A DNA stretch of 56,848 bases from Zhihengliuella sp. (GTDB lineage Bacteria > Actinomycetota > Actinomycetes > Actinomycetales > Micrococcaceae), in contig NZ_JAPSJL010000013.1 in the NCBI RefSeq assembly GCF_031178195.1, positions 1 through 56,848 of the forward strand. Direction: 5' to 3'. The notes below the pieces were generated by a model. It had not been told where the DNA came from and did not search any database. It saw nothing but the letters and a program-made list of their open reading frames with translations. Numbering within the stretch: position 1 is the stretch's first letter; each line of letters opens with the position of its first letter. Positions 1 to 56,848 of this stretch are shown in pieces. The translations under genes and the position numbers were made by a program.

Positions 1-55
1 CCCCGCGGAGGCGGCGGAGAAGGCCCATCAGGAGATGGCGACGGCGATCGGCTGA
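1..55 (+). CDS. C-terminal end of a probable sugar ABC transporter substrate-binding protein (partial)
   Basis: Only the last 17 codons and a TGA stop lie in the window. The readable tail PAEAAEKAHQEMATAIG matches in length and pattern the tail of the complete binding protein at 282-1565, which ends in a similar EEAAGAMIGEMEQAIAS helix. I infer that this is a second, tandem copy of a family 1 extracellular sugar-binding lipoprotein. A strong hairpin follows the stop. The identification rests on a short amphipathic tail and its position only. Confidence 0.5.
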   Translation, partial: PAEAAEKAHQEMATAIG

Positions 56-77
56 TCCCACGCTCGCACGATCCCTC

Positions 78-116
78 CGGCCGGGAGGGGGTGGATCATC
101 CACCCCCTCCCGGCCG
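78..116 (+). terminator. Perfect inverted repeat after the partial binding-protein gene
   Basis: The two 19-nt arms at 78-96 and 98-116 are exact reverse complements around a single central base, 22 bp after the upstream stop. There is no T tract, which is common for actinobacterial terminators. Confidence 0.7.
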
Positions 117-162
117 CTCGTGCCCCTCGGGGGCGGCCCTTCCTCATCGGCCGCGGACGCGC

Positions 163-227
163 TAGGATGTGGTGAGCATCACGGAAAGCGGATTCCCGTG
201 ACGATTGCCGGGAAGTGAAACGTTACA
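163..227 (+). promoter_or_regulatory. Putative promoter and LacI-type operator of the binding-protein gene
   Basis: A -10-like TAGGAT lies at 163-168 with a weak -35 17 nt upstream. Further down, TGAAACGTTACA at 216-227 is a near palindrome with the central CG expected of a LacI/GalR family operator. No LacI-family gene is in the window, so the regulator would be elsewhere. Assigned from sequence likeness only. Confidence 0.35.
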
Positions 228-281
228 GACTGCTGGAGCGCCGGCCTGACGACGGCCGCAGCACTGCGAGGAGGAACAACG

Positions 282-1565
282 ATGGGGACCAAGGACAAGA
301 AGCGGCTCGCCCAGGCGGTGGCAGTCGCCGCCGTGTCGGCGCTGGCGCTCACGGCGTGCGGCGGCGGTGGCGAGAGCGAGGATGGCAAGGTCCGCCTGAC
401 CTTCGCCTGGTGGGGCTCGGATGACCGGTCGGAGCTGACCGAGGAGATCATCGCGGCCTTCGAGGAGCAGAACCCGGACATCGACGTCGTGGGCTCCTAC
501 TCCGACTGGAACGGCTACTGGGACCGGCTCGCGACGCAGACCGCCGCCGGCGATGCGCCGGACGTCATCCAGATGGATTCGCAGTACCTCCGCGAGTATG
601 CCGACCGCGGTGCCCTGCTGGACCTCTCAGGGGTCGATGTCTCCAAGTTCGACGAGAGCGCCGTCGACAACGGGCGGACCGAGGAGGGGCTCTTCGGCAT
701 CACCACCGGCGTCAACTCGCCGACCATCCTGGCGAACCCGGCCGTGTTCGAGGAAGCCGGCGTCGCGCTGCCGGACGACACGACGTGGACCTGGGACGAC
801 TACGCCGAGATCTCGCAGCAGATCTCCGAGGCCACGGACGGCAAGTACGGATCCTCCGGCCCGTCGGAGCCGCTCGGCCTGCAGGTCTGGCTGCGTCAGC
901 AGGGCAAGGCCCTCACCACGGAGGAGGGGACGCTCGGCTTCGACCAGGCGGACGCCGCCGAGTACCTCCAGCACCACCTGGGCCTGATGGAGTCCGGCTC
1001 CTACCCCGAGGCCTCGATGCTCTCCGCCGACCAGACCGTGAGCGTCGACCAGTCGCTCATGGGCACCGGTCAGTCGGCCATGGCGCAGTACTGGACCAAC
1101 CAGGTCAGCACGATCGCCTCCGCCTCCGGGGCCGACATCCAGCCGCTGCGCTTCCCGTCGCCGACCGGCAACGCCGAGGACGCGGGCCTCTTCTACAAGG
1201 CCTCGATGCTGCTCTCGGCCTCCGGTCAGACGGAGCACCCGGAGGAGGCGCAGCAGTTCATCGACTTCTTCGTGAACAACGTCGAGGCCGGCCTGATCGG
1301 CGGCACCGAGCGCGGCGTCCCCGCCAACAGCGAGGTCCGCGAGGCGGTCATGGCGGAGCTCGAGGGCCCGGACAAGGTCTCCGCCGAGTTCGTCGAGGAG
1401 ATCGAGCCGGAGCTCGGCCCCTCGGAGCCCATTCCGCCGCAGGGCTTCTCCGAGCTGCAGAACATCGTCTTCCGCTACGAGACCGAGGTCTACTTCGGGC
1501 GCCAGTCGCCCGAGGAGGCCGCCGGGGCCATGATCGGGGAGATGGAGCAGGCCATCGCCTCCTGA
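282..1565 (+). CDS. ABC transporter substrate-binding lipoprotein, sugar type (family 1)
   Basis: This is a 427-aa exported receptor that would deliver a sugar or sugar acid to an ABC importer. The start is supported by GAGGAGG 8 nt before the ATG. Residues 1-26 form a lipoprotein signal: a basic N-terminus, a hydrophobic core and the lipobox LTAC with Cys26 as the lipidation site, followed by a Gly-rich spacer. The mature part has the usual layout of family 1 solute-binding proteins, starting with LTFAWWGSDDR and with APDVIQMD around residue 90. No permease or ATPase gene lies nearby in the window, but the end of a second similar protein lies directly upstream, so the transporter is probably encoded to the left. 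The convergent sugar-diacid genes suggest, but do not prove, a uronate or aldarate ligand. Confidence 0.85.
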   Translation: MGTKDKKRLAQAVAVAAVSALALTACGGGGESEDGKVRLTFAWWGSDDRSELTEEIIAAFEEQNPDIDVVGSYSDWNGYWDRLATQTAAGDAPDVIQMDSQYLREYADRGALLDLSGVDVSKFDESAVDNGRTEEGLFGITTGVNSPTILANPAVFEEAGVALPDDTTWTWDDYAEISQQISEATDGKYGSSGPSEPLGLQVWLRQQGKALTTEEGTLGFDQADAAEYLQHHLGLMESGSYPEASMLSADQTVSVDQSLMGTGQSAMAQYWTNQVSTIASASGADIQPLRFPSPTGNAEDAGLFYKASMLLSASGQTEHPEEAQQFIDFFVNNVEAGLIGGTERGVPANSEVREAVMAELEGPDKVSAEFVEEIEPELGPSEPIPPQGFSELQNIVFRYETEVYFGRQSPEEAAGAMIGEMEQAIAS

Positions 1566-1586
1566 CCCGCCTGAGGCGAGGGTCAC

Positions 1587-1639
1587 CGCCACGAGGAAGG
1601 TCCTCTCGCCCACTGGGCGGGAGGACCTTCCTCGTGGCG
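1587..1639 (+). terminator. Strong hairpin between convergent genes
   Basis: Arms of 19 nt at 1587-1605 and 1621-1639 are exact reverse complements, and further pairing in the 15-nt interval extends the stem. It lies 22 bp after the binding-protein stop and before the end of the minus-strand dehydrogenase gene, so it could work in both directions. Confidence 0.8.
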
Positions 1640-1715
1640 AGTCGGTGCCGTCGGACTCCGTGCGATGGTTCACCGCCGGACGGGAACCCGCCACCGTGAC
1701 CCGCGCGGGGTCCCG

Positions 1716-3311
1716 TCAGGCGGGAGTCGGACTCCCGTCGATCCGACGGTTCAGGCGGCGCGGGTTGGCCTCCTGCAGGTCCGCCGGCAGGAGTGCGTCG
1801 GGCAGGTTCTGGTACGCCACGGGGCGGAGGAAGCGCTCGATCGCGAGGCTCCCGACCGACGTCGTCCGGCTGTCCGAGGTGGCCGGGAACGGGCCGCCGT
1901 GCACCATGGCGTGGCCGACCTCGACGCCGGTGGGCCAGCCATTGGCGAGGATGCGGCCGGCCTTGCGCTCCAGGACGGGGAGGAGCCCGCGGGCGGCCTC
2001 CCGGTCGGCGTCGGTCAGGTGCAGCGTGGTGGTCAGCTGGCCCTCGAGCCGCTCGGCCGCCTCCCGCAGCTGCTCGGCGTCGTCGTACCGGACGACGAGC
2101 GACGCGGCGCCGAAGATCTCCTCGTGCAGCACCGGGTTCGTCAGGAAGGTCGCGGCGTCGGTGCCGAGGACGACGGGCGCGGGGGCGTTCCGGGTCGCGC
2201 CGTCCGTGCCCCGGCCGACGACGTCGACGCCGTCCTGCCCGGCGAGGGCCTCGACGCCGGACTGCCAGGATCCGCAGATGCCGCGCGTCAGCATGGTCTG
2301 TCCGGTGCAGGCCGCCGCCGCACGGCCGACGGCGGCGACGAAGGCGTCTCCGGCATCGCCGGCCGGGACGAAGACGAGGCCGGGCGCCGTGCAGAGCTGC
2401 CCGCTCGACCCGGTGACGGAGCGGAGGTAGGCCGTCGCGAGCGCGTCCAGGTCGCCCTGCAGCGCCCCGTCGAAGAAGAAGACGGGGTTGATCGAGCTCA
2501 TCTCCGCGTACACCGGGATGGGCTCGGGCCGCGCTGCGGCGGTCCGCATGAGCGCCGTGCCGGCGGAGCGGGAGCCGGTGAATCCGACCGCTTTGATGGC
2601 CGGATCGGCGACGAGCGCCTGCCCGATCGTCGAGCCCGGCCCGTAGACCAGCGAGAAGACGCCGGGGTGGAGATCGAAGTCGCGGACTGCGTCGACGATC
2701 GCGCGGCCCACCAGCTCGCTGGTGCCGGGGTGGGCGTTGTGCGCTTTGAACACGACGGGGCAGCCCGCCGCGAGTGCGGATGCAGTGTCGCCGCCGGCCG
2801 TGGAGAAGGCCAGGGGGAAGTTGCTGGCGCCGAAGACGGCGACCGGCCCCAGCGGGATCATGCGCTGGCGGATGTCGGCCCGCGGCAGCGGCGTCCGCTC
2901 GGGAAGGGCCGGGTCGATGCGGGCGCCGCGATGATCCCCCTGGCGCACGACGGCGGCGAAGAGCCGCAGCTGGTTGGCGGTGCGCCCGCGCTCGCCGGTG
3001 AGGCGCGCCTCGGGCAGGCCGGTCTCGGCCATGGCGCGGGCGACGATCTCCTCGCCGGCGGCCTCGATGTTCTCGGCGATGCGCTCGAGGAAGGCCGCGT
3101 GGGTCTCCGGGTCCAATGCCCGGAACGAGTCGAACGCGTCCGCGGCAGCGCGGGTGGCCGCGCCGAGCTGCTCGGTATCGACGAGCGTGTAGGCGGGCTC
3201 GAGCGACTCGTTGGTCGCCGGGTCGACGGCGACGGTGGTCTCGCCTCGGCCCTCGACCGGGGCCCCGTTGATGAGCGAATGCCCGGCGAGTGCGGTAGCT
3301 GTGCTGGTCAT
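1716..3311 (-). CDS. Alpha-ketoglutarate semialdehyde (2,5-dioxovalerate) dehydrogenase
   Basis: A 531-aa NAD(P)+-dependent aldehyde dehydrogenase. It should oxidise 2,5-dioxopentanoate to 2-oxoglutarate, the last step of glucarate/galactarate breakdown. Family landmarks are visible: Asn164 in the SNF motif, Lys189 in VVFKA, the general base Glu270 in VYAEM and the catalytic Cys307 in GQLCTAPG. This last sequence is characteristic of the ketoglutarate-semialdehyde branch. The start is an ATG preceded by AAGGGAG. The gene is 31 bp downstream of the kdgD stop on the same strand, so the two are very probably one operon and catalyse consecutive reactions. The context makes this more likely than a generic aldehyde dehydrogenase. 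Confidence 0.9.
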   Translation of the reverse strand: MTSTATALAGHSLINGAPVEGRGETTVAVDPATNESLEPAYTLVDTEQLGAATRAAADAFDSFRALDPETHAAFLERIAENIEAAGEEIVARAMAETGLPEARLTGERGRTANQLRLFAAVVRQGDHRGARIDPALPERTPLPRADIRQRMIPLGPVAVFGASNFPLAFSTAGGDTASALAAGCPVVFKAHNAHPGTSELVGRAIVDAVRDFDLHPGVFSLVYGPGSTIGQALVADPAIKAVGFTGSRSAGTALMRTAAARPEPIPVYAEMSSINPVFFFDGALQGDLDALATAYLRSVTGSSGQLCTAPGLVFVPAGDAGDAFVAAVGRAAAACTGQTMLTRGICGSWQSGVEALAGQDGVDVVGRGTDGATRNAPAPVVLGTDAATFLTNPVLHEEIFGAASLVVRYDDAEQLREAAERLEGQLTTTLHLTDADREAARGLLPVLERKAGRILANGWPTGVEVGHAMVHGGPFPATSDSRTTSVGSLAIERFLRPVAYQNLPDALLPADLQEANPRRLNRRIDGSPTPA

Positions 3312-3342
3312 GGTGCTCCCTTGCTTGGTGGTGCTGTCTGGG

Positions 3343-4290
3343 TCAGGCGGTGGCGAGCGCGGCGTCGGCGGGGCGGATGCCGGCGGCGTCGATCAGGGCC
3401 GTCAGGTCCGCGACGTCCCGTTCGGTGAGGTCCTGCAGGGGCGGGCGGACGCTGCCGGCGTCGCGGCCGACGGCCTTCAGGCCGCCCTTGACGATCGAGA
3501 CGCCGTAGCCCTTCACTCGGTCCCGGATGTCCAGGTACGGCAGGACGAACCGATTCAGCTTCTCCGTCACGGCGGCGCGGTCCTGGCGGCGCACGTCGCC
3601 GTAGAACTCGAGCGCGAACTCCGGGACGAAGTTGTACATGGCCGAGGAGTAGGTGCTCATCCCGAGCTGGAGCATCGGCAGGGCGAAGGTCTCGGCCGTC
3701 GGCAGGCCGCCGAGGTAGAAGAGTCGGTCGCCGGCGCGGGCGACGACGCGGGTGACCGCCTCGATGTCGCCGGTGGCGTCCTTGAAACCGATGAAGTTCG
3801 GGTGCCGCTCCGCCAGTCGGATCACGGTCTCGGCGCTGTAGATCGCATTCGCCCGGTTGTAGACGATGACTCCGATGCCCGTGGCCGAGCACACGGCGTC
3901 CACGTGGGCCAGCAGCCCCTCCTGGTCGCACTCGGTCAGGTACGGCGGCAGCAGGAGGAGGCCCTCCGCGCCGGCGGCCTCGGCCGCACGCGCGTTCTCG
4001 ACGGCCTGCGCCGTCGAGCCGCCGGCCGAGGCCAGGACCGGGACCCGGTCCCCGGCGACGTCGACGGCCAGCTCGACCACGCGGGCCGACTCGGTGGGTG
4101 TGAGGCTGAAGCCCTCGCCCGTGCCGCCCGCGGCGAACAGCCCGGCCACGCCGTGGCTCGCCTGCCAGTCCAGATGGCGGCGGTACGCGGCCTCGTCGAC
4201 CCGCAGGTCGGCGTCGAACGTGGTCACCGGGAAGGAGAGCAGCCCGTCCTTGAGCTGGTCGGCGAGTTCCTGCGGGGCAAACTGGGGCAC
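3343..4290 (-). CDS. kdgD: 5-dehydro-4-deoxyglucarate dehydratase
   Basis: A 315-aa member of the DapA/N-acetylneuraminate lyase family of (beta/alpha)8-barrel enzymes. It should dehydrate and decarboxylate 5-keto-4-deoxyglucarate to 2,5-dioxovalerate. The Schiff-base lysine is Lys170 in FIGFKDATGD and the partner tyrosine is Tyr144 in VIVYNRANA. The N-terminal GLLSFPVTTFD and the GGTGEG loop are typical of KdgD. The GTG start at 4290 has AAGGAC upstream and matches the usual N-terminus. It lies immediately upstream of the semialdehyde dehydrogenase that uses its product, and downstream of a promoter at 4348-4377. Confidence 0.92.
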   Translation of the reverse strand: MPQFAPQELADQLKDGLLSFPVTTFDADLRVDEAAYRRHLDWQASHGVAGLFAAGGTGEGFSLTPTESARVVELAVDVAGDRVPVLASAGGSTAQAVENARAAEAAGAEGLLLLPPYLTECDQEGLLAHVDAVCSATGIGVIVYNRANAIYSAETVIRLAERHPNFIGFKDATGDIEAVTRVVARAGDRLFYLGGLPTAETFALPMLQLGMSTYSSAMYNFVPEFALEFYGDVRRQDRAAVTEKLNRFVLPYLDIRDRVKGYGVSIVKGGLKAVGRDAGSVRPPLQDLTERDVADLTALIDAAGIRPADAALATA

Positions 4291-4347
4291 GGCTACCGTC
4301 CTTGATCGCGCGGAGTGGGCGTGCGGTGCACGCGGGGTGTCAGTGCG

Positions 4348-4377
4348 AGCCTAGGAACGGATTCAATACCTGTCCAA
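4348..4377 (-). promoter_or_regulatory. Promoter of the kdgD-dehydrogenase operon
   Basis: Read on the minus strand, TTGGAC (4377-4372), an 18-bp spacer and TAGGCT (4353-4348) form a good housekeeping promoter about 50 nt before the kdgD start. The AT-richer stretch just upstream (to about 4400) is a plausible binding region for the LysR protein encoded next door. Confidence 0.6.
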
Positions 4378-4436
4378 GCCCGAAATTGGATGATCTGATG
4401 CCCTCCGTGCATCGAGGCCGTACCGGGCCATGCGTT

Positions 4437-5330
4437 CTACGCCGACGACGGCTCCCCGGCGTCCAGGTACTCGGCCAGCCGGGCGACTGCCGGGTTCCGC
4501 GTGCCCCGGTGCCAGATCGCGTGGAGCTCGACCGCCTCGCCGTCCGCGGAGGACAGCGGCACGTACTCGACGCCGGCGATGCCGAGCCTGCGGGCGGACT
4601 CCGGGACGAAGGCCACGCCGCGGCCGGCGGCGACCAGCGACACCATGGTCAGGATCTGGCTGACCGAGTGCACCACGTTGCCGTGCTCCACCGGCATGTG
4701 CCGGACCGCCAGGTCGTAGAAGTAGCGGGCCTTGGTGGGGGAGTGCATGATCAGCGGCTGGCCGCGCAGGTCTTGTGCGGAGACCGGCCGCTCGGTCGCC
4801 AGCAGTGGGTGCCCGGAGGGGACGGCCAGCAGGAGCGACTCGGCCAGCAGCAGGCGGGACTCGAAGTCCGCGGCGTCGAACGGCGGACGGGCCAGTCCTA
4901 CGTCCAGCTCACCGCCGAGCAGGGCCTGCGTCTGCTCGGAGGTGACCATCTCCTGCAGGTCGACGTCGACGTCGGGCAGCGCCTCGGCCAGTCCCGTCAG
5001 CAGGGCGCCGAGGACGCTGAAGCCGGATGTGGCGGTGAAGCCGATGCGCAGCAGGCCGGCCTGGCCCTGCGCGATGCGCCGCGCCGTCGTCGGCGCCTGC
5101 TCGGCCGTCGTCAGCAGCCGGCGGGCGTCCGTCAGGAAGGCCTGCCCGGCGGCGGTCAGGGCCACGGACCGGTTGTCGCGCTCGAGCAGTAGCGTGCCGA
5201 TCGACCGCTCGAGCTTCTGGATCTGCCGGCTCAGCGGGGGCTGGGTCATGTTGAGTCGCTCGGCGGCGCGGCCGAAGTGCAGCTCCTCCGCCACGGCGAC
5301 GAAGCTGCGGACTTGGTCCAGTGTGAACAC
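4437..5330 (-). CDS. LysR family transcriptional regulator
   Basis: A 297-aa protein with a typical LysR winged helix-turn-helix in residues 1-60. It includes the conserved FVAVAEELHFGRAAERL and TQPPLSRQIQKLE stretches, and is followed by a periplasmic-binding-protein-like effector domain. The GTG start at 5330 has GGGAGC upstream. It is encoded on the same strand just upstream of kdgD, so it most likely activates that operon in response to an aldarate pathway intermediate (inference from position). Only 50 bp separate it from the end of the gntR gene, so it may be partly co-transcribed with it. Confidence 0.88.
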   Translation of the reverse strand: MFTLDQVRSFVAVAEELHFGRAAERLNMTQPPLSRQIQKLERSIGTLLLERDNRSVALTAAGQAFLTDARRLLTTAEQAPTTARRIAQGQAGLLRIGFTATSGFSVLGALLTGLAEALPDVDVDLQEMVTSEQTQALLGGELDVGLARPPFDAADFESRLLLAESLLLAVPSGHPLLATERPVSAQDLRGQPLIMHSPTKARYFYDLAVRHMPVEHGNVVHSVSQILTMVSLVAAGRGVAFVPESARRLGIAGVEYVPLSSADGEAVELHAIWHRGTRNPAVARLAEYLDAGEPSSA

Positions 5331-5380
5331 GATGCTCCCGGGGTATCGAAGTGAACCGACGAATGCTCAGATGGGCCATC

Positions 5381-6064
5381 CTACGGGTGGCGACCCGCCG
5401 CGGACAGCCGTCGCCGCGACGCGGTCAGATGCACCCGCATGGCGGCGGCCGCGCCGGCCGCGTCCCCGCCGGTCAGGCACTCGAGGATCTCGAGGTGCTC
5501 CGCGTGAACCTGTGCGGGGGTACTCGTCCCGGCGCCGGCCAGGCGGGCGCGCGGCATGGCGATCATGAGCGGCCCCAGTGCGGCGATGGCGTCGGCCAGG
5601 TACGGATTGCCGGAGGCCCGGGCGATGCCCAGGTGGAACGCGAAGTCGCTGCCGAGGGCCTCGGCCGGGCGGTCGGCGGCCGCGTCGAGTCGGTCCAGGT
5701 GGTGGGCCAGGTCGGCCAGGTCCGCGTCCGTTCTGTGTCCCGCGGCCAGGGCCGCGGCCTCGGGCTCGAGGGCGAGCCGGAACCCCAGCAGGTGCGCCCG
5801 GTCCTCGAGCGTCCGCACCGGGCGGATCCCCGGGGTGTCCGCCGGGTCCGGCGGCGGGGCGAGGACGAAGCTCCCCGCGCCCCGGCGCGTGTGGACCAGC
5901 CCCTCGGCCTGCAGCCGGGTCAGCGACTCGCGGACCGCCGACCGCCCCACGCCGTGCTCGGCCATCAGCCCGGACTCGCTCGGCAACCGCGTCCCCGGCG
6001 GAAGGGTGCCGTCGACGATCTGTGCGCGCAGGTGCGCCGTCAGCGCGTCGGTCCGGGTGGCCAT
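5381..6064 (-). CDS. GntR family (FadR subfamily) transcriptional regulator
   Basis: A 227-aa regulator. The N-terminal winged helix (about residues 1-70) has the GntR signature GTRLPSESGLMAEHGVGRSA and RESLTRLQAEGLV. The all-helical C-terminal FCD domain carries the Asp/His residues that usually bind metal and ligand. The reading frame stays open further upstream, but the ATG at 6064 gives the normal GntR N-terminus and sits 1 bp after the stop of the dehydratase gene, so the two are translationally coupled. A perfect FadR-type operator at 7216-7226 in front of the dehydratase suggests autoregulation of this two-gene unit, with the aldarate or its dehydration product as inducer. Confidence 0.9.
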   Translation of the reverse strand: MATRTDALTAHLRAQIVDGTLPPGTRLPSESGLMAEHGVGRSAVRESLTRLQAEGLVHTRRGAGSFVLAPPPDPADTPGIRPVRTLEDRAHLLGFRLALEPEAAALAAGHRTDADLADLAHHLDRLDAAADRPAEALGSDFAFHLGIARASGNPYLADAIAALGPLMIAMPRARLAGAGTSTPAQVHAEHLEILECLTGGDAAGAAAAMRVHLTASRRRLSAAGRHP

Positions 6065-6065
6065 G

Positions 6066-7190
6066 TCAGGCCCCGAACTCGACCGAGTCGGTGGTCCAGG
6101 CCCGCGCCTGGTCCGACAGCGTGATGCCGAGCCCTGGCCGGTCCGGCACCAGCATCCGGCCGTCACGGGTCTCGAGTCGCTCATTGAACAGCGGGTCCAG
6201 CCAGTCGAAGTGCTCCACCCACGGTTCGCGCGGGTACGCGGCCGCCAGGTGCAGGTGGATCTCCATGGCGAAGTGCGGGGCCAGGTCCAGCCCGGCATGG
6301 TCGGCGAGCGTCGCGAGTCGCAGGAACTGCGTGATCCCGCCGACGCGGGGCGCGTCGGGTTGGATCACGTCGCACGCGCGGGCGGCGATGAGCCGCTCGT
6401 GCTCGGCGACGGAGGCCAGCATCTCGCCCGTGGCGATCGGCGTGTCCAGAGCGGCGGCCAGGGCGGCGTGACCCTCGGCGTCGTACGCGTCCAGGGGCTC
6501 CTCGATCCAGATCAGGTCGAACTCCTCCAGTCGGCGGCCCATGCGCAGGGCCGTGGCGCGGTCCCACTGCTGGTTGGCGTCCACCATGAGCGGGACGCCG
6601 TCGCCGAGGTGCTCCCGGATCGCCGTCACGCGGCGCAGGTCCTCGGCGGTGTCCGGCAGGCCCACCTTGATCTTGATGCCGCCGATGCCGTCGGCCAGCG
6701 AGCGGGTGGCACGGTCCTTGATCTCGTCGATGCCGGCGTGGAGGAAACCGCCGGAGGTGTTGTAGGTCCGCACCGAGTCGCGGTGCGCCCCGAGGAGTTT
6801 CGCCAGGGGGAGCCCGGCGCGCTTGGCCTTCAGGTCCCAGAGTGCGACGTCGACGGCGGCCAGTGCCTGCGTGGCCACTCCTGAGCGGCCCACCGAGGCG
6901 CCCGCCCAGAGCAGCTTGGTGTTGATGCGGCCGATGTCGCTCGGGTCCTCGCCGAGCACCAGTGCGCCGACCTCCTTGGCGTGGGCGTACTGCGCGGGCC
7001 CGCCGGCGCGCTTGGAGTAGGAGAAGCCGAGCCCCCGGTGCCCCTCTGCCGTGAGGATCTCGGCGAAGAGGAAGACCACCTCGGTCATCGGGCGCTGCCG
7101 GCCGGTGAAGACCTTGGCGTCGGAGACCGGGGCGGCGAGCGGGAGCGTGGCGGTGGAGAGCCGCACCTGGCGGACGGTGTCGTGGGTCAT
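6066..7190 (-). CDS. Enolase-superfamily sugar-diacid dehydratase, talarate/galactarate type
   Basis: A 374-aa mandelate racemase/muconate lactonizing enzyme family member. It has a capping domain and a TIM barrel with the Lys173-x-Lys175 catalytic pair (GIKIKVG), metal ligands at Asp204 (MVDANQQW), Glu230/231 (WIEEPLD) and Glu256 (ATGEM), and His306 (APHFAMEIHLH). The motif QPDAPRVGG and the ending EPWVEHFDWL closely resemble L-talarate/galactarate dehydratases, so the product is probably 5-keto-4-deoxyglucarate, the KdgD substrate. The frame extends to a TTG at 7226, but that lies inside the operator. The ATG at 7190 with AGGA upstream is preferred. The exact aldarate stereoisomer cannot be told from sequence. 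Confidence 0.85.
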   Translation of the reverse strand: MTHDTVRQVRLSTATLPLAAPVSDAKVFTGRQRPMTEVVFLFAEILTAEGHRGLGFSYSKRAGGPAQYAHAKEVGALVLGEDPSDIGRINTKLLWAGASVGRSGVATQALAAVDVALWDLKAKRAGLPLAKLLGAHRDSVRTYNTSGGFLHAGIDEIKDRATRSLADGIGGIKIKVGLPDTAEDLRRVTAIREHLGDGVPLMVDANQQWDRATALRMGRRLEEFDLIWIEEPLDAYDAEGHAALAAALDTPIATGEMLASVAEHERLIAARACDVIQPDAPRVGGITQFLRLATLADHAGLDLAPHFAMEIHLHLAAAYPREPWVEHFDWLDPLFNERLETRDGRMLVPDRPGLGITLSDQARAWTTDSVEFGA

Positions 7191-7215
7191 GCAGGCAATC
7201 CTGCAAGTCGGCGAT

Positions 7216-7226
7216 TTGTCGGACAA
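7216..7226 (-). promoter_or_regulatory. FadR/GntR-type operator
   Basis: TTGTCCGACAA on the minus strand is a perfect 11-bp palindrome fitting the FadR-subfamily consensus TnGTnnnACnA. It sits 26-36 nt before the dehydratase ATG, in front of the operon that encodes a FadR-type regulator. Confidence 0.65.
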
Positions 7227-7347
7227 GAGGCAGGGGGCACTCGGTCCGGATCGGCATGACGGGGTGCCCCGGGAGCATGGTGCGGCGCGGGGGAGCGGCG
7301 GTGCCGCGCCCGCAGGTGCGGGCGCGCGACGGCGAGCTGCGGAGAGG

Positions 7348-7384
7348 GACGGCGGCGGGCCCCGTGGAGGGACCCGCCGCCGTC
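7348..7384 (-). terminator. Hairpin downstream of the LVIVD protein gene
   Basis: Perfect 12-bp GC stem (7348-7359 with 7373-7384) located 31 bp after the stop of the minus-strand LVIVD gene and before the dehydratase promoter. No T tract. Confidence 0.55.
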
Positions 7385-7414
7385 GTGCTCCTCACCCCGT
7401 GAGGCTCCGCAGGC

Positions 7415-8887
7415 CTAGAAGCGCTGCTGCGCCTGCGGGTTGAGCTCCTTCAGGTTCTTCTTCGCCTTGCCGTCGATCGACGGGTCCAGCTTGAACGTGT
7501 CGAAGCCGAGTGCCAGGTCGTTCGAGTACACGTAGCCGTTGTAGTAGTACGACGACCAGGTGCCTCCGTCGCTCAGGCCCTCGCCGCGGTCGAACCACGC
7601 GACCTCCTTCGGGTTCTTCGAGTCCGTGAAATCGAAGACCGAGGTGCCGCCCTGGTACCAGGACTGCACCATGAGGTCGCGGCCCTTGACCGAGATCAGC
7701 GAGCCGTTGTGGGCCACGCAGTTCTCGTTCTCGGTGTTCATCCGCGGGATCTTGTAGTAGGAGCCGAACTCCATCTCGCCACCGGCGATGTCGTAGATCG
7801 CGTTGGCGCCGAGCTCGGGGCCGAACTCCTCGGTGCAGGTGGCCCAGCCGCCGCCGCCGAGCTCGTCGGTGAAGACCACCTTGCTGGCGTCGTTGTTGAA
7901 GGTCGCCGAGTGCCAGAAGGCGAAGTTCTCGGTGTCGCGCACGCGGTCGATCACCTTGGGGTTCTCGCGGTCGGAGATGTCCATCAGGATGCCGTCGCCC
8001 ATACAGGCGCCGGCGGCGAGGTCCTTCTCCACGTAGGTGGTGATGTCGTGGCAGCCGGACGTGGCGCTCGCGTTGCCGCGGTCGTCGCCCTCGTAGCCGC
8101 CGTCGGGGAAGAGCGACGGCTCGGAGACGACGGCGGCCGAGGCCGGGTCGGCCGTCGGGATCTTGACCACCGAGATCAGGTCGTGCGGCGGTTGGCAGTT
8201 GGCCAGGGCCTCATTGGGGGAGTACGACGAGACGTAGACGTAGAGATCCTTGCCGTTCTTCGTCGGCGCCATGGAGTTCGTGTGGGAGCCGCACTTGGTC
8301 TCGACGGCCTTGACGTACTTCGGGGCGGCCGGGTCGCTGATGTCGAAGACGCGGATGCCCTCCCAGTAGTTCTGGGTGTCCGAGGTCCGCTCGCTGCCGC
8401 AGGACGAGTCCGCCATGCGGGCGTCCACCGAAGTGACGAGCAGGTCGCCGTAGACCGAGACATCGTTCTGGGCGCCGGGGCAGTAGACCTCGACGACGGT
8501 GCGGGGCTGGGCCGGATCGGACAGGTCGTAGACCGTGAAGCCGTCGTAGTTGCCGGCGTAGGCGTAGTCGCCCTGGAACGCGATGTCCGAGCCCGTGCCC
8601 TGGAGCGCGCCCTTGCGCGGGACGTTGCTGAGGTGCTCCATGTTGTGGCTGGCCACGTCGCCGGGGGCCACATCGGGAGCGGAGGTCGCGGCGGTGACGT
8701 CCGGGGCGGAGAGCTGCTCGGCGAAGGCATCCTCCGCGAACGCGTTGTCGGGGACGAGTGCATCGTCGTCAGCGGGCACGGCCGAGGCGGGGGCGGCGGC
8801 GAAGAGGGCCGAGCCGGCGAGCAGCACGGCCGCGGCCGCTCCGATCGCCGATCGGCCCCTCGGGCGGTTCTGTTGGGATAGACGCAT
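7415..8887 (-). CDS. Secreted LVIVD-repeat beta-propeller protein
   Basis: A 490-aa exported protein. Residues 1-36 are a Sec signal peptide ending APASA, with no lipobox. The rest repeats the LVIVD pattern, for example GFTVYDLSDPAQP, GIRVFDISDPAAP, GILMDISDRENP and GTSVFDFTDSKNP, which predicts a beta-propeller outside the cell. Several paired cysteines (GCHDITT, AGACMGDG, CTEEFG) fit an exported fold. The start is supported by the very strong AGGAGGTGAAG. The family function is not established. The gene is divergent from a DUF305 lipoprotein gene 117 bp away, so the two may be co-regulated and work together at the cell surface (inference). I see no enzyme motif. Confidence 0.85.
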   Translation of the reverse strand: MRLSQQNRPRGRSAIGAAAAVLLAGSALFAAAPASAVPADDDALVPDNAFAEDAFAEQLSAPDVTAATSAPDVAPGDVASHNMEHLSNVPRKGALQGTGSDIAFQGDYAYAGNYDGFTVYDLSDPAQPRTVVEVYCPGAQNDVSVYGDLLVTSVDARMADSSCGSERTSDTQNYWEGIRVFDISDPAAPKYVKAVETKCGSHTNSMAPTKNGKDLYVYVSSYSPNEALANCQPPHDLISVVKIPTADPASAAVVSEPSLFPDGGYEGDDRGNASATSGCHDITTYVEKDLAAGACMGDGILMDISDRENPKVIDRVRDTENFAFWHSATFNNDASKVVFTDELGGGGWATCTEEFGPELGANAIYDIAGGEMEFGSYYKIPRMNTENENCVAHNGSLISVKGRDLMVQSWYQGGTSVFDFTDSKNPKEVAWFDRGEGLSDGGTWSSYYYNGYVYSNDLALGFDTFKLDPSIDGKAKKNLKELNPQAQQRF

Positions 8888-9004
8888 CGTGCGTCTTCAC
8901 CTCCTAGGTCGGGTGTCTGTAGTCTGTCGGGTGAACGGCCATTCGTCCAGAACTTTTCGGAACAGTTCGTTCGGTCATGACCGCCCGCACGAGAGGACCC
9001 AGAC

Positions 9005-9760
9005 GTGGATCGCGCTACCCCTAGTCATCGTTCAATCTTCAAGCAAAGCGAGAGTCCGCGCCGCCGTCGCCTCGTCGCTGGCGGCGCGGCCTGCCTTCTG
9101 ACACTCGCGCTCGTTTCCTGCTCGGCGAGCGCGGCCGTGACCACCGGCAAGGGTCCCAAGAAGTCGGAGGCTCCGGCCTCCTCGCCCGCGGTGGTCATGC
9201 CCGGTGCGCCGGGGGAGGAGGGGGAGACGGGCTCGCCGGAGGACCTCCCCGAGGATGCCGGGTCCGACCAGTGGAATGAGGCCGACGCCCACTTCATGGC
9301 GATGATGATCCCGCACCACGCCCAGGCCGTGGAGATGACCGCGCTGGTCCCCGACCGGGCGCAGTCCGAGCAGCTCAAGAGCCTCGCGTCCCGCATGCAC
9401 CTGGAGCAGGGCGCGGAGATCGACTACATGGCGGAGTGGCTCACGGCCCGCGGGCTGGAGGTCCCGCCGGAGGCCGGCGGCACGGACTCCGGCCACCACG
9501 GCCACCACGACGGCGCGCCCATGGAGGGCACGCTGACCGAGGAGGAGATGGCCGCGCTCGCGGCGGCGGAGGGGACCGCGTTCGACCGGCTGTTCCTCGA
9601 GGGGATGATCAAGCACCATCGCGGCGCGCTGACTATGTGCCACGAGGTCCAGGTCGAGGGGATCGACCTGACCACGCAGGAACTGGCAGCCCACATCGCT
9701 TCCGGCCAGTCGGCCGAGATCGCACGCATGCAGGATCTGCTCGCCGCGCTCCCGGAGTGA
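9005..9760 (+). CDS. DUF305 domain lipoprotein
   Basis: A 251-aa surface lipoprotein of the DUF305 ferritin-like four-helix-bundle family. The signal has a basic N-region (SPRRRR), a hydrophobic stretch and the lipobox LVSC with Cys39. After an acidic linker come two matching helix pairs, each with a paired-histidine motif: MMIPHHAQAVEMT near residue 101 and MIKHHRGALTMC near residue 201. The histidines suggest metal binding, as proposed for other members, but no reaction is known. The GTG start at 9005 has GAGAGGA 7 nt upstream. It is divergent from the LVIVD protein gene. Confidence 0.85.
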   Translation: MDRATPSHRSIFKQSESPRRRRLVAGGAACLLTLALVSCSASAAVTTGKGPKKSEAPASSPAVVMPGAPGEEGETGSPEDLPEDAGSDQWNEADAHFMAMMIPHHAQAVEMTALVPDRAQSEQLKSLASRMHLEQGAEIDYMAEWLTARGLEVPPEAGGTDSGHHGHHDGAPMEGTLTEEEMAALAAAEGTAFDRLFLEGMIKHHRGALTMCHEVQVEGIDLTTQELAAHIASGQSAEIARMQDLLAALPE

Positions 9761-9926
9761 CCAGCGTCGCGACCCGTCACCCGGGTGGGCCAGGCGGGCC
9801 CGCGGCGTTGAGCTCCTCGTAGATCCCGCAGGCCCCAGGCCGCGGGCCGCTCGGCGAGCGCGGCGACCAGTTCGGCCGGAGGCTCCGCGCTCGCCGACCC
9901 GGCGTAGGCGCCGGTGGGAGGCCGGG

Positions 9927-11111
9927 TCAGCGTTCGCTGACGGGCTCCGGGCTGTGCAGCTCCGGATGTGACCGTCCGGACCACACCTTGATGATCGCCC
10001 AGCTCGCGGCCGTCAGCGGCACGGCGAGGATCGCGCCGATCAGGCCGCTCACCACGGTGCCCATCGTCAGGGCGAGCAGGATGACGAGCGGGTGCAGGCT
10101 CAGCGTGTGGGCCATGACGATCGGCTGCAGGAAGTTGCCCTCGAGCTGGTTGACCAGGATGACCACGCCCAGCACGATCAGGGCGACGACCCACCCGTTG
10201 GCCACGAGTGCCACGAGGGTGGCCAGCACGCCGGCGACCGTCGCACCGACCATCGGGATGAACGAGGCCAGGAACACGATGACGGCCAGCGGCAGCGCCA
10301 GCGGGACGCCCAGGAGCAGCAGGGCGAGGCCGATGCCGACGGCGTCGACGGCGGCGATGATCGCCGTCCCGCGGATGTAGCCCCCGAAGGTGTCCAGCGC
10401 CTCGTCGCCGGAGGCCCGCCACTTGGGCAGGTGCGCGTCCGGCATCCAGGACAGGAAGAAGCCCCAGATCTTGTCCCCGTCCTTCAGGAAGAAGAACAGG
10501 ATGACCAGGAGCAGGACAGTGCCGGTGAGGAAGGAGCCCGCCGCCGTGATCCCGCTCAGGGCGCCGGCGCCGAACTGACTGCTCGTCAGCCAGTCTGCGA
10601 CGGTGTTCACCGAGTCGTTCAGCGCGGTGTTGAACTGGTCCTGGCTGACATCGAACGGCAGATTCCGGGAGATGTCCTGGACGGTGGACTGCAGCTGCGT
10701 GAAGCCCTGCACCGCCTGATCGACGAGCCGCGGCCACTCGCTCATCACCGAGACCACCAGGCCCCAGCCGAGGCCGCCGAGCACCACGATCGAGCCGAGG
10801 AAGACGGTCCACGCGGCGAGCAGCGGGCTCATGACCCTGCGCAGCCGCGCCACCAGCGGCCACAGGGCGCACGCCAGGATGAGGGCGATCAGCAGGGGCA
10901 GCACCGCCAGACTGACGATCCGCGAGCCCCACACGATGACCGCGATGATCGCCAGCACCAGCAGGACCTGGGCGGAACGCGTCGCCGCCGAGCCGAGGAA
11001 GTCGCCCCACATGCGGGCGACGCGATCCGAGTGGGTCCGCGCGGCCGGGCGGGACACCGGCGGCCTGCTCGTTGCCTCCAGACGACGACGGCGGAAGAGT
11101 CCCATGGGCAT
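9927..11111 (-). CDS. AI-2E family membrane transporter
   Basis: A 394-aa integral membrane protein of the AI-2E (TqsA/PerM/YdiK) family. About eight hydrophobic segments are visible, with the long soluble region between the third and fourth and the conserved FFFLKDGDKIWGFFLSWMP motif. The C-terminal AHTLSLHPLVILLALTMG is also typical. Members export small molecules or act as Na+/H+ antiporters, and the substrate cannot be inferred here. The start ATG has AAGGAG 5 nt upstream; a second ATG two codons later is possible. The N-terminus is arginine-rich. It is monocistronic between a terminator and a non-coding gap. Confidence 0.85.
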   Translation of the reverse strand: MPMGLFRRRRLEATSRPPVSRPAARTHSDRVARMWGDFLGSAATRSAQVLLVLAIIAVIVWGSRIVSLAVLPLLIALILACALWPLVARLRRVMSPLLAAWTVFLGSIVVLGGLGWGLVVSVMSEWPRLVDQAVQGFTQLQSTVQDISRNLPFDVSQDQFNTALNDSVNTVADWLTSSQFGAGALSGITAAGSFLTGTVLLLVILFFFLKDGDKIWGFFLSWMPDAHLPKWRASGDEALDTFGGYIRGTAIIAAVDAVGIGLALLLLGVPLALPLAVIVFLASFIPMVGATVAGVLATLVALVANGWVVALIVLGVVILVNQLEGNFLQPIVMAHTLSLHPLVILLALTMGTVVSGLIGAILAVPLTAASWAIIKVWSGRSHPELHSPEPVSER

Positions 11112-11235
11112 GACGCTCCTTCGTGGGGTGGCGCATTCTCGGTCCCCTCCGTTCGGGGAGGACCTGCGGATGGACGAAACTGTGTTCAGGCTACAGCGGC
11201 GGGAGCCCGGAAGCCGGTAGGCCCCGGGCCGAGCG

Positions 11236-11268
11236 GCCGTCCCGGCGGAGTGCGCCCGCCGGGACGGC
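11236..11268 (-). terminator. Terminator of the aldo/keto reductase gene
   Basis: Perfect 13-bp stem with a 7-nt loop immediately after the minus-strand stop codon at 11277. Confidence 0.75.
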
Positions 11269-11276
11269 CCGTCGGC

Positions 11277-12362
11277 TCAGGCCTCGGCCTGGCCGCGCCA
11301 GAGGTCGACGCCGGTCTCCCCGGACGTGATCCGGTCGATCAGGTGCAGCTCTTCGTCGGAGAACGGGGACGCGTCGAGGGCGCCGAGATTCTCGTCGAGC
11401 TGCGCCGTCGACGACGCGCCGATCAGGACCGAGGTCGCCCCGCCGTCGCGTAGCAGCCACGCGAGCGCCATCTGCGCGAGCGTCTGGCCGCGCTCCTCGG
11501 CGACCCGGGCGAGGTTGCGGACGATCGAGAGGTTCTCCGGCGTCAGTCCGCGCAGGGAGGTGCGGCCGCCGCTCGGGGTCGCGTTCTCGTCCGTGAGGTA
11601 CTTGCTGGTCAGGAGGCCCTGGGCCAGCGGGGTGAACGCGATGGAGCCCATGCCCTCCCGCTCCAGGGTCTCGAGCAGGCCGTCCTCGACCCAGCGGTTC
11701 AGCAGCGAGTAGGAGGGCTGGTGGATGACGAGCGGCGTGCCGAGGTCGCGGGCGACCCGCGACGCCTCGGCGGTGCGCTCGGCGGAGTAGGAGGAGATGC
11801 CGACGTAGAGGGCCTTGCCCTGGCGCACCAGCGTGTCGAGGGCCCCGATGGTCTCCTCGATCGGGATCTCGGGGGAGGGGCGGTGGGAGTAGAAGATGTC
11901 GACGTACTCGAGGTTCATGCGTTTCAGCGAGGCCTCGGCCGAGGCGAGGAGGTACTTGCGGGAGCCGCGGCTTCCGTACGGGCCGGGCCACATGTCCCAG
12001 CCGGCCTTCGAGGAGACGACGAGCTCGTCGCGGTACGGCGCGAAGTCCTTGGCCACCATGCGGCCGAAGTTCTCCTCCGCGCTGCCGAAGGGCGGACCGT
12101 AGTTGTTCGCCAGGTCGAAGTGGATGATGCCGTGGTCGAACGCATGCCGGAGGATCTCGCGCTGGAGATCGAAGGGGCGGTTGTCGCCGAAGTTCCACCA
12201 GAGGCCCAGGCTCAACGGCGGGAGCATCAGGCCGGAGCGCCCGACGGCGCGGTACCCGATCGCGTCGTAGCGGTCCTCGGCGGCGACGTAGGGGCGGTGC
12301 GTCTCGACGACGCGGTCACAACGGAACTCTTCCACGGGGAACTCCTCGAAGTATGGGGTCAC
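11277..12362 (-). CDS. Aldo/keto reductase, YghZ (glyceraldehyde-3-phosphate reductase) type
   Basis: A 361-aa NADPH-dependent reductase of the AKR14/YghZ group. It detoxifies small aldehydes such as L-glyceraldehyde 3-phosphate or methylglyoxal in relatives. The catalytic tetrad is visible as Asp83, Tyr88, Lys119 and His160 (HFDLANNYG, VSSKAGWDMWPGPYG, FYSHRPSP), and the N-terminal LGLWWNFGDN is diagnostic of YghZ. The frame is open about 60 codons further upstream, but that part is Arg/Pro-rich and runs through the structured element at 12475-12580, so the GTG at 12362 is preferred. The start has no good free Shine-Dalgarno. A GC hairpin ends 7 nt before it, and the intergenic element lies about 110 nt upstream, so the leader may be regulatory. 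Confidence 0.88.
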   Translation of the reverse strand: MTPYFEEFPVEEFRCDRVVETHRPYVAAEDRYDAIGYRAVGRSGLMLPPLSLGLWWNFGDNRPFDLQREILRHAFDHGIIHFDLANNYGPPFGSAEENFGRMVAKDFAPYRDELVVSSKAGWDMWPGPYGSRGSRKYLLASAEASLKRMNLEYVDIFYSHRPSPEIPIEETIGALDTLVRQGKALYVGISSYSAERTAEASRVARDLGTPLVIHQPSYSLLNRWVEDGLLETLEREGMGSIAFTPLAQGLLTSKYLTDENATPSGGRTSLRGLTPENLSIVRNLARVAEERGQTLAQMALAWLLRDGGATSVLIGASSTAQLDENLGALDASPFSDEELHLIDRITSGETGVDLWRGQAEA

Positions 12363-12369
12363 TGTGTGT

Positions 12370-12389
12370 CGTCCGCCCTGGGGCGGACG
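12370..12389 (-). promoter_or_regulatory. Hairpin directly before the aldo/keto reductase start
   Basis: An 8-bp perfect stem (12370-12377 with 12382-12389) with a 4-nt loop. In the mRNA its 3' arm ends 7 nt before the GTG, where the ribosome binding site should be, so it would hide the only G-rich candidate. Control of translation is an inference. Confidence 0.35.
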
Positions 12390-12474
12390 TCGGCGGGGCC
12401 GCCGGGAGCGGGCCCGCGGGCCGGTGCTGTCGCAACCGGCCCCTGGGCGCATTCTGCCACCGGACATGAGAGAA

Positions 12475-12580
12475 GCACCGGCCGGATGCGGACAAGGAGG
12501 CGATAAAACCGCATTCGACCGGTGCTTCGTGATCACTCGCACCTTGAGAAGGTGGAACCAGCCTAGGATGCGTTTCTTGG
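12475..12580 (-). ncRNA. Structured intergenic element A (candidate small RNA or leader)
   Basis: This element is homologous to the one at 13152-13247. On the minus strand it reads, in order: CCAAG, CGC-n-TCCTA, a -10-like TAGGCT (12565-12560), a small hairpin CACCTT-CTC-AAGGTG, the conserved GCGAGTGAT, and a long hairpin closed by GCACCGG/CCGGTGC followed by TTCTCTC. Taken together this looks like a promoter, a short transcript of about 85 nt and an intrinsic terminator. It lies between two terminators on the right and the aldo/keto reductase gene on the left. I do not recognise a known RNA family. A duplicated protein-binding region is the main alternative. Confidence 0.4.
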
Positions 12581-12690
12581 AACGGGCTGAACATCAGGTC
12601 GGAGTGCCCTGTGGCCTCGGGACTGCCGCCGGCGCCTCGCTGCCGGCCGGCGACACGCCGGAGAAGCAGCGCAGAAACAGCGCAGAAAGG

Positions 12691-12720
12691 GACGGGCCGG
12701 CCCCGGTGGGCCGGCCCGTC
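12691..12720 (-). terminator. Second hairpin after the 60-aa protein gene
   Basis: Perfect 12-bp stem (12691-12702 with 12709-12720), 6-nt loop. It separates the small-protein gene from element A. The rest of the gene-free stretch 12363-12774 holds element A, the hairpin at 12370-12389 and the terminator at 12734-12771. Confidence 0.6.
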
Positions 12721-12733
12721 CGCCGTCGCACGC

Positions 12734-12771
12734 GCCGGGGCTCGAGCGGCTTTCGCCGACCGAGCCCCGGC
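12734..12771 (-). terminator. Terminator of the 60-aa protein gene
   Basis: An 11-bp stem (12734-12744 with 12761-12771) with additional inner pairing, starting 3 bp after the stop codon of the small-protein gene. Confidence 0.65.
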
Positions 12772-12774
12772 GGA

Positions 12775-12957
12775 TCAGTAGTTGGAGGGTGGATCGGAGC
12801 CCGGGAACGACTCGTCGGACCACTCCTCGACGAGCTGCTCGTCGTGCTGGTGCTTCAGCTCCTCGTCGGGGACCTGCACCGGATCGTCCTCGGACTTCGC
12901 GTTCACGTCGTTCCGATCGAGGTCCTGTGGGTTCGTACCGGGTGCACTGTTGCTCAC
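12775..12957 (-). CDS. Small acidic protein of 60 aa with a DESFPGSDPPS C-terminal motif
   Basis: A short, very hydrophilic and acidic protein without cysteine or membrane segment. Its C-terminal end EEWSDESFPGSDPPSNY contains the DSFPASDPPS-like motif that recurs at the ends of many small bacterial proteins of unknown function. The GTG start at 12957 is supported by GAGAGGAG 6 nt upstream. The open frame continues upstream through the structured element B, but that part is Arg/Pro-rich and has no start signal. A terminator follows directly. Function unknown; the composition suggests a disordered protein. Confidence 0.7.
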   Translation of the reverse strand: MSNSAPGTNPQDLDRNDVNAKSEDDPVQVPDEELKHQHDEQLVEEWSDESFPGSDPPSNY

Positions 12958-13151
12958 GGGTGTCTCCTCTCCATTGGTGACTCCAGTCTGCGTCCAGATG
13001 CGCCGCTTGGCCAGAGGACCGGCCGCCGATGGCACTGCTTTGAGCAACCTCCCAGTGACCGTCCAGCTCCGGGCGGCCGTCGGGCGCAGGGGCGCGCTCC
13101 GGGGGCTCGGACGGGCCCCGCAGCGTGGATGCTCACCCGTTAAACGCAGAG

Positions 13152-13247
13152 GCACCGGTCGGCGGTTGGGGGAAACCGTTGGTCCGACCGGTGCTCTCAT
13201 CACTCGCACCTTCATGAGGTGATTCCACTGTAGGAAGCGGACCTTGG
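13152..13247 (-). ncRNA. Structured intergenic element B (candidate small RNA or leader)
   Basis: Homologue of element A (12475-12580) in the same orientation. On the minus strand: CCAAG, CGC-n-TCCTA, -10-like TACAGT (13232-13227), hairpin CACCT-CATGA-AGGTG, the conserved GCGAGTGAT, and a two-tier hairpin with 11-bp arms (13152-13162 and 13183-13193) and an inner CGGTT/AACCG stem, followed by CTCTGCGTTT. It could be a free small RNA of about 80 nt or the 5' leader of the 60-aa protein gene 195 nt away. The rest of the gene-free stretch 12958-13284 shows nothing else I can name. Confidence 0.4.
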
Positions 13248-13284
13248 GCCGTCCTGTGAAGCGAGTGTCAGCGCGGTGGGAATC

Positions 13285-14559
13285 TCAGACGGCGAACGCC
13301 GAGCGCCCGGTGATTGAGCGGCCGATGATCAGCGCCTGGACTGTCTCGGTGCCCTCGTATGTGTGGATCGCCTCGATGTCCGCGAGGTGTCGCGCCACCC
13401 GGTGCTCCAGCAGGATGCCGTTCCCGCCCAGGAGGTCGCGGGCGTTCGCGGCGATCGCGCGGGCCGTCCGGGTGCAGGTGTACTTGGCCAGCGATGCCTG
13501 CTCGGGCGTCAGGGAGCCGGCGTCCGCGCGGGCCGTCATGTGCCGCACCATCAGCTGCAGGGTCACCAGCTCGGACTGCATCCGGGCCAGCCGCTCCTGG
13601 ACGATCTGGCTGGCCGCCAGCGGCCGGCCGAACTGCACCCGCTGCTGCGCGTACTGGACCGCCGTCTCGTAGCAGGCCGTGGCGTGCCCGACGGCGGACC
13701 AGGCCACGCCGAGGCGCGTCGCGAAGAGCACCCGGGCCGTGTCCTTGAAGCTGCCCGCCCCGGGGAGGACGTGCGTGTCCGGGACGAACACGTCCTCCAT
13801 GCGGACGTGCGCCTGCCAGATGGCGCGCAGACTGAGCTTGTTCTCGATCGTCGTCGCGGTGTAGCCCTCCCACTGCTGCTCCACGAGGAAGCCGCGCACC
13901 GCGCCGTCGTCCTCGGTCCGCGCCCAGACCACCGTGACGCCGCCCTCGGGGGTGTCCGCGAGCGAGGCGTTGCCGATCCACTTCTTCTCCCCGCTGAGCC
14001 GGTAGCCGCCCTCGACCCGCGTGGCCCGGGTCTCGAGGGACACCGAGTCGGAGCCGTGCGCGGGCTCCGTCAGGGCGAAGGCGCCCCACACCTCGGCGCG
14101 GGCGAGCCGCGGCACCCAGTGCGCGATCTGCTCCGCCGAGCCGCAGTACGCCACCGAGCGGAGCGCGAGGCCGCCCTGCACGCCGCAGATGGTGCCCACC
14201 GAGCCGTCGGCGCGGGAGAGCTCCATGTTCACCAGGCCCGCCGCGAGCGTGCTCATCGGTGCGAATCCCTCGACCTCGACGCCGTCGCGCAGCAGGTCGA
14301 GCGCACCCAGGCGGCGCCCCAGGTGCAGCGGGTAGTCGGCGCGGTTCCAGTAGTCGTCGATCACCGGGCGGACGTCGTTCAGGCCGAAGTCCCGGGCGCG
14401 GGACCAGTACGCGCGGTCGGCATCCGGCACGTCGGCGAAGACGCCGGCCGGGTCGACCTCCACGTCGCCCCAGACCTCGTACGACGGCGCCTCCACGCCG
14501 TGCGGGAAGGAGTCAGCCTCCGGGGCGGGCGACGGGGCGGAGTGGGTCTCGGGGTTCAT
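13285..14559 (-). CDS. Acyl-CoA dehydrogenase, glutaryl-CoA dehydrogenase-like
   Basis: A 424-aa FAD flavoprotein that forms the alpha-beta double bond of an acyl-CoA and passes electrons to ETF. The middle domain has WGAFALTEPAHGSDS (FAD/substrate binding). The C-terminal helical domain has RVQFGRPLAASQIVQERLA and ends with the catalytic base Glu402 in TYEGTETV, where this subfamily carries it. The sequence resembles the glutaryl-CoA/short-chain branch, but the substrate is not certain. The ATG at 14559 follows GAGGGAG at normal spacing. The promoter 50-95 nt upstream has its -35 and spacer inside a palindrome, next to the tetR gene, so control by that TetR protein is likely. Confidence 0.88.
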   Translation of the reverse strand: MNPETHSAPSPAPEADSFPHGVEAPSYEVWGDVEVDPAGVFADVPDADRAYWSRARDFGLNDVRPVIDDYWNRADYPLHLGRRLGALDLLRDGVEVEGFAPMSTLAAGLVNMELSRADGSVGTICGVQGGLALRSVAYCGSAEQIAHWVPRLARAEVWGAFALTEPAHGSDSVSLETRATRVEGGYRLSGEKKWIGNASLADTPEGGVTVVWARTEDDGAVRGFLVEQQWEGYTATTIENKLSLRAIWQAHVRMEDVFVPDTHVLPGAGSFKDTARVLFATRLGVAWSAVGHATACYETAVQYAQQRVQFGRPLAASQIVQERLARMQSELVTLQLMVRHMTARADAGSLTPEQASLAKYTCTRTARAIAANARDLLGGNGILLEHRVARHLADIEAIHTYEGTETVQALIIGRSITGRSAFAV

Positions 14560-14608
14560 GGGTGCTCCCTCTGCGGAGGCCGCGCGCGGCGGCGGACGTG
14601 GTGAGACC

Positions 14609-14653
14609 ACTATCGATGAAACTCAGTTCCAGGTCAAGGAACTGAGTTTCATC
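14609..14653 (-). promoter_or_regulatory. Acyl-CoA dehydrogenase promoter with a 16+16 bp operator palindrome
   Basis: On the minus strand TTGACC (14637-14632), a 17-bp spacer and GATAGT (14614-14609) form a near-ideal promoter. Exact 16-nt inverted repeats (14615-14630 and 14638-14653) fill the spacer and the region just upstream of the -35. Each arm is itself a near-palindrome around GGAACTGAGTTTC, so two TetR dimers could bind. It lies between the acyl-CoA dehydrogenase start and the tetR stop. Confidence 0.7.
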
Positions 14654-14711
14654 CCGTTTCGCCGAGCCGGGTCGCTCGTGTCGAGCCGGGGTTCCTGCGG
14701 GTCGGGGGCCA

Positions 14712-15557
14712 TCACTCCGCCTGCGCCGTCGGAGGGACGGGGCGGTCGCGCAGCTGGGCCCGGACGGCGTCCAGCACGGCCGCCTCGTCCAGGCTCCCGT
14801 CGGGCGCGGCCTCCAGGACGGTGACGACGACGCCGGCCGGGCGGCGCGGGCCCGGCGAGGATCCGGGCGTCCCGCCGGTGGTGCCTTCGCCGGGGCCGCC
14901 GGCTGCGGACGGGATGCGCAGCAGCTGCCCGACGACGCGGCGCAGGTCCGACTCGAGGCTCGCGCGCGCGGCTGCGGTCGCCGCGGCCGCCTGGTCCTCG
15001 GAACGCAGCCACTGCCGCAGCCGCGTGTTGTGGACCGCGACGATGGCTGCGGCGAGGGCGGCCGACGTCGCGTCGTCGTCCAGGAGCGGGCGCAGGGCAC
15101 GGCGGAAGGCGCGCTCGTAGCGGTGGGTGCTGACCAGCTCGCGGTCGCGCAGGGCCGGGACGGCGGACAGGAGCCGGTGGCGCAGGCGGGAGACCTCGGC
15201 GTGGCCGGTGTGGTGGTCGAAGACGGAGAGGGCCGTGGTGAGGAGCGTCTCGAGGATCCCGGCGTCAGGTGCCGCGGAGCGATCTCTTTCCGCGAGGTCC
15301 TCCGGGCGAGATCCCGCAGCCGCGCCGTCAGCGGGCACGGGCTCGGCGCGCTCGCGCAGCGGCGCGAGGCCGTGCTCGACGGCGGCCAGGATCCCGTCGA
15401 GGTCGGCGAAGACCATGCCCTCCTTGGAGCCGTAGCGGCGGAAGAAGGTACTGCGGCTCATGCCGGCGGCGGTGGCGAGCTGGTCCACGCTCGTCGCCTC
15501 GAATCCGTCGCTGATCAGCAGGCGCAGCGCGTCCTGCGGGATCGCGGAGTCCGTCAT
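14712..15557 (-). CDS. TetR family transcriptional regulator
   Basis: A 281-aa regulator with a TetR helix-turn-helix in about residues 10-55 (DQLATAAGMSRSTFFRRYG). The ligand domain is longer than usual and has a Gly/Pro-rich insert near the C-terminus (about residues 230-255). The ATG at 15557 overlaps the MFS stop (ATGA), so it is translationally coupled to the exporter gene. The palindrome at 14615-14653 downstream, in front of the acyl-CoA dehydrogenase, is its most likely operator in this window. No comparable palindrome was found before the phzF-like gene. Ligand unknown. Confidence 0.85.
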   Translation of the reverse strand: MTDSAIPQDALRLLISDGFEATSVDQLATAAGMSRSTFFRRYGSKEGMVFADLDGILAAVEHGLAPLRERAEPVPADGAAAGSRPEDLAERDRSAAPDAGILETLLTTALSVFDHHTGHAEVSRLRHRLLSAVPALRDRELVSTHRYERAFRRALRPLLDDDATSAALAAAIVAVHNTRLRQWLRSEDQAAAATAAARASLESDLRRVVGQLLRIPSAAGGPGEGTTGGTPGSSPGPRRPAGVVVTVLEAAPDGSLDEAAVLDAVRAQLRDRPVPPTAQAE

Positions 15558-17125
15558 GACGGCGAATCTAGCACGCGCTCCTCCGCCCGTTCGTCGTCGC
15601 GCACGTGCCGGAAGCCCAGCGCGAGGACGCCGCCGAGCAGGGCGGCGCAGCCGGGGAGCAGCAGGGACTGGCCGAGCCCCGTGGCGACCGCGTCCGCGAG
15701 CTCGGGTGGGATGGCGCCGGCGAGGAGCTCCCCCGGGTCGCCGACCCCGCGCGCTGCCGCCGCGGTGCCGTCTCCCGGCGCGGACGCCGCGGCCTGGTCC
15801 GCCACGCTGGCGGAGATCCGGGCCTCCATCAGGAGCGCGACGAGGGCGGAGCCGACCACGCCGCCGAGCTGGCGGGACGTGTTGTAGATGCCCGAGCCGG
15901 CGCCGGCGTTCGAGTGGTCCAGGTCCCGCGTGGCGGTGAGCGAGATCGCCGGCCAGACGAAGGCGCTGCCAGCGCCCATCAGGGCGGCGGGGAGCAGCAG
16001 CCAGAGCAGGGGGACTCCCAGCGGCAGGACCAGGCCGTAGCCGATGATGGAGCCGCCGAAGCAGAAGAACCCCAGCGCTGCCTGGATCCGCGGGTCGCGG
16101 CGGTTCACCAGGGAGCCCGCGTAGCGGGCCAGCAGCGCGCCGACCACCGCCATGGGCGCGATCAGCAGGGCCGCGACTGTCGGCGTCGTCCCGCGCACCG
16201 ACTGGAGGTAGAACATGATCGGGATGTTCAGGCAGTAGATCACCAGGCCCATGCAGGTGACGGCGGCCGTGGCGAGCGTGAAGTTGCGGTCGCGGAACAG
16301 GCCGAGCGGGACCAGCGGGTCGAGCCACGGCCACCAGCGGCGCTGCACCGACTGCCAGAGGACGAAGACCACCATGATGACGGCACCGGCGGTGATCAGA
16401 TGCCAGATCCCGATCCAGCCGACCACCGGGCCCCAGTCGTACGACTCGGCCTCCTGCAGGCCGAAGACCAGGAGCAGGATCCCCACCGCGGAGAGTCCGA
16501 CGCCGAGCCAGTCGACTGTGCGCGCATGCGTCTCGAGGGTCGGGACGGCGACGACCACGCGCCAGTACGTCACGACGCCGATGGGGACGTTGACGAAGAA
16601 GATCCACTCCCAGCCCAGGGAGTCGGTCAGGACGCCGCCGAGCAACGGTCCCGCCAGCGAGGCGATGCCCGCGATGGCGCCCCAGACGCCCATCGCCGCG
16701 CCGCGCCGCCGGGCGGGGAACAGGCGGGTGATGAAGGTCATCGACTGCGGGGTCATCAGCGAGGCCCCCAGGCCCTGGGCCACGCGGGCGACCACCAGAG
16801 TGGTCAGGTCCCCGGCGAGCCCGCACGCGAGCGAGGCCAGGGTGAAGACGGCCAGGCCGGCCAGGTAGAGGTTCTTGGGGCCGTAGCGGTCGCCTAGCCG
16901 CCCGGTGATCAGCATGGGGACCACGAGCGCCAGCAGGTAGGAGCTATGGACCCAGACGACACCCGAGACGCCGGCTCCGAGGCCGCTCATGATCGCCGGC
17001 ATGGCGGTGGTGACGATCGTCGAGTCCACCAGGATCATGAAGAAGCCGATGGCCAGCGCCCAGAGGGCGCGCCATGCGGCGCGGTCCTCCTGCGTGATGG
17101 CCGCGTCGGGGGCAGCGGGGTTCAC
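15554..17125 (-). CDS. MFS multidrug transporter, DHA2 (EmrB/QacA) family
   Basis: A 523-aa drug:H+ antiporter with about 14 hydrophobic segments. Antiporter motifs are visible: ILVDSTIVTTAMPAI in the first segment (motif D1), GRLGDRYGPK in the loop after segment 2 (motif A), and the motif C-type stretch AIAGIASLAGPLLGGVL. The GTG start overlaps the stop of the upstream phzF-like gene (GTGA) and the stop overlaps the tetR start, so three genes form one tight unit. Export of a lipophilic compound or antibiotic is the likely job. The substrate is unknown. Confidence 0.9.
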   Translation of the reverse strand: MNPAAPDAAITQEDRAAWRALWALAIGFFMILVDSTIVTTAMPAIMSGLGAGVSGVVWVHSSYLLALVVPMLITGRLGDRYGPKNLYLAGLAVFTLASLACGLAGDLTTLVVARVAQGLGASLMTPQSMTFITRLFPARRRGAAMGVWGAIAGIASLAGPLLGGVLTDSLGWEWIFFVNVPIGVVTYWRVVVAVPTLETHARTVDWLGVGLSAVGILLLVFGLQEAESYDWGPVVGWIGIWHLITAGAVIMVVFVLWQSVQRRWWPWLDPLVPLGLFRDRNFTLATAAVTCMGLVIYCLNIPIMFYLQSVRGTTPTVAALLIAPMAVVGALLARYAGSLVNRRDPRIQAALGFFCFGGSIIGYGLVLPLGVPLLWLLLPAALMGAGSAFVWPAISLTATRDLDHSNAGAGSGIYNTSRQLGGVVGSALVALLMEARISASVADQAAASAPGDGTAAAARGVGDPGELLAGAIPPELADAVATGLGQSLLLPGCAALLGGVLALGFRHVRDDERAEERVLDSPS

Positions 17126-18105
17126 GGCACCAGGACGGAACCGTCGATGCAGGTGACCGAGTGGCCCGCGAGCCAGACGCCCTCGGCGTCGCGGTACGGG
17201 TAGAGGTCCCCGGCCCGGCCCACGCGGGTGCCCTGCCGGACGGAGTACGCGTCCTCGGCCAGGCCCTCGGTCATGAGCCAGCGGGCGAACCCGGCATTGA
17301 GGCTTCCGGTCACGGGGTCCTCGGGCAGGGCCTCACCCGGGCAGAAGGCCCGGACCTCGTAGTCGGCGGGGGCCTGCTCGACCGCGGAGCCGAAGGCGCT
17401 GAGGTCCATGGCCGCGGTGTCCGGAAGGGGCTCCAGCTCGGCCCGGGCACCGCTCGGGCGGACGGCCTCCCGGGCAGGATCCCGGCGGAGCACCTGCTCG
17501 GCCCCTGGGCGGGAGTACGGGCCGATGACCCCGACCTCGAGTCCCTCGAGCGCGGCGAAGTCCGGCTCGATGCGCAGCACGGTCTCCGCGTCCTTGAGCA
17601 GGAGCCCGGCCCAGTGCGGCCCGTTGACGAGCCACTGGTGCGCCACGACGTCGTCCGCCCGCAGGCCGAGCGCGGAGAGCGCCCAATCCAGCACGTCGTC
17701 CTCCAGCGGGCCGGTGCGCACGAATTCCGGCCCCTTCAGGGCCAGACGCGGGCTCGCGTCGGTCGACTCGATCCTGATCTCGATCAGGCCCGCGCCGCAC
17801 TCCTGGACCAGGACGCCGGGCCGCGCCGGCCGTCCGCCCGCCTCCAGCCAGGCGTGCGCCGTGCCGAGCGTGGGGTGGCCGGCGAAGGGCAGCTCGGTGG
17901 TCGAGGTGAAGATGCGCACCCGGTAGTCGGCCCCGGGGCTGGTCGGCGGGAGCACGAAGGTGGTCTCGGCCAGGTTGGTCCAGCGGGCGAAGCCCTGCAT
18001 GTCCTGCGTGCTCAGCCCGGATGCGTCCAGCACCACGGCCAGCGCGTTGCCGCGGTACGGCGCGGTGGAGAAGACGTCGACCTGTTTGAAGGGGACAAGA
18101 GCCAT
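17122..18105 (-). CDS. PhzF-like isomerase/epimerase family protein
   Basis: A 327-aa protein of the PhzF/diaminopimelate epimerase-fold family, with two similar halves. The catalytic Glu47 stands in NLAETTFVLPP and the family marker GHPTLGTAHAW is centred on His77; a second conserved stretch is EDPVTGSLNAGFARWL. Phenazine genes are absent, so this is one of the many PhzF homologues of unknown substrate. The frame is open further upstream, but the ATG at 18105 gives the usual N-terminus (VPFKQVDVFS). No clear Shine-Dalgarno is seen. It is the first gene of the overlapping phzF-MFS-tetR unit. Confidence 0.85.
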   Translation of the reverse strand: MALVPFKQVDVFSTAPYRGNALAVVLDASGLSTQDMQGFARWTNLAETTFVLPPTSPGADYRVRIFTSTTELPFAGHPTLGTAHAWLEAGGRPARPGVLVQECGAGLIEIRIESTDASPRLALKGPEFVRTGPLEDDVLDWALSALGLRADDVVAHQWLVNGPHWAGLLLKDAETVLRIEPDFAALEGLEVGVIGPYSRPGAEQVLRRDPAREAVRPSGARAELEPLPDTAAMDLSAFGSAVEQAPADYEVRAFCPGEALPEDPVTGSLNAGFARWLMTEGLAEDAYSVRQGTRVGRAGDLYPYRDAEGVWLAGHSVTCIDGSVLVP

Positions 18106-18217
18106 AGGTGAATCGTGGCACAGGGGGCCCGTGCAATGGCTACCGTGGCCCAAGATGACCGTGGATCCGGCCACGGACACGGTCCATCCCCGCAGTCGGA
18201 TATGCCACGCTTGGACC

Positions 18218-19360
18218 ATGCGATCTTTCGTCCCGACTGCCCCCGCAACAGATGAGCCGATCATCGATCCGGACCGGTTCGGCGAACCGGACCCGGGGAT
18301 GGGCAAGCTGACCGAGGAAGTCGTGGCCGGTCTGCCCGCCTACGTCCAGCCGTGGGTCGGCGCCGGCATCGCAGTCGTCGTCGCGTTCGTGCTCACCTGG
18401 GTCGGCGCCGCCGTCGTGAACCGGGTCCTGCGGCGCAGGCCGCTCCTGCGCGACGACATCAAGCGGGCCCGCTGGCCCCTGTTCCTGCTGCTCAGCTGCG
18501 TCGGCACGCTGGGCTCGTTCGCGGTGACCGCTCCGGTGGCCGACTGGCGCGGCTCGGCCGACTTCCTGCTCCTGGCCACGATGATCGCCGCCTTCGCCTG
18601 GCTGGTGACCGTCCTGCTGCACCTCGTGGAGTCGATCCTGCTCTCCAAGTACCGCAGCGAGCAGTCCGTCGACGCGCGGCACATGGCCAAGCTGCGGACG
18701 CAGGTCTCGCTGCTCCGGCGCGTCGTCGTCGCGGCCGTGCTGGTGCTCGCCGTCGCCGGCATCCTGCTCCTGATCCCCGAGGTGCGGGCGCTCGGCGCCG
18801 GAATCCTGGCCTCCGCCGGCCTCATCTCGGTGATCGCCGGCATGGCGGTCCAGTCGACGCTCTCCAACGTGTTCGCGGGACTGCAGCTGGCCTTCACGGA
18901 CGCGCTGCGCGTGGACGACACCGTCCTCGTGGAGGGCTCGCGCGGCAACGTCGAGGAGATCACGCTGACCTACGTCGTCGTGAAGCTGATCGACGACACC
19001 CGCATGATCCTGCCCTCCACCTACTTCACCACCACACCGTTCCGGAACTTCTCGCGCGGGACGGACGACGTGTCCGGCGGCATCGAGATCGAGCTCACCT
19101 GGAAGGCGCCGGTGGACCTGCTCCGGAAGCGGCTGGAGGAGACGGTCGCCGCAGACCAGGCCTGGGACGGCCGCGACGCGAGCCTCGCCGTCTCCGATGC
19201 CAAGGGCGGGCTCATGACCGTCTTCATCTGGCTCACCGCGCGCAATGCCGGCGACCTGTGGAACCTGCAGAACAGTGTGCGCGAGGAGCTGCTCCGGACA
19301 CTGCAGCAGCAGCATCCGGACGCGCTGCCCGAGCCGGTGATCCGCGGGGGTGGCGCCTGA
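18218..19360 (+). CDS. Small-conductance mechanosensitive channel (MscS family)
   Basis: A 380-aa membrane protein. Three to four hydrophobic segments lie between residues 45 and 215. The pore-lining helix is rich in Gly/Ala (GAGILASAGLISVIAGMAVQ) and is followed by the conserved SNVFAGLQLAFTDALRVDDTV of the MscS beta domain and a soluble C-terminal domain. It should release osmolytes on hypo-osmotic shock. The ATG at 18218 has no Shine-Dalgarno, and an in-frame ATG at 18154 is an alternative start. It is divergent from the phzF-like gene. Confidence 0.87.
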   Translation: MRSFVPTAPATDEPIIDPDRFGEPDPGMGKLTEEVVAGLPAYVQPWVGAGIAVVVAFVLTWVGAAVVNRVLRRRPLLRDDIKRARWPLFLLLSCVGTLGSFAVTAPVADWRGSADFLLLATMIAAFAWLVTVLLHLVESILLSKYRSEQSVDARHMAKLRTQVSLLRRVVVAAVLVLAVAGILLLIPEVRALGAGILASAGLISVIAGMAVQSTLSNVFAGLQLAFTDALRVDDTVLVEGSRGNVEEITLTYVVVKLIDDTRMILPSTYFTTTPFRNFSRGTDDVSGGIEIELTWKAPVDLLRKRLEETVAADQAWDGRDASLAVSDAKGGLMTVFIWLTARNAGDLWNLQNSVREELLRTLQQQHPDALPEPVIRGGGA

Positions 19361-19445
19361 CCGTCTGAACCTGACGGCGGGGGCCGAGGATCGGGAGTTC
19401 GGGCCACGCGGCGTCGGCTGACCGGGTCCTGACCCGCCGATGGGG

Positions 19446-19451
19446 CAGAAT
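19446..19451 (+). promoter_or_regulatory. -10 box of a leaderless transcript
   Basis: CAGAAT lies 6 nt before the GTG at 19458, so transcription would begin at or next to the start codon. There is no Shine-Dalgarno. Confidence 0.5.
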
Positions 19452-19457
19452 GGACCG

Positions 19458-20132
19458 GTGCCGTTCGACCAGCCCTCCGCCCCCCAGCAGCGGGAGACCC
19501 ATCCCTGCCTGCGGCGCGTGGTGGCCGACTCGAGCGACCGGGTGGCGTGGCTGCGGGCTCGCACCCGGGGCATCACCGCGACCGACGTCGCCAAGCTGTC
19601 CACGCCCCGCAGCATCGAGGCCGCCGTCGCGGCGAAGCTCGGCGGCTCCGGATTCACCGGGAACCCGTACACAGAGTACGGGCGCACGCGGGAGCCCGTA
19701 ATCGCCGACTGGGTCCTGCGGCACCACGGGATCGAGCCGAGCAGCCTCCTCTTCCACGCGGAGACCGAGGTCCGCCACCTCGCGACCCCGGACGGCATCG
19801 CGATCCGACCCGACGGACGCGTCGAGCTCGCCGAGATCAAGACCACCAACAAGGTCTGGCGCTCCATCCCCCGCCACTACCTCCGCCAGGTGTGGTGGCA
19901 GCAGTACGTGATCGGCGCCGAGCGCACGCTCATGGTCTGGGAGGAGCACCGGGACTTCCGGCCGCTGCACGACGAACCCCGGATCCAGTGGGTGGACCGC
20001 GACGACGAGCAGATCGCCGACCTCATCCGCAACGCGAATCGGCTGATCGACCTCCTGCACCAGCGGACCGTCGCCATGCAGCAGTACGCCGCGCGCCGGG
20101 CCGACTACGGGCCCGCCGCGCTCAACTACTGA
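19458..20132 (+). CDS. YqaJ-like viral recombinase/exonuclease domain protein
   Basis: A 224-aa protein of the PD-(D/E)XK nuclease superfamily, YqaJ type. The family pattern is visible: RTRGITATDVAKL near the N-terminus, then TEYGRTREPVIADWV, the nuclease core PDGIAIRPDGRVELAEIKTT (Asp and E-x-K ligands), and QVWWQQYVIGAERTLM. YqaJ proteins are phage-type alkaline exonucleases, but homologues are also common as single chromosomal genes in actinobacteria. I chose the GTG at 19458 because a -10 box lies 6 nt upstream. An in-frame ATG at 19440 would sit before that box. No phage genes surround it. Confidence 0.8.
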   Translation: MPFDQPSAPQQRETHPCLRRVVADSSDRVAWLRARTRGITATDVAKLSTPRSIEAAVAAKLGGSGFTGNPYTEYGRTREPVIADWVLRHHGIEPSSLLFHAETEVRHLATPDGIAIRPDGRVELAEIKTTNKVWRSIPRHYLRQVWWQQYVIGAERTLMVWEEHRDFRPLHDEPRIQWVDRDDEQIADLIRNANRLIDLLHQRTVAMQQYAARRADYGPAALNY

Positions 20133-20272
20133 CGCCGGGGCCGCACGCGCGCGGGACCGGCCTCAGGGCCCGCCCGGAACCAACCCCGAGCCGGGGACGT
20201 CGCGGCCCTGAAGTCCGCGCCTGACGGCCCTGAATTCCGGCCGGAGCGCTCGGCCGACACCGGTCCTGCGCC

Positions 20273-20278
20273 TAGTCT
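20273..20278 (+). promoter_or_regulatory. -10 box of a leaderless transcript
   Basis: TAGTCT ends 6 nt before the ATG at 20285, with no Shine-Dalgarno between them, as expected for leaderless mRNA. Confidence 0.5.
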
Positions 20279-20284
20279 GGCGCC

Positions 20285-21124
20285 ATGGAGACCCACGATT
20301 CGTCCGATGCGCCCCGACGTCCCGGCCGCTCCGGGCCGAGGCCGTCGCGCACGATGGTCCTGGCGGCGCTCGGCCTCGTCGCGGCCCTGGCGGGCGTGCT
20401 GTACTTCGGCCGGCCGCTGCTGCCATTGTTCAGCGACCCGCAGGTGGCACGGGAGACCATCGGCGGGCTCGGCGCGTGGGCTCCCCTGGCCTTCATCGGC
20501 CTGCAGGTCGCGCAGGTCGTCATCGCCCCGCTGCCGGGGCAGGTCAGCGGCCTGATCGGCGGTCTGCTGTTCGGGCCGTGGCTGGGTCTGCTCTACACGA
20601 TGACCGGCGCGTTCATCGGCTTCTGGCTGGTGTTCGTCCTCGCCCGCCGGCTCGGCCGGCCGTTCGTCGAGCGCTTCGTCGAGCCGGCGACGCTGGAGAA
20701 GTTCGACGCGCTGCTCGCCCGCCGCGGTGCGTTCGTCCTGTTCCTCATCTACCTGCTCCCGGCCTTCCCCGACGACGTCGTCTCCTTCGTGGCCGGGTTG
20801 AGCACCCTGCGGATCCGGACCCTGCTCCTGGTCTCGCTGGCCGGGCGGCTCCCCGGCTACCTCGTGCTCGGCTTCGCGGGGGAGGGGCTCACCGGCGAGA
20901 ACATGAACCCGATCGTCGTCGGCGGGGCCGTCCTGCTGGCCCTGGGCATGGTCGCGCTCTGGCAGCGCCGCTGGATCCACGAGTTCGTCGCCAGCGAGGA
21001 CCACGCCGCGTTCCTGCGCGCGTCGTGGCGGTTCTCCCTCGGCTGGACGATCGTCCTGGGGATCGGCCTCGCCGGCCTGGTCGCCTTCCTGCTCTGGGCG
21101 GCCCTGGTCCCGCCCGTCCAGTGA
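20285..21124 (+). CDS. VTT-domain (TVP38/TMEM64, DedA-like) membrane protein
   Basis: A 279-aa integral membrane protein. The N-terminus is Arg/Pro-rich, followed by one membrane segment and the VTT domain (about residues 65-200) with re-entrant loop motifs GQVSGLIGGLLFGPWLGLLY and YLLPAFPDDVVSFVAGLS, then two more C-terminal segments. Members of this superfamily move or scramble lipids, and some act on undecaprenyl phosphate. The exact role here is unknown. The ATG start is 6 nt from a -10 box (leaderless). It converges on the siderophore ATPase gene. Confidence 0.82.
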   Translation: METHDSSDAPRRPGRSGPRPSRTMVLAALGLVAALAGVLYFGRPLLPLFSDPQVARETIGGLGAWAPLAFIGLQVAQVVIAPLPGQVSGLIGGLLFGPWLGLLYTMTGAFIGFWLVFVLARRLGRPFVERFVEPATLEKFDALLARRGAFVLFLIYLLPAFPDDVVSFVAGLSTLRIRTLLLVSLAGRLPGYLVLGFAGEGLTGENMNPIVVGGAVLLALGMVALWQRRWIHEFVASEDHAAFLRASWRFSLGWTIVLGIGLAGLVAFLLWAALVPPVQ

Positions 21125-21165
21125 CGAGGTCCGGTGCACCGGCCCCGTGCGTGAGGCCCTGGCGG

Positions 21166-21203
21166 GAGAGGTCTCAGCGCGCGAGGTCTCAGTGCGCGAG
21201 GTC

Positions 21204-21210
<7 letters not shown>
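21166..21210. repeat. Three tandem 15-bp repeats across the ATPase stop codon
   Basis: Units at 21166-21180, 21181-21195 and 21196-21210 share GAGGTCTCAG. The last two are identical and the first differs slightly. The repeat contains the reverse complement of the TGA stop of the minus-strand ATPase gene, so two further in-frame stops follow the real one. Confidence 0.9.
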
Positions 21211-21958
<748 letters not shown>

Positions 21959-21962
<4 letters not shown>

Positions 21963-23008
21963 AGCTTGCCCTTTCGCAGTAGGAGCAGCAGGAAGAGGGT
22001 GCCGCCCGCGAATTCGATGATGACGGTCAGGAAGCCCGACGCGTAGAAGACGTGCTCCAGCACGAACTGCCCGGCCGTCAGCGTCAGCAGTCCCAGCAGG
22101 AAGGCCATGGGCATCACGTACTGGTGCCGGTGCGTGCCGGCGATCTGGTAGGCGAGCGTCGCGACGACGAATCCGAAGAACGTCATCGGACCGGCCAGGG
22201 CCGTCGAGAACGCGACCAGGATCGCGATCAGCACCAGCATGACGGTCAGCTCGCGCTTGTGGTCGAGGCCCAGGGTCTGCGCTGCGTCGCGGCCCAGCAG
22301 CAGGACGTCCAGCCGGAAGCGCCGGCGCCACAGCACGGCCCCGACTCCCGCGCAGACCGCGAAGGCCAGCGGGAGGTAGCCGGTGTCCACGGAGCTCATC
22401 CGGCCCATCAGCTCCACCGAGAGCATGTCGTAGTCGGTCGGGTTCAGGAGCCTCTGGACGAAGATCGAGACGGAATCGAACGCCATGCCGAGCACCACGC
22501 CGACCAGGAGCAGCACGTACAGGCTGCCGAACCGGCCGGAGAACAGCCAGCGGTACAGGAGCGTCGCGAAGACCACCATCAGCAGCGTCTCCGCGACGAG
22601 CTTCGGGATCCCGTCGACCCTCGCGAGGAGGACTCCGCCGAAGAGCCACACGAGCATGGTCTGCAGGAAGGTGTAGAGCGAGTCGAAGCCCATGATCGAC
22701 GGCGTCAGGATCCGGTTGTGCGTCACGGTGTGGAAGACCACGGTCCCGATGCCCTGGGTGAAGGCGACCACCAGCATGGTCCCGAGCATGGTGAGCCGCT
22801 GCTCGATCGCGAAGGCGAAGGAGCCCTGGATGAACAGGAGGAGCAGGCAGCACGACGCCGCCGCGGCCAGTGCGCCCACGACGGCCAGCCGCTGGCCCGG
22901 GCCGAGCCGGCCGGGGGCCAGACGACCGGCCAGCCGGCGCAGGCCGGAATCCCTTGCGGTCGGCGCCGCCGGCGCGTCGGGGGTGCGTCGGGCATCAAGC
23001 ATTGACAT
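21959..23008 (-). CDS. Siderophore ABC transporter permease (YclO-like, system 1)
   Basis: A 349-aa FecCD-family permease with about nine to ten membrane helices. The ending GPMTFFGFVVATLAYQIAGT, followed by HRHQYVMPMAFLLG, and the SIMGFDSLYTFLQT stretch resemble Bacillus YclO and the FatC-type permeases for catecholate siderophores. The ATG at 23008 overlaps the preceding permease by 14 bp and the stop overlaps the ATPase start, so translation is coupled. It forms the membrane channel together with the YclN-like subunit. Confidence 0.9.
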
Positions 23009-23969
23009 GTCTGCGCTGCCTCAGGACCAGGGAGATGAAGACGACGGCGCCCACCACGCCGAGGATGACGGACGCCGGGATCTCCATCGGCGCCACGATG
23101 GTGCGGCCGACGAGATCGCACGCGAGCAGGAGCACGGTGCCCAGCAGGGCGACCCACGGCAGGTTCCGGCGCAGGTCGTCGCCGAGCACCAGGGAGACGA
23201 GGTTCGGCACGATCAGCCCGATGAACGGGATGAACCCGACGACGACGGCGGTCACGCCCGTGGCCAGTGCGACGATCGAGACGCCGAGGAAGACCACCCG
23301 ATGGTAGTCCAGGCCCACGTTGGTGGCGACGTCGCGGCCGAGTCCGGCGACCGTGAAGCGGTCCGCGACGAGGTAGGCGGCCGCGCAGGCCAGTGCAGCG
23401 AGCCAGAGCGGCTCGTAGAAGCCCTCGACGATCCCGCTGAAGCCCCCGGACCGCCAGGCGGACATGGTCTGGAGCAGGTCGAAGGTCCCCGCGATGAACG
23501 TGCTGAAGGATCCGACGACCGCCCCGAGCATGATGCCGACGAGGGGCACCACTAGCGAGTCCTTGACCCGCACCCGGTTCAGGAAGGCGATGAAGACCCA
23601 CGTGCCGCCGAAGGCGAAGGCGATGGCGACGGCCATCTTCGCCAGCGGGGAGGCCCCGGGATCCACGAGCAGTACCGCGAGCATCCCCAGCCCGGCCCAC
23701 TGGGCCGTGCCGGCGGTGGTGGGCTCCACGAACTTGTTCTGGGTGATGAGCTGCATGATCACCCCGCAGACGGCCATCGCCGCGGCGGCGAAGACCAGGG
23801 CCAGCGTGCGCGGCACGCGCGAGACCCAGAACATGTGCAGGACGTCGGACTCCGTCAGGAGGCCGTGCAGGGTGATTTCGTAGCCGCCTACCAGCAGGGA
23901 GGCAGCGGTCAGCCCGAGGGCCGCCACGACGGTGGCGGCCAGGAGGAGACGTGGAGTGGGGGTGCGCAT
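22995..23969 (-). CDS. Siderophore ABC transporter permease (YclN-like, system 1)
   Basis: A 324-aa FecCD-family permease. The stretch VCGVIMQLITQNKFVEPTTA and the GFIPFIGLIVPNLVSLVLGD loop near the C-terminus match the YclN/FatD branch. The ATG at 23969 has GAGGG upstream and lies 56 bp after the receptor stop. A hairpin in that gap (23989-24017) may lower read-through from the receptor gene. The gene itself is intact although the receptor gene before it is broken. Confidence 0.9.
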   Translation of the reverse strand: MRTPTPRLLLAATVVAALGLTAASLLVGGYEITLHGLLTESDVLHMFWVSRVPRTLALVFAAAAMAVCGVIMQLITQNKFVEPTTAGTAQWAGLGMLAVLLVDPGASPLAKMAVAIAFAFGGTWVFIAFLNRVRVKDSLVVPLVGIMLGAVVGSFSTFIAGTFDLLQTMSAWRSGGFSGIVEGFYEPLWLAALACAAAYLVADRFTVAGLGRDVATNVGLDYHRVVFLGVSIVALATGVTAVVVGFIPFIGLIVPNLVSLVLGDDLRRNLPWVALLGTVLLLACDLVGRTIVAPMEIPASVILGVVGAVVFISLVLRQRRHVNA

Positions 23970-23988
23970 GGTTGCCCTCGGGAGAAGG

Positions 23989-24017
23989 GCGCGGGCCCCG
24001 CAGGGCGGGGTCCGCGC
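23989..24017 (-). terminator. Intercistronic hairpin between receptor and permease genes
   Basis: A 12-bp stem with one A-C mismatch (23989-24000 with 24006-24017) and a 5-nt loop, 8 bp after the receptor stop. Such attenuating hairpins are common after binding-protein genes. Confidence 0.5.
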
Positions 24018-24025
24018 GGCGGGCG

Positions 24026-24866
24026 CTACTCGGCCGGCGTGAACTCGTCGCCCTCGGCGGAGACCGCGGCGTCGCGGTCCATGACGATCATCCAGTCCGG
24101 GTTCGCCTGGGCGACGGTCTCGGGCGCCAGTCCGGAGTCGTTGTGCACGGACTCGCCGTCCAGCTGCTGCTGGGCGAAGACGTCCTCCAGGTCCACGCCC
24201 TCGAGCAGGCGGCCGATACGTCCTGCACCGTTGTCGATCCGCCCGCCCGAGGCGTTGGCGAGGAAGACGGTCTCCCCGCTGGTCGCCTCCTCGGCGGCGG
24301 CCTGGGCCTCGTCCAGCGCCGCCACCAGCTCCGCGGCCCTCTCCTCCTCGCCGAAGATCTGGCCGAGGACCTCGGTCTGGTGGCGGAGGCCGCCCAGCCA
24401 GCCTCCCGCGGACTCCTCGTCCGGCTGCACGTCGACCACCGGGGCGATCTTCTCCAGGTCCTCGGTGTACTCGGTGAAGCGTCCGCCGCCGATGATCAGG
24501 TCGGGCTCCGCGGCGCTGACGGCCTCGAGCTTGGCCTCGCGGTGCGAGCCGGCGTCGGCGATCTCCGCGTCGTCCTCCCACGCGGCGTAGCCCTCGGCCG
24601 GCAGCAGCGGCTTCGGTACGGCGACGGGCTCGATGCCGAGGGCCTTGACCGTGGCGAACGTGGTGTTGTTCAGGACCGCGACGCGCACGGGCTCCGCCGG
24701 CACCTCCATCTCGCCGTTGTTTCGTCTCGATCGTGACCGTCCCGGCGCTCGAGGACGACGCCGGTGCGTCGCCCTCCGCCGGGGCGGTGCTGCTGCACGC
24801 CGCGAGCGACAGGACGGCGGCGCCGGCCGCGGTGAGCGTCAGGGCGGACTTCAGCGAAAGCTTCAT
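24026..24866 (-). pseudogene. Siderophore-binding lipoprotein of system 1, frameshifted and C-terminally short
   Basis: The start encodes a good lipoprotein signal (MKLSLKSALT, lipobox LAAC with Cys24) and a Ser/Ala linker up to GTVTIET. There the frame shifts: a run of three A (minus strand; 24722-24720) replaces the two that would give ETNNGEMEVPAEP. After the shift a YclQ/FatB-like binding protein continues (VAVLNNTTFATVKALGIEPV, EPDLIIGGGRF). The joined protein would be only about 279 aa and stops after DRDAAVSAEGDEFTPAE. Relatives continue for some 40-50 residues including the last strand and helix, which cannot be found in the 56 bp left before the permease. The single-base shift might be a sequencing error, but the missing end is independent of it. 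Confidence 0.75.
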
Positions 24867-24967
24867 TGACTTCTCCTGGGCGAGAGGGGAGCGAGGGCCG
24901 CCAGGCGGCCCTCGCTACAAAATTAGGACACGTAATCGTTTCGAAAACGGTGTGTCACATGGAAACG

Positions 24968-24986
24968 CACACGAAGGGTCACCTAA
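24968..24986 (-). promoter_or_regulatory. DtxR/IdeR-type iron box facing system 1
   Basis: On the minus strand the site begins TTAGGTGACCCT and matches 10 of 12 core positions of the consensus TTAGGTTAGCCT, about 100 nt before the receptor start. The right half is weak. The divergent gap 24867-25158 is AT-richer than its surroundings and holds both iron boxes. Confidence 0.45.
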
Positions 24987-25081
24987 CTCCCAATCGCCGA
25001 GGCCGACCGACCCGACCCTGGAGACCTGTTTATGCCCCATGCCTCATTTCCGTCACAGAAGTTTTGTGTAATTGGGCTGAG

Positions 25082-25100
25082 TGAGGCTAGCCTTACTGCG
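25082..25100 (+). promoter_or_regulatory. DtxR/IdeR-type iron box of system 2
   Basis: TGAGGCTAGCCTTACTGCG contains the perfect palindrome AGGCTAGCCT and the spacing of the DtxR consensus. It lies 60-77 nt before the system 2 receptor start, so repression by iron-loaded DtxR is expected. Confidence 0.75.
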
Positions 25101-25158
25101 TGGTGGACCCGTATCCGCCGCTCCCCGATCATGACCCCTCGACCCGCAAGGACGTTCC

Positions 25159-26199
25159 ATGGCCATCACCCGCCGCGCCGGGCTGCTCGCAGCCGCCGCC
25201 GCCGTCGTTCTCACCGCCTCCGCGTGCTCCGGCTCCGCAGCGCCCGCGGAGTCCGCCGACTCGCCGGAAGGGGCGGGCGGCTTCCCTGTGACCGTCGAGC
25301 ACATCTACGGCGAGACCGTGATCAAGGAGCAGCCGGAGCGCGTCGCCGCCGTCTCCTGGGTCAACGCCGACACGGCGCTCGCGCTCGGCGTCGTGCCCGT
25401 CGCCATGCCCGAGGACACCTGGGGTGGCAACGAGAACGGCTCCACCGACTGGAAGGACGCCAAACTCGAGGAGCTCGGTGCGGCGATCGGCACCGAGAAC
25501 GCGCCGGTGCAGTACTCCGAGGCCGACGGCATCAACTACGAGGCCATCGCGGAGTCCACCCCCGACGTCATCCTCGCGGGCTACTCGGGCCTGACGCAGG
25601 AGGAGTACGACAAGCTCTCCAAGATCGCGCCGGTCGTCGGCCCCCAGAAGGAGAACTACCTCGCCTCCTGGCAGTCGGTGACCGAGGCCACCGGTGCCGC
25701 GCTCGGCAAGACGGAGGAGGCCGAGCAGGTCGTGGCCGACGTCGAGGCGCAGTTCGCGGCCGTCGTCGAGGAGAACCCCGTCCTGGAGGAGAGCACCTTC
25801 ATCGCCGGCAACGTGGACGCGGCCGCCAACACGCTGAGCATCTACGCGGGCGACGACACGCGCCCGCGCTTCTTCAAGGCCCTCGGCATGGAGCAGGCGC
25901 CCGTCGTCGACGAGCTCGTCGAGGACGGCCAGTTCTACGGCGACGTCTCGCCGGAGCGCAGCTCCGAACTCGAGTCGGATGTCTTCTACAGCTGGGTCGC
26001 CGGCGAGGAGGGCGCCGAGGCCGTGCGCAACCACGACCTCTTCAAGCAGATCCCGGGCGTCGCCAACGGCGGCTTCATCACCACCGTGGACGATCACTCG
26101 ACGCTCGCGATCTCCTCGGCCTCAGCGCTGAGCCTGCCGTGGGCCATCGAGAACATCGTGCCGGACGTCGTCGCGGCCGCCGAGGCCGCGGCCGAGTAG
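25159..26199 (+). CDS. Iron-siderophore substrate-binding lipoprotein (system 2)
   Basis: A 346-aa FepB/FecB-family receptor. The lipoprotein signal has Arg5-Arg6 and the lipobox TASAC with Cys23, followed by a short acidic linker. The two-lobed binding fold shows FPVTVEHIYGETVIKEQPER at the N-lobe start, PDVILAGYSGLTQEEYDKL, and a C-terminal ALSLPWAIENIVPDVVAAAE. It is full length, unlike the system 1 receptor, and follows a clear iron box. A strong terminator after its stop separates it from the permeases of the same system, which start 1.1 kb further on. Confidence 0.9.
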   Translation: MAITRRAGLLAAAAAVVLTASACSGSAAPAESADSPEGAGGFPVTVEHIYGETVIKEQPERVAAVSWVNADTALALGVVPVAMPEDTWGGNENGSTDWKDAKLEELGAAIGTENAPVQYSEADGINYEAIAESTPDVILAGYSGLTQEEYDKLSKIAPVVGPQKENYLASWQSVTEATGAALGKTEEAEQVVADVEAQFAAVVEENPVLEESTFIAGNVDAAANTLSIYAGDDTRPRFFKALGMEQAPVVDELVEDGQFYGDVSPERSSELESDVFYSWVAGEEGAEAVRNHDLFKQIPGVANGGFITTVDDHSTLAISSASALSLPWAIENIVPDVVAAAEAAAE

Positions 26200-26219
26200 A
26201 CGTCCACCAGCAGGAGCCC

Positions 26220-26248
26220 GGCCGGGCCCGCGAGCCGCGGGCCCGGCC
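26220..26248. terminator. Bidirectional terminator between receptor and MBL genes
   Basis: Perfect 13-bp GC stem (26220-26232 with 26236-26248) and a 3-nt loop between two convergent genes. Confidence 0.8.
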
Positions 26249-26291
26249 CCGCGGGTGCGGACCGGGAACGGTCCGCCGCCCGGGCCGGGTT

Positions 26292-27179
26292 TCAGAGGGC
26301 GGCGCGCTCGGCCGGTTCGAGCGTCGCCAGATACGAGAGTTGAGCAGCAACGGAATGCTCCGCAGCACCGCGCACCGAGGAGTCGACGTCGGCATAGACC
26401 ACGTCGGCCACTCGGCGCACGTCCGAGGCGGCCGGGCGCCCGCCGTCGTCGGCGACTGCGGCCGGGTCCAGGTCGAGTTCCAGCTGCACGACGGCGTCGC
26501 GTACCTGGCGCAGGCGCTCGAACCGATGCGCCCGGTAGGCACCGGCGATGGCGGCCAGATCCGGCAGCACGGGACCGTGCGCCGGCAGCACCGTGGCGGC
26601 GCCGAGACCGGTCAACCGGTCCAGGCTCTCCAGGTAGTCCCCGAGGGTCCCGTCCGGGAAGTCCAGGATCGTCGTCCCGCGGCCCAGGATGGTGTCCCCG
26701 GTCAGGACCGCGCCGTGGGGCCCGTCGTCGGGGAGCAGGAAGCACACCGAGTCGGAGGTGTGCCCCGGCGTCGCCAGCACGCGGATCCGCAGGCCCGCCG
26801 CGGTCACCACCTCGTCCGGACGCAGCGGGTCGCCGTCGCCGGCGAGCGTTCCGTGGAGCGGGTGCCCCGGCGCCGCGGGACGGCAGTGCTCGCCCAGGAC
26901 CGCCCGGACGGGCGCCCCGGTGAGGGCGTGCAGCCGGTCGATCCCCTCCGTATGGTCCGGATGCCGGTGCGTGACCAGCACGAGCTCCACCGCCCCCTCG
27001 CCGGCCAGCGCGGCGAGGTGGCCGGCGTCGTCCGGGCCCGGGTCGACGACCACCACGGCTTCGGCGCCGGGGAAGGCGAGCACGTAGGACTGCGTGCCGT
27101 CCAGGGTCATGGGCCCCGGATTCGGCGCCAGCACCTGGCGGGCGAAGGCGGAGACGGGCCGCGCGGTACTCTGCGTCAT
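26292..27179 (-). CDS. MBL-fold metallo-hydrolase
   Basis: A 295-aa metallo-beta-lactamase-fold hydrolase. The zinc-binding motif is THRHPDHTEG (His71, His73, Asp75, His76). The further ligands lie in TPGHTSDSV, LTGDTILG and PAHGP. The C-terminal helical extension from about residue 220 (HRFERLRQVRDAVV) resembles the LACTB2-like endoribonuclease/hydrolase subgroup. The frame continues upstream, but the ATG at 27179 is the natural start. It is inserted on the opposite strand between the receptor and permease genes of siderophore system 2. A link to siderophore breakdown is possible but not shown by the sequence. Confidence 0.85.
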   Translation of the reverse strand: MTQSTARPVSAFARQVLAPNPGPMTLDGTQSYVLAFPGAEAVVVVDPGPDDAGHLAALAGEGAVELVLVTHRHPDHTEGIDRLHALTGAPVRAVLGEHCRPAAPGHPLHGTLAGDGDPLRPDEVVTAAGLRIRVLATPGHTSDSVCFLLPDDGPHGAVLTGDTILGRGTTILDFPDGTLGDYLESLDRLTGLGAATVLPAHGPVLPDLAAIAGAYRAHRFERLRQVRDAVVQLELDLDPAAVADDGGRPAASDVRRVADVVYADVDSSVRGAAEHSVAAQLSYLATLEPAERAAL

Positions 27180-27209
27180 GCACCCCAGTGTGGTCGGCGG
27201 CGGGACCCG

Positions 27210-27311
27210 ATGACAACGCACGCCGCCGGGGACCCCGCGGCGCCGCGCACGACGGCCGCCTCGACGACGGCCTCGACGACCTCGACGACTAGGCGACGGA
27301 AGACGACATGA
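27210..27311 (+). CDS. Possible 33-aa leader ORF coupled to the permease gene
   Basis: ATG at 27210 opens a 33-codon frame rich in Thr, Ala, Ser and Arg. Its TGA overlaps the permease ATG (ATGA at 27308-27311). There is no good Shine-Dalgarno and the repetitive codons (ACG, GCC, TCG) could be chance in GC-rich DNA. If translated, it would couple ribosomes into the permease gene. No resemblance to a known protein. Confidence 0.2.
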   Translation: MTTHAAGDPAAPRTTAASTTASTTSTTRRRKTT

Positions 27312-28417
27312 CTGAAGTTCTCGCCCGGCGCCCCGCCGCCTCCCGCGCGGGCGGCCCCGAGACCGCCGAAGGCCCCGGCCACCCGTCCGGCGGGGCCGTC
27401 GGGCCGATCGGCCGCCGCCGCTCGCTCCCGCGCGTCCTGACGGTGGCCGTCGCGCTCGCCGTGCTCCTGGTCCTCGCCACCGCGCTGTCGCTGACGGTCG
27501 GCGCCCGCAACACCGGTCTGCCCGTCGTCTGGGACGCCCTCACGGCGTTCGACCCCGCCGACGGCGACCACCTGGTGGTGCACTCCCGGATTCCGCGCAC
27601 CGTGGCCGGGCTGCTCGCCGGGCTCGCCCTGGCGCTCGCCGGCACCGCCCTCCAGGGGATCACGCGCAACCCGCTGGCCGACCCCGGGATCCTCGGGCTC
27701 AACGCGGGCGCCGCGCTCGCCGTCGTCCTGGGCATCCACCTGGCCGGCATCGCCGGGGTCACCGGCTTCGTCTGGCTCGGCTTCGGCGGCTGTGCGCTCG
27801 CCGCCGTGACCGTGTACGCCGTCGCGAGCCTCGGCCGGGAGGGGGCCACGCCCGTCAAGCTCGCCCTGGCCGGCGCCGCTCTGACCGCCGGCTGCACGTC
27901 CGTTATGCACGGCGTGCTCATGATCGACCAGACGGCGCTGGACAGCTTCCGGTTCTGGCAGGTCGGCACGCTCGGGGTGCGCAGCACCGAGACCATGGTC
28001 TCCCTGCTTCCGTTCCTCGCGGTCGGGACCGCGGTGTGCCTGCTCTCCGCCCGCCTGTTCAACGCCCTCGCCCTCGGGGACGACGCCGCCGCCGGCCTCG
28101 GCCTCCGCGTCGGCCGCGGGCGGGGGATCGCGGCCGCTGGCGTGGTCCTGCTCGTGGGGACGGCCGTGGCGATCGCCGGCCCCATCGCGTTCGTCGGGCT
28201 CGTGATCCCGCACGGCCTGCGCGTCCTGGTCGGCAGCGACTACCGGGCCCTCCTGCCCCTCTCCGCCCTCGCCGGGCCGGTGCTCCTGCTCCTCGCCGAC
28301 GCGTTCGGCCGGGTCGTCCTGCCGCCGTCGGAGGTCCAGGTCGGCGTGATGACCGCCGTCATCGGGGCCCCCGTCTTCATCTGGCTGATCCGCACCCGGA
28401 AGCAGGTCGCCCTGTGA
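27308..28417 (+). CDS. Siderophore ABC transporter permease (FecCD family, system 2, first)
   Basis: A 369-aa permease with a cytoplasmic Pro/Gly-rich N-terminus (1-40) and about nine or ten membrane helices. The FecCD markers are clear: VHSRIPRTVAGLLAGLALAL, GITRNPLADPGILGLNAGAA and AIAGPIAFVGLVIPHGLRVL. These FepD-like features fit a hydroxamate or catecholate siderophore. GGAAG lies 5 nt before the ATG. The stop overlaps the GTG of the second permease. No iron box is seen in the 128 bp before it, so its iron control may come from elsewhere. Confidence 0.9.
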   Translation: MTEVLARRPAASRAGGPETAEGPGHPSGGAVGPIGRRRSLPRVLTVAVALAVLLVLATALSLTVGARNTGLPVVWDALTAFDPADGDHLVVHSRIPRTVAGLLAGLALALAGTALQGITRNPLADPGILGLNAGAALAVVLGIHLAGIAGVTGFVWLGFGGCALAAVTVYAVASLGREGATPVKLALAGAALTAGCTSVMHGVLMIDQTALDSFRFWQVGTLGVRSTETMVSLLPFLAVGTAVCLLSARLFNALALGDDAAAGLGLRVGRGRGIAAAGVVLLVGTAVAIAGPIAFVGLVIPHGLRVLVGSDYRALLPLSALAGPVLLLLADAFGRVVLPPSEVQVGVMTAVIGAPVFIWLIRTRKQVAL

Positions 28418-29445
28418 CCGCCGCCGTGACGGACCGGACCGTCCCCGCCCTGCCCCGGCCCCACCGCGGGACACGGGTCGCCCTGGTGCTCGCCGGCGTC
28501 GTCGTCGTGCTGTTCCTCGTCACGGTGCTCCTGGGCTCCACGATCGTGAGCCCCTCCGAGCTCCTCGCGGTCCTCTCCGGGCAGACGGTGCCCGGGGTGA
28601 GTTTCATCGTGCTGGAGGACCGGCTGCCGACGGCGTTCGTCGGTGCCCTGGCCGGGGCGGCGTTCGCGCTCTCCGGGACCGTCTTCCAGACGCTCCTGCG
28701 CAACCCGCTGGCCAGCCCGGACATCATCGGGATCGGTTACGGAGCGGCCACCGCCGCCGTGGCGGGGATGCTGGTGCTCGGCCTGCAGGGCCCGTGGTTC
28801 AGCGTCTCCGCGTTCGTCGGGGCGCTCGTGGTGGCGCTCGTGGTCTACTTCCTGGCCGATTCCGGCCAGCACACCGGCGGCCGGCTGATCCTCATGGGCA
28901 TCGGTGCCGGCGCCATGCTCCACGCCGTCATGAACTACCTGCTCTCCAGCACCGACGTGCGCAGCGCGGGCGACGCCCTGCACTGGCTCGTCGGCTCGCT
29001 CTCCAACAGCAACTGGGAGCGCGTCGGGACCCTCGCGGTGGCCCTGGCCGTGCTGGCGCCGCTGACCGCGTTCGCCGCCACGCGGCTCAAGGTGCTCCAG
29101 CTCGGCGACGACGCCGCGGCAGGCCTCGGCGTCGACGTCGCCCGGAGTCGGCTCACCCTCGTGGTCCTCGGCGTCGCGCTGGCCGCGGCCGCCACCTCGG
29201 TCACGGGCCCGATCGCGTTCGTCGCGTTCCTCGCCGGCCCGCTCGCCCGGCTGCTCACCGGCGGCCGCACCGACTTCCTGTGCTCGGCGCTCGTCGGGTC
29301 GGCCCTCGTGCTGGCCGCCGACTTCGCCGGCTCGAATCTCTTCGGCGACACCAGTCTGCCGGTCGGGGTAGTCACGGGCGCGCTCGGCGCCCCGTTCCTG
29401 CTCTGGCTCCTGGTGCGCTCCAACCAACAAGGAATGGGAGGCTGA
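28414..29445 (+). CDS. Siderophore ABC transporter permease (FecCD family, system 2, second)
   Basis: A 343-aa FepG-like permease. Markers: LEDRLPTAFVGALAGAAFAL, TLLRNPLASPDIIGIGYGAA and SVTGPIAFVAFLAGPLARLL. The GTG at 28414 overlaps the preceding stop (GTGA), and the ATPase-fusion gene starts 1 bp after this stop, so all three genes are one translationally coupled unit. It pairs with the preceding permease to form the channel. Confidence 0.9.
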   Translation: MTAAVTDRTVPALPRPHRGTRVALVLAGVVVVLFLVTVLLGSTIVSPSELLAVLSGQTVPGVSFIVLEDRLPTAFVGALAGAAFALSGTVFQTLLRNPLASPDIIGIGYGAATAAVAGMLVLGLQGPWFSVSAFVGALVVALVVYFLADSGQHTGGRLILMGIGAGAMLHAVMNYLLSSTDVRSAGDALHWLVGSLSNSNWERVGTLAVALAVLAPLTAFAATRLKVLQLGDDAAAGLGVDVARSRLTLVVLGVALAAAATSVTGPIAFVAFLAGPLARLLTGGRTDFLCSALVGSALVLAADFAGSNLFGDTSLPVGVVTGALGAPFLLWLLVRSNQQGMGG

Positions 29446-29446
29446 C

Positions 29447-31384
29447 ATGGCCCGTCTCGAAGCCCAATCGCTCACCCTCGGCTACGACAAGTCGATGATC
29501 GTCAACGACCTGACGCTGGAGCTCCCCGCGGGCGAGGTGACGATGATCGTCGGCGCCAACGGCTGCGGCAAGTCCACGCTGCTGCGCGGCATGGCCCGGC
29601 TGCTCAAGCCCTCGGCCGGCTCCGTGGTCCTCGACGGCAAGGACATCCACACCCAGCCGGCGCGCGAGATCGCCAAGGTCCTGGGCCTGCTCCCGCAGAC
29701 ACCGATCGCCCCGGACGGCATCACCGTCCGCGAGCTGGTCGGGCGCGGCCGCTACCCGCACCAGGGCTGGTTCCGCCGGTGGTCCGCCGAGGACGACGAC
29801 GCCGTCGGCCGGGCGCTGCATGCCACCGGGACCGAGGAGCTCGCCGAGCGCGCGATCGACGAGCTCTCCGGCGGCCAGCGCCAGCGCGTCTGGATCGCCA
29901 TGGCGCTGGCGCAGGAGACCGACCTGCTGCTGCTCGACGAGCCCACCACGTACCTCGACGTCGCCCACCAGTTGGAGGTGCTCGACGTCGTCGCCGACCT
30001 CAACCGGCGGCGCGGCACCACCGTGGCGATCGTGCTGCACGACCTCAACCTGGCCGCCCGCTACGCGGACCACCTGGTGGCTCTCAAGCACGGCGAGGTC
30101 TACGCGCAGGGGCACCCGGCCGCCGTCGTGACGGAGCGGATGGTCCAGGACGTCTTCGGCATGCCGTCGCGCGTGATCCCGGACCCGGTCGCGGGCACGC
30201 CGCTCGTGCTGCCCATCGGCCGCCACCGGGTGGTCCGCGGGCGGGACCTGGACCAGAACGCCGCCCGCGCCGCCGCCGGGACCGGGAGCACGGGCACGAT
30301 GCCCAGCGTGGCCGCAGCCCCCACGGCAGCCGTCGCCGGGGACGCCCAGCACGCCGGCGTCGACGCGCCGGAGCCCGGGGTCGAGGGGGAGGACGGGCTG
30401 TTGGCCGCCCTCGAGGCCTGCCCCACCGTGGCGTTCAAGCTGACCGCCGTCGCCGCCACCACGCTGAGCCCGAGCTACCGCCGGGTCACGTTCACGGGCG
30501 AGGACCTGGCGCACTTCGGCACCGGCGGGCACCCGCTGGATCTGCGGATCAAGCTCGTCATCCCGTCCCCGGCCTCCAGCGGCGAGGACCACGTCGCGGC
30601 CCTGCGGCCGGACGGGCGGATCGCCGCCGACGACGTCGCCGGGTGGTACCGCAAGTGGCTCGCCGTCGACCCGCAGGAGCGCGGCTGGCTGCGCACCTAC
30701 TCCATCCGCTCCTTCCGCCCCGCCGGGCACCCGGGCAACGTCGGCGAGCACCCGGAGATCGACATCGACTTCGTCCTCCACGTCAAGCGCGAGGGCGGGA
30801 AGCTCGTCGGCGGTCCGGCCTCGGTCTGGGCCGCCGAGGCCGAGCCGGGCGCCGAGATCACCATGCTCGGGCCGAACTCCAAGCTGTGCGCGCCCGACTA
30901 CGCGGGCATCGAGTTCCGGCCCGGCACCGCCCGGCGGATCCTCCTGGCCGGCGACGAGACGGCCGCCCCCGCCATCTGCTCCATCCTCGAGACCCTGCCG
31001 CCGGGGATGACGGGCAACGCGTTCATCGAGGTGCCCGGCGTCGACGACATTCAGGGCTCCTTCACACGTTCCGGCGTCTCCGTGCAGTGGCTCCCGCGCG
31101 GGTCGCGCCCGCACGGAGAGCTGCTGAACCAGGCCGTCCGCTCGGCGGTCGCGATCCCCGCGGCGGGTGCCGTCGTGCCCGGGCAGGACCCCGAGGACGT
31201 GGACGTCGACTCGACGATCCTCTGGGAGACCGCCGAGGCCGGGAGCCATCCGTTCTACGCGTGGCTGGCCGGGGAGGCGGGCACCATCAAGGAGCTGCGC
31301 CGGTACCTGGTGCGCGACGCGGGCCTGAACCGCAAGCAGGTCTCCTTCATGGGCTACTGGCGGCGCGGCAAGGCGGAGATGTAG
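29447..31384 (+). CDS. Fusion of siderophore-import ATPase and siderophore-interacting ferric reductase
   Basis: A 645-aa two-part cytoplasmic protein. Residues 1-262 are a FepC-type ABC ATPase: Walker A GANGCGKST (36-44), signature LSGGQRQR (140-147), Walker B LLLLDEP (160-166) and the switch His198. Residues 263-325 are an Ala/Gly/Asp linker. Residues 326-645 are a siderophore-interacting protein (FAD-linked ferric-siderophore reductase): RRVTFTGEDL, the FAD motif RTYSIR (416-421), HPEIDIDFVLH, AGDETAAPAIC (501-511) and the C-terminal MGYWRRGKAEM. The frame is continuous, so this is a real fusion. It joins the motor of import to the enzyme that should free the iron. The start has GGGAGG at normal spacing and overlaps nothing. 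A terminator follows. In mycobacterial IrtA an SIP domain is fused to an exporter-fold ABC protein, which is a different architecture. Confidence 0.92.
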   Translation: MARLEAQSLTLGYDKSMIVNDLTLELPAGEVTMIVGANGCGKSTLLRGMARLLKPSAGSVVLDGKDIHTQPAREIAKVLGLLPQTPIAPDGITVRELVGRGRYPHQGWFRRWSAEDDDAVGRALHATGTEELAERAIDELSGGQRQRVWIAMALAQETDLLLLDEPTTYLDVAHQLEVLDVVADLNRRRGTTVAIVLHDLNLAARYADHLVALKHGEVYAQGHPAAVVTERMVQDVFGMPSRVIPDPVAGTPLVLPIGRHRVVRGRDLDQNAARAAAGTGSTGTMPSVAAAPTAAVAGDAQHAGVDAPEPGVEGEDGLLAALEACPTVAFKLTAVAATTLSPSYRRVTFTGEDLAHFGTGGHPLDLRIKLVIPSPASSGEDHVAALRPDGRIAADDVAGWYRKWLAVDPQERGWLRTYSIRSFRPAGHPGNVGEHPEIDIDFVLHVKREGGKLVGGPASVWAAEAEPGAEITMLGPNSKLCAPDYAGIEFRPGTARRILLAGDETAAPAICSILETLPPGMTGNAFIEVPGVDDIQGSFTRSGVSVQWLPRGSRPHGELLNQAVRSAVAIPAAGAVVPGQDPEDVDVDSTILWETAEAGSHPFYAWLAGEAGTIKELRRYLVRDAGLNRKQVSFMGYWRRGKAEM

Positions 31385-31423
31385 CCGGGGCGCCAGGGAA
31401 GCCGCCGTCCCGCTGGGACGCCT

Positions 31424-31479
31424 CGGCGTCGCACTCCTGCAGGTCTCGGCAGCGATCCGGCTGCAGGACTGCGACGCCG
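31424..31479. terminator. Bidirectional terminator
   Basis: Arms of 19 nt (31424-31442 with 31461-31479) with one mismatch, an 18-nt loop, between the convergent fusion and G6PDH genes. Confidence 0.7.
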
Positions 31480-31490
31480 AAGCGGTGCGA

Positions 31491-32891
31491 CTACTCGGCG
31501 GTGGTCTCCCAGTGCTCCGGGCCCCGCGAACCGGCCGCGTAGGTGTCCATCGGGACCTCGTCCCGGGCCCAGGCCTCCAGCACGGGAGTGACGATCCGCC
31601 AGCACTCCTCGGCCGCGTCGCCGCGGACCGCCAGGCGAAGGTCGCCGTCGAGCATCGAGGACAGGACCTCGCCGTAGGGCTCCAGCTGGCCGCCGCCCAG
31701 CTCTCCCGTGAGCTCGCTCTGCTCCAGCGTGAACGGGTCGCCGCGGCCGTTGGTGGTGACTCTGAGCGTGAAGGTGTCCGGCTTGAAGTCGATGGTGAGG
31801 GTGTCCGGAGTGTTGCGGCCCTGCAACCCCTCGGGGACGTGGGCGGGGCTGCGGAAGTGGACCACCGCCTGCTTCTGCCCCTGTCCGAACGACTTGCCGC
31901 TGCGCAGGACGAACGGGACGCCCGCCCACCGGTGGTTCGCGATCTCCACCTGCACCTCGGCGAGGGTCTCGGTGCCGCGGGCGGGGTCCACGCCCTCCTC
32001 GCTGGTGTAGTCCGGCACCTCGCGGTCGCCGATGCTGCCGGCCGTGTAGCGGGCGCGCCGAGAGTGCCGCACCGGGTCGGCCACGCGGGCGGCCCGGAGG
32101 ACCTGCCCGACGGCGTCGCGAAGGTCGCGCTCCTCGACGCTTGTGGGCTGGTCGATCGCGAGGAGCGCCATGACCTGCAGCAGGTGGCTCTGGATCATGT
32201 CCCGGAGCGCCCCGGCTTGGTCGTAGTAGCCGGCTCGCCCCTCGAGCGTGACGGTCTCGTCGTAGAAGATCTCGACCCGCTCGATGGACGTGCGGTCCCA
32301 GACCCGCTCGAAGACGCGGTTGGCGAAGCGCAGCCCCAGAAGGTTCAGCACGGTGTAGAGGCCCAGGAAGTGGTCGATGCGGAAGACCTGCTCCTCGGGG
32401 ACGATGCGCGTCAGGAGCCGGTTGAGCTCGCGCGCCTTCCCGCCGTCGGTGCCGAAGGGCTTCTCGGCGGCGAGGACGGTCCTCTCCGGTAGGTCGACGT
32501 CGACCAGCGCCTCGCAGACGCGTGCGGTGATGTGCGGCGGGAGGGCGAAGTAGATGACGAGCCTCTGCTCGTCGCCGAGGTCGAGCGAGTCGATCAGCCG
32601 CTGCAGGGACGCGGCGTCGGTCGCGTCGCCGGCCGTGTAGCCCGTCGTCTCGAGCGCGCGGTCGAGCGCCGTGCGGTCCGAGCCGTCCTCCGTGGATCCG
32701 GGCACGCCGGCGTCGAAGGCGGTCCGCACGAGCTCACGCCACTCCTCTGCCCCGATCTCCTCCAGGTCGGATCCGACCACCCGGACCTCGCGGGAGGGCT
32801 CGACGGCCAGCAGCGTGGCGAGCCCGGGCAGCAGGAGCCGGGAGGTGAGGTCGCCGGAGGCACCGAGGATCAGCAGCGTCGTTTCAGCCAT
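31491..32891 (-). CDS. Glucose-6-phosphate dehydrogenase family protein, divergent paralogue
   Basis: A 466-aa Zwf-family protein that should oxidise a hexose 6-phosphate with NAD(P)+ at the entry of the pentose phosphate pathway. It has the nucleotide-binding GASGDLTSR (10-18), the EKPFGTDG loop and the active-site RIDHF with the Asp-His pair. However, where canonical enzymes read RIDHYLGKE, this one reads RIDHFLGLY, so the conserved phosphate-contacting Lys is a Leu. It is slightly shorter than usual (480-510 aa). Such variants occur beside a standard Zwf in many actinobacteria and may differ in substrate. I chose the ATG at 32891. A CACAGT 6 nt before it could be a leaderless -10. There is no opcA, tkt or tal neighbour. 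Confidence 0.85.
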   Translation of the reverse strand: MAETTLLILGASGDLTSRLLLPGLATLLAVEPSREVRVVGSDLEEIGAEEWRELVRTAFDAGVPGSTEDGSDRTALDRALETTGYTAGDATDAASLQRLIDSLDLGDEQRLVIYFALPPHITARVCEALVDVDLPERTVLAAEKPFGTDGGKARELNRLLTRIVPEEQVFRIDHFLGLYTVLNLLGLRFANRVFERVWDRTSIERVEIFYDETVTLEGRAGYYDQAGALRDMIQSHLLQVMALLAIDQPTSVEERDLRDAVGQVLRAARVADPVRHSRRARYTAGSIGDREVPDYTSEEGVDPARGTETLAEVQVEIANHRWAGVPFVLRSGKSFGQGQKQAVVHFRSPAHVPEGLQGRNTPDTLTIDFKPDTFTLRVTTNGRGDPFTLEQSELTGELGGGQLEPYGEVLSSMLDGDLRLAVRGDAAEECWRIVTPVLEAWARDEVPMDTYAAGSRGPEHWETTAE

Positions 32892-32951
32892 GGTCATACT
32901 GTGGCATGTCGGGCCCACAGGTGGAACCGTTGCGTTCCCGGGCGCCGGGTC

Positions 32952-32957
32952 TAGTCT
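32952..32957 (+). promoter_or_regulatory. -10 box of a leaderless transcript (pirin gene)
   Basis: TAGTCT ends 7 nt before the ATG at 32965, with no Shine-Dalgarno. Confidence 0.5.
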
Positions 32958-32964
32958 GGACGGC

Positions 32965-34086
32965 ATGAGCGACCTCCAGACCGCACCCGACGAGCTGGTG
33001 TGCCGGGTCGGCGACCCGTGCACCGGCGTCGTCCTGCTGGAGCCGCGCGACGTGCCGCTCGGCGGGACCCGGGCCATGGACGTCCGCCGCACCCTGCCCC
33101 AGCGCAGCCGCAGCCTCATCGGCGCGTGGTGCTTCCTCGACCACTACGGCCCGGACCGGGTCTCGGCGACCGGCGGCATGAACGTGCCCCGCCACCCGCA
33201 CACGGGCCTGCAGACCGTCAGCTGGCTGTTCACCGGAGAGATCGAGCACCGGGACTCGGCCGGGTTCGAGGCGATCGTCCGCCCCGGCGAGCTCAATCTG
33301 ATGACCGCCGGCCGCGGCATCAGCCACTCCGAGTTCTCCACCCCGGGCACCGAGGTGCTCCACGGCGTCCAACTGTGGCTCGCACTGCCGGACCGGGCGC
33401 GGGGCATGGAGCCCACCTTCGAGCACTACGCGCCTGAACCCGTGCACCTGCCGGGCCGGGCACCCGGCACCGCCCCCGGCCGCACGCACCCCGGCGAGGC
33501 CCCGGTCAGCGGCCCGTCCGACGGCGAGGGGCCCGGCGCAGGAGGTGCCGAGCTGCGCGTCTTCCTCGGCGAACTCGCCGGCAGCGCCTCTCCGGTGACC
33601 GCGCACCACCCCACCGTCGGCGCCGAGATCCTCATCGACGCCGGGGCCTCCGTGTCGCTCGACCTGGACCCGGACTTCGAGCACGGCGTCCTGCTCGACG
33701 CCGGCGACCTGGCGATGGACGGGCACATCGTGCCGGGCAACCACCTGGCCTACCTCCCGACGGGGCGCACCGCCGTCGTCCTGTCCGCGGGGGAGCGGCC
33801 GGTCCGCGCGGTCCTCATCGGCGGCGCCCCCATGGGGGAGCGGATCATCATGTGGTGGAACTTCGTCGGCCGCGAGCACGACGAGATCGTCGCCTACCGC
33901 CGCGCCTGGCAGGCCGAGATCGGCGCCGAGCCCGCCGAGGCGGAGGCCGCCGGGTCCGCGGCGGCAGCGGGGGAGTACGACGACGGCGCCCCCTACCCGC
34001 GCTTCGGCGTCTTCGGCGAGGGCACGCCGCCGCCGTTGCCGGCGCCGACCCTGCCCAACGTCCGGCTCCGGCCGCGAGACCAATAG
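32965..34086 (+). CDS. Pirin family protein
   Basis: A 373-aa bicupin of the pirin family, longer than the usual 230-300 aa because of a Pro/Gly-rich insert (about residues 160-190) and a C-terminal tail with GAPYPRFGVFGEGTPPPLP. The N-terminal cupin has the metal-binding pattern NVPRHPHTGLQTVSWLFTG and GRGISHSEFS, followed by LHGVQLWLALP. The C-terminal pirin domain has VLIGGAPMGERIIMWWNFVG. Family members are iron-binding, and some are quercetinases or redox-sensing cofactors. The role here is unknown. The ATG is 7 nt after TAGTCT, so the mRNA is probably leaderless. It is divergent from the G6PDH paralogue. Confidence 0.9.
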   Translation: MSDLQTAPDELVCRVGDPCTGVVLLEPRDVPLGGTRAMDVRRTLPQRSRSLIGAWCFLDHYGPDRVSATGGMNVPRHPHTGLQTVSWLFTGEIEHRDSAGFEAIVRPGELNLMTAGRGISHSEFSTPGTEVLHGVQLWLALPDRARGMEPTFEHYAPEPVHLPGRAPGTAPGRTHPGEAPVSGPSDGEGPGAGGAELRVFLGELAGSASPVTAHHPTVGAEILIDAGASVSLDLDPDFEHGVLLDAGDLAMDGHIVPGNHLAYLPTGRTAVVLSAGERPVRAVLIGGAPMGERIIMWWNFVGREHDEIVAYRRAWQAEIGAEPAEAEAAGSAAAAGEYDDGAPYPRFGVFGEGTPPPLPAPTLPNVRLRPRDQ

Positions 34087-34145
34087 TCCCCTCGCGACCG
34101 AGCGGCACCCGGTCGCGAACCATCCACGAGACCCCAGGAGGAACC

Positions 34146-34538
34146 ATGTCAGAGGAAGCCCCGCACCTCGACGGCGCCGAGGACCGGAACGCCGACATCC
34201 TCGTGCGCCACAACTCGGACCGGCAGCGCTACGAGCTCGTCGACGCCGGCGCGAGCGGCGACCCCGTCATCGGCAGTGCCCACTACCGGCCCTACGGCGA
34301 CGAGTCCAGGATCTTCTTCCACACCGTCGTCGACGACGAGTACAGCGGGCGCGGCCTCGCCGGAACGCTCGCCGCCTTCGCGCTGCGGGAGACCGTCGAG
34401 GCCGGGCAGCGGATCATCCCGGTCTGCCCGTACATCAAGGTCTACGTCGGCAAGCACCGCGACGAGTTCGGGGACCACGTCGACCCCGTGAGGCAGGAGC
34501 ACGTGGACGCAGTCCAGGACGGCCGTCCGCGCCCATAG
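34146..34538 (+). CDS. GNAT-like N-acetyltransferase, NATD1/YidJ type
   Basis: A 130-aa single-domain protein of the small GCN5-related group. HTVVDDEYSGRGLAGTLAAF contains the acetyl-CoA pyrophosphate loop (R/Q-x-x-G-x-G/A pattern), followed by ETVEAGQRIIPVCPYIKVYV. This group is short and its substrate is unknown. AGGAGG lies 6 nt before the ATG. It follows the pirin gene by 59 bp and precedes the GHR gene by 79 bp on the same strand, so an operon is possible. Confidence 0.85.
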   Translation: MSEEAPHLDGAEDRNADILVRHNSDRQRYELVDAGASGDPVIGSAHYRPYGDESRIFFHTVVDDEYSGRGLAGTLAAFALRETVEAGQRIIPVCPYIKVYVGKHRDEFGDHVDPVRQEHVDAVQDGRPRP

Positions 34539-34617
34539 GCCGGCCGGGCACGAGCCAGAGCACGACGACGGCCACGGGGCACCGGGGCCGGCACAGCAGA
34601 TTCCACGGAGGACAGGA

Positions 34618-35751
34618 ATGGCAGAGGACCAGAGCAGCAGCGACCGCGGCACCGCGCACTCCACGCGCGGCAGCTACGTGACCGGCGGCGAGTTCACGCG
34701 GGACACCAACTACATCGAGGACCGGATCGTCGCCGACGTGGACGCCGTGAACGTCCTGCCGACGGCGGAGCCATCCCGGATCGGCGAGCTGGGGGCGGGC
34801 CTGACGGAGGGGGCGACGGCATGGCCGGCCGTTCCCGGCAAGTACCGACTGGTGGCGGCGCGGGCCTGTCCGTGGGCCAATCGCACCCTGATCGTGCGCC
34901 GCCTGCTCGGACTCGAGGACGCGATCTCCCTGGCCACGCCCGGACCGGTCCACGACGCCCGGTCCTGGACCTTCGACCTGGACGAGGGCGGGACGGACCC
35001 CGTGCTCGGCACCGAGCGGCTGCAGGAGAACTACTTCAAGCGGTTCCCGGACTACCCCCGCGGTATCACCGTCCCCGCGATGGTGGACATCGAGTCCGGC
35101 GCCGTCGTCACCAACAACTACCCCCAGATGACCCTGGACTTCTCCACCGAGTGGCGGGAGCACCACCGCGAGGGCGCACCGGACCTGGTGCCGGAGGCGC
35201 AGTGGGAGGAGATGAAGCCGGTCATCGAACGGATCTTCACCGAGGTCAACAACGGCGTCTACCGGTGCGGGTTCGCCGGGAGCCAGGAAGCCTACGACGA
35301 CGCCTACGACCGGCTCTGGGCCGGGCTCGACTGGCTCGAGGAGCGCCTGACGGACCGGCGCTACCTCATGGGCGACACCATCACGGAGGCCGACATCCGC
35401 CTCTTCACCACGTTGGTGCGCTTCGATCCCGTCTACCACGGCCACTTCAAGTGCAACCGCAGCAGGTTGACCGAGCTGCCCGCGCTCTGGGGCTACGCCC
35501 GCGACCTGTTCCAGACGCCCGGCTTCGGCGACACGATCGACTTCGTGCAGATCAAGGAGCACTACTACGTGGTCCACGAGGACGTGAACCCGACGCAGAT
35601 CGTCCCGAAGGGCCCGGACCTCTCCGGATGGATCACCGAGCACGGACGCGAGGCGCTGGGCGGCAGCCCGTTCGGCGACGGAACCGCACCCGGCCCGGTC
35701 CGCCCGGAGGAGCAGGTCGAGCCAGGTCACAACCCGCTCTACCCGGCGTAG
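34618..35751 (+). CDS. Glutathionyl-hydroquinone reductase family (xi-class GST, ECM4/YqjG-like)
   Basis: A 377-aa thioredoxin-fold transferase. The catalytic Cys84 stands in ARACPWANRT, the xi-class motif. The all-helical C-terminal half carries RYLMGDTITEADIRLFTTLVRFDPVYHGHFKCN with the tyrosines and histidine typical of this class. In glutathione users these enzymes reduce glutathionyl-hydroquinones. Actinobacteria make mycothiol instead, so the real thiol partner is probably mycothiol (inference). GGAGGACAGGA precedes the ATG. Confidence 0.9.
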   Translation: MAEDQSSSDRGTAHSTRGSYVTGGEFTRDTNYIEDRIVADVDAVNVLPTAEPSRIGELGAGLTEGATAWPAVPGKYRLVAARACPWANRTLIVRRLLGLEDAISLATPGPVHDARSWTFDLDEGGTDPVLGTERLQENYFKRFPDYPRGITVPAMVDIESGAVVTNNYPQMTLDFSTEWREHHREGAPDLVPEAQWEEMKPVIERIFTEVNNGVYRCGFAGSQEAYDDAYDRLWAGLDWLEERLTDRRYLMGDTITEADIRLFTTLVRFDPVYHGHFKCNRSRLTELPALWGYARDLFQTPGFGDTIDFVQIKEHYYVVHEDVNPTQIVPKGPDLSGWITEHGREALGGSPFGDGTAPGPVRPEEQVEPGHNPLYPA

Positions 35752-35803
35752 CCGGACCGTCGCCGGCGCTTTCCCGCAGGAGGCCCGTGGCAGGATGGAC
35801 GCC

Positions 35804-36796
35804 ATGACGATCACGGCAGCCGCAGACGGCTCAGCGCTGGGCAACCCGGGCCCGGCGGGCTGGGCCTGGTACATCGACGAGGCGAACTGGCGGGCCGGCG
35901 GGTGGCCCCACGGCACCAACAACATGGGCGAGCTCATGGCCGTGCTGGACCTGCTGAACGCCACGGCCGACCGCGCCGACGAACCGCTGCACATCCTCTG
36001 CGACTCCCAGTACGTCATCAACTCCGTGACCAAGTGGATGAAGGGCTGGAAGCGGCGTGGCTGGAAGAAGGCCGACGGCAAGCCGGTGCTCAACGTCGAC
36101 CTGCTCAAGCAGCTGGACGCGGCGCTCGCCGGCCGTGCCTACACGTTCGAGTGGGTCAAGGGCCACGCCGGCCACGAGCTGAACGAGGCCGCCGACGTGC
36201 GCGCGCGTGCGGTCGCGACGGCGTTCCAACGCGGCCTCGAACCGGACAGCGGACCCGGTCTCACCCTGGGCACAGCCGCCGAACCGGTGGTCGCCGCCCA
36301 GGCGCGCACGGCGACGGGGGGCGCCGCGGGGGCGACGGCGCCTACGGTGGCGACCGGCCCGGCTCCCGTACCAGAGGCCGTGGCGGAGCCGGACCTCTTC
36401 AGCTCGCTGGAGGAACCGGCGTTCGACGACGTGCAGGAGCTCGGCACCGGCAGCATCGAGACGGATGCCGTCGTGACCCTCGAGCGCGAGCTGCTCGAGC
36501 CGGCCGTGCGCGCCGACCCCAGCCAGGTGTCCTACCTGCTCCACCCCGAGTTCCGCCAGATCAGCTCCTCGGGAGGGCTGCAGGACCGCGACACCGTGCT
36601 CGCGCTCCTCGAGGAGAGCGCCGAGAGTCCCGCAGGCACCTTCGAGCTGCTCGACGCCGGCCGGATGGGCGCCTCCGGCCTCCAGGTCCTCTACCGCCTC
36701 TCCGGCGCCGGGTACAGCGCCCTCGTGAGCTCGGTCTGGGAGCGCTCCGGTGACCGCTGGCGCCTCCGCTTCCGGCAGTCCACCACCGAACGCTGA
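35804..36796 (+). CDS. RNase HI fused to a SnoaL/DUF4440-like domain
   Basis: A 330-aa fusion. Residues 1-140 are ribonuclease HI: catalytic Asp8 (AAADGSALGNPG), Glu43 (NNMGELMAV), Asp67 (ILCDSQYV), His121 and Asp131 (KGHAGHELNEAADVRA), plus the basic handle KWMKGWKRRGWKK. It should cut the RNA of RNA-DNA hybrids. A Pro/Ala/Thr linker (about 145-215) leads to a C-terminal NTF2-like domain (ERELLEPAVRADPSQVSYLL, HPEFRQISSSGGLQDRDTVL), which often binds small molecules. The ATG at 35804 matches the usual N-terminus MTITAAADGS and is 7 nt from a CAGGAT -10; the ATG at 35795 is less likely. Confidence 0.88.
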   Translation: MTITAAADGSALGNPGPAGWAWYIDEANWRAGGWPHGTNNMGELMAVLDLLNATADRADEPLHILCDSQYVINSVTKWMKGWKRRGWKKADGKPVLNVDLLKQLDAALAGRAYTFEWVKGHAGHELNEAADVRARAVATAFQRGLEPDSGPGLTLGTAAEPVVAAQARTATGGAAGATAPTVATGPAPVPEAVAEPDLFSSLEEPAFDDVQELGTGSIETDAVVTLERELLEPAVRADPSQVSYLLHPEFRQISSSGGLQDRDTVLALLEESAESPAGTFELLDAGRMGASGLQVLYRLSGAGYSALVSSVWERSGDRWRLRFRQSTTER

Positions 36797-36805
36797 GGTC
36801 CGCCC

Positions 36806-37963
36806 ATGACCTGGATCGATCCCCGCTTCCAGTCCGTCGCGGACGTCTTCGAGGGCTTTGCTCTGGACGATCCCGACTACTCCGGCCAGTTCGCCGCCTA
36901 TGTCGACGGGGAGCTGGTCCTCGACCTCGCCGTCGGGGACCACCTCGGACCCGACGATCTCACCGGCGTCTTCTCCTGCACCAAGGGCGCCGCCGGCCTC
37001 GTCATGGCGCTCCTCGTCCAGGACGGCCTGCTCGACCTGGACGCCACCGTCGCCCACTACTGGCCCGAGTTCGCCGCGGAGGGCAAGCAGGACGTCAGCG
37101 TCCGCCAGCTCCTGTCGCACCAGGCCGGCCTCACCGGCGTCGAGGGCGGCTTCACCGAGGAGGAGTACATCCACTCCGAGCTCGCCGCCGCGAAGCTGGC
37201 CGCGGCAGCGCCGCGGTGGCGTCCGGGCGCCGCCCACGCCTACCACGGCCTGACCATCGGGGTCCTGATGGAGGAACTGGTCCGGCGCATCACCGGCGGC
37301 CGGCTCCAGGACCTCTACGAGGAACGCATCCGCGCCCCGCACGGCGCGGATTTCTACCTCGGGCTGCCCGAGGACCAGGACCACCGGTACCGTGACGTCC
37401 TCCGGCCCGCCCAGCCCGGATCCCCGATCGACGTCGACCCCTTCGGGCAGGCCGGACTCGCGTACAACTCCACCGCGGGGTTCGCCGGTCCGGACGGGGC
37501 ATCGCTGGACCTGCTCGACCTGCCCAACCAGCCCCGGATGCGCCGCGCTGGCATCTCCTCGGCCGGCGGTGTCGCCAGCGCCCAGGGGATGGCGAAGGTC
37601 TATGCGGCCACGAGCACCGGCGTCGTCCTGCCCCATGGGCGACGTGCCGATGCCCTGTTGACGGGCCCGACGCAGCGGGCCTTCTCCCAGACGCAGGTGT
37701 ACGGCCCCGATGTCAGCCACGGCGGGCTCTCCGCCTACGGCGTCGTCTTCATGGCCTCCGACCCCGGCAACGACTTCGGGTCCTGGCGGGTCTTCGGGCA
37801 CAACGGGGCCAACGGATCGATCGGCTACGCCGACCCCGCCTACGGCTTGGCCGTCGGCTATGTCCCGGCCCGCGCCGAGGCCAACGGCACCGCGGCCCGG
37901 AACGGCCGACTCAGCAAGGCCCTGCGGCGCGCCGTGCTGGACGCTCGTACGCCGCAGGGATGA
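36806..37963 (+). CDS. Serine hydrolase, class C beta-lactamase/EstB esterase family
   Basis: A 385-aa hydrolase without signal peptide, so probably an intracellular esterase rather than an antibiotic-degrading lactamase. The Ser57-x-x-Lys60 motif is in GVFSCTKGA. The second motif Tyr is in AHAYHGLTIG. The third motif is the stretch FGHNGANGSIGYADP (HNG in place of KTG), which is usual in EstB-like esterases. Helix-rich parts such as VRQLLSHQAGLTGVEGG fit the family. It starts 9 bp after the RNase HI stop, so the two are co-transcribed. Confidence 0.87.
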   Translation: MTWIDPRFQSVADVFEGFALDDPDYSGQFAAYVDGELVLDLAVGDHLGPDDLTGVFSCTKGAAGLVMALLVQDGLLDLDATVAHYWPEFAAEGKQDVSVRQLLSHQAGLTGVEGGFTEEEYIHSELAAAKLAAAAPRWRPGAAHAYHGLTIGVLMEELVRRITGGRLQDLYEERIRAPHGADFYLGLPEDQDHRYRDVLRPAQPGSPIDVDPFGQAGLAYNSTAGFAGPDGASLDLLDLPNQPRMRRAGISSAGGVASAQGMAKVYAATSTGVVLPHGRRADALLTGPTQRAFSQTQVYGPDVSHGGLSAYGVVFMASDPGNDFGSWRVFGHNGANGSIGYADPAYGLAVGYVPARAEANGTAARNGRLSKALRRAVLDARTPQG

Positions 37964-38026
37964 TTTCCGACGCTCGGTGCCGCTTCGCGGCGCACGACCG
38001 GCCGGGCCCGGGTCTAGGGTGAAGCC

Positions 38027-38821
38027 GTGGACTTCAGCAAACGCTATGTAGCAATCGGGGACTCGTTCAGCGAGGGCGTGGGCGATCCCGACGTCGGCCG
38101 CCCCAACGGCGTCCGCGGCTGGGCGGACCGGGTGGCGGAGCAGCTCTGCGCCTCCGAGGCGGACTGGGGGTACGCCAACCTCGCGATCCGCGGGCGGAAG
38201 CTGCCGCAGATCGTCGCCGAGCAGGTACCGCGCGCCCTGGAGCTCGAGCCCACGCTGGTGACGGTCTCGGCCGGCGGCAACGACATCCTCCGGCCCCGTG
38301 TCGACGTCGATCTGATCACGCAGCAGCTCGAGCGCGCCCTGAAGGACCTCAAGTCCACGGGCGCGGACGTCGTCGTCTTCACCGGGTTCGACGTCTCAAA
38401 CTCGGGCCTGATCTCCGCGACGCTCGGCCGGGTGGCGCTCTTCAACGAGCGCCTGCGGGAGATCGCGGACCACCACGGGATCGTCCTGGCCGACTACTGG
38501 CGCTGGCGCGAGTTCCAGAACTGGGGCTACTGGGACCAGGACCGGCTGCACATGAACACCGCCGGCCACACGCTCATGGCCACCCGGGTCCTCGAAGTCC
38601 TGCGGCAGGAGCACTCGATCGAGGCGCCCGAGCTGCAGACCCCCGCCGCGCGGTCGCGGGTGGAGGAACTCAAGCGCAACGCCGAGTGGGGCCGGACGCA
38701 TCTGGTCCCGTGGATCCAGCGCCGACTGACCGGCCGCAGCTCGGGCGACGGGATGTCGCCGAAGTACCCCGACTACGTCCGGCTCGACGCCGGGGTGCCC
38801 GAGGCTCCGGGACGTCCCTGA
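38027..38821 (+). CDS. SGNH/GDSL-family hydrolase
   Basis: A 264-aa cytoplasmic esterase/lipase of the SGNH superfamily. Block I is AIGDSFSEGVGDP (Ser13), block II glycine is in NLAIRGRKLPQ, block III is SAGGNDILRP, and block V has the Asp and His in DRLHMNTAGH. Substrate unknown. The GTG start lies exactly 6 nt after TAGGGT (38015-38020), with no Shine-Dalgarno, so the transcript is probably leaderless. Confidence 0.88.
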   Translation: MDFSKRYVAIGDSFSEGVGDPDVGRPNGVRGWADRVAEQLCASEADWGYANLAIRGRKLPQIVAEQVPRALELEPTLVTVSAGGNDILRPRVDVDLITQQLERALKDLKSTGADVVVFTGFDVSNSGLISATLGRVALFNERLREIADHHGIVLADYWRWREFQNWGYWDQDRLHMNTAGHTLMATRVLEVLRQEHSIEAPELQTPAARSRVEELKRNAEWGRTHLVPWIQRRLTGRSSGDGMSPKYPDYVRLDAGVPEAPGRP

Positions 38822-38905
38822 GCCGCCACGGAACGGACCCCGGGACGCCCCGGGTTTCCGGCCGGCGGCCTTGGCTCGCCCGCAGCGCCCGCTGACGATG
38901 GAGCC

Positions 38906-39970
38906 ATGAGCCTCCCACACCAGCCCCACGTCGCGACCCCGCGCCCCGGATCCACGACCCTGCGCTCCGAATCCACGACTCTCCGGGCCGGGGCCCGGTC
39001 CCTGCCGGCGGCCCCCGCGGCGCGGACCACCGGTGCTTCGACCATCGGCAGCGCCGGACCGCTCCCGCCCTGGGCGGCCGGTTTCGCGGCCTCGTTCGCG
39101 ATCGTGCAACTGGTGGTCGCCGTCGCCGTCTGCCTCCCCGTCTTCGCCGGCCTGGCGCGATCCGGCTATCTCGTGGCCCTGACCCCGTTCCTGATGTGGG
39201 TGCCGGCCCTCGGGGTGATCGGCCTCCATGCGGTGCTCCGGCCTCCCGTGCGGCTGCTCGACTGGTGCGGCCTCCGGGTGGGGTCGCGGGCCTCGCGGCG
39301 GCGCGCTGCGGCGGGCCCCGACGGGCGCCGCCGCCCGGCCTCCCTTCCCGGCGTCCTCGGCTGGTCGTTCGCCCTGCTGGTGCTCCTGAGCACGGTCGCG
39401 GCGGCGACCATCGGCGCTGCCGTGGCCGTCGGTGCGGTGGACTGGGATCCGGCCCCCGGTGCCACGTCGGCGGCCGCATGGGTGCTCCCGCTCGTCCTCC
39501 TCGGCATGCTCGCCACGGCGGGCGAGGAGATCGCCTGGCGGGGGTACCTCGCCAGCACGCTCGCACCGTGGGGCTCCGTCCGCTCCTCGGCCGCCATCGG
39601 CGCGTTCTGGGCGCTCTGGCACCTGCCGCTGACGGCCGCCTACGCGATGGACGGCGTCGTGGGCTGGCGCGAGGTCGCCGCCACCACGGTGAACCTCTTC
39701 CTCTCCGCCCTCGTGCTCGCCGCCGCGCGGTACGCCTCCCGCTCCGTCTGGCCCGCCATCGCCGGGCACGCCATGCTCAACACGGTGCTCGTCTTCGCGT
39801 ACTCCAACCTGATCACGCCCACCCGGACGCTCGACGACGCAGCCTACTGGACGTTCCAGCTCGTGGCCTGGGGCGTCCTCCTCGCCGCGGCCGCCCTCGG
39901 CGCCGTCGTCGCTGCACGACGTCGGCCCTCCGCCCCGGCGATCACGCGCGGCTGGATCCAGCCCGGCTAG
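38906..39970 (+). CDS. CPBP family intramembrane metalloprotease
   Basis: A 354-aa integral membrane protein of the Abi/CAAX-protease (CPBP) family. A polar 55-residue N-terminus is followed by about eight membrane segments. The three active-site motifs are present: Glu-Glu-x-x-x-Arg in GEEIAWRGYL, the His in FWALWHLPLT, and His-x-x-x-Asn in GHAMLNTVL. Members cleave prenylated or small membrane peptides and are often linked to bacteriocin self-protection. Nothing nearby shows a substrate. A GACGAT -10-like box is 6 nt before the ATG. The stop codon lies inside a 16-bp tandem duplication. Confidence 0.85.
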   Translation: MSLPHQPHVATPRPGSTTLRSESTTLRAGARSLPAAPAARTTGASTIGSAGPLPPWAAGFAASFAIVQLVVAVAVCLPVFAGLARSGYLVALTPFLMWVPALGVIGLHAVLRPPVRLLDWCGLRVGSRASRRRAAAGPDGRRRPASLPGVLGWSFALLVLLSTVAAATIGAAVAVGAVDWDPAPGATSAAAWVLPLVLLGMLATAGEEIAWRGYLASTLAPWGSVRSSAAIGAFWALWHLPLTAAYAMDGVVGWREVAATTVNLFLSALVLAAARYASRSVWPAIAGHAMLNTVLVFAYSNLITPTRTLDDAAYWTFQLVAWGVLLAAAALGAVVAARRRPSAPAITRGWIQPG

Positions 39971-39987
39971 GGTCCAGCCCGGCTAGG
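39957..39987. repeat. 16-bp tandem duplication across the CPBP gene stop codon
   Basis: TCCAGCCCGGCTAGG occurs at 39957-39971 and again at 39973-39987 (period 16). The first copy holds the TAG stop. The second copy supplies most of the -10-like TAGGCT of the next gene. Confidence 0.85.
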
Positions 39988-39997
39988 CTGGGGTCCC

Positions 39998-40618
39998 GTG
40001 GTGATGCTCATTCTGGACCTCCTCGGGACGTTCTTCTTCGCCGTCTCGGGGAGCCTGCTCGCCGCGCGGAAGCACTTCGACATCGTCGGCTCGCTGCTCC
40101 TGGCCTCCCTCGCGGGGCTCGGCGGCGGAGTGGTGCGCGACCTCGTCCTCCACGAGGGCGTCCCCAACGCCTTCGACCAGCCGGTGTACCTGGTGCCCGT
40201 GGCGGTGGCAGCTCTGCTGGTCCTCACCGGCCTCATCCACGAGACGCGCTTCCGGCGCACGCTCCTGCTGTTCGACGCGGCCGGCCTGGCCCTGTTCTGC
40301 ATCGGCGGCACGGTGACCGCTCACGCGGCCGGGATCAACGCGGTCTCGGCCGCCCTCCTCGGCCTCACATCGGCGGTCGGCGGCGGAGTCCTGCGCGACG
40401 TCGTCGCGAACGAGGTCCCGCAGCTGTTCAACCCGCGCGGCGTCTACGCGATCCCGGCGATGCTCGGGGCGGCGCTGACCGGCCTCCTGCTCGAGCTCGG
40501 CTGGTTCTCCGTCTACGCAGGGGGAACCATCGCGGTGCTCGTCTTCGGCCTGCGGGTCCTCTCGCTCCGGCTGGGCTGGCACGTCCCGCTCGCGAACGGA
40601 AGGAGACCAGTGCAGTGA
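39998..40618 (+). CDS. TRIC/UPF0126 family cation channel protein
   Basis: A 206-aa membrane protein with seven hydrophobic segments arranged as an internal duplication, each half carrying the glycine-rich hinge motif: LAGLGGGVVRDLVL and TSAVGGGVLRDVVA. This matches bacterial TRIC (trimeric intracellular cation) channels, which pass K+. The GTG at 39998 is 8 nt after TAGGCT (39984-39989); a GTG and an ATG within the next two codons are alternatives. Its stop overlaps the next channel gene. Confidence 0.88.
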   Translation: MVMLILDLLGTFFFAVSGSLLAARKHFDIVGSLLLASLAGLGGGVVRDLVLHEGVPNAFDQPVYLVPVAVAALLVLTGLIHETRFRRTLLLFDAAGLALFCIGGTVTAHAAGINAVSAALLGLTSAVGGGVLRDVVANEVPQLFNPRGVYAIPAMLGAALTGLLLELGWFSVYAGGTIAVLVFGLRVLSLRLGWHVPLANGRRPVQ

Positions 40619-41325
40619 GTCCCGCACGCAACCAGCAACGCGTCGAGACGGCCGAGGAGCTGGCGCGGAGACTCGACCGCCCCATGGGATTCCTCGGGAT
40701 CGTCTTCCTCTTCGTGGTGCTGGGGCAGCTGCTCGTGGACGAACCCGTCTGGAGCCGGACCCTGTCGATCACCGGCTGGGTCTTCTGGACCGTGTTCGTC
40801 CTCGAGTTCCTCCTGCGCGCCTACATCGCGCGGTTCCAGCGGGCCTTCTGGCGACGCAACTGGTGGCAGGCCGTCTTCCTGCTCGTCCCCTTCCTGCGCT
40901 TCCTCCGCGCCCTGCGGGTACTCCGCCTGCTGCGCTTCGCCCGCGTGGCACGCGTCGGGGGGATCCTCTCCGCAGGCATCCGCGGGTCCCGTTCGGCAGG
41001 GCGGCTCCTGTCGAGTCGCATCGGCTGGCTGGCCGCAGTGACGGTGGTGGTCGTGCTGGCCTCCAGCCAGTTGCTGTACACGCTGGAGTCTCAGAACGAC
41101 TACGGCCAAGCGCTCTACGAGGCCGCTCTCACGACCGTGACGGGCAGCGGTATCACGAGCGAGGACCCCTTCTCCCGCGTCCTGCACGTGGTCCTGGCGC
41201 TCTACTCCATCGCCGTCTTCGCCACGCTGGCGGGTTCGATCGGCGCCTACTTCCTCCGCGACCAGCCCCCGGGCGGCGACGCCGGCGGCCGCCCGGGTGT
41301 TGGACGGCGCGCAGACGGACGATAG
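40615..41325 (+). CDS. Voltage-gated-channel-like membrane protein with an unusual selectivity filter
   Basis: A 236-aa protein of the six-transmembrane ion channel superfamily. A voltage-sensor-like S4 helix with regularly spaced arginines is clear at residues 95-113 (RFLRALRVLRLLRFARVAR). It is followed by a membrane helix, a pore helix and the filter region TTVTGSGIT (173-181), then the last helix. Potassium channels normally read TVGYG at the filter, so ion selectivity is open. The GTG overlaps the TRIC stop (GTGA), so the two channel genes are translationally coupled. The stop codon overlaps the -10 box of the glycine riboswitch promoter. Confidence 0.82.
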   Translation: MSPARNQQRVETAEELARRLDRPMGFLGIVFLFVVLGQLLVDEPVWSRTLSITGWVFWTVFVLEFLLRAYIARFQRAFWRRNWWQAVFLLVPFLRFLRALRVLRLLRFARVARVGGILSAGIRGSRSAGRLLSSRIGWLAAVTVVVVLASSQLLYTLESQNDYGQALYEAALTTVTGSGITSEDPFSRVLHVVLALYSIAVFATLAGSIGAYFLRDQPPGGDAGGRPGVGRRADGR

Positions 41326-41328
41326 AAT
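41300..41328 (+). promoter_or_regulatory. Promoter of the glycine riboswitch-gcv operon
   Basis: TTGGAC (41300-41305), a 17-bp spacer and TAGAAT (41323-41328). Transcription should begin near 41335. The -10 overlaps the stop codon of the upstream channel gene. Confidence 0.75.
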
Positions 41329-41365
41329 GAGGCAACGCGCCCGCACGGGTGCGAGCCCCTGACAC

Positions 41366-41573
41366 GCGGCGGGAGAGTCCCGACCGAAGCCACGGCCGGG
41401 CGCCGTAGGAGCAATTTCCTCCCCGGGAATCTCTCAGGCCCCCGTACCGCCGCGAAGAGGCGACTCTGGAAAGCAGCGGCCCGTCCCCGGACGGACCGCT
41501 CACCGACGGTGCAAGCGCGCCACCCCACCGGGTGGGACGTGGAATCTCTCAGGTACACCTACAGAGCGGGGAG
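41366..41573 (+). promoter_or_regulatory. Tandem glycine riboswitch
   Basis: Two consecutive glycine aptamers. The first spans about 41366-41469 with GCGGGAGAGT, CCGTAGGAGCAA, the conserved GGAATCTCTCAGGC (41426-41439) and GCGACTCTGG. The second spans about 41470-41573 with CACCGACGGTGCAAGC, GGAATCTCTCAGGTA and the closing ACAGAGCGGG. The promoter is just upstream and the gcvP start 70 nt downstream. It is expected to turn on the glycine cleavage operon when glycine is high. Edges are approximate. Confidence 0.93.
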
Positions 41574-41643
41574 GGCGAGTGCGCACCGGAGCCGAACGGC
41601 CCGGGCCGCGCCATCCGAACGCCCGCCACTCCAGGGAGCCTCC

Positions 41644-44553
<2,910 letters not shown>

Positions 44554-44563
44554 AGAGGCAGTC

Positions 44564-45739
44564 ATGACCGACTCCACCACCGCCGTCGCCACCGACACCG
44601 CGCCCGCCGCCGAGACCGACGGCCTCCGGCGCACGGCCCTCTACCCGGTCCACGCCGAACTCGGCGCCGCCTTCACCGACTTCGGCGGCTGGGACATGCC
44701 GCTGAAGTACGGCTCCGAGCTGGCCGAGCACCAGGCCGTCCGCGAGGCGGCCGGACTGTTCGACATCTCCCATATGGGCGAGATCCGGGTCCGCGGTCGG
44801 CAGGCGGCGGCGTTCCTGAACTACGCGCTCGTCGGGAACCTCGCCGTCATGAAGGTCGGCAAGGCCAAATACACGATGATCGTCGATCCCGACGGCGGCA
44901 TCATCGACGACCTGATCGTCTACCGCCGCGGCGAGGAGGACTACCTCGTGGTCGCCAACGCCGGCAACGCGCCCACCGTCCACGGAGAGCTCCGCGAGCG
45001 CGTCGCCGGCACCGGGACTGCGTTCGACGTCGAGGTCGTCGACGAGTCCGCCGAGACGTCCATGATCGCCGTCCAGGGCCCGGCCGCGGAATCGATCCTG
45101 CTCGGCCTCGTCCCGACCGAGCAGGCCGACACGGTCACCGGCATGCAGTACTACGCGGCCGACGCCGTCACGGTCGCCGGGACCGAGGTGCTGCTGGCCC
45201 GCACCGGTTACACCGGAGAGGACGGGTTCGAGCTGTACGTGCCCAACGACGACGCCGTCGGGCTCTGGCGCGCGCTGCTGGAGGCGGGGGAGCCGGCGGG
45301 CCTCATCCCCGCCGGGCTGGCCGCCCGGGACTCGCTGCGCCTCGAGGCCGGCATGCCGCTCTACGGCAACGAGCTCACGCGTCGGACCACGCCCATCGAC
45401 GCCGGCCTGGGGGCGATCGTCTCCTTCAAGAAGGAGGGCGACTTCGTCGGCCGCGCCGCGCTCGAGGCCGCCCGGGAGGCCGGGACCGCCCGTCGGCTCG
45501 TCGGCCTCAAGGGCCTGGGTCGCCGCGCCGGCCGCACGGGCTACCCGGTGCTCAAGGACGGGGTCGAGGTCGGCGTCGTCACCTCGGGCCAGCCGAGTCC
45601 GACCCTCGGCTACCCGGTCGTGATGGCGTACGTCGACGCCGAGCACGCCGAGCCGGGCACCGCCCTGGACGTCGACCTGCGCGGCAAGCCCCAGCCCTTC
45701 GAGGTCGTGGCGCTGCCGTTCTACCAGCGCCGGAAGTAA
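44564..45739 (+). CDS. gcvT: Aminomethyltransferase (glycine cleavage T protein)
   Basis: A 391-aa tetrahydrofolate-dependent T protein that releases ammonia and makes 5,10-methylene-THF from aminomethyl-GcvH. Typical stretches are FGGWDMPLKYGS, REAAGLFDISHMGEIRVRG, ARTGYTGEDGFELYVPN and LAARDSLRLEAGMPLYGNEL. An Ala/Thr-rich N-terminal extension of about 20 residues precedes the domain. It starts 10 bp after gcvP with GAGAGGCAG upstream. Confidence 0.96.
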   Translation: MTDSTTAVATDTAPAAETDGLRRTALYPVHAELGAAFTDFGGWDMPLKYGSELAEHQAVREAAGLFDISHMGEIRVRGRQAAAFLNYALVGNLAVMKVGKAKYTMIVDPDGGIIDDLIVYRRGEEDYLVVANAGNAPTVHGELRERVAGTGTAFDVEVVDESAETSMIAVQGPAAESILLGLVPTEQADTVTGMQYYAADAVTVAGTEVLLARTGYTGEDGFELYVPNDDAVGLWRALLEAGEPAGLIPAGLAARDSLRLEAGMPLYGNELTRRTTPIDAGLGAIVSFKKEGDFVGRAALEAAREAGTARRLVGLKGLGRRAGRTGYPVLKDGVEVGVVTSGQPSPTLGYPVVMAYVDAEHAEPGTALDVDLRGKPQPFEVVALPFYQRRK

Positions 45740-45777
45740 CGTAGTCACCACCGTCTCCGACAACTCTAAGGATCACC

Positions 45778-46158
45778 ATGAGCAAGGTTCTCTCCACCCT
45801 CCGCTACTCCGCCGAGCACGAATGGGTCGACGGCTCCAGCCCGGCCCGGGTCGGCCTCTCGCAGATCGCTGCGGACGCCCTCGGCGACGTCGTCTACGTC
45901 GACCTGCCCGAGGTCGACGCCGAGATCACCGCGGGTGAGGCCTGTGGCGAGGTCGAGTCCACCAAGTCCGTCTCCGAGATCTTCGCGCCCGTGACCGGCC
46001 GCGTCGTCGAGGTGAATCAGGAGGCCGTGGACAACCCCGCCCTGCTGAACACCGACCCGTACGGCGCCGGCTGGCTCTTCACGGTCGAGGTGTCCGAGGA
46101 GGGCCCGCTGCTCTCGGCCCAGGACTACGCCTCCACCAACGGCGGCGACGTCGAGTAG
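45778..46158 (+). CDS. gcvH: Glycine cleavage system H protein
   Basis: A 126-aa lipoyl carrier protein. The lipoylated Lys63 stands in [15 protein letters not shown], and the N-terminal [10 protein letters not shown] and the [16 protein letters not shown] stretch are typical. It carries the aminomethyl intermediate between P and T proteins. It lies 38 bp after gcvT. No lipoate synthesis gene or L protein (lpd) is in the window. Confidence 0.96.
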
Positions 46159-46188
46159 TCGCTCCCGGGTAGTACCCGCGAGCAGCGG

Positions 46189-46219
46189 CTCGGGAGGCGT
46201 CACCGGCGACGCCCCCGAG
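46189..46219 (+). terminator. Hairpin between gcvH and sdaA
   Basis: A stem of CTCGGG and GGCGTC with their complements (46189-46219) and one opposed mismatch, 30 bp after the gcvH stop. It may cause partial termination before sdaA. Confidence 0.45.
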
Positions 46220-46342
46220 CGGCACCCCCGCCGACCGCGGGACGGCGCCGCCCCGCACCCGGGTCCGGCACCGCCGGCGCGCACCAGATCCCTCGCCGAC
46301 AGCGACCCCGACCCCGTGGACCACCACTGGCAGGAGACAGAC

Positions 46343-47773
46343 ATGGCACTGAGCGTTTTCGACCTCTTCAGCGTGGGGCTCGGCCCCTCGTCCTCCCACA
46401 CGGTAGGCCCGATGCGGGCCGCCGCGGAGTTCGCGCAGGAACTGGTCGGCACGGGCCGGATCGACGCCCTCGCGGGCCTGCGGATCGACCTCTACGGGTC
46501 CCTCGCGGCGACCGGCCGCGGCCACGGCACCATGACGGCGGTCCTGCTCGGGCTCGAGGGCTACCAGGCGGACGAGATCCTGCCGGACGTCGCCGAGGAC
46601 CGCATGGCCGCGCACGCCGAGCAGGGACGGATCGAGGTCGCGGCGCAGCTGGGGCGGGCCGTCCCGCTGGACTACCGCGTCGAGGACATGGTCCTCCACC
46701 CGCTGACCGTCCTGCCCCGGCACACCAACGGCATGCGCTTCCAGGCGCTCGATGCGGCCGGCGAGGCCCTCGCCGACTCCACCTACTTCTCCATCGGCGG
46801 CGGTTTCATCGTCCGCGAGGGCGAGGAGGACGCCGTCGTGCAGGAGATCGAGGAGCACCTGGACACGGTGCCGCACCCGTTCCGCACCGCCGCCGAGCTG
46901 TTCGAGCACTGCCGCGCCACCGGGCAGCCGGTCAGCTCGATCATGCTCGCCAACGAGTGCGCCGTGCGCCCCGAGGCGGACGTGCGCGCCGGGATCCTCC
47001 ACCTCTGGTCGGTCATGGAGGACTCGAAGGAGAACGCGCTGCGCCGCACCGGACTGCTCCCCGGCGGGCTCAAGGTCCGACGCCGAGCGCCAGCGTGGCA
47101 CGCCCGGCTGTCCGCGGAGGACGCGGACCGGGACCCGAAGTACTGGCAGGAGTGGGTCAACCTCGTGGCCCTGGCCGTGAACGAGGAGAACGCCTCCGGC
47201 GGACGGGTGGTCACCGCGCCGACCAACGGCGCCGCCGGCATCATCCCGGCCGTCATGTTCTACGCCACGCACTACTCGCCGATCGTGGAGCAGGCCGCGG
47301 GAGAGCCGGAGGAGCGGCGGCGCGCGGTGCAGGAGGACGTGATCGTCCGGTTCATGCTCACGGCCGCGGCGATCGGCGTCCTCTACAAGGAGCAGGCGTC
47401 CATCTCCGGCGCGGAGGTCGGCTGTCAGGGCGAGGTCGGCTCGGCGTCGTCCATGGCGGCCGGGGGACTCGCCGAGATCCTCGGCGGCACGCCGGACCAG
47501 GTGGAGAACGCCGCCGAGATCGCCATGGAGCACAACCTGGGCCTGACGTGCGATCCGATGGCGGGGCTGGTCCAGGTACCGTGCATCGAGCGCAACGCGA
47601 TCGCGGCCGCGAAGGCGATCAACGCCGCCAAGATGGCGCTCTGGGGCGACGGGCAGCACCGGGTCAGCCTCGACGACGTCATCGTCACCATGCGCGAGAC
47701 CGGCAAGGACATGAGTCATAAGTACAAGGAGACGGCGCTCGGCGGACTGGCCGTCAACGTGGTCGAGTGCTGA
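46343..47773 (+). CDS. sdaA: L-serine ammonia-lyase (single-chain, iron-sulfur)
   Basis: A 476-aa L-serine dehydratase that deaminates serine to pyruvate with a [4Fe-4S] cluster. The N-terminal beta domain starts [20 protein letters not shown]. Cluster cysteines are visible in [11 protein letters not shown] and in [18 protein letters not shown]. The ATG at 46343 has CAGGAG 6 nt upstream and the exact canonical N-terminus; the frame before it is not expected to be translated. Placed after gcvPTH, it would remove serine formed from excess glycine, so glycine-induced expression makes sense. Confidence 0.95.
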
Positions 47774-47841
47774 GCGTAAAAACAGTAGTGAGAGCCTGAT
47801 TCGCCGTACGTTGCGGGGTCCGGTGTGGAAAGATTGACCGC

Positions 47842-48333
47842 ATGAGTGAACCGCAGTGGCTGACCGCAGAGGAACGCCGCGCGTGGCTGGCCCTCTGGGC
47901 CGTGTTCTTCAAGCTCCCCGGCATGCTGGACAGCGAACTGAACCGGCTCGCCAAGATCACCGTCTTCGACTACCACGTGCTCGCGATACTCTCCGAGCAG
48001 CCGGACCGGCGCCTGAGCATGAGCGACCTCGCCGCCAAGACCAGCTCCTCCCTCTCCCGACTGAGCCACGTGGTCAAGAAGCTCGAGGGGCGCGAATGGG
48101 TCGCCCGCTGCACCAGCACCGTCGACGCGCGCGTTACGGTGGCGTCTCTCACCGACGAGGGCTACCGCGCGGTGCAGGATCTGGCGCCTCCGCACGTCGC
48201 GTCGGCGCGCCGGCTCATGTTCGACCAGCTCGACGACGACGACGTCGCCGATCTGGCGCGAGTGGGGCGCAAGATCATCGCCGGGCTCGACGCGAACCAC
48301 TGGATCTTCCGCGACGAGGGCGTTCGGGAGTAG
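47842..48333 (+). CDS. MarR family transcriptional regulator
   Basis: A 163-aa winged-helix regulator. The core reads FDYHVLAILSEQPDRRLSMSDLA followed by SSSLSRLSHVVKKLEGREWV, the wing has STVDARVTVASLTDEGY, and flanking helices form the dimer interface. The ATG lies 6 nt after an AAGATT box (47830-47835) with no Shine-Dalgarno, so it may be leaderless. Targets and ligand are unknown; it is flanked by sdaA and the rpmB leader without an obvious partner. Confidence 0.87.
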   Translation: MSEPQWLTAEERRAWLALWAVFFKLPGMLDSELNRLAKITVFDYHVLAILSEQPDRRLSMSDLAAKTSSSLSRLSHVVKKLEGREWVARCTSTVDARVTVASLTDEGYRAVQDLAPPHVASARRLMFDQLDDDDVADLARVGRKIIAGLDANHWIFRDEGVRE

Positions 48334-48684
48334 TATCCCCCCGTTTTGCGCCGAGGCCGTCCGGGGCTTAGGATAGTAGACGCGTTAAGTCATGTCTGCG
48401 TGCCCTAGGGACCGCCGGTGTGGCTGCCCGTAAACCGAATAAAGCGGCCCCATGGGATAGGGAAAACATCGCAAGATGATCTCCGGGCCGCCGAGTTCAC
48501 CGTGTTTCGCGCAAGACAGGGCGCTTCGGTTGGTTCTCACCCAGCCTGGTTACCTTCATAGTCGCAGTAGAGAACGGTGTCACAACTGGTGGCGGGAAGT
48601 TATCAGCGCAGATCAGAGACAGCAATCAGGTAGCTGTATCTGTCGATGAGTACCGCCAATATTTACTACTACTGAGGAGTGATC
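48334..48684 (+). other. Gene-free, GC-poorer region: probable long structured leader of rpmB
   Basis: This 351-bp gap is clearly less GC-rich than its surroundings. TTTGCG (48345-48350), an 18-bp spacer and TAGGAT (48369-48374) form a likely promoter, giving a leader of about 300 nt before rpmB. Within it GCGGCCC (48444-48450) pairs with GGGCCGC (48485-48491) and encloses CATC-GCAA-GATG (48467-48478), a stem closed by a GNRA tetraloop. I see no ORF, tRNA or known riboswitch, and no clear Zur box. Confidence 0.4.
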
Positions 48685-48921
48685 ATGGCAGCTGTATGCC
48701 AGGTGACCGGTGCAGTCCCGAACTTCGGGCACAGCATCTCCCACTCGCACCGCCGCACCAAGCGTCGGTTCGACCCGAACATCCAGAAGAAGCGCTACTG
48801 GGTTCCGTCCCTGCGCCGCAACGTCACGCTGACGCTGTCGGTCAAGGGCATCAAGACCATCGACGCCCGCGGCATCGACGCTGTGGTGGCCGAACTGATC
48901 GCGAAGGGAGTGAAGCTCTAG
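48685..48921 (+). CDS. rpmB: 50S ribosomal protein L28
   Basis: A 78-aa L28 with the normal core [20 protein letters not shown] and a C-terminal KGVKL. It starts MAAVCQVTG and lacks the paired CxxC motifs of zinc-binding L28, so it is the zinc-free type. GAGGAG lies before the ATG at 48685; an in-frame GTG two codons earlier is too close to the ribosome binding site. It shares one base with the rpmG start. Confidence 0.95.
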
Positions 48922-49088
48922 TGGCTAAGGACAAGGACGTACGTCCCATCATCAAGCTCAAGTCCACCGCCGGGACCGGCTTCACCTACGTGACCCGTAA
49001 GAACCGTCGTAACGATCCGGACCGCATGGTCCTGAAGAAGTACGACCCGGTCATCCGCAAGCACGTCGAATTCCGAGAGGAGCGCTAA
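48921..49088 (+). CDS. rpmG: 50S ribosomal protein L33
   Basis: A 55-aa L33 ([37 protein letters not shown]). No cysteine is present, so it is the zinc-independent form. The GTG start overlaps the rpmB stop by one base (TAGTG). Confidence 0.95.
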
Positions 49089-49091
49089 GAC

Positions 49092-49397
49092 ATGGCCAAG
49101 AAGTCCAAGATTGCCAAGAACGAGCAGCGCAAGGTCATTGTCGAGCGCTACGCCGCCAAGCGCGCCGAACTGAAGAAGACGCTCGTCGATCCGAACGCGA
49201 CCGAGGAGGCCCGCGAAGAGGCCCGCCTGGGTCTGCAGAAGCTCCCGCGCAACGCCTCGCCGATCCGCGTCCGCAACCGCGACTCGATCGACGGCCGCCC
49301 GCGCGGCACCCTCCAGAAGTTCGGCATCTCCCGCGTTCGCTTCCGCGAGATGGCGCACCGCGGAGAGCTCCCGGGCATCACCAAGTCCTCCTGGTAG
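49092..49397 (+). CDS. rpsN: 30S ribosomal protein S14, long zinc-free form
   Basis: A 101-aa S14 of the long type without the zinc-binding cysteines ([52 protein letters not shown]). It starts 3 bp after rpmG. The three zinc-free proteins together form the set that many bacteria derepress under zinc shortage; whether separate zinc-binding copies exist elsewhere in this genome is not visible. Confidence 0.95.
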
Positions 49398-49743
49398 GAC
49401 CCCCACGGCGCCAGCCGTAGTCCTCCAGAGCGAAGGCCCCCGTCCTGCGACGGGGGCCTTCGTCGTCCCCGGCGGCGCGCGCGACGAAGGCCCCCGTCCT
49501 GCGACGGGGGCCTTCGTCGTCCCCGGCGGCGCGCGCGGCCCGCTCGTCCCGGCGCTCGCGCCAGGCCAGGACCTCCCCGGGGACATCGCGCATGGGCGTC
49601 ACGACCGGCGGGACGAGTCCGCTCAGCTTCTCCCGGTCGATCGCCCGGCGGGCGACCTCCGCGACGTCGTCGTCGGCGTCCAGCGTCGTCTCGATCTCCC
49701 GGGCCGGATCCGCCGGGCCGCCGGTCCCACCGGGCCGGAACAC
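49378..49743 (-). CDS. Possible small hydrophilic protein convergent with rpsN
   Basis: A 121-codon frame from GTG at 49743 to TGA at 49380. Third codon positions are almost all G or C, as in true genes here. The product would be charged: residues 16-75 look like an ordinary helical protein ([33 protein letters not shown]), then an 18-residue duplication ([17 protein letters not shown], twice) encoded by the tandem terminator repeat. It overlaps the rpsN 3' end by 20 bp. I see no good Shine-Dalgarno and do not recognise a family. It could be a chance frame in GC-rich DNA. Confidence 0.3.
49431..49538. repeat. 54-bp tandem duplication carrying two rpsN terminators
   Basis: Two copies of a 54-bp unit start at 49431 and 49485 and differ at about one base. 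Each holds a perfect 14-bp stem with a 4-nt loop (49431-49462 and 49485-49516), so rpsN is followed by two identical terminators. The remaining sequence up to 49743 may be coding on the minus strand. Confidence 0.9.
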
Positions 49744-49839
49744 GGCCGCGAGCCGTCCGAATCCCCTGAAAACTCGGGGAAAACCTAAAAAATCGGGCCG
49801 AAACCCGGGATTCTGGGCGTGTCCGCCAGTCGCGGCTGG

Positions 49840-49845
49840 TAGTTT
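49840..49845 (+). promoter_or_regulatory. Putative -10 box of the HU gene
   Basis: TAGTTT lies about 80 nt before the HU start in an AT-richer patch (49760-49850) that breaks the high GC of the region. No convincing -35 was found. Confidence 0.35.
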
Positions 49846-49922
49846 TCACTCAGAAGACCTCGCGACCGCGGGGCGGCCCGCCCCGATCGGCGCGGGAGGA
49901 AGAGCTGTCCAGGAGGACCACA

Positions 49923-50204
49923 TTGGCTATGAACCGTAAAGAGCTCGTTGAGGCAGTCGCCGAGAAGACCGGCAACTCGCAGGTCGCCGTGAACGGCGTC
50001 CTCGACGCCGTGTTCGACGTCTTCGTCGAGCAGGTCGGCAAGGGCGAGAAGGTCTCGATCCCGGGCTGGCTCGCCGTGGAGCGCACCGACCGCGCCGCCC
50101 GCACGGGCCGCAACCCGCAGACCGGTGCCGCCATCGAGATCCCGGCCGGCCACTCGGTCAAGCTGACCGCCGGCTCCAAGCTGAAGGCCGCCGTCGCCAA
50201 GTAG
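49923..50204 (+). CDS. hup: DNA-binding protein HU
   Basis: A 93-aa histone-like protein. Helical dimer part NRKELVEAVAEKTGNSQ, then GWLAVERTDRAARTGRNPQT with the DNA-binding arm and the conserved RNPQTG, then AGSKLKAAVAK. The start is the TTG at 49923 with AGGAGG 7 nt upstream, giving MAMNRKEL; the ATG two codons later is too far from the ribosome binding site. It is the short form without the lysine-rich tail seen in many actinobacterial HUs. Confidence 0.92.
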   Translation: MAMNRKELVEAVAEKTGNSQVAVNGVLDAVFDVFVEQVGKGEKVSIPGWLAVERTDRAARTGRNPQTGAAIEIPAGHSVKLTAGSKLKAAVAK

Positions 50205-50261
50205 TCTGCCCCGCAGGCTGCAGCGAACCGCGTGTTCGTTTCCCCACACGGGGAACCAGGA

Positions 50262-50299
50262 AGGCCCGTCCCGCCCCTCTCGGGCGGGGACGGGCCTTT
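50262..50299 (+). terminator. Rho-independent terminator of the HU gene
   Basis: A 15-bp GC stem with one bulge (50262-50297), small loop, and a short T-rich tail. Confidence 0.85.
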
Positions 50300-50424
50300 C
50301 TACTTGCCGTAGAATTCGAGGCGGACGCCCGTTCGCGGGCGGTCAGTCCCTGTGCGTGACGGCGCCGCCGACAGCAGGCCCCCGCCACTGCAGAAGCCGA
50401 TCAGATCCGACGCGTAAGGACCCC

Positions 50425-51180
50425 ATGCACTCCCTCCGGAGCAGCCGAGCAGCTGTTGCACCCGCACCCTCGATCCGCGCCGCGCTGGCCGCGGCCCTCG
50501 CCTGCCTGGCGGTCCTCGCGGCTGTGGCGCTGGCGCCCGCCGCGCACGCACACGACCAGCTGGTCGCCACCGACCCCGAGTCCGGTGCCGTCCTCGCGCA
50601 GACACCGGAGACGCTCGGCCTGACGTTCAGTGGCGAGGTCCAGGAGATCGGCAGCGCGTTCGAGCTCACCGCGCAGGACGGGACCGATTACCCGAGCACC
50701 GCGACGATCGAGCGCACCCAGGTGACGGTGACGCCCACGGAGGCCCTCCCGGCCGGCGACTACACCCTGTCCTGGCGCGTGATCTCCTCCGACGGCCACC
50801 CGATCGAGGGCACGACGGCGAACGGCCAGGCGGTGACGTTCTCCGTCGCCGGGGCGCCCGCCGACTCAGGGGGAGCCGAGCCGTCCGCCACGCAGCCCGC
50901 GGACGGCACGGCCGACGCGGAACCGTCGGCCGCCGCGTCGAGTGCCGCCGCGCCGCAGGACGACCAGGGACAGGACGACCAGGTGCAGGGCACCGACGCC
51001 CAGGACTCCGAGCAGGCGGCGGGCGACCCGATGGCGGCTCTCTGGATCGCCCTCGCCGCGATCGCGGCGGCCGCGCTGGTCTGGATCCTCGCCGCAAAGG
51101 CGAAGCGCGTCACCGAGGGCCAGCAGCGGCCCGACCAGACGTCCGAGGGCGACGACTCCGCCGCCGGCGGACGGTCCTGA
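50425..51180 (+). CDS. CopC-domain copper-binding protein with C-terminal membrane anchor
   Basis: A 251-aa exported protein. The signal peptide ends AAHAHDQL, so after cleavage a histidine is at or next to the mature N-terminus, as in CopC where it binds Cu(II). The second ligand region is ISSDGHPIEGT. After the CopC domain (to about residue 150) comes a Ser/Ala/Asp/Gln-rich linker, one membrane helix (WIALAAIAAAALVWILA) and a basic tail. The ATG at 50425 has AAGGA upstream; the frame before it is ignored. It is 19 bp from the CopD-CtaG gene, so the two form an operon for copper handling. Confidence 0.87.
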   Translation: MHSLRSSRAAVAPAPSIRAALAAALACLAVLAAVALAPAAHAHDQLVATDPESGAVLAQTPETLGLTFSGEVQEIGSAFELTAQDGTDYPSTATIERTQVTVTPTEALPAGDYTLSWRVISSDGHPIEGTTANGQAVTFSVAGAPADSGGAEPSATQPADGTADAEPSAAASSAAAPQDDQGQDDQVQGTDAQDSEQAAGDPMAALWIALAAIAAAALVWILAAKAKRVTEGQQRPDQTSEGDDSAAGGRS

Positions 51181-51199
51181 CGACCGTGGGGCCTGGCGC

Positions 51200-53254
51200 G
51201 TGAAGCCGCAGCAGCTCGTCCTCCCCGCAGTCTTCGCGGGGCTCCTGGCCTGCGTCGTCGCCCTCGTCTACACGGGAACGGCCGCCGCAGGGCAACTCGC
51301 CGACCCGGGAGCCCTCACCCGCTGGGGCCTGCCCCTGGTCAAGACCGTCCACCACGGGGCGATGGCGACCACGGTCGGGGCGCTCGTCTTCGCGGCAGCG
51401 ATCCTGCCCCGCGGCCTGAAGCCGAACCGGTCCGATGCCGACGCAGGCGGGGAGCATCCCGCGTTCGGCCGGACCATGAACCTCGCGGCCGGCGCCGCGA
51501 CGGTGTGGACCCTGGCGGCCGCCGTCGTGCTGGTCCTGACGTTCTCCGACGTCTCCGGCCTGCCGCTGCAGACGACCGACGCGTACACCACCGGGATGCT
51601 GGACTTCATCCTGAACATCCCGACCGGCACGGCCTGGGCGTGGATGGTGGTCCTGGCCGCCGTCACCGCGTCCTGGGCGTTCGGCGTCCGCTCGCCGGCG
51701 GGCATCGCGATCGGCGCGGTCCTCGCGATGGTCGGCGCGCTCCCGCTGTCCCTCATCGGCCACGCCGGCGGCAGCGACGACCACTGGGCGGCGGTCAACG
51801 GGATGCTGCTGCACCTGGTGGGGGTCTGTCTCTGGGCCGGCGGCATCGCCGTCCTCGCCTGCCTGGCCGACCGGCTCGACGTCCCGGCTCCGGGCCGCGC
51901 CCGGGTAGCCGGGGAGCGCCCGGTGCTGACCGGCGTCGTGCTCTCCCGCTTCTCCTGGCTCGCGACCATCGCGATCGGCCTGGTGCTGCTCTCCGGCGTC
52001 GTCAGTGCGTTGCTGCGCGTGCAGTCGCTCTCCGATCTCGCGTCCCCGTACGGCGCGGTGCTGCTGGCGAAGGTGGCGCTCACCGTGCTGCTCGGCGTGC
52101 TCGGCTACCTGCACCGGCGGCGGACGATCCCGGCGCTGCTGGCCGGGCGGCTCCCCGCCGCGGCCGCGGCCTGGCGGATCGTGGCGGTCGAGACCGTGGT
52201 GATGGCGGCGGTCTTCGGCCTGGCCGCGGTGCTGGCCCGGACGGCGCCGCCGGTGCCGGAACTGGAGCCCGAGAACCCGTCGCCGGCCCGGTTCCTGACC
52301 GGCTACGAGCTGCCGCCGCCGCTGACCGCCGGGTCGTGGGTGACGAGCTGGCGCATCGACTGGCTGTGGGTCGCGATCATCGCGATCCTCGCCGGGTTCT
52401 ACCTCTACGGGTTCGTCCGGCTCCGCCGCCGCGGCGACGGCTGGCCCGTCCTCCGGCTCGTCTCCTGGCTGATCGGCCTCGCGACGCTGTTCTACATCAC
52501 CTCCGGCGTGCTGGCGGTCTACGGGATGGTGCTGTTCTCCTCGCACATGATCGGGCACATGGCGCTGACCATGGTGGTCCCGTTCTTCCTGGTGCTCGGC
52601 GCGCCCGTGACGCTGGCCCTGAAGGCCGTGCCCGCGCGCACCGACGGCTCCCGCGGCCCGCGCGAGTGGATTCTCTCGATCGTCCACTCGCCGGTCTCGA
52701 AGGTGGTCACGCACCCGCTGTTCGCTGCCGCGAACTTCGCCGGCTCGATCGTGATCTTCTACAACACGGACCTGTTCCGCTTCGCCCTCAGCGAGCACGT
52801 GGGCCACGAGCTGATGAACGTCCACTTCCTGCTCACCGGCTACATCTTCGCGCTGAACATGATCGGCGCGGATCCGCTGCCCAAGCGGGCGCCGTACCCG
52901 TTCCGGCTGGTGGTCCTGCTGGCCACCATGAGCTTCCACGCGTTCTACGGCGTGTCCATCATGGGCAGCGAGTCGCTGATCCAGGCGTCCTGGTTCGGCA
53001 GCATGGGCCGCGACTGGGGCCTGGATCCGATGGCGGACCAGAAGTTCGGCGCGGGCGCGATGTGGGGGATCGGCGAGGTGCCGACGCTCCTGCTGGCACT
53101 CGGCGTCATGTTCGCCTGGAGCCGCTCCTCGGAGCGGGAGGCCAGACGCCGGGACCGCAAGGCCGATCGCGACGACGACGCCGAACTGGCCGCCTACAAC
53201 GCCATGTTCCAGGACCTGAACCAGCACGATGAGGAGCACGACCGCCGTGGTTGA
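51200..53254 (+). CDS. CopD/CtaG fusion: copper resistance and cytochrome oxidase assembly membrane protein
   Basis: A 684-aa polytopic membrane protein with about fifteen hydrophobic segments. The N-terminal half is CopD-like (VHHGAMATTVGALV, LIGHAGGSDDHWAAVNGMLLH, LLLAKVALTVLLGVLGYLHR). The C-terminal half from about residue 370 is the caa3-type CtaG domain with histidine motifs FSSHMIGHMALTMVVPFFLV, SEHVGHELMNVHFLLTGYIF and LATMSFHAFYGVSIMGS. It probably moves copper to the cytochrome oxidase active site. The GTG start at 51200 gives a good first membrane helix. This fused form is usual in actinobacteria. Confidence 0.88.
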   Translation: MKPQQLVLPAVFAGLLACVVALVYTGTAAAGQLADPGALTRWGLPLVKTVHHGAMATTVGALVFAAAILPRGLKPNRSDADAGGEHPAFGRTMNLAAGAATVWTLAAAVVLVLTFSDVSGLPLQTTDAYTTGMLDFILNIPTGTAWAWMVVLAAVTASWAFGVRSPAGIAIGAVLAMVGALPLSLIGHAGGSDDHWAAVNGMLLHLVGVCLWAGGIAVLACLADRLDVPAPGRARVAGERPVLTGVVLSRFSWLATIAIGLVLLSGVVSALLRVQSLSDLASPYGAVLLAKVALTVLLGVLGYLHRRRTIPALLAGRLPAAAAAWRIVAVETVVMAAVFGLAAVLARTAPPVPELEPENPSPARFLTGYELPPPLTAGSWVTSWRIDWLWVAIIAILAGFYLYGFVRLRRRGDGWPVLRLVSWLIGLATLFYITSGVLAVYGMVLFSSHMIGHMALTMVVPFFLVLGAPVTLALKAVPARTDGSRGPREWILSIVHSPVSKVVTHPLFAAANFAGSIVIFYNTDLFRFALSEHVGHELMNVHFLLTGYIFALNMIGADPLPKRAPYPFRLVVLLATMSFHAFYGVSIMGSESLIQASWFGSMGRDWGLDPMADQKFGAGAMWGIGEVPTLLLALGVMFAWSRSSEREARRRDRKADRDDDAELAAYNAMFQDLNQHDEEHDRRG

Positions 53255-54113
53255 GCCAGATCCGCAACTCGATTACCGGCGCCGCCCCCAGGCCGCGCGA
53301 CGCCGCCGCGGCGCGCTCGCGGTGGGCGCCGTCGTCGTGCTCCTGGCCCTGACGGGCTGCGGGAACGACGACGGCGCCGTGCCGCCCGACGACGCCCAGC
53401 ACTCCGGGGTGACCGGCTCGGCGGCGCCCGGGGGTTCGCCCGCGTCGGGGGAGGCCGCCGAGTCCCCGCGCCCGGCCACGGTGGAGAACATCGCCGCCTC
53501 CGCCGGCGTGCTGCAGGCGGCCCAGCTGGGTCTGGACCGGTCGGCCGTCGCCTCGGGGGAGGATCTCGCCCGGCTGCGCGATGGCCTGCCGGACGCCATG
53601 GACGGCGTCGTCGTGGCGCCGTCGTCCTGCCAGCAGCCGCTCCGGCAGCTGAACTGGTCGCCGGTGATGCTCGGCGAGGAGTCGGCCCGCACCGACTTCG
53701 CGGCGGAGGGGGCGCCGATGACCGGCACGGTCGAGGTCGCGCGCATCGTCGACCGGGGGGCGCTCGACGCCTACTACGGCACGGTGCGCACGCTGCTGGA
53801 GGACTGCCCGCAGGTCATGCTGAACGTCCAGAAGCCCACGGGGGAGGACACGACGACGCCGGCGAGCGGGCCCCTCTCCTTCGCAGCGCCGGACGTCGAG
53901 CGCGACGTCGACTCGGCCGTGTTCTGGAGCCGGTTCCCGCACGATGCCGACCTGAAGCAGCAGTCCGTGGTGCTCGTCGAGGAGGCCGGCGACTACGTGG
54001 CCATGGTCTCGTTCGCCGGCCCGGCGGGTGTGGAGGATGAAAGGACCACGCGCGTGGCCGAAGCCGTCATGGACGCCACGATCCGCGAGCTCACCGCGCA
54101 GCAGGAGAACTAG
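53247..54113 (+). CDS. Lipoprotein of unknown function
   Basis: A 288-aa protein with an Arg-rich N-terminus, a hydrophobic stretch and the lipobox LTGC (Cys38). The mature part has a Pro/Ser/Gly-rich linker and a soluble domain with two cysteines (PSSCQQPL and LEDCPQ), which may form a disulfide. I do not recognise the family; it looks like a small extracellular sensor or carrier domain. The GTG at 53247 with GAGGAG 10 nt upstream is preferred; an ATG at 53229 is possible. It overlaps the CopD-CtaG stop, so it belongs to the copper operon. Confidence 0.75.
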   Translation: MVEPDPQLDYRRRPQAARRRRGALAVGAVVVLLALTGCGNDDGAVPPDDAQHSGVTGSAAPGGSPASGEAAESPRPATVENIAASAGVLQAAQLGLDRSAVASGEDLARLRDGLPDAMDGVVVAPSSCQQPLRQLNWSPVMLGEESARTDFAAEGAPMTGTVEVARIVDRGALDAYYGTVRTLLEDCPQVMLNVQKPTGEDTTTPASGPLSFAAPDVERDVDSAVFWSRFPHDADLKQQSVVLVEEAGDYVAMVSFAGPAGVEDERTTRVAEAVMDATIRELTAQQEN

Positions 54114-54135
54114 CGGGCAGCAGGAGAACTAGCGG
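54098..54135. repeat. 19-bp perfect tandem duplication across the lipoprotein stop codon
   Basis: GCAGCAGGAGAACTAGCGG occurs at 54098-54116 and again at 54117-54135. The TAG stop is inside the first copy. Confidence 0.92.
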
Positions 54136-54286
54136 CTTCTTCCTGCGTCAGCGATTTCGGCCCCGGGAAGAATGCGGGGCGATAATGGGTTGTCAGGACC
54201 AGTGGCCCGGCCGGCCACTGCCTGACGCCGCGGGCCGAGACCCGCTGCCTCCGAGCCCACCACGTCAGCCGACACCAGGAGCCACC

Positions 54287-56221
54287 ATGACCGAGACCCC
54301 CGTGACGGAATCCATCCGCGCCAGCTACCGCGTCCGCGCTTCGGAGCTCGTGGGCCGGAACTGGCTGAACACGGGCGGTCGAATGGTCACGCTCGAGGAC
54401 CTGCGCGGCAAGATCGTGGTGCTCGACTTCTGGACCTTCTGCTGCATCAACTGCCTCCACGTGCTGGACGAGCTGCGTCCGCTGGAGGAGAAGTACCGGG
54501 ACGAGCTCGTCATCGTCGGCGTCCACTCGCCGAAGTTCGAGCACGAGGCCGACCCGGACGCGCTCGCGGCCGCCGTCGAGCGCTACGAGATCCACCACCC
54601 GGTCCTCGACGACCCGGAGCTGACCACCTGGCAGGCCTACGGTGCCCGCGCGTGGCCGACGCTCGTCGTCGTCGACCCCGAGGGCTACATCGCCGCGCAC
54701 CTTTCCGGCGAGGGACACGCCAACGGGCTCGAGGCCCTGGCCGGCGAGCTCATCGCCGAGCACGAGGCCAAGGGCACGCTCCACCGCGGCGACGGGCCCT
54801 ACGTCGCCCCGCTGGCGCGCGAGGGCGACCTGCGCTTCCCCGGCAAGGTCCTGCCGCTGCCGAACGGCAACTTCCTCGTCGGCGACTCCGGGCACCACCG
54901 GATCGTGGAGCTCGCCGGGGACCTGGAGACGGTCGTGCGCACCATCGGCGAGGGCGTCAAGGGGTACGCCGACGGCGACGCCTCCAGCGCGCGCTTCAAC
55001 GAGCCCCAGGGTCTGGCCCTCCTCCCGGGGGCCATCGCCGCGCAGGCCGGGTACGACGTCGTGGTCGCCGACACGGTCAACCACCGGCTCCGCGGGGTAC
55101 GGCTGGAGACCGGCGAGGTCACCACACTCGCCGGGAACGGCGTGCAGCGCCTCCTCGACGCCGAGCGGGCGCGTGAGAACGAGGCCGACGGCTGGCACTG
55201 GGACCTCGGGACGGACCCGCTGAACACGTCGCTCTCCTCCCCCTGGGACGTGCTGTGGAGCGAGCGGGCGCAGGCCGTCGTGGTTGCGATGGCCGGCACC
55301 CACCAGATCTTCGCCTTCGACCCGCTCACCGGGCACGTCACCGTCTACGCCGGCACCGGCCTGGAGGGCCTGCTCGACGGCGGCCGGGACACCAGCTGGT
55401 TCGCGCAGACATCCGGCCTCGCCGCGGACGCCGCGGGCGACCTCTGGATCGCGGACTCGGAGACGTCGGCCCTGCGGGTCCTGCGGCTGGACGACGACGG
55501 CCGAGTCTCCGCCGTGGAGACCGCCATCGGCGAGGGCCTCTTCGACTTCGGGTTCCGGGACGGCGACGCCGCCGCGGCCCGGCTGCAGCATCCGCTCGGC
55601 GTGACGGTGCTGCCGGATGGTTCCGTGGCGGTGGCCGACACCTACAACGGGGCCCTGCGCCGCTACGATCCGGCCACCCTTACCGTCTCGACGCTGGCGC
55701 GCGGCCTGGCGGAGCCCTCCGACGTGGTGCTCGACGCGACCGTCGACGGAGACCCGGTGCTGCTGGTCGTCGAGACGAACAAGCACCAGCTCGTCCGTGT
55801 CCCGCTGCCCAAGGAGGCGCTCACCGTGGACGAGGGCGCTGCGCAGACCCAGCGACCCAAGACCCCGGTCTCCCCGGGGGCCCATGAGATCCTGGTGCGC
55901 TTCTCGGCGCCGAAGGGCCAGAAGCTCGACGACCGCTGGGGCGATCCCACCCAGCTGAAGATCTCGGCCTCTCCGGAGGAACTGCTGCTCAGCGGTGCCG
56001 GGACGTCCGTGGGGCTGTCCCGCACGCTCGAGCTCAACCCGGAGGTCCCGGACGGGGTCTTGCACATCACGGCCCGGGCCGCGGCGTGCGACGGCGAGCC
56101 CGGCGGCGAGATCCCGGACCACGCGGCCTGCCACCTGTACCAGCAGGACTGGGGCATCCCGGTGCGGCTCGACTCCGACGGCGAGACGGAGCTGACGCTG
56201 GACCTCCGCGGCCTGGACTGA
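54287..56221 (+). CDS. Thioredoxin-fold NHL-repeat protein (NHLRC2-like)
   Basis: A 644-aa protein without signal peptide. Residues 20-165 are a thioredoxin/TlpA-like domain with a Cys-rich redox motif FWTFCCINC (Cys53-x-x-Cys56) and ARAWPTLVVVDPEGY with the cis-proline. Residues 180-525 form a beta-propeller of NHL repeats (LPNGNFLVGDSGHHRIVEL, EPQGLALLPG, LPDGSVAVADTYNGALRRYD). The C-terminal domain is beta-rich. This order is that of NHLRC2. The function in bacteria is unknown. CAGGAG precedes the ATG at 54287. A GATAAT at 54181-54186 may be the -10 of its promoter. Confidence 0.9.
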   Translation: MTETPVTESIRASYRVRASELVGRNWLNTGGRMVTLEDLRGKIVVLDFWTFCCINCLHVLDELRPLEEKYRDELVIVGVHSPKFEHEADPDALAAAVERYEIHHPVLDDPELTTWQAYGARAWPTLVVVDPEGYIAAHLSGEGHANGLEALAGELIAEHEAKGTLHRGDGPYVAPLAREGDLRFPGKVLPLPNGNFLVGDSGHHRIVELAGDLETVVRTIGEGVKGYADGDASSARFNEPQGLALLPGAIAAQAGYDVVVADTVNHRLRGVRLETGEVTTLAGNGVQRLLDAERARENEADGWHWDLGTDPLNTSLSSPWDVLWSERAQAVVVAMAGTHQIFAFDPLTGHVTVYAGTGLEGLLDGGRDTSWFAQTSGLAADAAGDLWIADSETSALRVLRLDDDGRVSAVETAIGEGLFDFGFRDGDAAAARLQHPLGVTVLPDGSVAVADTYNGALRRYDPATLTVSTLARGLAEPSDVVLDATVDGDPVLLVVETNKHQLVRVPLPKEALTVDEGAAQTQRPKTPVSPGAHEILVRFSAPKGQKLDDRWGDPTQLKISASPEELLLSGAGTSVGLSRTLELNPEVPDGVLHITARAAACDGEPGGEIPDHAACHLYQQDWGIPVRLDSDGETELTLDLRGLD

Positions 56222-56224
56222 CCG

Positions 56225-56250
56225 GCGAGCCCCCGCCGGCGGGGTCTCGC
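56225..56250 (+). terminator. Hairpin after the thioredoxin/NHL gene
   Basis: An imperfect GC stem (GCGAG and CCCGCC with their complements) begins 3 bp after the stop. The following 130 bp show nothing else apart from the -10 box of the next gene. Confidence 0.45.
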
Positions 56251-56380
56251 TGGCGCCAGCAGGTGTCCCCGCGGTGTCGGCGGCGGCACTCGTCCTCCAC
56301 ATCCTGTCTCCGGGGCGTGATGCTCCACAGGGCGAGGGCTTGGCCTGCCCGTTGGACGTGGCCCCAACGAGGATGGGGGT

Positions 56381-56848
56381 GTGGATTTCACCGGAGCGGA
56401 TGGGGCGGGCGGAACGTCTGCGGCAGCAGCGGCAGCTGCGGGCGCAGCGTCGGTTGCCGCGCCTGTTTCTGCCGCGTCGACCGGCACGCTGCCGGCTTCG
56501 GATGGTCCCGCCGCGGTCTCCTCTGCCGGTCCTGTGTCCTCCGTCGAGGCAGGCGGTCCTGCCGTGTCGACTGATCCGTGGCCGGGTCCTTCGGCTTCGT
56601 CCGCTCCTGGCGCCGAGGCCGCGGAGACTCCCTCTGACGGGTCCACCGCCGGGGCCTCGGCGGTGGCTATGGGCTCGACGCTCGGGCGCTCTGGCCTGGT
56701 GGAGCGGTGGGAGGCCTTGGATGTGGTGGTCCGGGAGCTTCTCGCGGAGACGGCCGAGGCGGTCTGCGAAGGTCCGTGGGATCCGGGGCCGGCGGCCCGG
56801 CTGGTGCACCTGCTCGAGGGCGTGGGCCGGGGCACGGACTTCGGGCGG
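56381..56848 (+). CDS. N-terminal part of a probable DUF222/HNH endonuclease-domain protein (runs off the window)
   Basis: An open frame starts at GTG 56381 and continues to the window end without a stop (156 codons). The first 100 residues are a low-complexity Ala/Ser/Gly/Pro stretch. Then GLVERWEALDVVVRELLAET and PGPAARLVHLLEGVGRG look like the helical start of DUF222 (13E12 repeat) proteins that end in an HNH nuclease domain and are frequent in Micrococcaceae. Codons end in T more often than in the neighbouring genes. GAGGAT (56369-56374) is 6 nt before the GTG, suggesting a leaderless start. The identification is tentative because the HNH part is outside. Confidence 0.5.
   Translation, partial: MDFTGADGAGGTSAAAAAAAGAASVAAPVSAASTGTLPASDGPAAVSSAGPVSSVEAGGPAVSTDPWPGPSASSAPGAEAAETPSDGSTAGASAVAMGSTLGRSGLVERWEALDVVVRELLAETAEAVCEGPWDPGPAARLVHLLEGVGRGTDFGR

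Follow-up and report, generated by a model that had tools for sequence, protein, structure and literature searches.

The window, that is, the whole stretch of 56,848 nucleotides of Zhihengliuella sp. DNA that was analysed, contains two similar elements, A and B, in the order acyl-CoA dehydrogenase-like gene, B, acidic 60-aa protein, A, aldo/keto reductase. R1, a covariance model made from 100 copies of other genomes (rows chosen as less than 78% alike, four of them from Zhihengliuella and none from this genome), matched just two places in the whole window, 13281-13196 (E 6e-13) and 12614-12529 (E 5.3e-11), which bears out the two homologous minus-strand elements described in a first-pass annotation of this DNA. 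The annotation gave their spacing as 600 bp, and the actual distance between the starts of the 5' hairpins is 667 bp. The features of the locus are the following, with the evidence used for each.

12558..12614, minus strand: promoter-like region of A (R1 match from 12614, sequence letters, family column counts)
12587-12589, 12577-12579 and 12560-12565, minus strand: repeat units CAG and CAA and -10 box TAGGCT of A
12540..12554, minus strand: 5' hairpin of putative sRNA A, CACCUUCUCAAGGUG (letters, fold, type-A comparison)
12532..12540, minus strand: nearly invariant single strand GCGAGUGAU of A (family comparison; unpaired in the fold)
12472..12528, minus strand: 3' hairpin of A (fold; compensatory changes among relatives)
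12494..12500, minus strand: anti-Shine-Dalgarno heptamer CCUCCUU in the loop of A (17/17 copies with an A-type head, 0/147 others)
13223..13281, minus strand: promoter-like region of B (letters, family column counts, R1 match)
13254-13256, 13244-13246 and 13227-13232, minus strand: repeat units CAG and CAA and -10 box TACAGT of B
13207..13221, minus strand: 5' hairpin of putative sRNA B, CACCUCAUGAAGGUG (letters, fold, type-B comparison)
13199..13207, minus strand: nearly invariant single strand GCGAGUGAU of B (family comparison)
13152..13194, minus strand: 3' hairpin of B, GCACCGGUCGG / CCGACCGGUGC (fold, type-B comparison)
13168..13172, minus strand: CCCCC in the loop of B (letters; CCCC in this region in 23/25 type-B rows)
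13139..13144, minus strand: tail UUUAAC 3' of the B hairpin (letters; family count of UUUAA tails)
12775..12957, minus strand: acidic 60-aa protein between B and A, ending WSDESFPGSDPPSNY (homologues at the same place in relatives)
11277..12362, minus strand: aldo/keto reductase downstream of A (PF00248, E 5.3e-73; synteny)

Both elements share one layout: first a -10-like hexamer, next a short hairpin with the arms CACCU...AGGUG, then the strand GCGAGUGAU and lastly a long hairpin. The letters confirm the hexamer and the CACCT/AGGTG mini-hairpin already annotated in both. The last two repeat units of A are spaced by 10 bp, not 11. In the case of B, the 5' hairpin is present in the centroid fold, and the minimum-energy fold pairs the region otherwise. 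The minus strands are more stable than their shuffles (z -5.8 and -4.3, 0/200 shuffles each), but the plus strands fold nearly as stably (z -5.5, 0/200, and z -3.7, 1/200), so the orientation is not given by folding alone. Measured from the -10 box to the end of the stem, the predicted transcripts would have around 92 nt (A) and 83 nt (B), a revision of the 85 and 80 nt first estimated. The hairpin of A has no U-run after its stem, and no promoter-like or terminator-like site was found in 12200-13500 by the consensus of the scan.

The surrounding genes are also conserved. A and B are found at the same place in 5/5 Zhihengliuella genomes examined, with two copies at the locus in this genome and in G003, and three (two B and one A) in G001, G002 and G004. 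Homologues of the acyl-CoA dehydrogenase-like gene, the acidic protein and the reductase recur around A and B in relatives. The acidic protein has no Pfam match, and the match of the reductase to PF00248 corroborates the earlier assignment of the gene downstream of one copy. An inverted repeat, GATGAAACTCAGTTCC, with arms 7 bases apart, lies at 14615-14653, 5' of the acyl-CoA dehydrogenase-like gene, and may be an operator.

Spread, promoter-like region and stems of the family

A covariance-model search of the kind proposed in the first-pass annotation was run with R1, which matched 23/25 Micrococcaceae genomes and 0/14 genomes of other families (E 0.01). In an order-wide draw, 22/297 genomes matched, all of them Micrococcaceae (E 1e-4); two Micrococcaceae genomes (genus g3) stand among the unmatched genomes listed, beside 255 unmatched genomes that are not itemised. 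Matching genomes carry from one to seven copies in the set of 25 and 14 genomes, and up to eight in the order-wide draw. This genome has four copies by R1: A, B, C3:66563-66649 and C2:6570-6656. The twins of the annotation are thus siblings in a larger, family-wide set.

The exact pattern of hairpin and strand was found at at least 116 loci in a named genome collection. Among the matches listed, 112 were labelled as Micrococcaceae, on a placement of the listed genus names that we take to be correct, one was a full copy in an Acidobacteria MAG, and three MAG contigs were judged to be chance matches and left out (L077 and L133, both Bacteroidales MAG, and L148, Polyangiaceae MAG). With up to one mismatch, the pattern occurs in 221/395 Micrococcaceae genomes and 28/32 genera, and the reversed-pattern control gave three single matches in the rows. 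The Acidobacteria-labelled contig (L054 4933-4954) has a promoter as well as the full copy, and is probably misbinned Micrococcaceae. L077 and L133 are contigs of one MAG; in both of them the head pattern is embedded in the same surroundings, ACCTC..GAGGTGCGAGTGAT, and the promoter is missing.

The family architecture consists of a promoter-like region, a small 5' hairpin, the nearly invariant GCGAGUGAU and a strong, variable 3' hairpin. Copies that contained N or had insufficient flanking sequence were dropped, so that 152 of 158 were kept for the promoter columns, 153 for the repeat spacing and 148 for the tail. Counted from the first A of ACCT, a TAGAGT-like -10 box occupies -13 to -8, and CAG or CAA recurs at -59, -48, -37 and -26 (152 copies). 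The spacings between CAG/CAA units peak at 11, 22 and 33 bases, with 119, 92 and 68 pairs, other spacings having at most 31 (153 copies). At least three of the four units are in exact register in 53/153 copies, and shifts of 1-12 bases give at most 14. The -10-like hexamer noticed in A and B is therefore a family-wide feature, and the CCAAG that they share contains the last unit of the family-wide repeat; their shared CGCnTCCTA is not conserved in the family.

The copies share a promoter-like region with 11-bp repeats, a candidate target of a response regulator. By analogy with characterised activators, 11-bp direct repeats towards -35 are the geometry of the OmpR/PhoB-type winged-helix class. 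SARP activators have a similar repeat spacing. The comparison with PhoP of M. tuberculosis is close in one respect and not in another: according to the excerpts of PMC4832192, PhoP binds directly repeated TCACAGC units that are strictly 4 bp apart, and occupies runs of three or four such units as well, so that they have an 11-bp period too, whereas the conserved core in the Micrococcaceae copies is cCAGs. When up to two mismatches were allowed, the repeat-promoter pattern matched 33 places across five genomes, whereas its reversed control matched 14; a regulon beyond the sRNAs was rejected, since many of the 33 places are sRNA genes or look like chance. A similar CAG-repeat arrangement with TAGGCT (two mismatches to the pattern) is also seen upstream of a lipoprotein-like gene (L286, L287), and another match to the pattern lies at G004:C1:3581643-3581694.

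Conservation is strictest in the head, which stands at a nearly fixed distance from the -10 box and holds an inverted repeat. No two-sided change was found in the 5' hairpin across the family alignment, partly because the search fixed its bases, and some divergent copies keep its pairing with other loop lengths or G-U pairs. The long stem of type A (16 sequences) showed two-sided changes in 7/13 pairs against 3.6 in shuffles, 24 two-sided cells against 8.1 and a covariation score of 0.257 against 0.134, with 0/500 shuffles as high in each case, although further pair types were not above shuffles (340/500 as high). In type B (25 sequences) the covariation score was above shuffles (0.138 against 0.109, 0/500 as high), but two-sided changes, in 2/11 pairs, were not (208/500 as high). 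Since type B was selected by the start of its stem, the conservation of its outer stem letters is by choice. The type-A alignment leaves out L040 and L065, whose CCTCCTT lies outside the hairpin loop, and includes L085 and L126 as manual additions; the type-B alignment leaves out L092, L129 and a second copy from L085, although the filter had caught them.

From these alignments, the 3' stem of subtype A is under structural selection, as judged by its compensatory changes. The selection for RNA structure suggested in the annotation is thereby sustained for type A, where the changes are not random, and more weakly for type B, and its GCACCGG/CCGGTGC closing stem is present in some subtypes without being a mark of the family. 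At the end of the strongest stem, UUUAA was found in 49/148 copies of other genomes against 1/141 control stretches. The tail CATGYC 3' of the stem, at 7/148 copies against 4/141 controls, was discarded as a family feature.

C-rich loops and target searches

A loop with CCCC or CCUCC is present in the 3'-part hairpin of 128/171 copies (CCCC in 114, CCUCC in 15), compared with 87/855 dinucleotide shuffles, a count in which some copies enter twice (Z. salsuginis L058/L034; MS50-16 L079/L023). The remaining 43/171 have 3' hairpins without a C-rich loop, the dispersed genus copies L029 and L030 among them. Type A was first selected by its CCTCCTT loop (16 rows), so the identity of the loop in those rows proves nothing; to avoid this circularity, the type was later defined by the 5' loop TTCTC alone. 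Under that definition, copies with the 5' loop UUCUC carry CCUCCUU in the 3' hairpin in 17/17 cases, against 0/147 in the other copies, and the stem around the heptamer varies while the heptamer stays constant.

Searches for a single dedicated target were negative in both regions. The extended complement of the A loop occurs at 66 places in five genomes, five of them the A gene itself, with 26 for the reversed control, and the 30/66 places viewed by eye had no clear ribosome-binding site. The complement of GCGAGUGAU occurs at 13 places in this genome, four of them sRNA genes, with three for the reversed control, and no clear ribosome-binding site or target was seen at any of the 13. These results would suit a broad action of the RNAs; they do not show such action. 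A small coding gene was also considered and rejected, as the ATG of some copies needs a G at +7, which is present in 32% of copies, as A has no such ATG, and as the 3' part varies in length.

Interpretation and comparison with known systems

We consider it probable that A and B encode trans-acting sRNAs that are siblings, alike in their constant head and variable in their tail, and that belong to an apparently undescribed Micrococcaceae family, as far as sequence comparison can tell. This interpretation is built on the family spread, the 11-bp phasing, the C-rich loops, the CCUCCUU and compensatory stem of type A, the varied neighbours and the precedents discussed below. An OmpR/PhoB-type winged-helix activator, either a response regulator or a SARP, would bind the repeats and activate the siblings jointly, giving transcripts of about 80-95 nt. 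Their C-rich or CCUCCUU loops would pair with G-rich ribosome-binding sites, in such a way that ribosomes would be kept off several mRNAs, and by analogy with known systems the loops probably block mRNA translation. The constant head may protect the 5' end, and would probably bind a common RNA-binding protein. Of the readings in the first-pass annotation, which had neither the family-wide scale nor the 11-bp-repeat promoter nor the anti-Shine-Dalgarno and C-rich loops, that of twin small RNAs is the one that survives, given the few copies per genome and the compensatory changes.

The annotation had also proposed paralogous leaders, and the elements could start the mRNA of the next gene, with the hairpin ending or passing transcription. 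This fits best at A itself, where the reductase lies on the same strand 78-417 nt 3' in 13/15 distinct A loci whose downstream sequence is available, counting the one in this window (three further A copies without downstream sequence are outside the count), and in several relatives homologues of the acidic protein separate a B-type copy from an A-type one. We find it unlikely nevertheless, because the distance to the reductase varies so widely, the gene being 1.8 kb away at one of the two exceptional loci and not found within 3.3 kb downstream at the other, because tandem copies exist, and because copies elsewhere have differing neighbours, several of the downstream clusters being convergent or unrelated. 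The largest neighbour cluster (39 frames at 30 loci, from 154 copies) is a proC-like gene, named by eye, that is read away from the sRNA. Such varied neighbours and convergent clusters fit independent RNA genes.

That the head acts mainly as a DNA signal, an operator or an element of the initially transcribed region, with the RNA incidental, would explain its strict conservation, its inverted repeat and its nearly fixed distance from the -10 box. It seems rather improbable to us, as the two-sided compensatory changes of the 3' stem and the conserved loop letters point to RNA, and divergent copies maintain the pairing of the 5' hairpin with other loop lengths. A non-regulatory interspersed repeat or mobile element, the former considered in the annotation in a genus-specific form, might account for near-identical heads at several places per genome, some in tandem. 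However, the 1-8 copies per matching genome, with four here, are far from the hundreds that the annotation had named as refuting its reading, gene order is conserved around A, B and the copies adjoining the proC-like gene, viral contigs have no exact head match, and neither the 11-bp phasing nor the compensatory changes would be expected, so that this explanation is highly improbable.

Within the preferred interpretation of sibling sRNAs, a bolder version is offered tentatively, as a possibility that we hold doubtful: the head AAGGUGCGAGUGAU could be a tag for an sRNA-binding protein of the Micrococcaceae and define a matchmaker-dependent class with interchangeable 3' hairpins under one regulator of the 11-bp repeats, in which subtype A would act as a free mimic of the 3' tail of 16S rRNA. 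To our knowledge, the Micrococcaceae lineage has no known Hfq. The letters of the A loop in Paeniglutamicibacter copies, UCACCUCCUU, are presumably ten bases of that 16S rRNA 3' tail. The putative sRNA set offers sibling RNAs, a common promoter code through which a regulator should be traceable, and a constant 5' handle as protein bait, in a large bacterial group that occurs in soil, on skin and in food. With subtype A, the idea that one free anti-Shine-Dalgarno loop can govern many mRNAs at once could be put to a sharp test.

The earlier statement that no known family has this pattern agrees with our searches. At gathering score, Rfam 15 gave no match at A or B in the window, nor at any of the copies when 18 loci from relatives were searched; its only match elsewhere in the window is a glycine riboswitch at 41360-41459 on the plus strand (RF00504, 64.1 bits). 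M23, which scored 17.4 bits near the elements against a gathering score of 41.2, was dismissed as a chance match at E up to 5. No described sRNA family of this kind in Micrococcaceae was found in Rfam or in the open-licence literature searched. The 6C model (RF01066) had no gathering-score match in the window, no match in 12300-13300 even with E relaxed to 5, and none in five genomes of the genus, the latter in a low-sensitivity search in which 1/14 control genomes matched, below the cut-off. The 6C architecture of two hairpins with around six C per loop is also absent, since the 3' hairpin holds the single C-rich loop of each element, and for both reasons the putative sRNAs are not 6C. In two other Micrococcaceae genera, C-rich multi-hairpin RNAs match the 6C model (L188 and L190, from 1500 each); neither has the GCGAGTGAT head in the stretch inspected, and the genome of L190 has no R1 match.

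As working models for the mechanism, by analogy, we take the csRNAs, LhrC and B11/6C (PMC4507080, PMC4132741, PMC10470900, each in excerpt). The likeness to 6C/B11 is that of actinobacterial small RNAs with C-rich hairpin loops (excerpts of PMC10470900 and PMC4046766), which in B11 pair with ribosome-binding sites (PMC10470900, in the same excerpt), but 6C has two C-rich hairpins and in the excerpted descriptions appears without the Micrococcaceae head. Two traits of the csRNA and LhrC kind are present in our family, namely several homologous copies per genome (four here) and unpaired stretches, rich in C or CU, that are complementary to ribosome-binding sites (128/171 copies; 17/17 of type A). 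In S. pneumoniae, as excerpted from PMC4507080, similar csRNAs under CiaR pair additively near the ribosome-binding site of mRNAs; several similar sRNAs are seen in both cases, under a single response regulator in Streptococcus and a regulator that is only proposed here. In L. monocytogenes, the excerpt of PMC4132741 describes five copies of LhrC under LisRK with redundant CU-rich pairing sites, and the multiple copies and redundant unpaired sites are the features in common. Both systems belong to another phylum, and the pairing sites of LhrC are CU-rich; the likeness proposed to csRNAs and LhrC is one in the way of working.
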